Origin: Thelephora terrestris
Lineage: Eukaryota > Basidiomycota > Agaricomycetes > Thelephorales > Thelephoraceae
Direction of reading: 5' to 3'
DNA length: 64,000 nucleotides
Assembly (NCBI GenBank): GCA_015956445.1
Contig: WIUZ02000004.1
Location: 496,001 to 560,000 of the forward strand
Shown in pieces: positions 1 to 64,000 of the stretch; the stretch's first letter is position 1, and every line of letters begins with the position of its first letter. The notes beneath the pieces were generated by a model. The model was not told the DNA's origin. It saw only the letters and a list, made by a program, of their open reading frames with translations, and ran no database searches. Both the position numbers and the translations under genes were made by a program.

Positions 1-2
1 TC

Positions 3-481
3 GTAGATGAGAGGTTCATAACTCTCGACGATTCGGAGCTCGGCACGCGGACCTACCACGAACAGCACTTCTTCTGCGCTGAATGTGGAGATCCTTTCCT
101 TGCCCCTTCTTCCCCTGCATCAGGTGGCAGGAGCTTTGCCGGGGACGGAGCGTTCGAGGATGCGGATGTGGGATTCACGGTATACAAGGGCCACCCATAT
201 TGTGAGAACTGCCATGTACGGTTGAGGATGCCAAAGTGTAAGAGGTGCAAGAGGAGCATTCGGGACGGGATGAGGGCGGTTGAGGCGCTTGGCGGCAAGT
301 GGTGCTGGGAGTGTTTTGTTTGCACGGTATGGTCCATGCCCTTCTCTTCTCAGAGCGTTTGTACCCATGCTTTTTTATACAGGGCTGCGAGAAGCCATTC
401 GACGACCCCACATTTTTCCAGAGAGACCAACAGCCGTTCTGCGAACGCTGTTTCAGTATCATGATCAGGAATGAGGTCTAA
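3..481 (+). CDS. LIM-domain protein, 3' part only
   Basis: This is the last part of a gene that enters from the left edge. The frame is open from base 3. Exons 3-326 and 383-481 join in phase 0 across a 56-nt GT-AG intron and give 140 residues. Two LIM zinc fingers are visible. The first has its later ligands (HEQHFFCAECGDPF, then CENC). The second is complete: CKRC, WCWECFVCTGC, then CERC near the C-terminus. LIM modules are protein-binding zinc fingers, and fungal two- to four-LIM proteins of this kind resemble paxillin-like or Rga-type cell-polarity proteins. The protein ends 12 residues after the last Cys. Domains further N-terminal lie outside the window, so the exact family cannot be fixed. 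Confidence 0.85.
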
Positions 482-1060
482 TTTTCTTTTCTCTCGATTC
501 TTCAATCGTACGTTCTTGCTTTTTGAAGGGCTATTGTTCGCAATAACCCATGTCTTCGGTTGTCGACCCGTCGCAATGTTCTGCGGATGCTTTCATTTTT
601 GTCGCTTTGATCTAACTCATCTCGTACTTATTGTTCGTGACCGCTTTTATGATTGCATTACGTGACCACGAGCAGTTCTATGAAGTGGATCTACGGATAG
701 CTGTGAAGTGAGAAAATGGCCTGGGGGGTTGGAATTGAACGGCCCCGAGCTTTGGCTTGGTTGACCATGGTGACTGAGCCGCGTATCAACTGATCGACCC
801 GCAGCCGAGTTCATGATTTGTCCGAGACCATGAGCGGATCAGAGGGTTTAGACCAATTTCCACCACGACCTTGTACACGCTGTTTCCGCCACCTCGCTTA
901 TCTCTGAGGCTCCCTGTGTGAGCTTGGGTCAGTGCTACGTGGGCACGCGAAGCTCGCAACGACGATTCAATCTGCGCGTTTGTGGCAGTCTAGAAATCTA
1001 CCTCCCCGGATTTCAACGGCACAGAGATAGCGGAAAGCTGACACGAGTACATTCAAAGGG
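482..1060. other. intergenic, LIM gene 3' end to Afi1 promoter
   Basis: No coding pattern recognised. A stretch near 720-800 looks superficially like a tRNA on the minus strand but does not fold as one. The bases just before 1061 are the presumed promoter and leader of the next gene. Confidence 0.6.
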
Positions 1061-4000
1061 ATGGCAGGCGACCCTCAGCATTGTTCATTCGTTCTTCTGG
1101 CGGAATTCGATATCCTTCGAGGTGCCCAGCTGACATATCAGTTCCCTCAACCCCTTGGAACGGATGAATGGTGCGTCTTTTACGCTTTGAACCGTTGGAC
1201 TTGATCAGAACATCATGAACGACGCTTTCTGGATGCCCCGCAATTCTTAACTCCCTGACACGGTACCCCTCGACGAATCTGGGACTCGCAGGTTGATGGC
1301 CAATTTGATGCTTCCGGACGGAGCGGAGAAGCATTTAGAAGACTGGACGATATTCTTCCTAAATCAAACCCCGTTCAATACCATCGCACCTGTATTAGCG
1401 TTGGAGAAACCGGAGGACGGTCACGGAGAGAGTACAGGAAAGGGTGGGCCGGAGTCAAAACCTGAGTTGTTGTATGTTCTGAACCTAGTGAGGACAAAGC
1501 AGGATAAGTCGCTGCCCAGGTAATATCAATTTTGTTTTACGGAGAGGAGTATTGACGTTCGCCTGTTGGTAGGGGCGCGCTGGTGAAGGCCATGGCAATT
1601 TGTACCAGACATCCATTCATCCAGATATTCAAGGTGGGAATTTTGACTCCTAGGTTCTTTGCCTGACGGGCTGAGGGTTCACGATAGCCTGTGCTTCTCA
1701 TGGCCCTCGACGATTACTTCTCGAATCCTTCCAAGGAGTGTCTCTCCCGTCTCTTTGACGCCGTGAACTCCATGGATATAGCTGGCGCACCAGTTCTCAC
1801 ACGGCACGAAAAGCTCATCATGCGCTATTCCGAACGTAAAGATGTCTTTGCTGAGAAGTTCAGGCCCCAGGATTCAGTCCCGTCCACCGCAACTGTGCCG
1901 AGTCAACCGCCTCCCTCCAAGTTTGGGCATGGTCGCGACGGGTCGTCGGATTCCAAATTAAGCTTCGAGGAAGGGCTTCTCGCAAGGGCAAGAGAATCCA
2001 GAGACAAGGACGATAATGCTTCATTCATTATCGACGGAGGCGCCCCTCCATCGTCTCACTCACCTAGCCCGGGCGGTCAACCTCAGCCCCAGACTGGAAC
2101 TTCATTACAGGGTACGAACCTTGGACAATACTCCCCCTCGGATTCTTCGTTCTCTCTAGGTGGAAGCGCCGTGTGGGTAGGGGAGGACGGTGGCGGGGAC
2201 CACACGATGAATGGGAAAGAGAAGGAGGCTATGAAGATCCCGCCCAGTATTTCAAGAAACCGCACGTCGGTGGATGCTTCATCTACCTCCTCAAGCAATG
2301 CTCATGGAAGCGGTGTTATTCCTCATTTGACGTTGGGGGATCCGTTACCCGGAATTAAGGACACGCGATTCTTCCCTACGATGATCGTATACAAGGGACA
2401 CCAACTGCCAATCAAGATACCGTTGTCCACTTTCCCTGAGGAAGTTGGAGATGTATGGAGTTCTCTCTGCATATTGGACTTACCTCACCTGCTGACGAAA
2501 ATTGTATTTACAGTACTCACTGATTCAACTGATTCAGACATTTTCAACACCGACTGTGACCGTCACCGGACCACATCATCCACATTTGCATACGAACGGG
2601 TCGCTTACACACCCCATCATAATCTTGTTCAATGCGTTGATCACGGGGAAACGGATCGTCTTTCTGGGTCACGGTCGGCCAGCGGGTCAAGTAGCCAGTT
2701 ACGTCCTTTCCGCTTGTTCGTTGGGATCCGGGTGTGGGTCAGTTCTGCGAGGGTTCGTTGAGCGAGCCTTTCCTTATGCACATCTGACTAACAGGGAGGA
2801 ATGGGAATCCATGTACGAAGTGATGTCTCTCATCTGGGCTCCTGTGACTTACTGTCCCAACCTTTCCTTTTCTGCGAAGCCCTGGGTATATTGCTGGTGT
2901 CACAAACTTGATTTTTGAGAGTTCAAAGTCGTGGGACCTCCTTTGCGATGTTGGTACGGGTCGGATGGTGGTATCGAAAGATATCTCCACAACTTACCCG
3001 TACAGCCCTCCCCCTACGCTCGCTCCGCATCTGACCAATCGCGGAACTCTAAAAGCGGAGTCCTCTGTTGGGAGTGAAGAAGAGTTTGGAAAGTTAAGAT
3101 CTGATCACTCCAGCTCAAGGTCTGAACACTACGATAACATGTTCATGGAAGATGTAAGATTTACACTCTCCGCATCCATCACTCCCTCGCGATCCCAACT
3201 CTAGCTCACCTTGATTCTAGATCGTCTCGGCCATCTCATATCATTTTGGTGAAAGCCTGGTCAGGGCTCGATTCACGGACTACGTCTGGAGATTTCTCCG
3301 GCTGGCCGCGCGGTACGATGAGGAAGTTAGCGGATCGACCACATCTGGTTGGCCGACTGCGGGCTATACCGACCGTGGGGAAAGACCACGGCTAGGGTCA
3401 GGCCTTGCTGTCTTTGATGATCTTGCTGGAGTTCGCGAGCTTCAGGCTAACGCCAGTCGAATCGAAGGTTGGAAACAAACAAGGATGTGTCAATACTGGG
3501 ACATTGTGCGTGATCACCTCTTGCAGTATACCTCCTGTTGCTGGCAAGCTGACACTACTTTAGGATTTCAAAAAGTCGCTCACGACGGACGCTATTCAAG
3601 GGGTAGATATCTACCATCAGCTGTCGAGACTAAGGCATGGGAAAAATATACCGGACGCCGAGGTCGAGTTGATGATGAGGACTTTTGCTGAAAACCTTCA
3701 GACCTATGATCAAGTGGTAGAGGTGGGTCAATCGTGAAAGGTGGTTCTCAATTCGTTCCGTTCACCCTCGAAATCTAGTTGCTCGCCCTCGTCCCACCAC
3801 ATCAAGGTGGCCTCCTTCCGCTTAGCCTGGGACTACTACATCCACAGGAGATCATTCGGGAGTACACAGTCGATATCTTGAACGAGCTGAGGCAGTATTC
3901 CGTACGTTTCTCGCATCCCTTCACCCTCATCTCGTCTCACATGACTTCTGTATCTGTCACATAGATTGGAGTGTTGTTCCTCCAATCGTTGAACCACTTC

Positions 4001-4159
4001 CAGAGATACGCATACGTGAGGCTAGCAGCGGCGCGGAAAGCCAAGACAGTGAAAGAACAAAATCACATTTATTCTCCCCCGCAACATCCACATACAGCTC
4101 CCCTTTTTGCGCTAAAGACACCTTCGAACCGAAGCGAGTCGAGCCTTGGGGGCGGTTGA
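1061..4159 (+). CDS. Afi1/DENN-type protein (Arf3-interacting, vesicle traffic)
   Basis: Ten exons give 832 residues: 1061-1170, 1292-1519, 1573-1633, 1688-2452, 2514-2812, 2880-3153, 3221-3505, 3564-3722, 3779-3901, 3965-4159. All phases agree. The N-terminus (FVLLAEFDILRGAQLTYQFP, then LMLPDGA and EDWTIFFL) is the Afi1 N-terminal docking domain, and IPGYIAGVTNLIFE in the middle is the hallmark of the DENN/SPA region of this family. In yeast, Afi1 binds Arf3 and acts in polarised growth and exocytosis. About 200 residues between the N-terminal block and the DENN core (about 2000-2330) are Ser/Pro/Gly-rich and probably disordered. The start codon is the first ATG in frame with the conserved N-terminus. 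Family assignment is firm; the cellular role is by analogy. Confidence 0.85.
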
Positions 4160-4263
4160 GTGAAGGCACTGAGACGTAGATAAATCGGATAGCATGTATG
4201 CGGACAGCTTAGCTTACAACACTAGGAAAACAGGAAAACAGGCCCTAAACCCTCTCCACAACG

Positions 4264-5602
4264 TCAGTCTCGGTAAGAAGCGTCAACATCGACCGGGGTG
4301 TGGGGAGGTTGCCATTCATTTCCCCACTTGAAGCGCATCACATTTTCCATCCAGAGGGTCCTAGAAACTCGGCATGCCTTCGACTCCACTCCATCGGCGG
4401 CTGGAGGTCGATCAGGGAACTTGGGGGAAGTGCGGTACGACGGTGTCCAAATACTCCTCATATTTTCTCGCTCCTCATCGCTGGCGAGGAAAAACTGGTA
4501 GTACCACCAAGGCCCACCGCATTCGCCCAAGGGACCGTCGGGAGAGCTCTTGAAGAGCTCGTACTCCCAATCGTATTGCCAGACTGTGATGAAACGTTTT
4601 GGGTACAGCATGAAGAGGCCGTTGTATACCACTTGGTCCTTTCCGGCGAACTTGTCCAGTTTGAAGGTATAATAATCGTGATAACTGTGGTTCCCATATG
4701 CTTTGAGCTATCCGTGCGACGAGGTAGGGAGGCGATAACACGTACCTCCAATATGTCTTGTACCACCAATGGATAACGTTCGGTCGTCCGCCGAAGAAAG
4801 AACCTACACGCGACGGTAAACAACGTGAGCCGGGCGAACAAAACTCGAACGCGCTCGAGGACTAACCTTCGGAGATGGCGCTCTCATATTCCTTTGGTCC
4901 CTCCAACGGGGTCCAATCCCTCAAAGGATCTTTCGGAACGTCCCACATTGGAATGAAGAACAGTTCGTCCTTGGACATGTTCGACATCTCCGCCCCGGCA
5001 GTGAAGATCTCGTCAATCCGTTCTAGGGCGGGCCAACGATTGAAATCCTGTTTCTGCCTAAAGGACCCAGCGTCGTTCCAAAATGCATACTCGACGTTCA
5101 TCCCCGCAGATTGCATGTTCAGCAGGGCTTCCCGCAAGAAATACGTCTTGGACGACCAGACCGCGTAAAGTTCTGGGGAATGATACGCTCTTTCCGGGTC
5201 GACCTTGTTCATGTCGTTGTAGCGAGCTTCCAGTCCTTGCAGCGGGGGAATGTCGAACGGACTGCCGAAGGAGGTGTTCAACGTCATGGGGAGGGGTCCT
5301 CGAAGCTTCCGAACGATATCCTCCATCTCTGGTGGTGCGAAGAAATAGATGTGGGTGGTAATCTTCGTGAGGTATAACTTCATCCATTGCGCGTATTCTT
5401 TTCGTGTATGCTTTGCCTTGGCGAGAGGGTAAAACGCGGATACGAGGAGGATTTGTGGTTCATGGAGGGGGACGGCGGGGACGTTGATCGGGTATGAAAG
5501 TCTCTCCGCCACAATCGGCAAGTCCAGAGCGAGGTAGGAGAATCCAAGCAACGTCAAGAGCGCAATGAGGGCCAACGCCCTCCTTCGTGAAGGGATAAGC
5601 AT
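4264..5602 (-). CDS. type II membrane protein, HtrL/YibB-like
   Basis: Three exons (5602-4867, 4803-4746, 4684-4264) give 404 residues. The chosen start (MLIPSRRRALALIALLTLLG) puts a short basic cytosolic tail before one hydrophobic segment, the layout of a Golgi signal anchor; an in-frame Met upstream at 5728 would only lengthen the tail. The lumenal part carries YFFAPPEM, YAVWSSKTYFLREAL, FWNDAGSF, SEGSFFGG and DQVVYNGLFMLYP. These blocks resemble the HtrL/YibB family, proteins linked to surface-polysaccharide synthesis in bacteria and probably glycosyltransferase-like. Several Trp/Tyr-rich blocks follow near the C-terminus. Enzyme activity and substrate are inferred only. Confidence 0.6.
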
Positions 5603-5907
5603 GTTGGCTCTCGACTCCGGTGGTTGAATACGAGTGAGCGAGTCGCGCTGGCACAAGTGAATTGTAGACGCCGTCACGGGGATCGTGCAACAATTAATGT
5701 ATTCAGAAGATTGTGAACACGGCATCACAAAGTTAACAGGGCAAGTGTATATTATACACAGGTTTGAGTACTAGGCATGTATAGGATATGATTGATACAC
5801 GCATGTTGGGTGAATGAGACGGTGAGAAGAATGACGGGACTATCGCAGAGAAACAGTAGGAAGGTGGACATGAGCATAGGCCGCGAAAACATATAGCATG
5901 CAGGGTC
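5603..5907. other. intergenic
   Basis: Contains the promoter of the HtrL-like gene and the 3' side of the protease gene below. Nothing else recognised. Confidence 0.5.
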
Positions 5908-7748
5908 TTATGATAGCTTAAAGCTCAAATGAGGAGTGATAAATAGAGCTCTGTGCAGAAGGGTCAGCAGGCCATCGTCGAGTGAAGCCGAAGTAAGGAT
6001 GCTCACGATGCTCCGGTTACTACCCAATTGAGGCCTCGGTGGTTGCTGCTCTAACTTGCGCCATGGGACGTTGTGGTGTAACCAATCCCTGTCCGTTCAG
6101 ATATGCGGGTCAGTAGTGCCGTAGGACCGAGTGATGTGACATACGTTATGTTGTTCAACATCTGCCCATTTGTCGGCTGTGAGTTCTGCTTCAGAGATCC
6201 TTCCAGAGCCTCCAGAAAAGTCAGCGCCAGGGACCAGACTAAATCGCTGGGCACAGGGCAAGGAAATTTTACTTACAAGAAGGAACACGCTTCCTTGGGA
6301 ACTCTCAAGCGTGCCCTGGTTATCTAAGCATGCGGCCCAAGAGGTCTTAGGGCAGCAATCCCGTAAGTACGCCTGACATTTTGTGCGACGGAACAAGGCG
6401 GCTACTTACGACAAAAGGCGATGCTGATAGATCTGTCTCACAGGATGGCAACTCATCCATCGATTGGAATGTGAACCGTCGCTTTGGGCTCTGGTCGAAT
6501 GCCGCGATGTCGTGGTCGAGGCCTAAAAGAAACCAGCGTTCGTTAAGATGTCTCTTCGACTATAGTGCAGTAGTAGGCTTCCGTGACACGGATACGTACC
6601 AACAATGCTCTTAGAACGCTGGCGCGCTACTCGATGCGATGGGGCAAATTGGACGCGGCCTGTATTTCCCGTTGATGAAATGCGTTAGTTGCATTCTGAG
6701 GGTTCTTGGGAAGCTTATGTGGGTTCTCAGGGGACTTACAAAAGTTAATCTCCCGTGGGTTAATCGGAGACAAGAGCGAGGCAGTACCATAAGAGAACGG
6801 AAGGTCTTTTGCACGAGGGTACTGTAAGTTTTCGCTTCGGCACGAGAACTGAAAAACATTTTTACCTGCGCCGGTTCCAGAGCTACAACAATCCAAGAGA
6901 ATCTGACAGCAGGATTCCATTCAGCCAATGGAATGAGTAAGGCTAGCCCAGGACGTACCGCCAACCTAACTCCAGCTGGAAGTGGGTCGACCAAGATTTG
7001 CTTAATCTCCTGCGAACCCAACAAATTGAGACCAGGACAGAGTTCACGGGTGGCGTACTCACATCATCCATAATGTAATTTTCGACAGGCTCGGAATCCG
7101 AGTCGGGCTTAATATCACAGGGCCAGATTACTAGACGCAGAAGGTCAGGAATTTCGGAACTATGGGGAATGAGCTGCGCGCCGACCTTCGTCCCACCCAT
7201 CAATTTCTTCCACATGCTCTGGTGGGGCCTTTACCTGTGAGCCATGACCAGAAACTGATCCGAATAACGCCAGTCAAGCAGTGCAGTGCGCGAACCCGGA
7301 CCCAAAACTAACGTACAATGAAACACGAGACGGTCTCCGAACTGAGCGTCTCGAACAAGCTCACGCATAGATGCGATCTACAAAGGCAGTAAATTTCAGG
7401 GCGTCCCGAAGAGTAGCACAGGTGGGAATCTACGAAGGGCTGCTTACAATGTTGTCTCGGGTCGGTAGCCTATTGGAACCTTTCGCGTCCGTGAGGATCG
7501 TAATGTTCTCGGGCCGATAGTTATACTGTTCTAGAAGCGAGGAAGTCCCACGACCGCGGCTCAACCAAGGTCATTTTGTGTGACAAATCTTCGTATGACA
7601 TACCTTGCAATAGCCTGGACATTATCTGCGGATCTTTATGCGCAGCAGGTAGATGCCATTGAGGCAATCGCTCGGCCAGTTCCTTGTACTCAACACCAAT
7701 GGATAGCGCTTTCTGCATCGGGGCTCGAGACCTGACGGTGGAGGGCAT
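5908..7748 (-). CDS. metacaspase-like (caspase p20) protease
   Basis: Twelve exons give about 395 residues: 7748-7604, 7530-7448, 7377-7317, 7254-7186, 7130-7063, 7009-6959, 6902-6740, 6659-6600, 6522-6410, 6372-6273, 6238-6145, 6088-5908. Joined across introns, the p20 core appears: KALSIGVEY, EQYNYRPENITILTD, FHFSGHGSQ with His100, DGWDEVIWPCDI, LLDCCSSGT with Cys164/165, and a p10-like block SWAACLDNQ. Metacaspases are Arg/Lys-specific cysteine peptidases in stress and death pathways, and Agaricomycetes have many copies. The usual DCCHSG is DCCSSG here. The intron 6239-6272 is only 34 nt, and the C-terminal end after the QPPRPQLG block is the least certain part. An upstream in-frame Met lies at 7901. 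Confidence 0.8.
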
Positions 7749-8436
7749 CGTCGCAGTGACAGTAAAGGAGGTGAGGGAGGAGGAGAGAAGCCTCGAGCGG
7801 CGATGGGCGTTAGTTATACCATCCCCAGCGGCGCGCGCCTTTTCACCGGGACCATTGCGGCACAACGAACCATCCAAAGCGATGGCTGAATTTACCTGCA
7901 CTCGTGTGTCCGGCGGTTGAGCAGTATATACAATTCAAGACTGGGAGGTCTTGCGCTCGTTAGCCTCCGCTTTACAGCTCGATGTTTGGTTGTGCGTGAG
8001 TCTGCGATGGGGGTAGCTGGCTGGCAGCGTTGCCCTGTACCCCACGGATCAAAATCATGTTCACTTCCGGACCCGGTGCTAACGGCTCCGATCGGGGGCG
8101 ATACGACACTGCTCCCCGAATGTCCCAGCCATCACACGGTCACACAGCGAAAGCACGGGCGAGCATAGACATACACTGCCAGGATTTATTAAAGCTGCTC
8201 AGCAACAAAGAGTTACGGTATTTTGTATACATTGCGTTGACAACGATTTCACATGGCCGCCCGAAAGAGCACAGCAACCGTGGGCCGAGCGCTCACTCTA
8301 CCACAGGCGCGTATGCCGACAACGATCCTGGCTCGAGGTCCAGTCGCGCCACCATGGGGGCCATTCGGTTGTTCATTGTGATCATGGAGAGGGACAATCT
8401 GGGCGACCCATCCGGGGCTAGTAACTAATTGCACCA
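7749..8436. other. intergenic between protease and membrane-protein gene
   Basis: Holds the protease promoter and the downstream region of the next minus-strand gene. Short open frames here show no conserved motif. Confidence 0.5.
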
Positions 8437-10245
8437 CTACACGACGCTAGCCAACTCATGGTTATACCCCGAGACCGAGACGTTCCTGGAAGGCAACCAA
8501 CGGAAGGTCACAGGGACGAGTTTGTACTGGAGGATGAGGGCGAGCCAAGAAGAGAAGAAGACGAGTGCGCAAATGCCAACCAGGCCGATGGTCGCGTAGA
8601 GAATAAAGAAGACCTGGGGGACGAAGAGGGCAACGCTCCAGAAGAACATCGCCTTGGGAAGACTGAAAAGGAGCGCCAGATACTGGAAACCATAGATTCC
8701 GTGCCTGCGCTCGGTGAGGTAAGTGTACTGGAAAGAAAGTGAGTCCAGGTAATTTTAAGCAGTGTGGAAATTGACGGACCCCTTCGCCGGCAGACCCCTG
8801 AGATATTTCTTGATGTTGAGAGTATAAGGCTACACCTGACACAATGCTTGCGAGGCCACAGAGCAAACCGAGAGGAGAAAGGGCCCTCAACCCGACACCG
8901 GACGCAAGGAGAATGAAGTGCATCCTAAGTGAAATTTTTAGTCATCGGACACCGCACGCGAGCAGAAAACTCACAGCGTCGCGCCGAAGGATAAGTTGAT
9001 AAACAGACGTCTATCTTCCTGGCAGTTCTTAAAGAACTCCCGGAAGTCCTTGGTATACACCATCGTATCGAGGTAAAGTCGTTCAAACTTGTCCACAAAC
9101 GAGGCCGGCACGCCGAACAAGAGTCTGGACAGGATTGACGACAGCCAGTGGCTTTGAGAAGGTTCTGCGTCGATGATGCTCTGATCCCGTGACAGGCGAC
9201 AGTGTGCCTGGCCGAAGTGGTTCAGGAACTTGTGTGAGGCTATGCAGCAGACAAGATCAGGGACCACGTTTATTAAAAAAAGTGCGGTAAACGCACCGAT
9301 GAAGCTGCTCAAACGAGCGATAACACATATGATGTGACCATCGATCTCCTTGCCCTGGTACGGCCTGATCAGCTTCGCGAATCGCGCGCATTCCTCTGCG
9401 GAATAGGGGAAGGTTGAAACGCTGGAGGTGAGGGCGTCTGGAACGGGTTTCAGAAACGGCAGCCGCATAATCGTCCCGCATACACGTACCGCCTTGGGCA
9501 TGCGCGAGCGTGTTCAACACATTATCCACTACACCATTTGTGGGGATTCCCGCATGAGATGGATAAAATTCCACATGCGACCAGTACATCTCTTCTAATC
9601 CGTAGCCTGAGATAGGGGGCACATCATCAGATCAGCAGTACTTTAGGGGGGCGGTGATCATGTCAGGTACTCACGGAAGTGATCCATGGAGAAACCCGGA
9701 TTGATTCCAACATCTTCGGTGGACACCGGTTCCAGCCAGAAGATGCACCTCTTCGAATGATCTGCTATGTAATATCTGCAGCCAAGCGTGTCTTCGTCGA
9801 ACTCTAGGTAGAGTTCGTACGAATCGGAGAGGGGAACACTAATCTCCTCGAAAGTTTTGACGACCTTGTCACTCCAGTAGTAAATATGAGCGGCTGCCTC
9901 GGATGAAAGGTCCTCCCCGGTGACGACATTCAGCTGAGAGATTCTGTGGAAATAGAGAGCCCCCTCAGGGTGGATGTGCGACCTCCAGCCTGGTGGAAGG
10001 TACTGAGGCCTATTCGGAAGTGAGCCGAAGATGCGATGGCAAGATGGGAGCAGTACGCACTCAGGATCAACGGCATCGGTGTACAAAGCAGCAGGGATTG
10101 TCCAATGTTGGATGTCCACACTAGAGATGGGAGGGTGAGCAGAACGACGGGGTACAATGTAAATCAAGGCGTACCGAGCAGACTTGTTGTACCTCTTGGA
10201 CAGAGCAGGGGATGTGGGTTGGAGCGCGGTCTTGATGTCCGACAT
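8437..10245 (-). CDS. uncharacterised membrane protein with WW-like motif (paralog A)
   Basis: Six exons give 510 residues: 10245-10175, 10120-9675, 9606-9490, 9437-8975, 8924-8780, 8727-8437. The first intron is 54 nt, a multiple of three, so the frame reads through it, but its splice sites are clean. Layout: LPPGWRSHIHPEGALYF (WW-like motif), CRYYIADHSKRCIFWL, YWSHVEFYPSH, then several hydrophobic helices in the last 250 residues (FTALFLINVV, LLCGLASIVSGVAL, FFILYATIGLVGICALVFF). The same order of blocks occurs in the gene at 13121-16442, so the two are paralogs. This looks like an Agaricomycete-specific family without known function. I assign none. Confidence 0.75.
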
Positions 10246-10701
10246 TTCCTTGGGAGGGTGATGGTGGGGAGTGATGGCAATAGAGACCAACCCTTATATC
10301 TGGTGGTGAGCAGAGCGCTTAAGTAATATCATGGCGTTCTTCAGCCGTGTAAGCGCCCCGCTACGGCGCTCGCACTGCCTGCCCACTGGCTGTGACCGCA
10401 TTCCACTAGAACGTGTACCACAGTCATGCGGTGTAGACGACTACTCGGACCATCCATATTTTTCATCGCCCAATGGGATAACTAACTGCCTTCCGCAACG
10501 TCCGCATTTTATATACCACAGTTCACCAGTCGCCAGTCACTTGCAAGCGTGTCCAGCCCTGAACAAACAAAAATCGAAACCCAAGAACGTTTTGTATGGG
10601 TGGGAAAACTCGCCGTGACCGAACCGTATAATAGGCACTGGCAATCACGGCAGGTCCTAACAAACCTCGTCCAATCTTCGCCCAACACTTTCGATTGTTG
10701 C
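10246..10701. other. divergent intergenic
   Basis: Lies between the start of paralog A and the small plus-strand gene model at 10702. No feature recognised. Confidence 0.4.
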
Positions 10702-11234
10702 ATGGACATGGACCCAAGTACCCAACACCCGGCTGCAACGGACGTCAGGTATGAGTGTCTATCAGAAACCCTTCCTGTATACCGGGTTATGTGGCGCTTA
10801 TCTGATTTCTTCCAAGCGCGGATCCGCCCCATTCTGAATCTAAAACCGAGACAACAGACCCTGTACCCGGGCAAGGTAAGGACCACCTTTATGTCGCCCT
10901 CCTTGACCACTGAACCCTAATCTTACCTCAAGACCAAACAGTGACGGTGACAAAGGACGTCCAGACCGCGCAAGGCGGAAATGTTTCCAAGTAAGCGACC
11001 TTTGTTTAGCGGACCTGCCATTTAACAGTCTCCTTGACTTCCGACAAGATCATCCGAAGGCACTGACAATGGGTGAGTCCCAGCTGACCCCCGACCGTTT
11101 GCACAGGATGTTTCATTCGTAACTGATGCGCTCGCTATTCGACTAGCCCTGTTGCGTTCCACAAGAAGGGCAGGAAAGATAAGCCTGTCATCATAAGCCC
11201 GCCCCCTCCAGATGCTCCAGGGTCTATCCCTTGA
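10702..11234 (+). CDS. small intron-rich gene, hypothetical 88-residue protein
   Basis: No single long frame exists here, but five small exons join in phase: 10702-10748, 10817-10875, 10942-10990, 11049-11072, 11147-11234. Each intron is 51-76 nt with GT and AG ends. The product starts MDMDPSTQHPAATD, is rich in Ser, Thr, Pro and Lys, and ends KPVIISPPPPDAPGSIP. It has no membrane segment or signal peptide and looks disordered. I do not recognise a family. Support is only that four successive junctions stay in frame with normal intron lengths, so a chance model is possible. Confidence 0.4.
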
Positions 11235-13120
11235 TTAATTCTGCTGATCTTGCATACCGTTACTTTGTAAAACGGGACCATGCGTCAACCATGTCGTACC
11301 CGCCTTATCGTGTAAAGAAAGCAATCATTTAGACAGTCCGAGCATGCGAAAACGGCGCTTAAGAGCTCGAGAGCCCCTTTGCAGGTCTCTCCAACAACTT
11401 CCATGGATTCCAACCGAATGGTTCGCAGAGAACCAAATACCTTCCGCAATTCTGCCCTGTCTTATTGCATATTCGTAGGTCGGACTATACAAGTATACTA
11501 TGCTCAGCGAACCCGAATACGCCCGCGTTAAAACAGTCCGGCCATGACGGTAGAATTTGCGAGGCAATGTTCATCGAGACAACCTCACTGAACAGCCCTC
11601 AGAAAAAGTGGGCCAAAGCGTTATCATAATCATCAGTGCCGAAACCTATGAAGATTCATGAAATTTTTATCAAGACCTACAAAAAGTGTACTAGTCATTA
11701 TGCGGCGCTCTTCAGAGACACTCGCCATCTCGGCATCGGCCGCCAGTTCCTCCGACCCAGTCTTCCCCACAGAAATTGTCCACAGGAAAATAGGTACCAT
11801 TCGGCGTGTCCCTCTGGCAACCCGAGAAATGCCGACTGGGAGTTGGCAAAATCCTCGCCTGACCGCATACTTTGTACTCCTTGGCCATTGCTTTCTGTTC
11901 TGTCCGCCTTGTTGAGTTATGTAACCTCCCACTTGTTCGACGCCGGTTCTTCTATGCACAGCAGAGGCAATCACCTGAGCTCCAGGCCTGGACATAACCC
12001 CGAGAGTGAGCCAAAGGCTCTTCCTTTCTTCCTTGAAGACATCGTGTGCCGCGACCAAAAAGATAAATTTATTAGGTTGTCATCTTGATGTACTCGACAC
12101 TTCGCCCATCGAGAACCAGGACGTGGCGTTCTGAATCATTGCCAAACACAGTACTGACTGCCCATCCGCCCAAAGTGTTCAGCAATAGACTCTGCCCCTA
12201 GTAACACAGCCAACAAGGCCAGAGCGGCGGGGCCGCCACGCCACAACTAGAGAAGAGGTGGATTTAATCAAATCCCACACCATTGTTGGCGACTACCCCT
12301 AAGACTGCGCACATCCTGGAATATATACATCCGTCGCAGAAGGGTGCGGGTTGCCGAGTTTCACAGCGTTCCTCACCCGGCGTCGTGATCAGGTTTCTGA
12401 CCCCTCCTTAAAAATCCTCAGACGTTCATTTATTCGCGTGCGCGCAAAGCGTGGCCTTGAGGGCAGTGAACAATCATGCATTACTACTAATGGTCAGTAA
12501 TGTGGTATCTAAAACCCGAGAGCCTACTAGAATGCTAGATTCACAAAAAACCTTCAGGGCATCCTGAGCGCGTTCCTCGGGCAAAAGGCATTTGCAACGG
12601 CACGCTCATATAGCATTCCCGCCTATTCCCGCAGCGGCAATGTACCACGAGCCCGCAAATCTGAGTTTCTCAGTTTCTCTCCTCAAGAACCACCCGCCTG
12701 CCAACCTCTCCCACCCAGGTTGTGTCGTTTTCAAGCGAAAGTTGACGTTCAGAGCATAGAATCTCCCAAGGGCCAAGCAAAAACTAACGCTGGCTGACTA
12801 GCAGGGGTAACCGAGGGCAAACACTGCCATCGGTTTTACCTAGTGCCGCCAATCAGCAGCCTAAGCCCTTCACATCCTTCCGTATTCTCTGGGCATTTCT
12901 TCAAACATGTATCAGTGCCAAATCTCCACAATTTCCCTATTCCCGGTTCTAGTTCGCCCCGTTGACGTGGTAGCATGTTCTCGAATTTCTAACCGATACA
13001 AACAAATGGAATGTGAGGCTAGGTGACAGTTACATTAGAAGGACAAGACGAGAAGACCAGGACACAAGCTTGAAGCGAGCCATTAAAGAAACAGATCGCC
13101 AGAATTTGAATCCATACATC
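11235..13120. other. 1.9 kb gene-poor stretch
   Basis: Overlapping open frames of about 140-150 codons occur on both strands near 11633-12088, but they are low in conserved blocks, have no clear splice continuation and look like chance frames. From 12100 to 13000 I see no coding pattern, repeat or RNA gene. It could hold decayed sequence related to the flanking paralogs, but no shared block is visible. Confidence 0.4.
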
Positions 13121-16100
13121 CTATACCGCACTCCCTGGCTCCTTGTTACCGATCTCACCCATCTCCACCACTGTCGTACAATTCGATGGACGACACGGGC
13201 CATTGCCCACTGTCGGGTTTGCACCGACAAGAGTTGAGGACGTTGAAATCCCCCGTCTCCGCCGGAAATTTTTGAAAGCCTCCTTCAAGCGGAACTTCCC
13301 ATTTTCAGGCTGACCTTCCCCATCTTCATAACGCCCTGCGTCTGACACGTGCTCGCGGGTTTCACCTCGTAGGCCCCTAGTAAATATGACGAGGCGGTCT
13401 TTTAGATGATGGATACTGCCAAAGATGCTGAAATCTCCCTCGGCTTCTATCGTGGTCCATATACACCAAGAAATCAGGAAGGTCATCATTGCGAGTACGG
13501 CGCCGACCGAAAGTTTTGCCCAGAGCTGGTGGCTAAACGCGACTGTCTCAAGGACAAAGGCGGCAGAAAACGCCATCGTGCTATTGATCAACGGCGTCAG
13601 ACCAACGGTGGATGCGGATGTCATAGGTGTGCCAAAACTCACGACCAAAGAAGTAACGAGTATGGCAGGCTGTACAGGATTGCGAGAGTTTCGAAGCCTA
13701 ACGCAGCATCGTGACGACTCCGAAGATACTTATCCTATCACATAGAACGTCCCAGTCGCAGTGAGAAAAGGGGTACAGGGAAGGATTGAATAAGTTAGCT
13801 TACAACTTCGTCCGAAGACTCCTTAGGTTTGGTCCTGTGCTGGCGCAGTAACAGCAAACCTATTACGATGCTTCCGATGGATGTGATCATGGAGAGGTAA
13901 CTAGAAAGTTGGACGGGGGTGCGATTGCGGTTTCCGGGGTCCACACTTGGTATGGCGAGGAACGCCACGTTGGCATTTAGCAACACAGTGCCCTGCCAGA
14001 GCGGAGGACGTAAATATCACCTCGGCACAACAGCTAAGTAATCCTCACGTATAGGATGAATTCTCTCCAGTCATCCTGTAACTGCGTGATGAATTGCGCC
14101 CACCTGTGCTGACAGAGAACGAAATCCGTGTAAACGGATTCCAAACCTATTCAGGAGGTTCTCAATACATTACTAGAAAATAGCGAACGTGCATACCTCT
14201 GAGGTGTAGTTCCGGAGCATAAAAGAAGAAAAGAGTCAAGCTCTTTATCAGGTACGTCCGCTTCTGTGTGGTCCCATATATCGTCTGGTCATTTGTAAGC
14301 CGGGCTCCTTTCTGGCCGTAAAAGTTGATATAGCGAGACCATGCTACCAGAGCCCCCGTCAGGGTCCCAGGTTTCGACCATACGCAAACAGCGACATACT
14401 GAAAAAACTCATCAAACGGCCTGAGAAAAACCGTGAGTGAAACTTAGAGGGGGGCGGGGCGCTTGGTGTTTGGCTTACCGACTATGCAAGCAGAAAAACC
14501 ATAGTCACTCCCAACAGATTTGAGATGTCCCACGTAGCCCAGAAGCTTGTTGAGCTCCCCTTCCGAATAAGCCGCGGTTGAGTTGGAGGAAGTCATACAG
14601 TCTGGGCCAATGGTGAGCCACATTCGATGATGACTCTGACTAGTGACTTACCAACACCTGCGTGGACCAAGATCCCAAGAAGTTCTTGGAACAGGTGTTC
14701 GGAAATTTCCCTGTCGTGTGGGTACATCTCCCAGTGGTTCCTGGCGGCCGTCAGCCACTAAGTCAGTGATCAAGTCAAGGCGCTCACCAATACTGAGTTT
14801 GTAATGCCAGGTCTACTCGCACGTTTAGCGTTCGAGAGCTCAACATGACGTAGGGGCAGACTCACGGATATGAGGCCACTCGGTCACACCGCGCAGGCCT
14901 CCCAGGACGCTCTCTAGGTCGAAATCGTGCAGCCAAAAGATGCAACGGGTGGAGGGACGGGCAAAGTAGTACGAGCAGATAGGCTCCCCAGTATTTTCAT
15001 CCTCCCCTAGCTCCAGCGCGAGCTCCCAATCACCCTGCGGTAGCGGCGGACAGCTATTCCTCAACTTGTCGATTTCCTCGAGAGCTTCTTCTATCCGCTG
15101 TCGGAGATCCTGATCGCACATGTTTGTGTCGGTATAGATTGGCTTGAGGCGTTTCTCGTCAGATTGAAGTGCGTGTGTGAGCGCAGGGACTCACATCTCT
15201 CTCGTGGACCCAGTACAACGCACCCTCAGGATGCATGAGAGCGACCCATTTTTCGGGAAGAGACTCTCTAGAAATTAATGTAAACATACACTCGATATAC
15301 CGCTGGGAAAACCGAAAAACCCACCGGAGGAACTCCGTAGTGACAGGGTGACACACATGTTGATTAGCCGCCCCAGGGACGACCACCTTCTGATGCTTCT
15401 CGTATCTGTCGATTTCACACATTGGACGCAGCTTGCCCTCCGGCTTTGGGGCTGGCAAGGGGCCGAAGCCTACAATAACACTGTTACGGTCATAATGAAC
15501 GGATCCAGATCCAGTCGTTTGGGACTCAGGCCGAGGCGGCTCCTGAATATGAACGTCTGGGTAGGCCTCATGCACGCTCTGGCGAGCTGATGCAGGGGTG
15601 CGCGACCTGCTCCTGCGCCGAGGGGCATTGCTAATTGGAGACGGCCGTGGTACACGACCGGTGGGCTTCGAAGCGCTATACACATGAGATGCGGTGGAAC
15701 CCGCGACAGATGGTGGGCGAACGGATAGTGCGATGGACGAAGGCCTTGGAGATACGGCTCTGGGGGCAAATCCGCGCGCCGCTGCCTCTGACCCGTCAAG
15801 GATTGACCGAGAATAGTGGGAGTTTTCGGACGGCTGTCGATACGACCGCGGGCGATTACCTGGACGGTACTCTGGATGTGGAGATGACGAATGATAAGAA
15901 TTTCGTGAAGAAGATCTAGAAATGGGTCGCGAAGGGGTCACAGGGGAATTTGAGGTGAATTCTTCTCGATTCGGAGGTGGGAAGACGTGGATCGGTTGAG
16001 GTTCATCGTGGTAGCCTGGAAACCCGGGTGATCTCGAAAGCGGGAGGGTATCCTCTAAGAAAGAACCATCGGCATTTAGGTAACCGGAGCTGTTTTCGTG

Positions 16101-16442
16101 GTATTCGTCGGTGTCTTCAAGGATCGTAGGTTGGCGGACTTCGATCGGGATGAATGTCGGGGAGGCAATGTCGGGAGTGTCGCCACTAATGATCGGCGTG
16201 AGCTGTGGTCGAGGGAGTCGACTGGCACAGATCACTGTCGTACTGGTCGAGCTGGGTTTCACCGGTCGAGGCTCGGTATTTCGACGACTTTCGCTTCTCT
16301 TTTCAGGGTGTCCGGAGGAAATGCTCGAACGCAAAAGCGCAAAAATGTACCACAGCCTACGAGTCGATTGATCCCATCGTTTGTGGATAAAAGTCACAAG
16401 ATTCCTAAGGAATAGCAGAAAAGACCGGAAAGTCAATACCAT
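13121..16442 (-). CDS. uncharacterised membrane protein with long disordered N-terminus (paralog B)
   Basis: Eleven exons give 930 residues: 16442-15325, 15267-15195, 15142-14866, 14815-14788, 14740-14652, 14601-14479, 14442-14197, 14146-14049, 13992-13804, 13734-13643, 13580-13121. Residues 1-370 are Ser/Pro/Arg-rich and probably disordered. The conserved part then follows paralog A: LPEKWVALMHPEGALYW, STRCIFWLHDF, YWNHWEMYPHD, YGQKGARLTNDQTIYG, GTVLLNANVAFLAI, SIGSIVIGLLLL, FETLAILYSLPY. Four or more hydrophobic helices lie in the second half, and the C-terminal tail is basic. Splice phases agree at all ten junctions; the 35-nt intron 14443-14478 is unusually short. Function unknown. Confidence 0.75.
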
Positions 16443-16669
16443 CCAGGGAGCAGTTTACGGCGCTCGCGTGATGGAGGGGATGAAAGCCGGGGGACGGGGC
16501 TCATGCAAGCCGGAATTATGATGCATCTATATAGTACGGCGCTTTTATTTGAATCACCCGCCTCGAGGCGTGATGGAATACTTAGCGAATGCCGTCAGAG
16601 AATATGAAAGTGAGGAACTCGTGTATCAGAGACAATTCTCTGGCTAAGTGAGGTCTTGGATTTTGAGGG

Positions 16670-17511
16670 TCAGCCCCTTCGACGAGCAGCTCTCGGCGTC
16701 CATGCTTCAGCTTCATCATTGTCATGCTTCCAAAGGGGCGAATCCTTTTGAGGCTCCCTTGCCTGCTCTTTGGCAAAGTTCTTGCGTAGTTCCTGTTTGT
16801 TAACCGCAGCTGGATCCAAGCGCTCCGCGGCAGGTTGTGCGATTGCTTCGGATGCAACGGCCTGAGCCGAGCGCAAAGCAAAAAGCTGAGCACGTTCGTC
16901 GGCGGCTTTTGCCTCCAGTTGGGCGGCATTCCGCCGGGTCAACTCAATCCTTGCGGCATCGGCTATCAGTTCCTGTAACTCCGGATTCAGTTTTCGGAAA
17001 AACACGACAATGGCCAGGGGATATACTTGTATTGTAGGGTGATGCTGACGTGTGTGTGAAAGCCAAGCTGTCCACTGGGCTATTGTCAAGAGTGGTCAGG
17101 GTTAAGGTTCTCGGGATCATCGTAGGTCAGATACGGACCTGGTAGTCGTCTCACCCCACTGACATGCTCCCACACCTCAACCCCCCTACGGTATTTCACC
17201 ACTCGACGTGTCCGGCCATCTGAAAGATGCAACGTTCGAACAATTTCTTGTAAGTGACGAAGCTTTGAAGCCCGAAATGTGATTTGCCTCACCAGGAATT
17301 GGGTTGAAATGCTCAAAGTAGCGGTTGCCTGCATTCGGAGGTCATGATCGCATGACTCCTGGTCCGTTGGTTTCACGCACCCTCGAGATCCTTACCGACA
17401 TACCCAGTCTTACGGAAGTTGAGCGCAAGGTATTCGGCCCACGAGTAGAAGGCAAGAACTTACCGGTGATCGTATTCGACGCCAAATTCGAGCGAAGAGG
17501 CTCGAAGACAT
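16670..17511 (-). CDS. complex I assembly factor, NDUFAF2 type
   Basis: Six exons give 182 residues: 17511-17464, 17408-17381, 17328-17293, 17219-17139, 17079-17027, 16972-16670. The spliced N-terminal half has TGYVGKDLEGNRYFEHFNP, then GRTRRVVKYRRGVEVWEHVS, then QWTAWLSHTRQHHPT, the signature of the NDUFA12/NDUFAF2 (mimitin, B17.2L) family. These act in the mitochondrial matrix in late assembly of NADH:ubiquinone oxidoreductase. The C-terminal 90 residues are Ala/Glu/Arg-rich and probably a coiled coil, as in the assembly factor rather than the structural subunit. The gene starts 98 bp after the stop of the rpn3 gene, on the same strand. Confidence 0.85.
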
Positions 17512-17609
17512 ACACGAACTAACTTTCGATCAGTCAGATCGGCGCCCGGATCGGTGATGCAACGGAAGTGAATTTGTATCCCTCTGCACACACGATATTA
17601 CAAGACTTT

Positions 17610-19317
17610 CTAAAATGCATCGCCAGCCCCAACATCGTCATCGTCAATGTCACCACCCTCTTGGATTTCCTTTGCCAGTTCTTTCTCCCTCTCTCGAGCA
17701 CCCTCGGCAGCAGCTAACTCTTTCCGATGAGCATTGAGCGGGTACCGCATAGCCTTGAGGGCACTCGTTAGACTGCCGAAGCATCAACGTTATGCATAGA
17801 GAACTGACCTTGACACTCTGATTATGCAGTTCGAGGCAGTATGATATCCTCTTTCCGAACACCTCGCTGACCTCGGGGCCATACCCGCTCTTCTGGCCGT
17901 CGCATTCCATCCATCCCTGCTCGTGCACAATGCGGCCTTCGATGACACCATCCCTGATAGCTTTACCAACAATGTACTCTGCATCTTCCTCTGAATCCAG
18001 ATGAAGCTTAAAGCAAATGTCTCGGAGGGATATCCGTGAGTATGACAAAGACAGGCGACGGATACCAGTCTTGATGACGTTTTGTCGGAGGCGCCCTATC
18101 AACGTATATGTCTTGTCGGTCTCGAACTGGGCAGAATTTTGCGAGAGAGTTGCTTGGAACTGTGATAGAGAACCGGCTCGGACAGCTGATGGACTAAATT
18201 CAACAGCGGATTCCCGTAACTGTGAATGAACCCACCGTTGACGATATCAAAGTACCCGCTCAGTGCCTTCTCAAGAACAGGATGCCTGAACAGGCCGCGG
18301 TCAGGGATATCACCCATGAGGAGTTCAACCACTACGGAAAGCTTGTGAACTGCTTGATAGAATCCGGGGGCAGTCTTTGCAGGTGGAGCACGCCTGATGG
18401 CTTGTCTCAAGTTAGTGTGGGCCTCAGTGTAGTTAAGCTGAACAGCCTTGATGCGCCCAAGGTAATAATGGTAACGGGCAAACTGTGGATTGCTCGCGGA
18501 AGTTGGGAACGTAGTCTTTGACACAAGTTTGTCAGCTTGGTCGTACAGACTATAGTGAAGGTAGTTGCGAAGCAATCGGTTGATGAGTGACGCTTGGGTC
18601 TCGTCGTCGTGACGGAGGGAAGCAGTTCTCTGAGCGGCAAGAAATAATCTGGTGAACCGTCAGTTCTGTCGTCAGGCAAGTCGTGGAACAAGACATACGG
18701 ACGAGCCTCTGCTAAATCTCCGGCGAGTTCGTACGTCCTTTCCACGACGTACCAGACCTTTGCAGCGATCGGATCCATGCTCCGGCGGTTGAGAGCCTGC
18801 ATTTTTGCAATGGTTTCTTGCGCGAGAGCTACTGCTTTCGGGTATGTGTCCGGGGTTTTCAAGTGGTGATGGATCAGCAGGAGTTGAAGGTAGATCTGAA
18901 CTTCCGGCACCGGATCCGATGCAGGGGATTTGGTTGTCGAGACTTCGTCTACATCCATAGATTCCTTTGCCGGGGCTTCGGGCAACCATGAAAGCAACGA
19001 AGCTTTTACGGAAGAATCTACAACCGTTTTAGACATCTACGGAAGAGGTGCAATAAATGTTATATACCAGTGGGGTAGGCATCTTGAATAGCCTCTCGAA
19101 GGACTCCGTCGTCGAGCTTCTTCCTCAAGGCAGTGAAGGAACGAAGCACTCGATGAGCGAACCGGGGTTCTAACGACCAGACAGCCTTTTCGATAAGTGC
19201 GAGGTTCGCCTTAATTTCAGCGCCTGGGGTGAGGGGAGGAGTCTGATCTTTGGTATCTTTCTTATCCTCAGGTTTATCCTGGGCGGAATCCGCGGGTTTC
19301 ATTTCAACGTCGGCCAT
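17610..19317 (-). CDS. rpn3: 26S proteasome regulatory subunit Rpn3 (PSMD3)
   Basis: Five exons (19317-19068, 19017-18699, 18645-18236, 18185-17809, 17753-17610) give 499 residues, the usual length for Rpn3. Recognisable blocks include FHDxx-free helical repeats with [40 protein letters not shown], the PCI-domain stretch [20 protein letters not shown] and [15 protein letters not shown], and the acidic tail ending [14 protein letters not shown]. Rpn3 is a PCI subunit of the proteasome lid and holds the lid horseshoe together. The start is the first ATG (MADVEMKP), 112 bp from the divergent tRNA gene. All phases agree. Confidence 0.93.
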
Positions 19318-19428
19318 GGTGGGAGAAGTGGATATTGAGTAGATCAATTGAAGCTGACGCGTACGCGTTCAATCTGATGTGCAGGGAAAGAAAAGGAGGA
19401 TATAAATATACAGTCACAGTACCCTTCA

Positions 19429-19501
19429 GACTCCATAGCTCAGTGGTTAGAGCATACGATTGCAGATCGTGTTGTCCCGTGTTCGAACCACGGTGGGGTC
19501 T
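19429..19501 (+). tRNA. tRNA-Cys (GCA)
   Basis: This 73-nt sequence folds as a full cloverleaf. The acceptor stem pairs GACTCCA with TGGGGTC, and the discriminator base is T. The A box is TAGCTCAGTGG, the anticodon loop TTGCAGA gives anticodon GCA, and the T arm carries GTTCGAACC. There is no intron, and the 3' CCA is not encoded. A TATA-like stretch (TATAAATATA) lies about 30 bp upstream. Confidence 0.95.
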
Positions 19502-19503
19502 AA

Positions 19504-19510
19504 TTTTTTT
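19504..19510 (+). terminator. RNA polymerase III terminator
   Basis: A run of seven T starts three bases after the tRNA-Cys discriminator base, the normal Pol III stop signal. Confidence 0.85.
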
Positions 19511-19599
19511 AGCCACCAAAGCGAATTGCGCTCGTCGACAATACTAACCCAAACGTGGCACGCGATCGGGTCGTCACCTCGTCAACTCCTTTCATCATC

Positions 19600-20602
19600 A
19601 TGAAGTCCCCAATGCTGGTGGTGCTTCTCGCTTTCGTCGCCTCGACGTATGCGGCTGCCCTAGCCCTCCAGTCCCCGAAATTCACTGTCTCTTCTCCGAA
19701 TGGGGATCAGATACGCTCAGAGCCGTATGTGTTACCGCCGATCTCCTGGTTGTGGCTAGCGAGCGCAGTCAAAGTTGACGCGTGCACTCTAGTATCTCGT
19801 TGACCAAAAAATCCTCGCCAGTTCGGCTCGGCCCACAAGACGTCCTGAGGGTCACTTTCCAGGTTACTGAGAATGATGGCGGAACTGGTGTGCAGCCGCA
19901 CCAGGCATTTCTCAGGTTCTATGACAACATCTCTGGAGAGGACGGTCTCCAACCCGTCAGAGTTACGAGCAACGGGAAAGCCAGGTTCGAACTGGTGAGT
20001 TGGATTCATCCCGGATTCTATATTTACCTGACACCATTTAGAATATGGCTCGTCCCCCAAGTTCCTTCCCGCCAACCTCCCCCGACTCGGTGCTGAAGGT
20101 GTCACTTATCATCGGGTCATTTGTGCACAAACCTCTCGCGGTCGACCTCTTCGATCTCATCGTCCCTGCATCACAACCCGTTGCATCACATCCCGAGGAA
20201 GTCTATTACCATCCACAGCCTGTTATTGAACACACTTTCCGCCCGGAGCAGAAGACCCCACCAGCGTTCATTTCCGCTGTCTTCTCGGCACTCGTGCTTG
20301 CACCTTGGGTGGTCCTCGTCGGACTGGTATGTGCTTTCCGTAGACTCGACGTAGATGTTGGCTGAGATGACGTTCCTGTGTAGTGGTCACAACTTTCACC
20401 AAAAGTTCCCAACTTATTCTCCCTCAAAATTATACCGTTCACGGCCACTTTGGGAGCCTTCGAACTCTTGCTGGTCTGGTACTGGGTCGACTTGAGGTTG
20501 GGTCAGGTCCTACTTTACGGTGCCGGGCTTGGGATTGTCGCTGTTTTCACCGGCAAGACTGCGTTAGTACAAGTAGGAAAACTCAGGAAGGGTTCGATTT
20601 AA
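19600..20602 (+). CDS. swp1: oligosaccharyltransferase subunit Swp1/ribophorin II
   Basis: Four exons (19600-19724, 19793-19994, 20042-20326, 20384-20602) give 276 residues. A signal peptide (KSPMLVVLLAFVASTYAAAL) is followed by a lumenal beta-rich part and then three C-terminal membrane helices (FSALVLAPWVVLVGL, ATLGAFELLLVWYWV, VLLYGAGLGIVAVF). The PEQKTPP/FSLVL-like junction before the first helix and the overall order match ribophorin II/Swp1 C-terminal regions. The subunit belongs to the ER complex that moves the Glc3Man9GlcNAc2 glycan to Asn residues. It converges with the GH47 mannosidase gene, another N-glycan enzyme, with 118 bp between stops. Confidence 0.87.
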
Positions 20603-20720
20603 CGTTGGCCACACCGCTCGGTACAAGGTGTCCATTAATAGACTCGACAAGTTTCGAACCAACAAGAGATGTGTCTACAGGCCGCCCCATGTGCAAAGCC
20701 AAGAAAGACCCTGTGAGGGC

Positions 20721-23265
20721 CTACAGAACCAACCCTTCAAGGAGATTTTCCACGGCACCGAAAACCACATCGGTGATGACCTTGGTGAGGAGGTCGCCGA
20801 GTGCGGGACAGGGACTGATTTGTGCGACGGGGACGTCTTGTTGGACGGTGAAAGGCACAGTTGGCGTGGGTGAAGAAACCCCCTCGTTATAGGTGGATTT
20901 GGCTGGTGGGGCTTTGAAGGGGTGCGCCTCGGTGTTGAAAACCCCTGCCAAAGACAATCTGTATCAGTGGTATGAAGGCTATAATGGCGTTGGTCACACA
21001 CAATCATCAAGACTGATGCGGTATGGATCGTCGAACGTCAGGTACCTAGAGCGGGGACTAAGAACGTGTGCACCAGACGATCCGGAGCAGAAGGCTTACA
21101 AATACTTCAGCACCTCGGCATACCAGAAGCTCTCTGTGGTGTCAATATAGGATATAGCATCAGGCATAGTGACGTCCCAGATCCCAGCATATCCTCCAGT
21201 AGGTATCCGCAAGTACTTCTGGAAACTCGTCATAGCACTAGCGGCGCGAGTTTGGTACTTCTGGTCACCGGTTACTCGCCAGGCATAGAAATTCGATTCG
21301 AGGACCTCGGGTCTGAGGTAGTAATCAGTAGATTCAGGGTAGTATCCATTTTTCTAGAGACAGTATCAGTTCCGGCACAGAGACAGAGCACCGTAAGCAT
21401 CACCTGATAGTACGTCTCCTGTTCCGAAGTGAGAGCGGGTCCGGAGAAGTTACCGCCTGAAGTTTTCCAACCGAAGGTCTCGGGGCCGATTCCAGTCCTA
21501 GTGCAGGTAAGCAGAGCCTCCCTCAAGTGCGGCAGTGAGTAAATACTCACGGTGAACTGGCGTAAGTGTTCCAGCAACCCTCGTTCAGTTCTAATCCGAA
21601 CTCGACGATGGTTTGGTTGTTCAGCAGTTTTCCGCCCTTCGTTCCACAGGGGATGAGTTTCAGCCGGACGAGAATGCACAGATGTGCTTACATAGATGAT
21701 GTTTCCGGCATTGAAGCAGGCCAAGTGCGAACCGATGAGTCGCTTGGTTCCTCCCCCGTACCAATCCGCTAGGTAGAGCCAATCACCTACTCCGGACCGC
21801 TGCAGACAATAAGTATAAGGAACGAAGCGGTACAAACGGCACTCACCGAGGAGAGCAGATTGATTGAAGAATCGACCGCAGTCGCCCATTCTTGCGCCCA
21901 TAGGGAGTCAAACGTGTTGGACAAGCGCGCATACTTGATGAGGTACTCAAAGTAACTGTCTGACCCTCCTCCCCAGGTCTGTAACCTCGCGAGCTAAGGA
22001 ATGTGACTAAAAATGGGCGGGTGTTTACATACCACATAGTCACCAACAGGGGTACCCGTTGATGGATCAATCCCTTGTGCGGCGAGTCCTAGAAAATATC
22101 GGCAATCAGCATCCGTGAAGTGCTGCACGACCACGAGAGTACTTACCCGGCAAGGGGTGAGGTTGAGTTGCGATCTGCCTTGCGGAACCCACCCCAAGCT
22201 TAGCATAGATTGGGTTGTAAGTGTACTTGCTATGATTTGAGTTTGAATCGTAGGTCTCGAACTGAGGCGTCATCATCCTACCTTAAGGTGTACCACTCCA
22301 ACGAGAGCTGCACCACGTTTGTCAGTAAACTACATCGACCGTCGCACAATACGCGTACTCACACTGCCGGCTTCTGCGATGTTCGACTGGTTCAGATGGG
22401 TAAGTGAATGCGAAGCATGTCCACAGACACTATGACGTACCACTTGAACAATGGGAGAGTTATCCGGGTTCATATGACCATAGGGGATCGCGTTGGCCTT
22501 TGGTTAACTTTAGTCAGTTCTATATTCAGCTACCAGCCACAACCGAACGCACCCCAACCCACGCATGGGACAAGGTGTCCGCAATCTCCGTTGCCTTGGT
22601 AAGTAAGGCAGGGTATTTGGAGTTGCTCAATTCATAAGCACTGAGCAAACCAGCGAGGTAACGAATGGTCGTCTCGAACACGCTGAATGCAAACAGAGTA
22701 TCGATTCAGCCTTCGCGAGCGAAATCGTGAGCCAGGCAGTACGGACCTGACCGTATCATTTGTGCGTGATTTAGTGAAGCTGACATTGCTTGCAAATCCA
22801 ACACCATCTTGAAAGAGATCCTGCGATAGAGTCAACTCGAGACACCGCATGCTGCGTGTGAATGTCCGTTACGAACATCGAGGCCCATGATATACTATGG
22901 AGAGCGGCGATCAACTACCGCTACGCAGAGAGAAGGAGAACTCACCATAGTGGATAAGGAGTCAATTATTGTCGCACCCCACCCGTTGCGGTCGTCAGCG
23001 AACCCTTGACTGATTGGAGTAACGTCATCATGACCCCACGCGTCGTTCCTGCTAACACCGTGAGGGGATGGGCTACCACCGCGCCGTGCGGGAAGACTGA
23101 CTTGTATGCATTGTAAGAGTACAGAAACATCTCCTTGACGGTTTGGCGGTTCTGAGCTGCATCCGCAGGCAATTGCAAGAGAGGTTTCTGGATGGTGACA
23201 GCGGATGCAAAAGTAATGAGAGTAGAGAGTGTAATGAGCGTGGCGAGTGGTGTTGAGAACACCAT
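20721..23265 (-). CDS. GH47 class I alpha-1,2-mannosidase
   Basis: Seventeen exons give 556 residues: 23265-23102, 23048-22946, 22894-22877, 22820-22747, 22682-22559, 22497-22441, 22386-22363, 22307-22282, 22229-22147, 22088-22033, 21978-21847, 21799-21692, 21636-21551, 21497-21404, 21353-21100, 21045-21002, 20944-20721. A signal peptide (VFSTPLATLITLSTLITFAS) starts the protein. GH47 blocks follow in order: NGWGATIIDSLSTM, SVFETTIRYLAGLLSAYEL, SNIAEAGS, GGGSDSYFEYLIKYA, IGSHLACFNAGN, YYLRPEVLESNFYAWRVTG, ESFWYAEVLKYLYLTFDDP, FNTEAHPF. These enzymes trim Man9GlcNAc2 on glycoproteins in the ER/Golgi, or are secreted. Exon 3 is 18 nt. Residues after FNTEAHPF are a 70-residue family-external tail. 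Confidence 0.92.
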
Positions 23266-23533
23266 GTTGAAGGAACGTCGAGCAAGGAGTGTCGTATTTC
23301 AGTGTTTGAACGAGAAAAGGACAAAGTCAAGAGTTCATTTGGCAGAGAATTTTTATACTCAGCAAGCAGCATGTTTCTACAGACAGGCGGACGACAGAGA
23401 AGTTGGGAAGCTGAGCATGATCGAGTACATCGTCCGATGCGAAGTTACAAATCGGCAGTCGTTTGACGTCGGCTGATATTATGTGATCCGAGTGTCCAGT
23501 GTCCTGGCGTCGGGCGAAGTATGGGTGCAGAAG

Positions 23534-25996
23534 TTATGCCCCCCATTCCTTAAGAGACTCTTTGAACACGAGGAAGTCCTCGTCTGCTATCTCTTCCACT
23601 TTGTGTCTGTGAGACCGGTGAGTTAGGAAACGTGACGAGGCAACATGCATCACCCACTTCTCCTTCAAATGACAACGCAGCCCGTCAAAGTTGAACGCCT
23701 TTGACTTCTTTTTAGACTGTGGGACTTTTCCGTCAGGATTCCCCTCCGCCTCTCGGACGGCGACTATGCATAAGGGAAATTGAACAAGGTCCCCCCCCAA
23801 ACACACACATTGTCGAGCACTCACGCGGATTTGGAACACAGTGTTTACATGCGAAACTTGCCTTTTGCCTCCGTTCCTTCATCTCCTGGTCTGCTTGCAT
23901 GAGTTGCGCCGTGATGCCGGGAGTTGCAGGATAGTCCGAAAATTTGGCCAATTCCTCTTCTGCGGGTAACTTAAATTGCATGTCATCATGTCGATGAGAG
24001 TGTTGCACCTGCGGTGATTGCACAAGGTAAATCCAGGTGGCATTCGTCGAATTAAACCACTAGACCTACCATGGCGTCAAAACCCATCACTATGAAACCA
24101 GAACATGATAGACACATGATGTCCTGCGAAACAGCCGCGGTTTGCTCTTCGACGTCTACACCGGCAGCCTTCAAAACCCGGGTAATGACGGCGGTAGCCT
24201 TTCCACACGTTCAGTACAAATCTAGCATAGGCTGGGAGGGCATACTTTGGTATCCACCACAAAGTTCCTCGGCGACCACTGATCCTTATTCCCCTTCTCA
24301 GAAACTATGCATATATGATGAGCTGCCTGGCGAAAGGTGAAGCTCCTGTTTCTCGTTGCCTTTGGTCCGGACTTCAAACACCGGGTACAGATAAACCGAG
24401 ATGAGATCCGATGTACAAGGTGGACGAGGGTCTTCGTTGACGGCCATTCCGGGTATCCGGGCAACTCTGAAAAGGCTTGAACCGTTTTTGTCGCCCATTC
24501 CCTTACTTCGTTTTTGACAAGAGTATCAACAAAATTGTTCCTCCACGGCGTGCTTTCGACATCCAAATCACTGTCTTGAAATGCTTGCAGTGTTGGCAGC
24601 TTCCGGAATTGGGGGAGAGATGGAAAACAATCGAACTGGGAATGGTCCATTTCTCTGTAAAGCTGCTCCACCTCGCGACGGCGCCGTAGGCGGGAGCACT
24701 CAATCTTCGCGTTTGCGCGACTGCTTTCTATCCGAGTCAGATCTGCTTCCACCTCGGACCAAAGCACCTCAAGATCTAGATATATGACTGAGCGTATTCG
24801 TCTATAGGAGATGGAGATAACGTACCGCTGCGAGTCACCCACTCAAAATCAAGCAGCTTCTCCCGGAGAAGGCGCACAATTGTAGGTGTGTCTAGAACAA
24901 TGGTCTTGTCCCGTCCCCTTTCGGCGGCAAATTTCTCGACCCTTTCGGCGGATTCAGGGCTATGTCGCAATAGAGCTCCTGAAAGACTCACTGCGCACGG
25001 CTATTGGCAGTGGTGATCTTTTGTAACCTCCTGAAATGCCATTTCCACCCACACAACTCTGAGCAGCCCTAAAGCGCAGGGTGAGAACTTTCAGTTGTCC
25101 ACTAGGCAGCTTACGTTTATCCAGCCCTCTAGCCCATCCACGTATTTCTGTTTTCCCTGGGGGGGTGTTTAGAGCATTTCTCTGGAGGAATAGAGTTAAG
25201 TTGCTTACCTGCTTGTATTTGTCGAGAGTCGTAGCAAGCAGTTTGGCTTTGTTATACTCATTCTTAGCTTGTAGCAGCTGGTCGCGAACATAGGTAAGAT
25301 AGACCGTGCTACCACCTACCGATACACTGTTGTTTGTGATCGAACAGGGGATTTCACTTGGAACTAACCCGAGTCAGTAAGTAAGTAAGGCGAGTAGAGG
25401 TTTCTTACCTTCGTGGGTATTTCTCCACTCAATCCAAGGCAGCCACGACGCGTGTGGGGGGATAGAGTCAAAGATAACAAGACCTTTTCTTTGACATTCT
25501 TTAGCTTAGTGACACAGCAGAAGAGACTGCTGACTGACGAATGTTTCTGGCGACAATCCGGGTCCCCACAGAGGCGAACCCTAGCAGAAAACGATGTATA
25601 CATATTGTCTGTGTGCTTTCCGCATTGCTAGAATAGAGGATGAGCACGAGAAGGGAAGTAAGGCGGCGGAAAACGTACCGTACACTTCCCTCCACCGTAG
25701 ATGAAATTGGCCAGCTGTGGCTCAGAGAAGCCGAGCTTGGTTGGGTCGGGAACAGGGGGTATCGTCTGGGCCCTAACGCGTTTCCAGATGAAAGCAGCAA
25801 CAGGGTTCTGGACTAATGTTGCGTGGAAATGCTTGCAAGTCCGCGAGAGCGAAAGAATGTCAGCGGGAGAATTCGAGTAAAGTAAGACCTCCGCGACGAG
25901 TTCGAATGGCAGAGACGTTATGAGAGGGGTAGCCTTCTCTGCGCCGGCCGCCGTATCGCTGGTTTTATTCCTTCGTCGCCTTGCAGATTTTGTCAT
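23534..25996 (-). CDS. F-box protein with Cys-cluster (zinc) modules
   Basis: Twelve exons give 629 residues: 25996-25679, 25627-25539, 25488-25409, 25363-25209, 25147-25115, 25068-24992, 24941-24826, 24775-24246, 24198-24070, 24008-23825, 23763-23658, 23606-23534. The F-box is near residues 25-70 (LPFELVAEVLLYSNSPADIL, then LSRTCKHFHATL). Next comes a Cys cluster KCTQCGKHTDN...RLCGDPDC, then PPHASWLPWIEWRNTHE, a coiled region, ICTRC, CLSCSGF, CKHC and a final FNFDGLRCHLKEKH motif. F-box proteins bring substrates to SCF ubiquitin ligases; the Cys pairs probably bind zinc. This domain set is common in Agaricomycetes and its targets are unknown. All eleven junctions keep phase. Confidence 0.8.
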
Positions 25997-27083
25997 GGTG
26001 AAGGTAAGAGAAGTTAACCGATTGCAGTAGAGCTTGTGATGACGACAGATAGGGATTGATGCAGATGATCGACGACAGCATACATTGTTTACTCTTGTTT
26101 GCCAGGCATCTGGCGGTACTCGACCTCGGCTCAAGCCCTCGAGATTCAAGAAGGGGCCTCAGTTGCAAGGGTTCTCCCTTAACTTTTGTGCTCCTCTCAG
26201 ACCGCGAATGAGACACGATAATCGTCACAAAATCATGGAATAAGCGTGCTATTTGTCAATCGTTGGAACGCCAATTATGTTGGAAGCCCGGGCATAGTAG
26301 GGAAAGTCAGTCAGATACTAGGGTCTAGGTTACGCCCTGCAAGGGTACTAGGTAGAACAAGAGCATCGCTAATATTAGAGAGAAATTACCTGGCTTCTAG
26401 AGGTGAAGAGTAGAGATGATGACCTCGATATGCAAAATTTTAGTAACATCTACACTATGAGGAAGAATACACTTGATACTACTTTAGCAGAGGGCGGTCC
26501 GGTAGTGAGCAATCCGGGAGCCGGATAGAAGAGGTGACAATGACCAAGCCCGGTAACTTAGAGATATCACCAGAGGCGGATGAAGATTATACCACCACCC
26601 GAGCATACTCGGCGAGGATACGTCCAGGCTGACACCGAAGACACGACAGTTGCATGGGAGATATGGAACATCGTATGCACCAAGATATGGATGGGGGGGG
26701 GGGGGGGGGGGGGGGTAGTTCTTCCGGGGGACATGAGGCCAACCCAAACACTTCCAAGACCGACAAGGCCCACAAGTCCGATTCCTTAGAGGTTTGGGAA
26801 ACGAACCGCAGAGTGAGGGTGACAAGTCGATACCCATCTTAGAAGCCCAGCAGCAACGGGGGTTCTGCTTCTGCCAGTTGCTCGACGGGCCATCGAGGCC
26901 TTAAGGCCTTACGAACCACCTCTGCTTGTGGCCGTGGATTGTCTTTACGTATTTTCTCTCCTCAGAGCAAACGTCCTGGAGTCACGAACAAAATGCTATC
27001 ATGTTACAAGAGACACAAAGGGGGTCCGGTGGCAGAAACAAGAGATAACGAACTAAGCCATGGTAACCATATTATCGATCTCC
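25997..27083. other. 1.1 kb intergenic with homopolymer tract
   Basis: No gene recognised. It contains the F-box gene promoter on its left, the hydrolase 3' end on its right, and the poly-G tract listed separately. Confidence 0.5.
26693..26715 (+). repeat. poly-G tract, 23 bases
   Basis: An uninterrupted run of 23 G lies in noncoding DNA. Such tracts are length-unstable and can form G-quadruplexes; the exact length may also be affected by sequencing. Confidence 0.9.
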
Positions 27084-28646
27084 TTAGGAGGATTCTAGAC
27101 CTGCGACGAAAGTTTCGACGGCCGACCAGTAACCAGCTTGAATAAAAGTATCGTCTAATCATTATTAGCAAGTAGCTGCCTGGTAGCGGTTGCACGTGAA
27201 CGTACTGTGGTGGCCCTCAGGGAACTCAACGAACTTGGACTTTCCAGTCCCGTCGTTGACTTCCTTGTACTCGCGTTCAGTTTCCTTCTGCGAGGGTCTA
27301 GTCTCAGGCGCGGGACACCAAGGAGAGGGCAGGAATTCATACCTTGAAAAATGCGCGGGATCCTGTGTTCCGCCTCGTTTTGGCAATTTCCCAAAGTTCT
27401 TTCATATGCTCAGCAGGCACAACTTCGTCTTGTAGACCGCTCAGCATCAGAATCGGGGTTGTAACCGGTATCTTCGGCAGCTTTTTCGCAGATTCCCATT
27501 TTTGGTGACATAGGAACGCGAAGGGAGATAGGAAAGGTAGCGCCGAAGGGATTAGGCTCGGCAGGGTCATGAACGTATTTTCGAGAATGAGAGCTCTGAT
27601 CTAAACGGGGGATGAACGTGAGCAACCCAAGGGAGACTCGTTAGGAGATCAACAATCCTACAGTCTCAGGGTTCCTGCTGGCGAGGTCAATCGATACAGC
27701 CCCGCCGATGGATTGCCCATACAGAATCTAATGTGGTTGATCAGCAGCCGAGAAAAGAAAATAATATTGGCATCACCTACGATTGGTGTCTTAGCGAAAA
27801 CCTCATGATCCAGGAGATATTCCAAAGCCGTTTGAGCGTCTATTTGGAAGCCTGCAACATAGTGGACACTTCAAGGCCCGGGTCACTTAGAGGTGTAGAG
27901 AACTTACCCTCTTCTGAAGGAGAGCCTTCCGAGAGGCCGTATCTAGCACACTGAGAGATCGGCCTCGTGCCACTCGGATGGCGAACTCACCCACGGTAAG
28001 AGACCATCATCACATTGCAACGCATCTTAAGGTAAAAAATCTTCGCGAGTGGTATCCGATGTCCCATGTTACCGCCATTCCCGTGAAACATTATAATCGT
28101 TGGCCGAGTGGCAGCATACTGTGTTCATAAGATATCAGCTCATCAAAAGCGTAAATCCAGCCCGAGCCCTACCTTCTCCGGAGGATCTTCGGCCTCCGGC
28201 AAGATGTCAAAGGTGGTCTTAGTGGCAAGGTTCAGCTCTTTTCGTTGCACAAGCAGGTAACATCTGATCTTAACACGGTCCTGGGTAACGAGAGTGAGGT
28301 CCTCGTAGGGTAAGTCGTACTGAGTGGGCACAGGAACGTCTGAATATGTGTATGGGTCATCTGACAAGGAACGCATGGGCTGGGTTCTCACTTGTCCTCG
28401 ATCCTTCTGGGAAAGACGCAGGGTAAATTAGGTAGTTCTGGCCATACCAGAGCAGACCAACTCCTATTTCGTAAGTGGCCTTGGTAAGGGCGGTGTAGTA
28501 GAGGGTGTTCGTTGCGAACCTATGGTGGACAAGCCAGCAGCTGTAGCGAAAGCACCCTTCGTGGCGTGGTTTCAACATCAGGTCACTGCCGAGCGCGATT
28601 TACTTACCTTGGCAAACGATTCTATGGCTGGAATCAAGTCCGACAT
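27084..28646 (-). CDS. bem46: Bem46/ABHD13-type alpha/beta hydrolase
   Basis: About ten exons give 360 residues; 3' exons are 28339-28173, 28118-27991, 27942-27908, 27851-27781, 27727-27662, 27600-27343, 27284-27206, 27154-27084. The hydrolase core is clear: MFHGNGGNMGHR (oxyanion loop), GQSIGGA with nucleophile Ser209, SGLQDEVVP with Asp283, and EGHHND with His337. The last His block appears only after splicing into exon 27154-27084; without that splice the frame stops early. A hydrophobic stretch with YGQNYLIYP precedes the core, so the protein is membrane-anchored, as in yeast and S. pombe Bem46 proteins. The first two exons (28646-28604, 28556-28392) are uncertain; translation might instead begin at 28578. 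Confidence 0.82.
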
Positions 28647-28790
28647 TGTCTAACTGGCCGGGGGGGTGTCCAGTCGCGGACTGCACGATGGTGGATGTAG
28701 TGGGTGAGGCAAATTGGATCATAGTTGCGTATTCGATCTCTCCACCCCCCTTCACGTACACCCTCCCCACTCCGAACATTATCTATTCCA
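28647..28790. promoter_or_regulatory. divergent promoter, bem46-like / tlg1
   Basis: Only 144 bp separate the two start codons, which face away from each other. The segment is CT-rich toward the tlg1 side. It must hold both promoters unless the hydrolase starts further inside. Confidence 0.5.
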
Positions 28791-29841
28791 ATGTCTCAAG
28801 ACCCATACCATGCCGTGCAACGGGAGATACAGACTTCGCTGCAAACCTCCTCCACCCTACGCGCTTCGTACCTCCGAATCCGTAGCACAGCTAGGGATGA
28901 GAGTGAGGAACTCGTGTGGGCGCGAAACGAAGTGCGCTTAGGCGACTCTGTTCTGAGGCTTCGAATTCACTCGTATGTTATCCTAGCTCAAGGCAACCCT
29001 CGCCGCCATGGAGGCGGACTTGGAGGACTTGGAAGAGAGCGTGAAGTAAGATTGCCCTCCCAGTTGAGACCCAACATGTGCTAACGCGGCTCAGGATAGT
29101 TGAGGAAACTGGTCCTCGTATGTTTGGTCTCGAAGAATCGGATGTCATGGAACGGAGAAGATACGTGAACTTTGTCAAGCAGGAGATCGAGGTTCGTTTG
29201 GTGGCATGACTCGTGTGTTGTAGGCTGAAAATCCGATGTAAGGACAGACTATTCGATCAGAACTAGAGACCGGAGTTGCGAAGGTTGGCATTTACCTTCG
29301 TTTGCTGTTTGTAAAAAGGCTCAGAGAGTACCGCAGCCAAGGTCAAGACCTTCATCATGGGTCGCACCCCGAGAAACAGCCAAACCGAGTCCGCCAACGG
29401 TCACGCCAGATGATGCGGAGGAGGACTCGCAGTCAGAGTGGGCTAGGGCGGAACAGCAGGTGCGTCTCCCTCCGTCTAGTATGCATTCCGCTAACGCTGC
29501 TCCAAAGATGATGATTAGGGAACAGGACCGCACCATCGATTCCATTGCTGGAACACTGAGTACACTGGCTCAACAGGCTGGCCTGATGGGCCAGGAAATT
29601 GTCGAACATAACGAGTGTGTACAGTTGGTTTGCAGCTTAGCGGCGTGTCAACCTAATATCTCTCACCAGGATGTTAGATGATATAGAACAAGGTGTCGAC
29701 CGCTCAAACGTCAAGTTAGATGGCGCCATGAAGCGTATGCGCAAGTTCATCCACGACACTGAGGAGACAAAATCTGGCTGGTGCATCCTCATTCTCATTA
29801 TTGTCCTTCTGGTTTTACTTCTTGCTGTCATCTTGGTATGA
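28791..29841 (+). CDS. tlg1: t-SNARE of the syntaxin-6/Tlg1 family
   Basis: Six exons (28791-28931, 28987-29045, 29095-29191, 29319-29459, 29508-29614, 29670-29841) give 238 residues. The N-terminal syntaxin-6 helical bundle begins MSQDPYHAVQREIQTSLQ. The SNARE motif is Qc type (REQDRTIDSIAGTLSTLAQQ, then GLMGQEIVEHNEMLDDIE, the zero-layer Gln within it). A single C-terminal membrane anchor follows (CILILIIVLLVLLLAVIL). Tlg1 acts in fusion of endosome-derived vesicles with the trans-Golgi network. The 127-nt intron 29192-29318 is longer than its neighbours and could hide a small extra exon. Confidence 0.9.
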
Positions 29842-29988
29842 TTCTCATTTCCTGTCGCGCATCCAGAGATATTCGTTCTCTCTGGCCGCTCGTTTTCTCT
29901 CTTTGCATTCTCTAGCGCGTACATCTTGCCATTCTCTTAGCATATCCATGTTTTTATTAGTGGTGAGACCGGACTCATCTTTCTTCAT

Positions 29989-31595
29989 TCATCGGTTTTG
30001 GATGTCTAGCTTCTCTAACGCTCTATCCAACAGCTTGTGCATCAACTTCTCCCATTCGTCACGGCTCCCCTCACCCACCCCCTTGACAAACTCCTTAGCT
30101 TCACCCGTCCGTTCCATCTCTTCCCATTCAGCCCTCAACAAGGAGGTGTTCAAATACATCTTCTCGTGCCAATTAGGGGTGATATACTTCTTCAACGTCT
30201 CCTCGTCGTCCCCATATATGAGAGTATAGAATTCGTCCCTATACTGAAACTGTTCATGGGGTTCAAAAGTAAAGTAACGTTTGGCAACTTGAAGTTCGTC
30301 TCCCGCGAGCCTATCCTTCAGCATCTTGTACCGAGAGACAAGTAGATCGACTTCGGCATCTACGTTTAACAGTTCTGGGGACGTCCAAAGTTTCACCATC
30401 AGGTGCGCTTGCGCCTCGACGAAAGGGAGGGGTGAGACGCGGAAGAGCAGTCCTGGGAAGGCTAATGAGGTAGGCGGGTACTTGTCTGTCCCAGGGAATA
30501 GGTGTTTAATGAGAGGAAAGATGTGATATGTAGAGTTGTATAGCTTGTCGTTTGCCACCGGAGGTATTGGGGTTGGAGGTAGGGATGTTTGAATCAGGGG
30601 GCCAGAGAGGAAAGGGAGGACCATCTTGTAACCGGTAGCCAGTATGCACGAATCTACCTCGTCTTCTGTCCCATCTTCGTATCGCACCTTTCCTCTTCCC
30701 TGCTTATTGAAGGGAAGCAACTCGACCAATCGGCTTCGGTACTGAACCTTGCTGCTGCGAGGCGGGTCGAATGGGAGCTCCGAGACGGAGAGGTAGACAA
30801 CGGTGGTGGAATGCAAACCGGCGATCTCTGTCGAGATGTCACGCCCACTGTAACCTCCACCAACGACGAGTACAGCACTTCCATGATCGGCAGGTCGTCT
30901 GTACCACGCAGAATGGGTAGCTTTGCCCGCTTCTAACCAATCGTCCAATCCGGGTACGTTGGGGAACCGAGGGAACCGAAACCGACCGTTCGCCACGACT
31001 ACCTTGTGGAACCTTACCCACCCCCTCCCGCATCCGGGCCCAGATGTTCTGATCCTCCAGAAGGAGTTGGTCTCGTCTCGTTCCAGATGCTCAACCGTCG
31101 TGTTGAGTCGGATATTTGTTGAGAGATCGAAATGAGCGACGAACGAGTCAAGATAGTCTTCGACAACTTTTGCCCGTGGGTAGACCGGGGTCGAGGGCGG
31201 AAATGGAAACGCCGCATAGGACATTATGGGGTGGGGTAGGTTCGTTGTCAACGAATCATAGGTCGGGGTGAGTGGTGGATCTGCTGTGTCCGGGGGGGCC
31301 GAGTACCTGTGTTCGAGGTGTGGTCACTTTCGCCGGCTAAGGCGGTCAATGAAGACAGAGGGTCTGCGCACCAGATGCCACCAGTTTTATCTCTAGCCTC
31401 AAACAAGGTTGGTCTCCATAGGCCGGACTTGTACTGAGGTGTTCCCATGATTACCTGGAGGGCTGACAACCCAGAGACGCCTCCGCCGATTATGCAGATA
31501 TCCATGGTGTGCTCGGCAACTGTTGGACCATCTGGGGACTGTGTTTTGCCACCATCTGTTGCAGGGTGCGGCAGAGACGAGCCTAGGTCATCCAA
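29989..31595 (-). CDS. flavin-containing monooxygenase
   Basis: Two exons (31595-31328, 31283-29989) give 520 residues. The FAD-binding Rossmann motif is ICIIGGGVSGLSAL near residue 35, and the NADPH site is VLVVGGGYSGRD. The FMO-type segments LTTNLPHPIMSYAAFPFP and CILATGYK are also present. FMOs oxygenate N or S atoms or act as Baeyer-Villiger-like enzymes using FAD, NADPH and O2. The 44-nt intron keeps phase, but it spans a run of seven C, and an eighth C there would give an uninterrupted frame instead. A later Met at 31505 is an alternative start. It converges with tlg1, 147 bp apart. Possible role in secondary metabolism; see findings. Confidence 0.85.
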
Positions 31596-33527
31596 GAGTC
31601 CTTAATAACGATGCCAGAGGTAGACGGCGATAGGACTCCGTGACAAACCAGTGGTACTCATGCCTTACGCAAGCGTATCTACCAGCAGGAGAGGCGGAGG
31701 AAGGCTCGGAACTGAGATCGGGAAATCTACGGCTGGCTTTCGTTGGTGGAGAGCTGCGAGATCCGATCGATTGATGAGATTTCGCTTTGGCTGGCCATGG
31801 ATAGCCATGCATCGCGTCAGAGTTCACCTGCATCCCCCCAAGCCATTCTACTCCCGCTATGAATCCGAGGCTGGGTTTCAGCCTAAATTCATTTCCTTTC
31901 GTTGTAGAATGCGGCCCACTCTCTTTTAAAACCTCTCGCCCCCATTACCACCTTCAATTGTTGAGCAGACACCACATTCCCCTTCACCGGGCACTTTTCG
32001 TGGGACTTTCCGCCAGCTGGATGTCAACTCTACCAACTACATACACCCGCCGGTCGTTTTATCACCGTTTTCGAACCCCTGGGGCTTCGGCGATGTCATA
32101 CAGATGGGAACCGCGTACAGTCTGTGTTAGAGAGTTCACACCCCACGGTTACTATTGCTCGGGTCTCACACCTTTCCCTTGTCTTCACTTGGCTGACGGA
32201 CCACTTCACCCATCTCACGGTTCTCACAACCGTCTCCTTCAAGGGGACGGCTTCGGAACTTCCCAAGAAGAAAGCATACATCTCGAGGGGATCAGGGTGG
32301 TCGACGCCTCGCAGAAGGAGGCAAATCTGTCTCTTTGCCCAATCTCAACAAGTCCGGGTACTCTGGAGGCGTTGTCAATCCCTCCTTCATCCTGCCGAAA
32401 CGAGAAGGGGGGAAAAGGTGAAGATGGTGAGTAATTTATGGAATCTTCTGCGTTGAGTGATGAGCATTTTTGCTGTGCACCAGTCGCGAGGTCTCTCGTT
32501 GACGAAAAATACCCTGGCCATCTTATACGCTCAGATGTGCCCTGACCCTTTTACCCTTTCCATCTCCACTCCAATGTTTCGCTGGAAGATTTACGATTAT
32601 CTTTTCCCAGAGCCATTAGAAGCTATGGGTACCTATCCTATTCTTCATTTTGAGCCCACTTCTTGTTCCTTGGGTGTTCTCGACAAACCCCGTCTTACTC
32701 CAAGTCGACCACCCATAATTTGCATCTCAAATCTGTGATATAGAGGGGCGAACATTCACATAGGCTGGTCGGATGAGAAACCGTAGGAAAAAGTGGTAAA
32801 TCGGTGCCCCATAGACCTGCACACCGTTTGGGAGGTCTGCCTCTCCGCATTCTCAATCCTTCACAGTTACACCCACCTTCATGGCGTCTTGTCTGTGCTA
32901 GGGAGGACGACGCGCCTGCTCCCCCCTTTGCTTGGTCAAGGGGGAATGTGCGGGCATCTGGTGTTGGAGTATATGGTCATGCGGGAGGACTCTCTCCATC
33001 ATTGGGAAAGATCCGTCTTGCTGGTCCCTCACAATAGTTCCCTCTCGGAGAACTCGTCGATTTAACGAGGGCGGTGGAAGAGGATGAAGCGGTCTCCGAT
33101 ATCTGCCATGTAGACGCTTAGTTCTTGCGAATGGGCTTGTTTTCATGGGGGGACTTGGAGGGGCTCGTCACCACGGACGTCAAGACTCTCAAGTTTTGGG
33201 CGGTTCCGGGACAGGGGCGGTGAATAATTAATGATCAATCACACATCACTGCTCCGCTTCCTTCGCTTTACCTTGAACTATATACGCAAGATGGCTTTTC
33301 CGCGGGGCACAATGATGCCGGATCACACAGTACCCCCGCAAGCCGACTAGGACTTCATTCCCAAGTCGCGCACAAGATATACACACATGCATTCATAGAG
33401 ACAAATGGGTACATCTAGCCGCGGTGTTGTCATACACGCACAATCACCATTTAACGAAAAAAAGGGGGAACAATGAACGAGCGACAGAGTGGATCAAGGC
33501 CCCAGGAACACCGCTAGATGTGAAAGG
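31596..33527. other. 1.9 kb stretch with unresolved coding signals
   Basis: Plus-strand frames around 32100-32500 and 32800-33130 have coding-like composition but I could not join them into a convincing gene. From 33130 to 33527 nothing is recognised apart from the 3' end of the adaptor gene. Confidence 0.35.
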
Positions 33528-35479
33528 TTAAAACAACCCGGCCAAATCCGCGAATGGATCCTTCCCCTGCGGCTGTTGTGGCTGAAGCGGCTGGCCAATT
33601 TGCGATGGCTGAAGCTGAGGTTGAATCGGTTGCTGCTGTTGAACAAACGGTTGCCTCGGGCTCGTGGCACGACCGAGCTGCGAAGGAGCCTGAGCCTGAG
33701 GCTGTTGCGAAGGAGTGGCCTGGCGCGAAGGAGGCTTCTGACCATAAGCAACTTGAAAGAGCGTCGTCTGGAATTGCTGAGGTTGTTGCGGTTGACTCGG
33801 TGGCCGCTGTACCTGAGGTTGGACGTTTGCGAGGCTATTGTTCTGGAAGAAGTGGGGTTGTGAAATTCCTGTCCTTCCAGAGTGAGACTGGTTCTGGTAT
33901 TGAGGGGGTGTGGTGGGTAGTGCAATCGAGCCAAATTGGTTCGGGGTGGCTCCAAGGATCGGTCGAGGAGTGCCCGGTGCGCTTGTCGACGTAAAGCCGT
34001 TGTTCTGCACTCCATATGGGTTGTTGGAAAACATGGAGGACGACATGTTATTCGGGGGAGTCGTTGTCGTGGGGTTGGTGACAGAGGTGCGAGGTCCAAA
34101 AAGAACGTCGAGGTCATCAATACCAGAGGAAGCGGGCTGTGCGGACGCGTCGGATGGAGCACTGTCATCGAGATCTATCAGCGATAGCTCGTTCCTGGTC
34201 GAAGTAGAGGCCAATTCCTGCGGAATCGGGTTGGCGGCTGCGACAAAATCGCCCTTCTTGAATGATTCATAACGGCTCAGCACAGTGTTGATCTGATCGT
34301 TGATTTGGAGGAACGTATCTGGGAGATTTGGTAAGAGCCAACGTCTCCACTACGGAAAAGTTTAAACCCAGCGTTCAGTATCCTGAACTCACCGAGGGAT
34401 TCTGGATCTTGCGATTCGGCATCGGAGATCCACTTTTGAATTTTTGGACGCGCGTTTGAAAGTAAGCAACCGACTTGCTACAGGCCAAACAATCAACAGA
34501 ATGAGACTAGTCACCCAGGGTCAAAATCGAACGTACATCGTACACGTCTCCCGCCGCGAACTTCTCGCCTCTCGAGGTATCGACGTTATCCAACATTTCG
34601 TTTAGCAGGATGACCTTGCTCTCGAGTTTGTTTAGTTCAGAGAGAGCCTGTTGGCGGTAGTCTGGTTTCGCTTCTGGATTCGCGCCAGAGAGGCTCTTCA
34701 TGAGTTCTTGAGCGGCAGCAAGGTCCCTTGGAGTCCCTCGGCGGATCAGTTCCTGCAGTTTCGCTGCCTGAGCCTCTCTGTCCTCTTCTTCGAGCTCTTC
34801 GGCGGATTTGAGGTTCTACATCAGGGAAACTCGTCAGGAGACGTTCCCATCCCTTCAAAAAAAAAACAATCCCAACGACTGACAGAAGCAGAAGGGGCGT
34901 TCGCGCGAGGAAGTTCACGAAACCTGTATCCTTTGAACGTTAAAAGTCGATGCATATCGCGTATATTCCCTAGATCTTCTTTCCATCTCGAATCCGTGCA
35001 AATCGTCTCTTTCCAGGTGTGGATCAGCTCGAGAATGCGTGTCATGACGGGTCCAGGGAAGGGAGGCGGCCGTTCGGGAAATCGACGGACGAGTTCATTG
35101 AGGAACTCTTTCGTGCTTATTTGTAAATGGAAGGCGTATCCGCACGCTTGAGCGAGGGTATCAAGGAGGGCGAGAGCCAGCATAGAGATATGGGGGTTTC
35201 GGTGATTCACGAGTCTGACGGCCACCGTCGCAGACTCCCTCGGCCTGGAGCGATAACACATATGAGGGTGGATCCGATGATCAGAACAACGGGGAAAACG
35301 CACGTATTGGCCTTCTTCTGGTTTATGTAGTCGGCAACTTCGAGATTGAGTGCATAGTTTGGCTCGGGGATGGATGGGTTACAGGCCCTGCTGATGAGTA
35401 TTTCAACCTGGGATGCGCCGGAGGCCCATGAAGGGCCACTTGCAAATAGGCTATCGTTGATGTTGGAGCGAGACAACAT
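33528..35479 (-). CDS. GGA-type clathrin adaptor (VHS-GAT)
   Basis: Five exons (35479-35304, 35244-34884, 34815-34537, 34477-34393, 34318-33528) give 563 residues. The VHS domain occupies about residues 15-165 (SGASQVEILISRACNPSIP, LVNHRNPHISMLALALLDTL, RDMHRLLTFKGYRF). The GAT domain follows (LKSAEELEEEDREAQAAKLQ, GTPRDLAAAQELMKSL, LNKLESKVILLNEMLDNVD). GGAs bind Arf-GTP and sort cargo from the trans-Golgi network to endosomes. The last 240 residues are Gln/Pro-rich, and the protein ends KDPFADLAGLF. I see no GAE ear domain, which most GGA proteins have. Assignment is firm; absence of the ear is by eye only. Confidence 0.88.
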
Positions 35480-36817
35480 GAGTTGGGTGTGTGCTGCGGG
35501 TTATTGAGTGCGGGGTTCTCTTTGTGTAGATAGATAAATTTCTGACTTCCTATCCGCGTCCAGATTTTACCGGGGAGGCTAAGAGGATATTGTAGACGCA
35601 ACACACGCTCAGCGAAGGGGAAGACGGAGAGGAAGGAGAAGATCAGTGGCCTGCGCTACAAACCAGCGATGTGGTCGACGGCGAGCACGTCACGGAATAT
35701 GATTTCACCTTGACGCCGAGCACAGCACTTTCTCGTATTCGTATTTTGCACCTATCCCCACATTTTCTTGAATTTGGGCTCAAAGTTCTGGGGGGGAGGG
35801 GGACAGAAATCGCCCTGTATTCGTGGCTCACAATCCTGGACGGAACGGAGGTGGGGTCGTACTCGTGTGCCTCACGCTCAGAATAAAGTGAGTTATAAGG
35901 ATCAGATTCAAATCCTGCGCAAGCTCGAGATTCCAGGATTGAACGGTATTTATGATTAAAGCTTCGCTCATGCGGTCTCGCGCGATGCGAGTGGGGCAAT
36001 TGAGAAACTCCCTTCTTCCGAACCTGAGGCTGAATTTCTGCCTGGACGACGCTTTCTTCGGTTTTGGCTTGGTCACACAAAAATCAAGGGCGAAAGGGTC
36101 CGCAGTGGTCATTGTAACTTTGAAGACTGGCGAGTGTGCCAGGCAGCAGAAATGTTTCATGATGAGAGGCTGAGCGTGAAGGCGTCAAAGGTTGTTGATC
36201 TCTTGTTCCTGGCGGGCGATGATGTTCAAAAGCCACTGCTCTTGGTCAGACTTCTGGGATCATTATCATCCCGGTTACCATCTGCGCAAACTCCGAAACG
36301 CCGACGCTGGCGTTGAGAAAGACTGATGGTCACTCCGGTTGCCGATGCCCGACTGATCCAACACACAACCCCGCTCCAGTCCCTCTGTGGCAGGAAACTG
36401 GGGAAGAGAGGAGACTCGTGAGTGGCCTCCTTTTTACTCCCTTGCCAGGCGAGATTGATGATACGGACTAGCTGAAACAACAATGTTGCTGGAAATCAGC
36501 GACACAGTCTGTGCGGAATGGTATCCGCTCGCATCGCCTCTCCATCATCAGGAGTGTTTGATTCACTTCCTCGTGTCCGACGAGCGCCCCCGCTTGCCAG
36601 ACGATATATATACCACCCATCAATCATCCTGCGCTCCTCAGGACCGTTTCGGTTTCTCCCCACCCACCACTTCGTTCTCGAAAGCTCAAGGGCCTGGTTG
36701 CCTTTTTTCCTTTTCTTCCTCCACTTTTTTTCTTACTTTTTTTACAATCGCCGGTCGATTGTGTTCACCTACTTCCCATTAACGTCCTTATTTTAACGAC
36801 CCACGAATCATTTCGTC
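35480..36817. other. 1.3 kb intergenic, possible small minus-strand gene
   Basis: Holds the promoter of the VHS-GAT gene and, on the right, that of the NRPS-like gene. On the minus strand at about 36191-36262 a short coding-like exon tail reads LLNIIARQEQEINNL before a stop, but its upstream exons are not resolved. Open frames on both strands at 35640-36160 show no known motif. Confidence 0.35.
36602..36790 (+). promoter_or_regulatory. TATA element and CT-rich leader of the NRPS-like gene
   Basis: A TATA-type sequence (ATATATATA) lies near 36604, about 210 bp before the start codon. It is followed by long pyrimidine runs (36655-36790). Strongly expressed basidiomycete genes often have this combination. 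Confidence 0.6.
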
Positions 36818-39800
36818 ATGACCAACAACACCGTCACCCCCACTGAGTGCCTCCTTCGAGTTGCCCGGACCCGCCCATTCGCTCCTGCCGTCCGTCATGG
36901 TTCCTATACCTGGTCTTACGCTGCCCTCTGGGCTCGTGTTCGAGAGCTTGCCAAGCATATCGAGAAACTTGATCAGTCACAAGGTCCAATCGGCCTTCAT
37001 ATGGGGTCAGTATTCTCACATTTCTGTCCCATCACACGTTTTGCTGATCTCGCGTTTTATAGACTTGAGATAGATTATGTTGCTGCTGCCCACGCTGTCT
37101 GGCTTACTGGTCGTACTACCGTCGTTCTCAGCCCCAAATGGTCTCAGGATATCATGGCCGCGATTTTGGAGCGGACCCAGGTCAACCTCGTCCTCTATGG
37201 GAACACAAAGCCTGGCCACATATCCGTTCAGACCGTCTGCACCACAGAGTTGATTGATCCTAAACCTCCCATCGTTTGCCCTCCTCCCGCTTCCTACGAG
37301 GCCGTCCAGAAGGTTCCAGTGATCTGCAGTATCACCCCCACATCTGGAAGCACCGGTGTTCCCAAGAGTATCGTTTACCCCATGAAGCGAGCTTTGTCCA
37401 CTCTCGATCAGGAATCTTCCACTCTTTTCAAGCCTAAGGATGGCCAATGGCTTCGTGGTGGAACAGTGAGTTTTCTCCTATCTTTTCTATTTTTTCCACC
37501 TAACCTTGCCCTTCAGACTTTCCTCCGCCCACTCTTCGAGATCCGTCGCTTCATGTTCAACCAAACCACTCTATACTTGGACGGAGCCCTCTCCGTCCCC
37601 GACCAATGCGCTTCCCTCTGCGCTGAGCTCGAGAACAAGGCAAATACCCAGCTTTTGCGAACCCACTTCACCCCCTCTGTCTTCCGTGCCTTCCTCGACT
37701 ACGTCAAGATGAAATTCGGCCCCGAACACTCCTTTGATCGTCTCTATTGGATGGTCATCGGAGGAGAGTCCCTCAGCGTTGAGGACCTCAAGCTGGCCAA
37801 GAAGATCTTCCCCAAGGCCACGCTCGCTTGCAATTACGCCTGCTCTGAGGTTGGCTTTGCTGGTGTCTGCCAGATGCTCGTCCGTCCCGAGGATCCGGTT
37901 CCCGAGTTTGTCAACTTCGATGCCACCCAGGGTTGTCAGGATCTCGTTATCCTCGACGACAACATGAACATCGTCCCCAAGTCCGCAGGCTCTTCCGGCA
38001 TCATTGGTATTATCACCGACTCCTCCGCTACTCATTACGTGGGCAACGCTGAGGCTTCCAAGCACATGTTTCGTCCCTGGGACGGTGACAATATTCTCCT
38101 ATATACCGACGACATCGGCAAGGTCACGGCTGATGGCCGCATCGTTATCAACGGTCGTCGCTCCAGGAATGTCAAGGTCAACGGTATCTTCATCGATATG
38201 GACGAGTTGGAACGTGCTATGAACAACTCCTTTGCTGGCTCTGTCGTCGCTTACAAACTCATTCAGTCCAAACAGAGGATCGTCCTCTTCTGGACTGGTG
38301 AGTCGACCGAGATCAAGGTCTTCAAGACCGCTCGTGAGGCCCTGAAGAACAAGTTGGGTGAGAACATTTCCATGGCCATCTCCTCCACCCGCTACATCGA
38401 AGAGATGCCATACAACGCCTCCTACAAGATCGACATCGCCCAGCTTCAGAAGATCGCAGACAGTGATATCCCTACCCCAATCGAGGTTGTTGAGGCTCCT
38501 GCCCCTGCCCCTGCCCCCGTCGAGACCTCCGTCTCCCGTGCCGACGAAATTGCTGCCGAGATCGCCAAGGAAGTTGCCCGTCTCGCCAAGGCTGCCTCCG
38601 CTCCCACCGATGTCCCCCTCATGTTGGCTGGACTCAACTCGATCACCGCTATCCAGCTCTACTTCTGGCTTCAGGAGAAGTTCGATTATGAGGAAGACAT
38701 GAGCAGGCTCTTCGAAGAAGAGGTTACTGCTGCCGTCGTTGCTCGCGAGATCGTCGGCGAGGAACTTGTGGATGCTGTTCAGGGTATGGAAATCCCCACC
38801 AAATCTTCCGTCAACCGCCGCGTAGAGATCGCCATGGACATCGCCCACGAAGTCGCTCGCCTCGCCAAGACCACCTCCCCCGTCCCCACCGATGTTCCTC
38901 TCATGCTTGCCGGTCTCAACTCGATCACTGTCGTCCAGCTCCACTTCTGGCTTCAGTCTTCCTTCGATTACGACGAGGACATGAGCAAGCTCTTCGAAGA
39001 GGATTGCACCGCCGAGTTATTGGCTGCCCTTATTGTCGAAGATTCGACCGTCACTCCCTCTGAGGCCGACTCCGATGCCACCAAGATCGAGGAAATCTCT
39101 GAGGTTGCTGTCATTGCTGAGGCCATCGCCAAGGAGGCTGGGAAACTCGCCAGGGTTACCAAGGCCATCCCGACAGACGTGCCTCTGATGTTGGCAGGCT
39201 TGAACTCCATTACCGTCATCCAGCTACACTTCTGGTTGCAATCCGAGTACGACTACGAAGAGGAAATGAGCAGGCTCTTTGAAGAGGACGTCACCGCTGA
39301 GGTTGTTGCTCGTGACATCTGTGGCGTTACTGACAAGGCCAACGCCGCCCATGTACCCCCTCCTGTCCCTGTTGCTGCTGCCCCCGTCGAGCCCGAGACC
39401 GTTAAGGAGAATCCCGCCCCTGCTAAGGCTCGCACTACGCGTCGCCCGACCCCATTGAACTTGGCATCTTCGAACTTCACAACGACCAATCCGATCCCTG
39501 CCGCCATGAAGACTGGCGGTCTCAGGACCGGTGGCTTCAAGGTAACTGGTCTTCCGACTGGGTGAGTTTTTCCGCGTACTCCACCGGTAGTGTTCCCCAA
39601 TATTTATATTAACCTTGGTTTTTGTAGTATGGTCAACGGTTTCCTCGCTCTCACGATTTTGAGTCCTCACAGCGCCAACTCGATGACTTTCCAAGGCAAC
39701 GGCACCCCCGCCCTGAGCATCACCCATGCTTCGTTGGACATGTTGGCCGATTCGCACACGCCTTTCGCTCCCGTCTCCGCCTGGGCCTCCGAACCGTTTA

Positions 39801-39823
39801 CGCCCAAGGTGCTTTGCGTATGA
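36818..39823 (+). CDS. NRPS-like enzyme: adenylation domain plus three tandem carrier domains
   Basis: Four exons (36818-37005, 37063-37465, 37517-39561, 39628-39823) give 943 residues. The first two introns are 57 and 51 nt, multiples of three, so the frame also reads through them. The adenylation domain fills residues 1-545: A3 core TPTSGSTGVPKS, A5 NYACSEVG, A7/A8 YTDDIGKVTADGRIVINGRR and NVKVNG, A10 YNASYKIDI with the catalytic-type Lys. Three carrier domains follow, each with PLMLAGLNSIT; the phosphopantetheine-site Ser are residues 572, 666 and 761. There is no condensation, reductase or thioesterase domain. A Thr/Gly-rich tail of about 100 residues ends the protein. Codons are strongly C-ending, unlike neighbours, which suggests high expression. 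Substrate unknown. Confidence 0.88.
38524..39330 (+). repeat. three tandem carrier-domain repeats
   Basis: Three copies of about 80-residue carrier domains, spaced 94-95 residues between active Ser. Each reads roughly IAxEVxRLAK, PTDVPLMLAGLNSI, QLxFWLQ, FDYxEDMSxLFEE. The high likeness implies recent duplication or homogenisation. Confidence 0.85.
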
Positions 39824-40628
39824 AGATGAAACGAAGGAAGGATGTGAGCGCGTGCTGGACAAATCAGAGAGGAAAAGACGTTTTCTTTCGTTACGACCAT
39901 TCGTTTGATTTATTTTATTCTACGTTCAGACCCTGCACCGACGTGCCCTTGAGCTTTTCTGAGATCGAAACTTGTATCTTACTCCAACTTAGGTACACCT
40001 TATGGCCCCTTAACAAACCTTGCGACGATTTCTCTTCGAACAGGATGCAGGCTGGATATTTCCCGCAGCGCCCGAGGATCAGACCGCTGACCGACCACGA
40101 CGCCCGCCTTTGATGTCGTTTCAGCGGGGAAGTGAAGTGCGGCACAAGTTACAGGCAGTGTCGGACAACTGACACCGCAGCCGTTGAGATCCGAGACGCA
40201 GCCCTGTGAAACCCCGACCAGTTTTTGCTTGCGGCCGCCGTGCAGCCTGTGTCACTGGTGTCCAGCACATGCGGCTCGGAGTCATGATGCCGTCCGAGTT
40301 TCCCGAAAGCCATAACGACCCCGAGGCCGATAGTTCCGAGATGTTGACTGTGGCTGCAGCGCATCACCGTCACCAGGCACTAGGTAGGAGGCACTGGTTT
40401 GCCGATACCAGTTCGACGAAGTTCGTCGGTTTAGTTCACGGTCGTAACTCTCTACTAGAGTCCTTTCGATCAATTTTGGTGTGGTCGTCTACACGGCGTC
40501 CCCCAATGCCAAGGGTCAACTGCAGGAGGAAATATGTACCAAACATCACAACGAGATAATACAGTAAACATTAGGTGATTAAATATAAGCCAAGAGATAC
40601 AGGGACGAGGGGAGGGTGAGGCTCTGTC
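39824..40628. other. intergenic between NRPS-like gene and uba2 (convergent)
   Basis: Both genes end here. No further gene recognised; the open frames are not supported by motifs or splice continuity. Confidence 0.5.
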
Positions 40629-43186
40629 TCAATCGACAAGGATGATTTCCGCATCACCGTCCTCAGGTCCATCGAGGATTATCAGCCCATCCTCTTCCAA
40701 CTGACGTTTGCTTCTTGGGGTAGAGAGGTCGGGTCCGTCCCCGTTCGGACTGGTTTTTAACCGCTTGGCGGGCTGTTCCTCCATGATGCTATCATCATCT
40801 GGTGCTCGGCGTTTCGTCGCCTTCGTGGGCGAGGAAAGTGGCGTCATCGGAAGTTTCATTTTGACTTTCTTCTGCGGCTGCGGAAGCGGATGTGGGAGTA
40901 CGAAAGGCGGTGAATCTTCCGGATGGTTTGGCCTGTTACGATGAATAGGGAGTGAAGTATCGACAAACGGTGTTGATTAGCTGATTTGATGCGTTGGGAG
41001 CGAGGGGAAATGAGGAAGGACCTACGGGAGAACGCCAATGCCGATCGATATCGTCTCCAGCTCACCGTCCTCGTCAACAATGTTGAGGAACTTGCCTCGC
41101 GTGACATTCAGATCTTCCAACGTCCGTTCAAGGTTGTCGTCCCAATCTGGATCAGCGAGGATCCGCTTCTCCTCATAAACACTGACCTCCCTCTCATCTT
41201 CACCAAGGATTCCCTGAACGACGTCACCTAACGTTGTTCTGCTCGGATCACATAGCACTTCCGTGAAAGTGTCACGACAAACTGCACACGAAGGGTTGGG
41301 GGGAGGTAGTGTGGCGGAGCTGAGAGGGTTAGTCCGCTTGTATTGGATCATGACCGTCTTCATCGTCCCGTGGGCCTTCCGAAGCAGCTGGAGGGCCTGA
41401 AGGACGATGAGACCGGAAACGATCGCATTGGTGGTAGCAATTGCAGGGATGATGTTTCCGGCCATTTCTAACACCATCATCAGGGGTGTGATCGATTGGA
41501 TTTTGATCTCAAGCAGCTCTTACCCTTCACCTCCCAACGGGTTTTTCCATCGATGTTGTATGCAGCAGATCGGAGGTTGGAAGCAGCGGTCACAAAATCT
41601 AAGGTATCATCATCATCTTTGTCGAATGAAATGGTTTCTTCCCCCGCTTGCAAACGAGCTGCAAGACGCCTTGTACTGTGGGATGGTCAGCATCTAATCT
41701 CGCACGTCTTTGGTTCACAAGCCCGTACCTTGCAATAAATAACTCTAAATTTTCTTCTAAAGTCAAAGTTTTCTGGTCCTTGAGTCCTACGGCGGCGGCG
41801 CTCGCCGGTGTATCATGTCCATTCTGGTTGTTTACCGGGGTGGCCGTGCCATTCGGTGTGACCTTATTGGTGGGCTTTTCACGGAGAATGAAAGTCCCGT
41901 CTTTGATACCTTCAAACGATAGCGGCACTGGGGGGGCTCGCGTTTTCCACATGTCTGACATAGAAAGGAGATTCAATACGTCCGAGTGGAATACCTGGCA
42001 ATGGCCCATAAGCACGGGGCCAACTATCTTTGAGTAACCACGAACCTTTTCGAATGCGAGCTTCGCAGCCTCCTCGTCGTTGCTCGGCGATCTGAGGGCG
42101 GTACGCACACGCTTGAATGCCTGCGCCTCCTTACGTAGAGTAGCGATTTCCTGGGCTATCGAAGGGCGATGGGCAATGGAAATACGAGTAACTCATCAAC
42201 GACTGACCATTCTCGCCTTGGTGCAAAGCATCATTTAATTCAACTTCTCCCGAGGCGTCCTCATCTTCACCAAATAACTGTCTGTTCGAAATCAGTGAGC
42301 TGAGCAGACTGATCGGCGCTTAACCCTACGATAAGAGATAGCTTTTGGCCCAAACAATGCAATGAATTGGTTGTGAAGGCGTCGAGCGAATAGTACAGAC
42401 TGGGAAAGTCTTGGGAGTCTGCTTGGTAACACAATCGAAACACTCCGTCCGGTCCTGTGGTCGTTATCAACAGGCGCCACAGGTGAGGGTCAGGAAACAC
42501 AAACCTTGAGAATCGGTTGGACCTGACCAAGGTATCCTGCCGTACCAGACTCGACTAATGGAACATTAGCAGCCATACACATCTTGTTCACGTGCCTCCG
42601 TGCGTCTACACGTAAGGCGGTTATTAGGGAGGAATGGGATGTGCTCACGACAACACGTACCGAGATTGTCCAGAGCATTAAGAACGATGTCAAATGTCCT
42701 AAACCATGACACGTCGAACTGAGGGTCTTTGATGTTGGCGTGGATTGGGTCAATTCTGACGTGGGGATTGAATGCAGATGCAGTGTTCGCCGCAACCTTT
42801 CAGTATCGAGATCCTTGAGCGTTGTGTGACCCATAGCTATCAAATGAGCCATACCATGGCTTTACTTTGCTTTACATCCTTCTTGCGAAAGAGGAATTGG
42901 CGGTTGAGGTTCGACAGGTCGATAGTGTCAAGGTCCAAAAGGGTGATATCCCCGAACCCAGTCATTACCACGTTCTTTACTAGTAAACCAGTCAGTCACA
43001 TCGACATTCATAGGAGCGACGAACACCATCCGCGGGGATATCGTTGCGGTGATGATCATGTGAAAGGGGATACTTACATAGTTCACAACCAATCCCGCCA
43101 GCCCCGACGAGCAGAACGCGCGTGTTGGAGAGCCTCGAGTAGAGCTCCGGGCCAAGTATCGCCGCAGCGTGAGTTCCACGAGCCAT
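40629..43186 (-). CDS. uba2: SUMO-activating enzyme subunit Uba2
   Basis: Eleven exons give 647 residues: 43186-43078, 42979-42855, 42796-42661, 42605-42505, 42454-42330, 42281-42208, 42155-42046, 41994-41729, 41675-41524, 41467-41026, 40932-40629. ATP site: [13 protein letters not shown] and [16 protein letters not shown]. Zinc Cys pairs are CFDC and CAVC. The catalytic Cys is Cys177 in [10 protein letters not shown], followed by [19 protein letters not shown]. Uba2 pairs with Aos1 to activate SUMO by a thioester on this Cys. The ubiquitin-fold and a Lys/Arg-rich C-terminal tail with probable nuclear signals ([17 protein letters not shown]) complete the protein. All phases agree. Confidence 0.95.
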
Positions 43187-43408
43187 TGTACAGTGAAGTG
43201 GGCGAAGGCAGGCTGGGAAATGGACCCAAGGTTGGCAAAGTGATGATCGAGGCACTGGCCACAGCCCGATGGCGTGACAGTGACACAGGGACAACGCGTG
43301 CGTCACAACGTGACACGGGAACATGACGGGTTGTCGGAAAGTGATCCCCGAAATTCCGACGCAAGTCCCTATTTGAAGGCGTCGGTGAAGGCAGGATGAG
43401 CGTGAATC
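43187..43408. promoter_or_regulatory. divergent promoter, uba2 / SAM methyltransferase
   Basis: A 222-bp gap separates the two outward-facing start codons. It contains repeated GTGACA/CGTGACAC-like words (43270-43325), including several TGAC half-sites, which could be regulator sites. This is inference from sequence alone. Confidence 0.4.
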
Positions 43409-44576
43409 ATGGCAACATTCGCGAAAGCAACCTTTGACTCTACACGATACGCGCTGTTTAGGCCAACGTACCCCCGTCAGCTATTCGATGCAGCGTTTAG
43501 ATATCACGATCGTACTCGAGGTGCGAGGTGGGACCTCGCGGTGGACCTAGGATGCGGAACTGGTTTGTTTTTTTAATATTACCTGTGTCCAAAAGGCTGA
43601 CTTTTTACCAGGGCAAGCAACCGTTGAGTTGACACCCTTCAAGCGGGTTATTGGCATCGACCCAAGCGAGAAAATGGTCGAGCAAGCCAGGCTTGCAGTT
43701 CCCCAGAACAGCGCAAATCGGATTGAATTCGCCCAAGGGTCTGCAGAGGACCTCTCGATGCTCCCAGACTCTAGCGTGGATCTGGTTATAGCTGGTTCGT
43801 TTTCCACGATCAACAAGTGACAAATGAGTTCATATTGCCGGGTATATAGCACAGTCCTCCCACTGGTTCAACTGGGATAAGGTGTGGCCAGAAATCGCTC
43901 GGGTTTTGAAGCCCAGCGGCACTGCTTCCATCTGGGTCAGTAGCTTCGCACACCCTTACAACCTTTACTCACACCCGTTCAGGGATATGGTGAAATCATA
44001 ATTCCGAAGTACCCTTACCTCGAGCCGTTGATATCAGATTATCATGGAGGGCCTGACCAACTTGGTACGGGCGCTGTGTCATACACTCTGCTTCACTCAA
44101 TCTGTTCACTAGGTCCACATTGGGAGCAGCCTGGTCGCTCGATCGTAGAGGGCCTCCTGCGGGACGTGCCTGCAGCAACTGAGGTTTGTCCAAGCGCATT
44201 CTCCGAATTCCAGCAAACGTTCTTCTCATGTACGTCCTTACAACACCCTATCACAACTAACCTCATCTGCCGTTTGAAAGCACCGCATATAACCGATGTC
44301 CCTTCGCCGCTCCCCACCATACTGAAGAAAACAATGACATGGTCTGATTTGTTGGCGTATCTGAGGACTTCCAGCGCTTTGCGAAATTTCCACGACAAGC
44401 ACCCAGAGGATTTGGCGCGCTCGGATGGAAATATCTCCGAAAGACTGCTGTTACGACTCATTAGGAATGTCGAGGAGCGGGAAGGCTGCGAAATCACGCC
44501 AGAGAAAGTCCAAGTCCAAGTCGAATGGCCATTGGGCTTACTCCAAGCGAGAAAAAAAACCTATCAACAACTTTAA
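43409..44576 (+). CDS. class I SAM-dependent methyltransferase (Tmt1/Crg1-like)
   Basis: Six exons (43409-43562, 43612-43794, 43850-43935, 43983-44064, 44113-44229, 44281-44576) give 305 residues, the usual size. SAM motif I is DLGCGTGQATVEL (residues 46-58), the acidic loop VIGIDPSEKMVEQA follows, then FAQGSAEDL, VDLVIAAQSSHWF and VLKPSGTASIWGYG. This order matches trans-aconitate-methyltransferase-like proteins (yeast Tmt1, Candida Crg1), which methylate small carboxylic acids or lipids. The C-terminal half (TWSDLLAYLRTSSA) is the usual cap. Substrate cannot be read from sequence. Confidence 0.88.
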
Positions 44577-44796
44577 TACATTTGAGTACCGTACGTTTGA
44601 ATATCACCTTCGCGTTCACTTTCTCGCGACCTCATTGTTTGAGCTTCAGGTGGCTCGTTATTACAGGTGAGACCGCGGAAGCAAATCTTGAGCCTGAGGG
44701 CTTAAATGGTTCCGGGGATTGCCAAATCATGTTGATCGAATGATCTGGCGCTCCAACTGAAGAACTAAAGCATCATGTCACTTGGCAAGATCGTCA

Positions 44797-46420
44797 ATGA
44801 CAGCCGGGCGCACGAAGGCGATGTTCCCCAGAAGATACTCGAGATGGGTCCTGGTGTTCTTTCTGGTTGCCAGCTTCTGGCTAGTGAAGAAGCTGGTGGA
44901 CATCTACAACTCGCTCCCTCCGCTATACTCTCAGTATCACTGGCAGGAAATGGCTCTGCCACAGCACAGCGAGAATCTGCCATATCCAGACGACGACTCG
45001 AGGAAGTTCCTCTGGATGTCCGATCACGTACGGGGCTACGGTAAGTAGTTTCAGCCACGAGAGACCTTTTGTATGATTGTCATCCGTGCTTGCCCGCGCG
45101 CAGGTGCAGGCTGGGGAAACGTCTTACAGGAGCATTTCATGGATGGATACCTCGCATACGTCTCGAAGCGATCGTGAGCCACTTCTTACTACGCTGGGAC
45201 ACCCTCATCAATCCTGGTCGTTGTGCAGACTTGTATTCAACAATTACACGTGGCACACTGGCCTGCTACCGTATTCCCACTGGAAGACCAACATCATTCC
45301 ATCACGGATTCCATTATCCACCATAATATCCGGTACGTCTTGCGCCGATGAATCGAGCTTTGGCTGATTACACCTGAGGCCAGGCCCTCTAGCAGGGGGT
45401 CCTTTTCCACCGGGGAGCGACGCCCCTCGCGCAGTGATGAAAGACTATTTTGACACGATCTGCCCAGAGACCCTCGTACTCGACCACGAAGCGCTTTCGT
45501 CCCGCCTACCGTCAAATTACACCGCAGGGATGCTGGTAGACACGTGGGTCGAGCTGTTGGACTCGACGCCGGAACGTTGCGTGGAGATCAAGAAAGTGGT
45601 GTTCGACATCGACCTGTAAACACTCCTGTTACTCTGCGTGTGCCATCAAACGCTCATAAACCAGTTTACAGGGTTATGGGCTCGGAACGCCTGCTAGATG
45701 TGATGCCGGGCTTTTTCGAGTCCCCGATAGTTAAAGAGTTCCGCTGGTCCCCCCTCATCGAAGACATCCTCCATCAAAACCTGGTACAATTCGCTCCCGA
45801 TAATCTCCCACATCCTTCGGGTAATGATCCGTACCCCATCATCGAGGGCCTCCTCGTCATGCACATCCGCCGCGGCGACTTTGAACGACATTGCAAGGGT
45901 CTTGCAGAACGGAACATGTCTTTCACAGCATTCAATCAAATAGAGGGAATCATCGACAGGTTCACGGTTCCCCCACGCGGTCTAAAGGGTCACCTCACGA
46001 ACGAGGGGATGAGGGCATACCAAAGAGCATGTTACCCAACTATGCATGACATTGTCCGGCGAGTGGGGGAGATAGCTTCTGAGAGCGAGGGGAAGCTAAA
46101 GAACATCTACATTATGACAAATGGGAAGCGAGAGTGGATACACCGGCTGCAAGAAGCCCTCGTAGCGGCAGGTCACTGGGATAGTATCGCGAGTAGTAGG
46201 GATTTAGAGTTGAACGATGAGCAACGGTATGTTGCGCAAGCGGGAGACATGTTGATTGGGCAAAGGGCAGACGTGTTCATTGGGAATGGGGTAAGGCGAT
46301 TCACAAAGAATGTTGTTCGTCATCTAACTTGGCTTGCAGTTCTCCAGCCTTTCAGCGAATGTGGCGATGCTCAGGATGGCCAAGAACCTGGGAGGCGAAA
46401 GGACAAGGTACTGGCTTTAG
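44797..46420 (+). CDS. type II membrane protein, O-fucosyltransferase-like
   Basis: Six exons (44797-45040, 45104-45173, 45229-45332, 45384-45615, 45672-46290, 46340-46420) give 449 residues. A basic start (MTAGRTKAMFPRRYSRW) precedes one membrane anchor (VLVFFLVASFWLV). Blocks typical of GT-B fucosyltransferase-like proteins follow: GAGWGNVLQEHFMDGY near the start of the lumenal part, LVMHIRRGDFERHC (the GDP-fucose Arg motif), IYIMTNGKREW and GFSSLSANVAMLRMA near the end. POFUT-type enzymes add fucose to Ser/Thr in ER/Golgi. Activity is inferred. Met at 44821 is an alternative start. The gene ends 33 bp before the convergent elongin C stop. Confidence 0.8.
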
Positions 46421-46453
46421 CGATTAGCAGCTGGTCATGACGATTTAAGATCT

Positions 46454-47065
46454 TCACGACGTAAAAGTCACACTGGGCGACACGTCAGCTTTCTTGTGTT
46501 TCGAAATGCCAGAAGATGATTCACCTTCATAGTAATCCGCCGCCATAAGCCTAGTAGAGATGCAGTTATCTGACACCGTCAGCACATGAAAAGTGACTTA
46601 CAACTCCAGAGCGATCTCGGGTGCGATTCTTTCAGTGAAGTCGGGAACGTCTGTCGCTCCCTTCTTATCGTAGATCGATTTGTGGGCAAGGAATTCAACA
46701 AGTTTGTCGACGACAGCGCCCCTGGTAGTCGCGTGGGTAATAATTATGGTCGTGTGAGCAATGTGCTGACCTTTCCGTCATGTCTATTAGCTTGGTCTGA
46801 GATTCCCCGAGGCCGCCTTATTATGGATTTAGAGCTAGGGGCGGGTACAATCGTCCGAGCGGCACCTACTAGTTAACGAGTTCTTCAAGGTACCACTGAC
46901 GATCGCCACCTTTCCTTTGACGAGGAAAGTGAAACCGTCCGGGCTGGTCATACATATCCATTCCTCAGCCAACTCAGCCGCCTTGTCCTGTGAATCTTTG
47001 ATATGAGAAAATTAGAAGATAATCGGAGGGAAAATACTCGCTGGCATTTCAACATCCTGGTCCAT
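46454..47065 (-). CDS. elc1: elongin C
   Basis: Five exons (47065-47038, 46995-46870, 46816-46771, 46721-46602, 46550-46454) give 138 residues. Splicing reveals the Skp1/BTB fold of elongin C: CMTSPDGFTFLVKGKVAIVSG, SRG-type ERGAVVDKLVEFLAHKS, then VPDFTERIAPEIALELLMAADYY. Elongin C links SOCS/VHL-type receptors or elongin A to cullin ligases and has a role with RNA polymerase II. The family normally ends at about ADYYE, so the last 25 residues (rich in Ser/Lys) are an extension, or a final intron was missed at 46517. Confidence 0.87.
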
Positions 47066-47151
47066 TTCAAGTGATCTCAGGGCTTTCGATCACAGTTGCA
47101 CCTCCCTTTGTTACCGACCTCCACCGACCTCTCCCATCTCACGATTTTATC
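47066..47151. promoter_or_regulatory. 86-bp divergent promoter, elongin C / ubc13
   Basis: Start codons face away with only 86 bp between them, so both genes must share promoter elements. The segment includes a CT-rich stretch near the ubc13 side. Confidence 0.6.
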
Positions 47152-47896
47152 ATGGCTTTACCCAAGGTATGTCGAGATCCAAATGCTCTACTACTTGACA
47201 TCTCACGGCGAGCTCCAGCGAATCATCAAGGTTTCTGCTCCCAAATTCCCCGATCGCAACTTTGACTAAACCAATCATCGGGTGGTTTCTCACCTCCACA
47301 GGAGACAGAACGACTCGTCGCCGACCCTGCACCGGGAATTGTCGCAGAACCGCACGAGGATAATTTGAGATATTTTGATGTTAGGATTAAGGGCCCCGAC
47401 GGGAGTCCATTCCAGAGTACGCCACCTTGTCGTATGTCGTCCATGATCACCAGTCACTAATGGGCTATCCAGATGGTACTTTCCATTTGGAATTGTTTTT
47501 ACCTGAAGAATACCCAATGGCGCCCCCGAAAGTACGGTTCTTGACGAAGATCTACCATCCCAACATCGGTGCTAGGATTGATAAACATACACTCACCATT
47601 CGGCTAATATATCGCTTTGCAGACAAACTCGGACGTATTTGTCTGGACATTCTGAAAGGCGAGTAGATTGCGGAGCCTGCAGTTTCCCCTCTGTTGAATA
47701 ACAGACTCTCTGTTCAACAGACAAATGGTCTCCAGCGTTACAGATCAGGACGGTGCTCTTATCAGTGCAGGCACTATTGAGCGCTCCCAACCCAGATGAC
47801 CCGCTCGCCACTGACGTTGCTAAGCACTACAAGGAAGACGAGAAGGACGCTCAGAGAGTCAGCAGGGAGTGGACGGAGAAATACGCGTCTGGTTGA
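47152..47896 (+). CDS. ubc13: ubiquitin-conjugating enzyme Ubc13
   Basis: Six exons (47152-47166, 47219-47230, 47302-47416, 47473-47568, 47623-47658, 47721-47896) give 149 residues, close to the family length. Exons 1 and 2 are only 15 and 12 nt (MALPK and RIIK). Core blocks: [58 protein letters not shown], then [20 protein letters not shown] with catalytic Cys86. Ubc13 pairs with an Mms2-type variant to build Lys63-linked ubiquitin chains in DNA damage tolerance. The fifth intron has a GC donor (GGCGAGT) with an AG acceptor; no GT site keeps the conserved sequence. Confidence 0.94.
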
Positions 47897-48202
47897 TGCG
47901 CCCTCCAACTGACGTCAGCTCTATGAGAAGACACCTTGGAGGTTTGGCCGATGTATCCGTTACTACCACTTCCACCTTCCATTTACGAGCCGGATTATGG
48001 TATTGTTATATGTCATACCAAAGTGTATTCTGTCTTTTACAATGACAATAAGTCCACGGCCAGTGAATGTGAGCCACCGAATATACCGTAACGTTGTATA
48101 AATAGATGATGCGTTGTTGGAGTAATAAATGGTGTTAGCAGCTGTGGGAAAAGTGGGAAAATTACACAAGTACGGAGTCACCAAAACCTCGACGAAGCTA
48201 CG
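47897..48202. other. ubc13 3' region and arg5,6 promoter
   Basis: A TATA box (TATAAATA, 48097-48104) lies about 100 bp before the arg5,6 start codon. Nothing else recognised. Confidence 0.6.
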
Positions 48203-51146
<2,944 letters not shown>

Positions 51147-51344
51147 ATGACCAAAGGCTGGACAAACGCAAGGTACTCCCTTCGTAGTGCGAGTCAAAGG
51201 ATACATCTATCGATATATAATTACAGCAGGTAAAAGAGTGCACAAAACACCTGGACGAGTCCACAGCGTTAAAAGGGCTCAGGTACAAAGAATAGATCAT
51301 CACGCGTCAACTGTGACGTTCATTGGTCGTCAGTCGCGCTTAAA

Positions 51345-53651
51345 TTATGCTGTCTCAAACCGCTTGAGTCCCCTCGGTCGGAGTCCTTGTGGCTTATTAC
51401 TACCTCGGGCGATCCTGTCAGCCAACCGCTCAGCAACGCCTTCTCCATCATCGCCACCCTCCCTGGCCTTCTTGATTAGTTCCTCTCTGCCCTCCTGTCT
51501 CAAGCTTGGAGCGGTGACAAGAGGATCTCCGGCGGCCGGATCGTACTTTGGCAGACGTTCGTTGCCCATATCGGATCGGCGACTGACCAAAAATTCAGTT
51601 AGTTAGCTCAATCGCTAGTGCGAAAGATCGGTGGAACAATGGACATACGCTTCGTCGAAACTGAGAATCCGCTGGTTCCCATGTACACCGAGTGCATTTG
51701 ATCCAAGCCGGGCTCCGAGTGCGGATGCTCCCGCTGTTCCTGGGGCAGGTAGATGCTGGGAATGAGACTCAGCGGGAGCCAATTCTGATGCCCCTTCTGC
51801 CTCCTCTCTGCGGTTCGCACACAAGTTCCTCAGTAGAGTGTGCAAAAGCCAACTCGGAGTACATACCGAAGCGCATTGAACACTCTTTGCATCCTTCCAA
51901 CTGCAAGGATCTTGTTCTTGATCTGCTGCCTTCGGGCAGAGAGATCTCGAACGGGCGCCTCTCTGTGTTGACCCTCTTCTCCATCGCTTACGTCCGTGCT
52001 CTCCTCGGATGACTCTTCAAGCTCTTCTGCGCTGCATATACTCAAAATCGCCAACAGCATCTCAGCAACTAGCAGGTGGCATTATTTCAGCCTTATCACA
52101 GGAGCCAGACTCCTCATGACTCACTCTTGGCTCCAACAAACGGTAAACTCCACGTGAACCCATCCATGAAGTTTGGGAGCCAATATGGATGAGGGCTACA
52201 ATTGTATTGCCGAATAGTGATGTTCTTGTTTGCGTATTTGAGGACCGCGCCGCGATTGTGGTAGGCGTCGAGGTAATTAGGGGCGGAAAACACTGTGATT
52301 ACGGAAGGGAATTTCTTCGTCGGCGTTTTCCTGTGCATAGTGTAACCCGCATCCTGTGCTTCGTGCCCCCGGAATACACCAAGCAGATTGTTCCTATTCA
52401 GGAAAGCACAAACTGCATCGTATCTGGTGGGAGAGTTTTCTGCATTTACGTGGGATGGGGTGAAAGGAAACCACATACGTATAGTAGTATGAGCAGCCCC
52501 TAGCACTATTGTGAATAAACATCGTCCCCGGGGGTATTTTGCCATCTTCCTGTTCGTGTCCGTATGTTTGGATGGGGTCCGCCCAGAGGAGATCAACCAG
52601 GAGACCATGGGAACCTGGCTCTTGGAAGCGATTTAGCTGTTCACGTGTTAGTGGTCGAAAAGCGCGTCATACGGCACAGCGTTACCTTCTCCAGATCACG
52701 TAGTGTTTCAAGTTCCGGGGAGATACCGCCATGAACACAGAAGAAACGCTTGTCGATTAGGGCTGCGAGTGGTAAAGCATTGAATGATCGTATGCATGCA
52801 TCGTAGACCCCTTCCGTATACTTAAATAGACCTTTGGGCACGCGGCGGGTCAGCTGTTGCATCAGCATTGGGGCTATGACAGGTTGAATGGACTCACACT
52901 CGCGGCGGAATGTAAAATAAGTCGTAAGGTGTTGGCACTCATGATTGCCTCGGATTAAAAACACACGATTTGGATGGCACAGTTTTAATACATAGAGATA
53001 CAGCAAACACTGAGACCTTTCGTGAGCTACGGACAGAACGCGCGCAAACATGAGAACGTACCTCGATTCCGAAACTGCCTCGATCAACGTAGTCCCCCAG
53101 GAATAGATATGAGTTCTCAAGGACGGTTCCCCCCACTTCGAAAATCTTCATGAGGTCGTACTGGGGAAAAGGTTCAATGGATTGGTTGTCACTGCAGGTG
53201 TTCGATACCTACATACTGTCCATGGATGTCGCCGCAGACTGAGGCGGGGTATGAGACGGTGAAGGGCACCGATAGCGGAGGAGGACTCACCGGTTACTGG
53301 ACTCGGGACAGACAGTAGGTTCGGCTCGCGAGAGAGCAAATCCGTCGTCCTCTCTAAGATGTAGATAGCTTGCTGCTCGGTCAGCCTCCCCTCCGCATGG
53401 AAATGGGCCCGTATAAAATCGAGGTTCGGTATCGGGGCTCCTTTGCGATCGTATTGGAAAAATTCTTCGTCCGTGGGTCTCTTTGTGGCTGGATGGGGCA
53501 CATTCGGACAATGACGTTCCGCGTAGGATGGTTGTTCCTCGAATGAACCTGGGAACTCTTTCGGTGTAGCTCTGGGAGTGTGGGCGATCTGGAGAGCAGC
53601 AGACTTAATGTAATCACTCCTGTTGGGTTCCCGTCGAGGTTCTGGGGGCAT
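51345..53651 (-). CDS. cna1: calcineurin A, Ca2+/calmodulin-dependent protein phosphatase
   Basis: Ten exons give 599 residues: 53651-53291, 53238-53213, 53160-53062, 53009-52898, 52831-52686, 52636-52479, 52423-52125, 52068-51867, 51807-51649, 51582-51345. PPP-family metal motifs are intact: GDIHG (123-127), GDYVDRG (151-157), RGNHE (182-186), then VHGGISPEL and SAPNYLDAY. The B-subunit helix region follows, then the calmodulin-binding helix at about 445-468 (begins [13 protein letters not shown]) and the autoinhibitory segment [10 protein letters not shown] near 572-581. Calcineurin controls Crz1-type stress responses, growth at high temperature and drug tolerance in fungi. The tail is Pro/Ala-rich. 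Confidence 0.95.
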
Positions 53652-53792
53652 GTCGAGGATGGTGGTAGAAGACGAACGGTTCTGGAGCGGGGCTGATCAT
53701 GAGCGCTCGGTGTCCTTGACTTTCAAATTTACGATCAAAGTGATTATATGTTGGGTGTCTGCTGTACATTGCTGTGCGGGTCTTTGTATATA

Positions 53793-55790
53793 CTATGGAT
53801 GGTCCGAGAAGTAGTTTGCGCCCAGAAGAGATGAGAAATCGGCATCATTTTCCGCGAACCTCCGTAGCTGGAACCTCTGTAGAACCTCTAGCACAAGCTC
53901 CTCGTTCGGTTCCCGTGCCTCCAGTAGCTCTGGAGCTGGCGCCTGAGGCCCGGACTGGAATACCGCCCGAGCAATCCGAATCTGTTCGAGATAATCGGAT
54001 ATGGCTGCTGTAGGGGCATACTTGGGTTCTCCTTCAAGAATCTTCTCGATAGACCGATAACAGAGGATGAACTTGGCGGCTCGAATCGGTCCAACTTTTC
54101 GGATCCGGTCAGTGAAATCAGTCCCCAGTAGCAGTGCAAAGTCGAGGAATTGGGAGGAATCCATATCCAGTGCGTCTTTGACCTCGCGCGCTTCAATGAG
54201 CGTGAGAGGTTCGTCACCGCTGGTGACATTACGAAGCAGAGGTGCACCATAAACCAATACATCCTACCCAATAGGTCAACTAAAACCATGTGAAAGGGAC
54301 GAAAACAACTCACCGTGTCTTCACTAGCCACGTAATCCGCAAGCCTGTCCCGGACAATGGCCGCCGCAAGCGCCTCGCCTTCGACCCCGCCTTCAGTGTC
54401 AATGCAAGGAACTCCCATAGCTCGTAGGATAAGTTTGCACTGGCCGTAAACCTCACTAGTCGGGGGATTATTCCGTCGTTCATACGATGTCAGTATCTTG
54501 GCACTCTTGTCCTCTAGCTCATGAGCCAAAAAGGAAACGTTCCCTTCGATCTCCTCTGTTCTCGTAACTTCTGAGAGCCGTTTCCATATCGACTCCTCTT
54601 CCGTAACAAGTCGCCGTTGTGCTTGTGACAACTCCTGTGTGATTTTCGTTTCGTCATCTTGATCCTCAGGCCTGGGGAGCACGGTGCGTGGCGACAGAAG
54701 CACTCCCATCTGCCGAATGCTAGCAAGAAAATTGGAATATAGACCGGCTAACATGGCCGACACTCGACCGGGGTCGTGAGGTAGCGGTTCTTCGGCCTGG
54801 TCTACCCATGCTTGTGTTGATGGTAATTCCAGGTTGGAATGATCTGGGTCAGGGTCCAGGGGTTCTTCTGCATGGTCTACCGTAGCCTGTGTAGGTAGTG
54901 ATTCGGAATCGGATCCGCTGAGGCTATGAACCGGGGATCCCTCAGGCTGGTCTACCACGGATTGTGTAGGTTGTACCTCCGGATCGAATTGGCTGGGGGC
55001 ACGAACCAGAGATTCTTCTGCCTGGTCTGACATAGTCTGCCTTGGTGGTAACTCCGAATCAACTTTAGTGGTAATGGTCGAAGACCCTGGATCTGGGGTC
55101 CTCTCATCCGATATAGATTGCTGGTCGTATGAATTGTCGGCCTCTCCCTCAGCAGCCGTGTCGCTTGGATGTTGACCCGCTGGAAAGTCCTTGGCGATAT
55201 TGTGCAACGAAGTGGAGACATCCGCTTTCTCCTCTGGGAGCAGTGCCTCGTAATGATTGACGAGGGACGTGAGTCTCGTGAGTCGTGAAAATCGCGCCAT
55301 TTCCATTGCCCCACGAGCATTGGTCACATTCCTTTGTAAACGTCTTCTTGTGGCCTATAGGTGGGAGTGAAATGAGACACTTGTGGACGAGACATATGAG
55401 GTTACTTACCTCGCGTTCCTTGGCTGCGTTCCGCTCCTTCCCGTCGAAGACGCAGATAGCGCGTACGTTGTTTTCATGGAGCTCTTGAATCAGCCGATAC
55501 CAACCAAGGATGTGGCGATACTCATGGGGAGTAGGGGCAAAGTGGAACCGTTGCGTAATGAGAGTGGCATCGCTGACAGTTGAAAGCAGTCAATTCCAAA
55601 TTTCTCGCGTCAAAACGGGTGGAAAGTGGCCTACAAGGCGATCACCTTCCCTTGTAGCTCTTTAAACCGGGATGGGACTCCTTTGAGCACATGGGGGCTA
55701 ATGGTGGTGTCAAGACACATACAAGAATGTCGAAAGATGTCAAAATCACCTTTTCTTCCGGAGAAATGGGACTAAACCCAAAACCCCCAT
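53793..55790 (-). CDS. FEN1/XPG-family nuclease with large acidic insert
   Basis: Five exons (55790-55750, 55697-55635, 55572-55410, 55354-54314, 54263-53793) give 592 residues. The N domain begins MGVLGLVPFLRKK and has GKVIAFDATLITQRFHFA and AICVFDGKERNAAKERE. After an insert of about 200 residues the I domain has GVPCIDTEGGVEGEALAA, VASEDTDVLVYG and LLLGTDFTDRIRKVGP. All usual metal-ligand Asp/Glu are present, so nuclease activity is likely. Proteins of this type cut flaps or act as 5' nucleases in DNA repair. The insert is acidic and repeated (see repeat). The protein lacks a PCNA box that I can see, so it is probably not Rad27 itself. Confidence 0.85.
54765..55060 (-). repeat. tandem coding repeat in the nuclease gene
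   Basis: Four copies of a unit of about 24-26 codons, each centred on PTQxxVDQAEEP-like sequence and differing by a few residues. On the DNA level the shared core is near 54790, 54865, 54940 and 55020. Confidence 0.7.
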
Positions 55791-56957
55791 TCGTCGGAAT
55801 CGAGAAAGCCACAGTCGCGGTCGGTGAGGAGAATGTATGCGACACGTGACCTTGAGTTATATGACGGGCCGGGAGGACGAAGAGGGACGAAGGTGATCGA
55901 CTCCTTGGAGGCCAGCGGTGAACCCGAATTTATATCAGTCAAGTTCACGACCGTGCTGCTCTTTATTCACGGGTTCTTTGTCCCGTCTCACAGCCTATGG
56001 CCGAAATCGCACAACAAAATTCAACCGTTGTCACGAAGTCCGTTACGAGCCTGGTGTCAAACAGTGTACTACTACCCCGTTATACGCACGCTAACCCGTA
56101 TCCCCACTATAGGACCAGGATCTGCTCCCACTGCCTCTAGAGAAGGGGAAATGGGTTACCTGGAATTCTGTAGCCTTCTGGGTGGTGACCAGTCTCAAAA
56201 TCAACACGTGCATCGTGCTTCAATGGTGACCGTGGGGCTCGGATGCTGTCGTATACCACCTCCTATCGTGTCTAAAGCGCGGCCGGCTGCAATACTATAT
56301 GTGACGTTTCCTATAGTTGTTCGCCTGGCCTTCAGCATTCGGAGATGCCTACGGTGTCTGTTCAATCGAGCCGCCATGGCGTGGCCCAGACTGAGCACTG
56401 CACTCCACAAAACATCCTTTCTCACTGCAATCTGATTCCCATCCATTAGAAGCCTATTCTTGATATCAACGAGCTACGGAGTAAATGACATCCAGCAGGA
56501 ACAGCGTACGCTTAAGGCCAGCATCGTTCCAATTGCGGGGATCACGGTGCATTCTCAAGGCCCATGGAATGAGGTCTTTTGTAAGGCAACCTGCTCGGTT
56601 CCACCGTTCCTACTCGAGGTAGGCAATGGTTTTCAGTCTCATGCCTGCGTCTCCGAGATGGCCACGTTTGAAACGCGCCTCACTGTCTGATCTTGTTTGG
56701 ACCTAGATCCTATGGCAATGGCTGATGCTTTCGCATCTCCCCCTCGACTGAATCTTGAAACTTTCCGCTGAGAAATGCTTCTCCTTCGACGCATGCCCGA
56801 CGGCGCCGGCAACTACGGCAGTAACATAAGCCCCCAGCAGCCAACAGATAAAGGAACCATTAAGACGAATGTTTTCCTGCACGCAAATTTTGATGGTTTG
56901 TAACGACGCTATCTATCCTACAAGAGTATCAGACCGCGCAAGCGAACCCAACAGCTG
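55791..56957. other. 1.2 kb intergenic
   Basis: Nuclease promoter on the left and PFK-2 3' end on the right. A plus-strand frame of about 200 codons (55824-56435) lacks an early ATG context and known motifs; I do not call it. Confidence 0.45.
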
Positions 56958-58984
56958 TTATGTATGTACAGTCAATGTCTGCTCGGATCGCAATGTTTGA
57001 ATCTGGGTTGGTTCCCAGTGCAATGCGAGGGGGCTTTTCGGTTTCTTCGCATCCTCCGCGTAATTCTCATACAAGTTGCTTTCATCCTTATGCGGGGCAC
57101 CTGGAGCCCCACTGCCATCACCATTGTCACCGTCCCAGAAGTGGTAAGCCTGCGTTTGCACCCCATATGATGCCGGGACAACTTCGATGAGGTCACCTCT
57201 CGCAACCTCGATGGCAGGAATCTCAGACACGGGGAGACCGATCAGGTAAGCCAACATGCAACGGATGACGGAGGCGTGGCCGATGATAAGTAAATCTTCC
57301 TTCTCACGCTCAAGCTCGACGAGGATTGGTTCGAGACGCACTAGTGGACACTTCAGCTACCCGACAATTTAACTGGACGAAATACGTACCACAAAGATCG
57401 TGGTAACTCTCCGCTCGCGGGGCCCGGTATGCGTACGGATCATGGGAGAACCTCTCCCACTCGTCAGGATAATACTTCTTGACCTAATCCCTGCATCAGC
57501 TCCAACACCGAATCTAGCCTACAAAATGATCACCTGTTCTGGTGTGAGTCCATCCCAAACTCCGGGATTAATTTCAGACATCTGCTGTTTTTCTATTATC
57601 CTGACGTTCAATTGTGAAGGGGTCGATCCGGTCAGGAACGGCCAGGCCGTATGACTACATCGCATTCGAGCAGATGTCCAGACCTGTATGTCGCGTGGTT
57701 GTGGTGACATTAACTGCAAATTACCCATGCAACTTACCACCAACCTATGGCTCTTTCCGTCAATTCCACGTTCTGATAGGGACTTGGTGTACTTCTGGAT
57801 GACAAAGTCCTTGAGCTTCTCCGCGTACGCCCATCCGCTGGGCGACAGATCGGAATCAGCACGATACGAATGCTCGATCAATGATTGCCCAGACTGAAGA
57901 GTGTCAGATAGTTATTGCAAGCAGAGTAACAGCGGATGCCTACTCTCGCGAAATAAATGTTCCTGAATCGATTGTGGATGTTCATCAGGAAGAAAACGAT
58001 TCTAGACTATTATGACTGTCAGCGGTTTCTAACGAGCATAGGGATCCAAACCGCTTGCCTGTAGGTACCCTGCGATTTTCTGTTTTCCGCTCAGAAATCA
58101 GAGCTCCCGGGTTAGCGGCGAAGCTTCAGCTACCGACTCACATTCGTAATGACCTGTTCCCCAACCTACAAATGTTCTCTGAGCATTGACCGCCAGCAGC
58201 AATGGTACCATGTGGAAACTCACGTTGATAATCCTGATTGATGGCCAAGTGGTTTCCTCTAGCGGCTGGTAGTACTGCTCGTGGTCGCGAATTCGCGAAT
58301 AGTAGTCTTCCACCGCTTTGTCTGGGTCCCATCCCCGGTACTACACAATGTTGATTAGCAATAGAGTTAGAAGTACACCGATTAAATGCACACATCCGGG
58401 GAAGATATCTTGACACTCCGGATGTTACGCTCAATAATCTCTTGGTTATCGCACCAGGATTCTACTTACGCATCAGCAAAGGACTGTCGAACAAGGAATT
58501 CAGACAGGAGTACCAAGGAAGACAACGTGGATGTCTAGCTCGTGAAATTTCTCAGCCAGCCTCGTCCGATTTGCTTTCACACCGTTGTTCGCGTCGTAAA
58601 TGACCACTTGTCCTCCTCCATCGAAGAATTTCTGGATGGAATCCTCGCATGCGTCCGCGACCTGTTTCCGAAGCGCGATTGAAACCTCGCTCTTCGCCCC
58701 TACGTCAAGAAGCCGTCCAGATCTTCAGACATGGAGTCAAACAACAGATCCAACGCACCCAGTGTAAAATAGTCGCTGGGGAGCTTTCCAGCACTACCAA
58801 GGATCTTCCTCCTATAGTCTCCGAGGGATACAACCATGATCTTGACACCTGTCCATCGGAGATAGCGTTCCAGAGCTCGTGAGACGTGTGTCTTCCCCCG
58901 GGCAGGTAACCCGACGGTCAAGACTAATATCTTTCCGGCATGGAAGAGGAGTCCGGAGTCTGTGGTGTATAGCGGTGCGACCAT
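56958..58984 (-). CDS. pfk26: 6-phosphofructo-2-kinase with inactive-looking phosphatase domain
   Basis: Eleven exons give 495 residues: 58984-58759, 58699-58514, 58461-58394, 58340-58224, 58165-58134, 58069-58052, 58001-57944, 57893-57738, 57683-57534, 57483-57390, 57340-56958. The kinase P-loop is GLPARGKTH (25-33); YLRWTGVK, SLGDYRRKILG, VIYDANNGVKA and RNIRSVKISSPDY follow. In the C-terminal histidine-phosphatase fold the first motif reads ARSGQSLIEH: Ser236 replaces the catalytic His of RHGE. The second His is kept (IIGHASVIRCM, His390). The product should make fructose 2,6-bisphosphate, a glycolysis activator, without degrading it, as known for yeast Pfk26. Exon 58069-58052 is 18 nt. 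Confidence 0.88.
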
Positions 58985-59332
58985 AGTACAATGTGAACAA
59001 CAGATAACCGGGGTGGTGGTCGCGATAAGTGAGACACAGATCGTTGAGAAAATCACGGACCCGCACACGACCCGCACTCTTCGACCACGGCTGACGGTGA
59101 ACTCGGGTCAAGGCTGAGGGTGATACACTATTGTCATGTAATTGCAATGTGAAGAAACGATGCATATGAAAGTATGCAACCACCCCAAGAGCATAGATGC
59201 GCGAAATAGATCCAAGTATCATACAGATGCGAACAGTATATCATAACGATGCATATGCACATGAAGAGATGTAAACAATTGTCAGTGTGACATATGAGCC
59301 GACACCGAGACTGATTCGAAAGATGGGTGTTT
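58985..59332. other. short intergenic, PFK-2 promoter and RING gene 3' end
   Basis: Both genes are on the minus strand. No other feature recognised. Confidence 0.5.
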
Positions 59333-62300
59333 CTAGTTGTAAAGGTACCAAGGGGGGAAGGTTGGCCAGGCGCCTGCGCCTGCTCCGGGAGGTGGATCGT
59401 TGGAACCTCCCCCTCCGCCAGGAACAAACAAGTCATCATCGTCATCATCATTGTTGCGACGCCTGCTAGGACCAGCCTCGGGTTGCCCATCGGTAGTTGT
59501 CTGCTCACGGCGCTTCTTGCCTTTGACACGTTTGCGACAGACAGGACAAGTATTAGCATTGCTCAGCCATTGCTAGGGCGGAACATGAAGCTAGGTTATC
59601 ATTACTGAGGCAGGTTATAAGGGAAAACCCACCTCTAAGCAGCCCCTATGGAACCAATGAGTGCAGTCAGTTATCTTCAAGAGATCGTCATGAACTTGAT
59701 ACTGAAGATTTTAGTCAATCAACGATGCGCATCACACCAGGTACAAGGTGACGCTTACATCATCCAAGCAGACAGGACACCGTTCGTCACAACCCGGGGC
59801 GGCCCATTCGCTATATTTTCCGGATGGAAGGTTCGCAATGATATGGCTTGGTGTATTCCTTTGTTTCACCTCGCCTAGGGCCGCGGAGAGGTTCATTAAA
59901 CCCTCAAAAGAGTCGTCAAAGTCCTCGTCGCGCTATAAGACGGAGGGAAGGATGATTTAGATTGACAGTTGAAGAGGCAAGGAGGGTGATGGACTAACGA
60001 CGTAATCTCCCATGTTCCTCATCCTGTTGGCATACCTCCTTGATCCGGGGGCATCGAATATATCAAATGGGAACCCATGATATCCACTATAATCTGATAT
60101 GTACCTGTGTCTTCCTGCACGCCTTGGTGCTCTAGTCGTGCTCCGCGTGTTCGTCGAGTTGACTGGCCCAGCAGTTTCTGCAGAGGTTGAAGATCCAACA
60201 TTACTAGGAGTATCGCCACGCGTAGGGCTCCTGGAAGTGGGAGGCGTCCTTCTTCTTACTAAATCTGGGCCCAAAATTGATGTGTTAGTGGGGTTAAGGT
60301 CCCTATTATGGTATATCCTTGGGGCTCTAAACAATCCCCTTGGCAATCCAGAGGTCGAAGACTGCTGCTCAGAATTTGGAACAGCAGCAGGCCCAGATTG
60401 GGCGGACGAGGGTCCCGCATGCGGCACCGGGTGGCCAAAAATCTCGGCTCTCTCCTGCACACCTACTCTTAGGCCAGCTTCCTCGAAAATGGGACATTCA
60501 AAGTCAACCATCCCAATGTCCCAGGAAGGGATGTCGGGTGGTGGGATCACTGTGGTAGTTGCTGCAGTTGAGGGAGGCCCGGAGACGTGGGCTTCCTCAC
60601 TCAACCTTCTCACGACTTCTATCCTCGTTCTCCTTGCGAGTAGTTCATGCAGTTCTCTTCTGCTCCGACCCGGTTCCCTCTGTACGCGTGCTTCGGTGTA
60701 AGAGCTATTTTCATAAGCGGGCCACGGGGAAGACGAAGTGCGGGGGCGAAGGTGATCGGTGTGTGTCCTGGAACTGAGGTTTTCTACCTCACGTTGACGC
60801 TGAATTGGGAGGGGTACAGGGAGACGACGACGCTGATGGAAACTGGGAGTGCGGTTCAACTCGGGGAGAGGATCGTTCCACATGGCAGTATCCCTGCGTT
60901 CCACACCGAACGAGGTGGTTGGAGGCAAGCGAGGACTTTGAGGCGAGGGCATTGGAAAACTCGGATGAATGGTGCTATCAAGAGCGCGAGGGGCTGGTCT
61001 TATGGGTGGTTCCATCTAAAGGGCAACGAAGTCAATGCCCTACCTAGATTATTAGAGGAATGAGCTGCTCACTATCCGCCTAAACCTTGCGTCAGGATCT
61101 GGAAGGGGTATAGCGGCGAAGGCGTCGGGTTCCTCGGCCCGGGTCTGTGTACTTGCGGTGCGTCGGCGGTTTAGCATACTCTGCAACATCGATTCTTCTC
61201 TCATTAGTTCTATCTGGCGTTCCCGCTGTCTTTCTCTCTCGCGGTCAAGTTCGCGTTCCAGGTCTAGTTCCCTTTCTATCTCCCTGTCACGCTCACGATC
61301 AAGTTCGTGATCCCAGTACCTCTGAGTCCTGGGTTCGCTCCTCTCTCGCCTCCGGGTCATCTCCCTGAATGTTGAAAGTGATGCTCTGAATGGTCCCCCG
61401 GTATATGCGCTCAGGTCGATATTTCTTAAAACGCTCGTAGTATCAGCGGGGTCTGGAGAGGGAGGAGAAGGGCCGGCAATCGAGGTGACATCGGTTCTTC
61501 CTGCAGTCGATACAGGTGCCTGTGGTGGCGGTGAAGCCCGCGAAGGGGCCAAGTGTGGCGAAGGGGGCCGAAATATTGTAGGTCGGGAAGAATTCTCCGA
61601 CCTGAACATCCGGAGGAATGGAGAAGCTACGTCTTGGCCAGTGTTCGGTGTGAAGCCACTGCGGGTACGAAAGTCCGCAAAGGATGGCAGAGCTGATGAC
61701 GACGTTGGTTGCCCTTCCCTCTCTCTCAGCTCTCGATCTCTGCCCGAGTGGACTGATGCGCTTGCGTATCTTTCTGGAAGCCTCCTCGCCCTTCTCTCGC
61801 TTTGTAATATAGAGTTGAGGGAAGTTGGACCTTCGAGCCTGTGTGGTGCATCTGGGGTCCTTTCCAACAGAGCATCTACCACATTCTGGTTGGTTGGAGG
61901 TACAAAAGTGGTGGCATCGTGATGGCCACCATACCAATATGAAGCCGGAGGAGGGGAAGACGGGGAAGAACGAAGGAGGGATGCGGATTCGTTGATTCGA
62001 GCAAGGGTCCGTTGACGTAACTCTTCGTCTCTTTCCCGCGTGCGGTCTCGGTCAGGCAACCACCCGTGATCGTGTTGTCGTTGAGTTGAGCGGTCACTCC
62101 ACGTCGCACCCGGTTCGGCATCCGCAGGCCACCGAGTAAGGACCCAGGGGTCTGGATCGAGTTGTTCTCCGACAAACTCAGGTATTCTACGTCTTCCGAG
62201 CCTGGTTTCAGTTTCAGTAGTTGACAGCACAGGTGGAATTCTTGTAGAGGAAGTCCACGTGGAGTGAGCTGGGGGACCGTCATCAAGCCGTGATGACCGG

Positions 62301-63481
62301 TGAGGAAATAGCGTTCGAGGACTGGATTGAGTTGTCCAAGCCCGCGGTCGGGCGGTCCGTGGTTCCTCTCGGGCTGGATAAAAGGGTCGGTGTCTGGTGA
62401 TAGCCGCAGCGTGGAACACACCTTCCGCAAGTTCCCGTTCTAGACCAAGGGGAAGCGGGTCCAGCTCCGGGTCTACCAAGGGGGCTTGCCCAATATAGAA
62501 CGGATCGAACGGCAGGTAATTGCCCTCTATACCGCCGGACAGGTGGTCGTTGAGAATGTGCTCGTACAATTGGAGGTACTGCGGTAGTTGTGGTGAACGA
62601 GGGACATCAACCGGATAGAAGCCATGCGCAGGTGGGGATCTGGTCCTAGAGGTTTCCTCCCTGTCGACAGATTGCCGCTCTCTTCTTTCACGTCGTAAAA
62701 GTGACAGTGTAGATAAAAGCCGCTCACGCCTGGCGACCAAAGTTTGCATAGTGCTATTGGATGACGGCGGTGACCTGCTACGGATATCATTGAGGAATTG
62801 TTCGACGGATGGGAGGTCTGGTTCGTGAGATGTGCGGGGAGCAAGGGGGGAGTGGGATTGACGGGAGGGTTCTGTTGGGGGAAAGCGTCCGGTTGGTGAA
62901 GCGCCAGAATTGGTGATATCTTCCCTAATGGCAGCGATCTGCAGTTCGAAGTCGTGAGCCCGCTGGAGGGTAGACTCGAAAGAGGTGCCTGAAGGGGATG
63001 ATGCGGGATGATGCGGAAAAGTTGATTGGGTAGACAAAGATGGATATGGGACTGGGAGGACAGATGAATGATGCATATCGACCAGCGGAGATCTTGTGGG
63101 CATTGGGAGATGGTTTGATGCAGTGAGGAGGTGGGTGGGACTCGGGAGGGTCGGTGGAGGAGGTCTGGGATCTGGTATAGCTTCTGTTGAAAGTACATCA
63201 AACTCGGTAGGAGGTTGCACGGGCATATGAGCTGAAGACGACGATGAGCCAGTTAGGGTATGACTACTCCCCGAGCCACTGGCGTCAGCTGGAGGAGATC
63301 CTTCACTGCGAGCACGCTTGTTCGGACTTGCACCAGCAGTGGAAGGACAACCGGGGGATGAGTCTTGAATTTCTTCGCCTCCGTTTTCCAATTCTTGGAA
63401 AGGACGTTTCGGTGCCATAGAAGAGGATGGACCTGGTTGTCCAAGGCCGACACGAATTTGAGCCAAGTACTGGTCGGACAT
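59333..63481 (-). CDS. large RING-H2 protein, probable E3 ubiquitin ligase
   Basis: Five exons (63481-61073, 61015-60002, 59932-59759, 59701-59633, 59572-59333) give 1301 residues. The first intron (61016-61072, 57 nt) ends one long frame and starts the next in phase 0, so the two big open frames are one gene. Residues 1-1140 are mostly disordered: Ser/Pro-rich with a nuclear-type signal (SPNKRARSEG) and a charged stretch of alternating Arg/Glu near 727-760. The RING-H2 finger is at the C-terminus across three exons: CPVCLDD, CTHWFHRGC, NANTCPVCRKR. After it come RRRNNDDDDDDLF and a Gly/Pro tail. It should recruit an E2; partners and substrates are unknown. The start is the ATG at MSDQYLAQ. 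Confidence 0.83.
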
Positions 63482-63797
63482 GTCGATGGATCCGTTTCCC
63501 CCTTGAAAAGGAGGATTCAAGGAGGGCCAAAACTGAGAGGGAGAGGGAAGCGAAGGGGGAAAAGAGAGATGCTGAGATGATCGGTGCCACAGCAGCCGTC
63601 GAACGAGTCGGTAGTGGAAATGGCATCTTCACCTACCGACAACAGGAAACGAAACATTTCTGAACCCTCCATTTCTGTCTTAATGAATTTCCTCTCCAGG
63701 TTTTTCTGTCCTCAGCCTCGCTCAGATATAAAATGGTTTCCTGTTCCTTTTTCTCGCTCTCGTCCTCCTCTCCTCCTCTCGTTCCACTGGCCCACCC
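63482..63797. promoter_or_regulatory. divergent promoter, RING gene / O-methyltransferase
   Basis: A 316-bp gap between outward-facing starts. A long CT-rich run (about 63740-63790) directly precedes the plus-strand ATG, typical of fungal leaders. Confidence 0.5.
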
Positions 63798-64000
63798 ATG
63801 GCCACCTTTTCGAACCTCAGAGCCCTTCACGCTCTGATCGGAGACGCCTTGGATGACGTCGAGCGAATATTTGTTTCTTGTCAACCTTCCGTGCATTCTC
63901 CAACGGGTTCGGAGTCCTCTGACGGCACCCAGTCCTTGCTATCCCCAAGTGCCTCAGAAGATGAAGAACTGAATAGAATTCCTCTCGACTTTCCTTCGCT
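63798..64000 (+). CDS. O-methyltransferase family 2, N-terminal part
   Basis: The gene runs off the right edge; 67 residues are visible. It starts MATFSNLRALHALIGDALDD, then a Ser-rich acidic linker, then LDFPS. This opening is the pattern of Agaricomycete COMT-like O-methyltransferases, whose catalytic part would lie beyond the window. Such enzymes methylate phenolic hydroxyls with SAM, often in secondary metabolism. The call rests on the N-terminal pattern only. Confidence 0.6.
   Translation, partial: MATFSNLRALHALIGDALDDVERIFVSCQPSVHSPTGSESSDGTQSLLSPSASEDEELNRIPLDFPS

Follow-up and report, generated by a model that had tools for sequence, protein, structure and literature searches.

An NRPS-like protein of Thelephora terrestris with one adenylation domain, three carriers and no recognised release domain, and a related carrier fused to an ABC transporter

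Several described systems resemble parts of the protein considered here. Fungal NRPS-like enzymes of the A-T-R and A-T-TE types, which include carboxylate reductases and quinone-forming enzymes, likewise join a single adenylation (A) domain and a carrier (T) in one protein. In the DltA/DltC system, an A domain charges a carrier with D-alanine for hand-over in trans. The bacterial protein PA1221 (PDB 4dg9/4dg8) has an A domain and then a carrier, and lacks C, R and TE domains. In astellolide biosynthesis, AstA (A-T-C) loads an aryl acid, which is not an amino acid, onto its carrier, and its own C domain forms an ester (PMC5024094). PUFA synthases carry several similar carriers in a row and the number of ACPs raises their output; no A domain is among the domains listed there (PMC5067506). 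An Aspergillus PKS-NRPS hybrid is given as ...C-A-T-T-R, with two T directly after A, in a paper whose table lets T stand for both thiolation and thioesterase; this hybrid is large and has C and R (PMC4073137).

The gene described here lies in a window of 64,000 nucleotides (contig WIUZ02000004.1, positions 496,001 to 560,000), which is the whole stretch of DNA that was analysed. On its plus strand, at 36818-39823, four exons and three short predicted introns give a 943-aa protein with the order A-T-T-T. We propose that the gene yields an abundant loading protein, which charges its own carriers with an acid other than an alpha-amino acid for hand-over in trans, and that the best candidate partner is a carrier-fused transporter encoded on another contig of the same genome (C4); the probability of this reading is roughly 0.6. 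The A domain would activate one carboxylic acid with ATP, and the acid would be placed as a thioester on the arms of the three carriers (T1-T3). Because there is no release or joining domain, the acyl group would then be passed to another protein. Among the genes found in the fungus's own genome, the most specific candidate for receiving it is the C4 transporter, of the ABCC type, which bears a fourth carrier of the T1-T3 family and appears to have no working A domain. The features of the window gene are as follows.

36605..36612, plus strand, putative TATA-like element about 206 bases 5' of the start codon (read from sequence)
36818..37005, plus strand, exon 1, start of the A domain (open frame, splice consensus)
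37006..37062, plus strand, predicted intron 1, 57 nt, GTCAGT...TATAG, without in-frame stop (low pLDDT if read through)
37063..37465, plus strand, exon 2, A domain with P-loop TSGSTGVPK (open frame, splice consensus, Pfam)
37466..37516, plus strand, predicted intron 2, 51 nt, GTGAGT...TTCAG, without in-frame stop (low pLDDT if read through)
37517..39561, plus strand, exon 3, remainder of the A domain, T1, T2, T3 and start of the tail (open frame, Pfam)
39562..39627, plus strand, predicted intron 3, 66 nt, GTGAGT...TGTAG, early stop if retained (splice consensus)
39628..39823, plus strand, exon 4, end of the tail and stop codon (open frame, splice consensus)
36857..38470, plus strand, A domain, about residues 14-515 (Pfam, motifs, model and fold match)
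38426..38428, plus strand, A10 Lys501 of the A domain (alignment with bacterial A domains)
38525..38764, plus strand, carrier T1, Ser572 at 38639-38641 (Pfam, identity, modelled)
38807..39046, plus strand, carrier T2, Ser666 at 38921-38923 (Pfam, identity; poorly modelled)
39092..39331, plus strand, carrier T3, Ser761 at 39206-39208 (Pfam, identity, own model)
39332..39561, plus strand, C-terminal tail up to intron 3, unmatched in Pfam and modelled with low confidence (Pfam, model)

The gene model is a prediction based on splice consensus and open frames, and it stops at 39823, the same 3' end as in the initial annotation. Intron donors were chosen by eye as those closest to the usual consensus. 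For intron 1, two alternative choices (one GT-AG, one GC-AG) also keep the frame open, and for intron 2 three other donors share its acceptor. The lengths of introns 1 and 2 are divisible by three and neither contains an in-frame stop, so unspliced messages would stay in frame there. A pyrimidine-rich stretch can be read 5' of the ATG.

The A-T-T-T layout with intact carrier serines, proposed when the gene was first annotated, is recovered by Pfam in the spliced 943-aa protein. There is a single PF00501 A domain (residues 14-362, E 4.7e-26) and three PF00550 carriers, each of which alone exceeds the cut-off of 20.8 bits (T1, T2 and T3 at 25.5, 22.7 and 23.4), and the serine is present in all three. 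A further carrier model, PF23297, is also above its cut-off (27.7 vs 27 bits), and nothing else beyond A and carriers passes the cut-offs. The accompanying claim that nothing here condenses, reduces or releases a product also holds: C, R and TE domains have no Pfam match in the 943-aa protein, in the tail part, or in the scanned ORFs directly before and after the gene, and KS and AT have none in the protein. The tail of about 140 residues has no Pfam match, and its modelled part has a pLDDT below 50. Whereas fungal A-T-R and A-T-TE enzymes end in R or TE, neither is found here and there are three T; the C domain that AstA owns is lacking, as are the KS, AT and reductive domains of PUFA synthases. 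Among the literature matches listed, mainly open-access, neither a fungal A-T-T-T NRPS protein without release domain nor a carrier joined to an ABC transporter was found, one search for the latter listing 15 of its 293 matches, and "A-T-T-T" and "NRPS" as whole words share no paper found in the open-access literature. Since subscription papers fell mostly outside this search, such absence is weak evidence.

The three carriers are 59-67% identical to one another over about 80 residues. Their pairwise dN values are 0.27, 0.29 and 0.37, with dS values of 0.90, 1.87 and 2.0 that are near saturation, and dN/dS is about 0.30, 0.15 and 0.19. They look like old duplicates retained under constraint and not like a recent accident. 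Tandem Repeats Finder reports a 6-base repeat in the DNA but none that corresponds to the carriers, which fits old duplications. Modelled alone by AlphaFold2 (with T1, T2 and seven bacterial carriers), T3 reaches a pLDDT of 91.1, and Foldseek places ACP and PCP structures at the head of the matches for this model, with an E value of 0.013 at best and no match under 0.001. The four-helix carrier fold is seen in T3's own model and, for T1, in the full model described below; T2 and T3 are poor in that read-through model, where the bacterial rows scarcely cover them. The genome has three PPTase-like matches.

The P-loop TSGSTGxPK, Glu308, Asp396, Arg411, Lys417 and Lys501 of the A domain all match residues conserved in 62 bacterial A domains, and the ANL motif set is kept: the P-loop, A5 Glu, A7 Asp, A8 Arg and A10 Lys. 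At the position of GrsA Asp235, where Asp binds the amino group of an alpha-amino acid, Asp is found in 56 of the 62 bacterial domains and Leu200 in the window protein. The specificity residues, which the initial annotation had proposed to read, are L200, R201, F204, H247, V277, G279, N303, F311, A312 and K501, on the assumption that the GrsA pocket positions apply and as placed by aligning sequences that share about 17-24% identity. With Leu200 in place of the Asp, the substrate is probably not an ordinary alpha-amino acid. One may speculate that R201, adjoining the lost Asp position, faces a second acid group of the substrate.

The closest solved structure by sequence is 4gr5 (E 1.9e-11). 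The 915-aa read-through frame, modelled by AlphaFold2 with 62 bacterial A-domain proteins, has a mean pLDDT of 67.6 and a pTM of 0.67. Most of the A domain and of T1 lies at pLDDT 70-95, with dips, and the stretches that introns 1 and 2 contribute score low, as retained introns should. The best PDB fold matches by Foldseek are NRPS proteins (5u89, E 2.0e-31; 4dg9; EntF 5t3d), and the model resembles A-PCP structures, including EntF in its thioester-forming state. PA1221 4dg9 is the second-best match with a target TM of 0.80, some A-only chains reaching 0.82; PA1221 is bacterial, 17% identical and has one carrier, while the window protein has three carriers and a tail. DltA-type chains likewise stand near the top in both the sequence and the fold comparison, but DltA/DltC uses a separate single carrier and an amino acid, in contrast to three fused carriers here. 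Among viral structures, Foldseek gives four matches at E ≤0.001, three of them AMP-binding or acyl-CoA synthetase and one nameless. In bacterial and archaeal genomes, a single-protein scan gave eight pattern matches, none of them confirmed as a close relative, and an alignment scan kept 80 of 165 loci at only 21-27% identity, so that no close bacterial donor is seen. The alignment and the fold used 62 of these 80 loci. The other 18, whose matches were shorter or less convenient, were removed manually (L070, L073, L087, L090, L095, L101, L103, L107, L112, L114, L116, L119, L121, L123, L126, L127, L134 and L136).

In the fungus's own genome (40.6 Mb, 60 contigs), T1-T3 have one relative at E ≤0.001, on contig C4:

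C4:1308151-1313274 (L044:352-5475), ABCC-type transporter with an N-terminal A C-lobe and one carrier (sequence, Pfam)

A back-search with this gene returns, below E 0.9, only the gene itself and the window gene in the same genome. The start of its ORF resembles the C-lobe of the window A domain (27% identity, E 5.3e-10), the next best match of this lobe being at 6.7e-5 among 65 others compared. The carrier that follows has its Ser intact and is 45-52% identical to T1-T3, and it continues in the same frame into the transporter. No in-frame ATG lies between this carrier and the first pump motif, so the pump should be translated with the carrier, unless an upstream exon skips the carrier. Pfam finds PF00664 (ABC_membrane) in two ORFs of the gene and PF00005 (ABC_tran) in three, and the closest solved relatives of the transporter are ABCC proteins. 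The C4 carrier has no Pfam PF00550 match even at E 10, which counts against a working carrier; its homology rests on the identity to T1-T3 and on a carrier tree in which T1-T3 and the C4 carrier form one side of a branch with support 99/84. This tree has 39 rows (the four carriers of this family, ten other carriers of the same genome and the first 25 motif-bearing bacterial carriers); it leaves out L041, and L035 and L042 are flagged as long rows. The placement of the C4 carrier inside T1-T3 (99/88, about 80 residues) is only a lead. In fungi, the attachment of an adenylating domain to a membrane protein has been seen before, but the membrane family differs and an A domain is present there, whereas the C4 gene has an A C-lobe and T only.

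The initial annotation had also read a high-expression signature in the codons, and this agrees with the comparison to other ORFs. C-ending and A-ending codons make up 0.45 and 0.08 of the window gene, and 0.44 and 0.08 of an EF2-like ORF; the A-ending fraction of 0.079 compares with 0.074 and 0.079 in EF1A-like ORFs and 0.081 in EF2. The carrier-pump gene on C4 gives 0.068, 0.087 and 0.093, and all these values fall among the lowest of the comparison set. The comparison set consists of 83 ORFs of at least 230 aa from the same genome, with antisense and false ORFs included, and is not a clean gene set; the names EF1A, EF2 and Lys2 were assigned by reading translations. Neighbouring ORFs of the window lie at 0.14-0.26, the multi-module NRPS on C60 at 0.17-0.20 and the Lys2-like genes at about 0.19-0.21. 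A low value is not unique, as shown by L142 (0.104), L025 (0.108) and L137 (0.121). Because of this elongation-factor-like bias, both the window gene and the C4 carrier-pump gene look highly expressed, and high expression is uncommon for secondary metabolism genes.

The C4 pump is the sole specific link to the T1-T3 carrier family found in the genome, and its location on a different contig from the window gene counts against a partnership. A carrier-dependent export, in which the A-T-T-T protein would charge its own carriers and that of the C4 pump, and the ABCC pump would expel the acyl group or some product built on it, is possible, if doubtful.

It is rather unlikely that the A domain has lost catalysis, leaving a carrier scaffold or a regulator that another enzyme loads or that acts through binding only. 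In favour of such a loss are the strongly conserved positions of the 62 bacterial domains, of which 43 of 82 are kept and 39 deviate (three of the 82 touch predicted-intron residues and some fall within the carrier). At the hinge position A8, Ser413 replaces an Asp found in 61 of the 62, and Asp395 stands where all 62 have Gly; from these two nearly invariant positions, the activity of the A domain may be weak or lost. The C4 sister gene, in turn, has lost the A core, and its C-lobe is without the A10 Lys. However, the P-loop, Glu, Asp, Arg and A10 Lys usually taken as catalytic are all kept in the window protein, and the strong codon bias and the intact long frame point to a working protein.

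In known systems, acyl groups leave only slowly and unspecifically when no dedicated domain releases them. This argues against a stand-alone producer whose acid leaves by hydrolysis or by attack of a small amine or thiol, and whose three carriers merely raise output; the sister carrier on the transporter would also be left unexplained. The output gained from tandem carriers in PUFA synthases speaks for such a producer (PMC5067506), which we hold to be clearly unlikely. The initial annotation had allowed for both outcomes, several copies of one acid loaded for a partner in trans or a raised output as in PUFA synthases, and either would be plausible.

No biosynthetic cluster is seen around the window gene, as judged from 20 of the 42 stop-to-stop ORFs of at least 170 aa in the window and some more. 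Eleven of these 20 ORFs have no Pfam match; the genes matched in all the ORFs scanned are FMO, PSMD3-like, F-box, VHS/GAT, O-fucosyltransferase-like, ARG5,6-like (with NAT and semialdehyde dehydrogenase domains) and UBA2-like. The FMO-like monooxygenase gene (window 29992-31323, minus strand) lies 5.5 kb upstream, with VHS and GAT ORFs between, and shows no sign of belonging with the A-T-T-T gene.

Elsewhere in the genome, the 11 condensation matches belong to PKS-NRPS hybrids (C5, C6), the C60 NRPS, Lys2-like genes (C23, C34) and apparent broken copies (C45), and no free-standing condensation domain is seen among them. A candidate of that kind on C45 was discarded, as the copy L152 looks like a broken part of a PKS-NRPS hybrid. 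The two apparent hybrids, at C5:369.2-380.3 kb and C6:395.6-406.7 kb, have KS upstream, then a carrier-like end, C, A, T and TE; KS and C of each presumably lie in one gene. There are apparent partial hybrid copies at C5:384.9 kb and, with equal match scores, at C45:2.086 and 2.129 Mb. Lys2-like genes occur at two closely similar loci, C23:1536-1540 kb and C34:1958-1962 kb, where C-like, T and R domains are matched; the matches listed include none for A. At C2:816.9-821.5 kb, a KS match is followed by two tandem carrier matches, probably a PKS with doubled carriers.

Transfer of the acyl group to one of the codon-biased hybrids on C5 or C6 is very unlikely. They have a C domain and a TE, and share the codon bias (A-ending 0.080-0.127), but this bias alone is no proof of one pathway and there is no linkage. 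Since they have their own A domain and seemingly their own upstream carrier, an outside loader is not needed. Downstream of the window gene, on the opposite strand, lies a gene with Pfam UAE_UbL and ThiF, which we take to be UBA2-like. It is hardly credible that the predicted structure is mistaken and that a further exon supplies a release domain by splicing: both the 66-nt intron near the 3' end and the short exon after it are predictions, and the roughly 1.2 kb from the stop to the nearest recognised UBA2-like ORF (which ends at 41022) is in principle space for a small domain, but the two plus-strand ORFs there (99 and 117 aa), where the missed exon considered in the initial annotation was looked for, have no Pfam match at E ≤1.

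The preferred reading remains an abundant loading protein whose acyl group would be handed over in trans, with the carrier-fused transporter as the best candidate partner. Since the codon bias suggests an abundant protein, deletion of the window gene may give a visible chemical effect. Should the two genes cooperate, carriers would gain a role in export, and if carrier-dependent export is true, thioester carriers would here serve transport and not synthesis.
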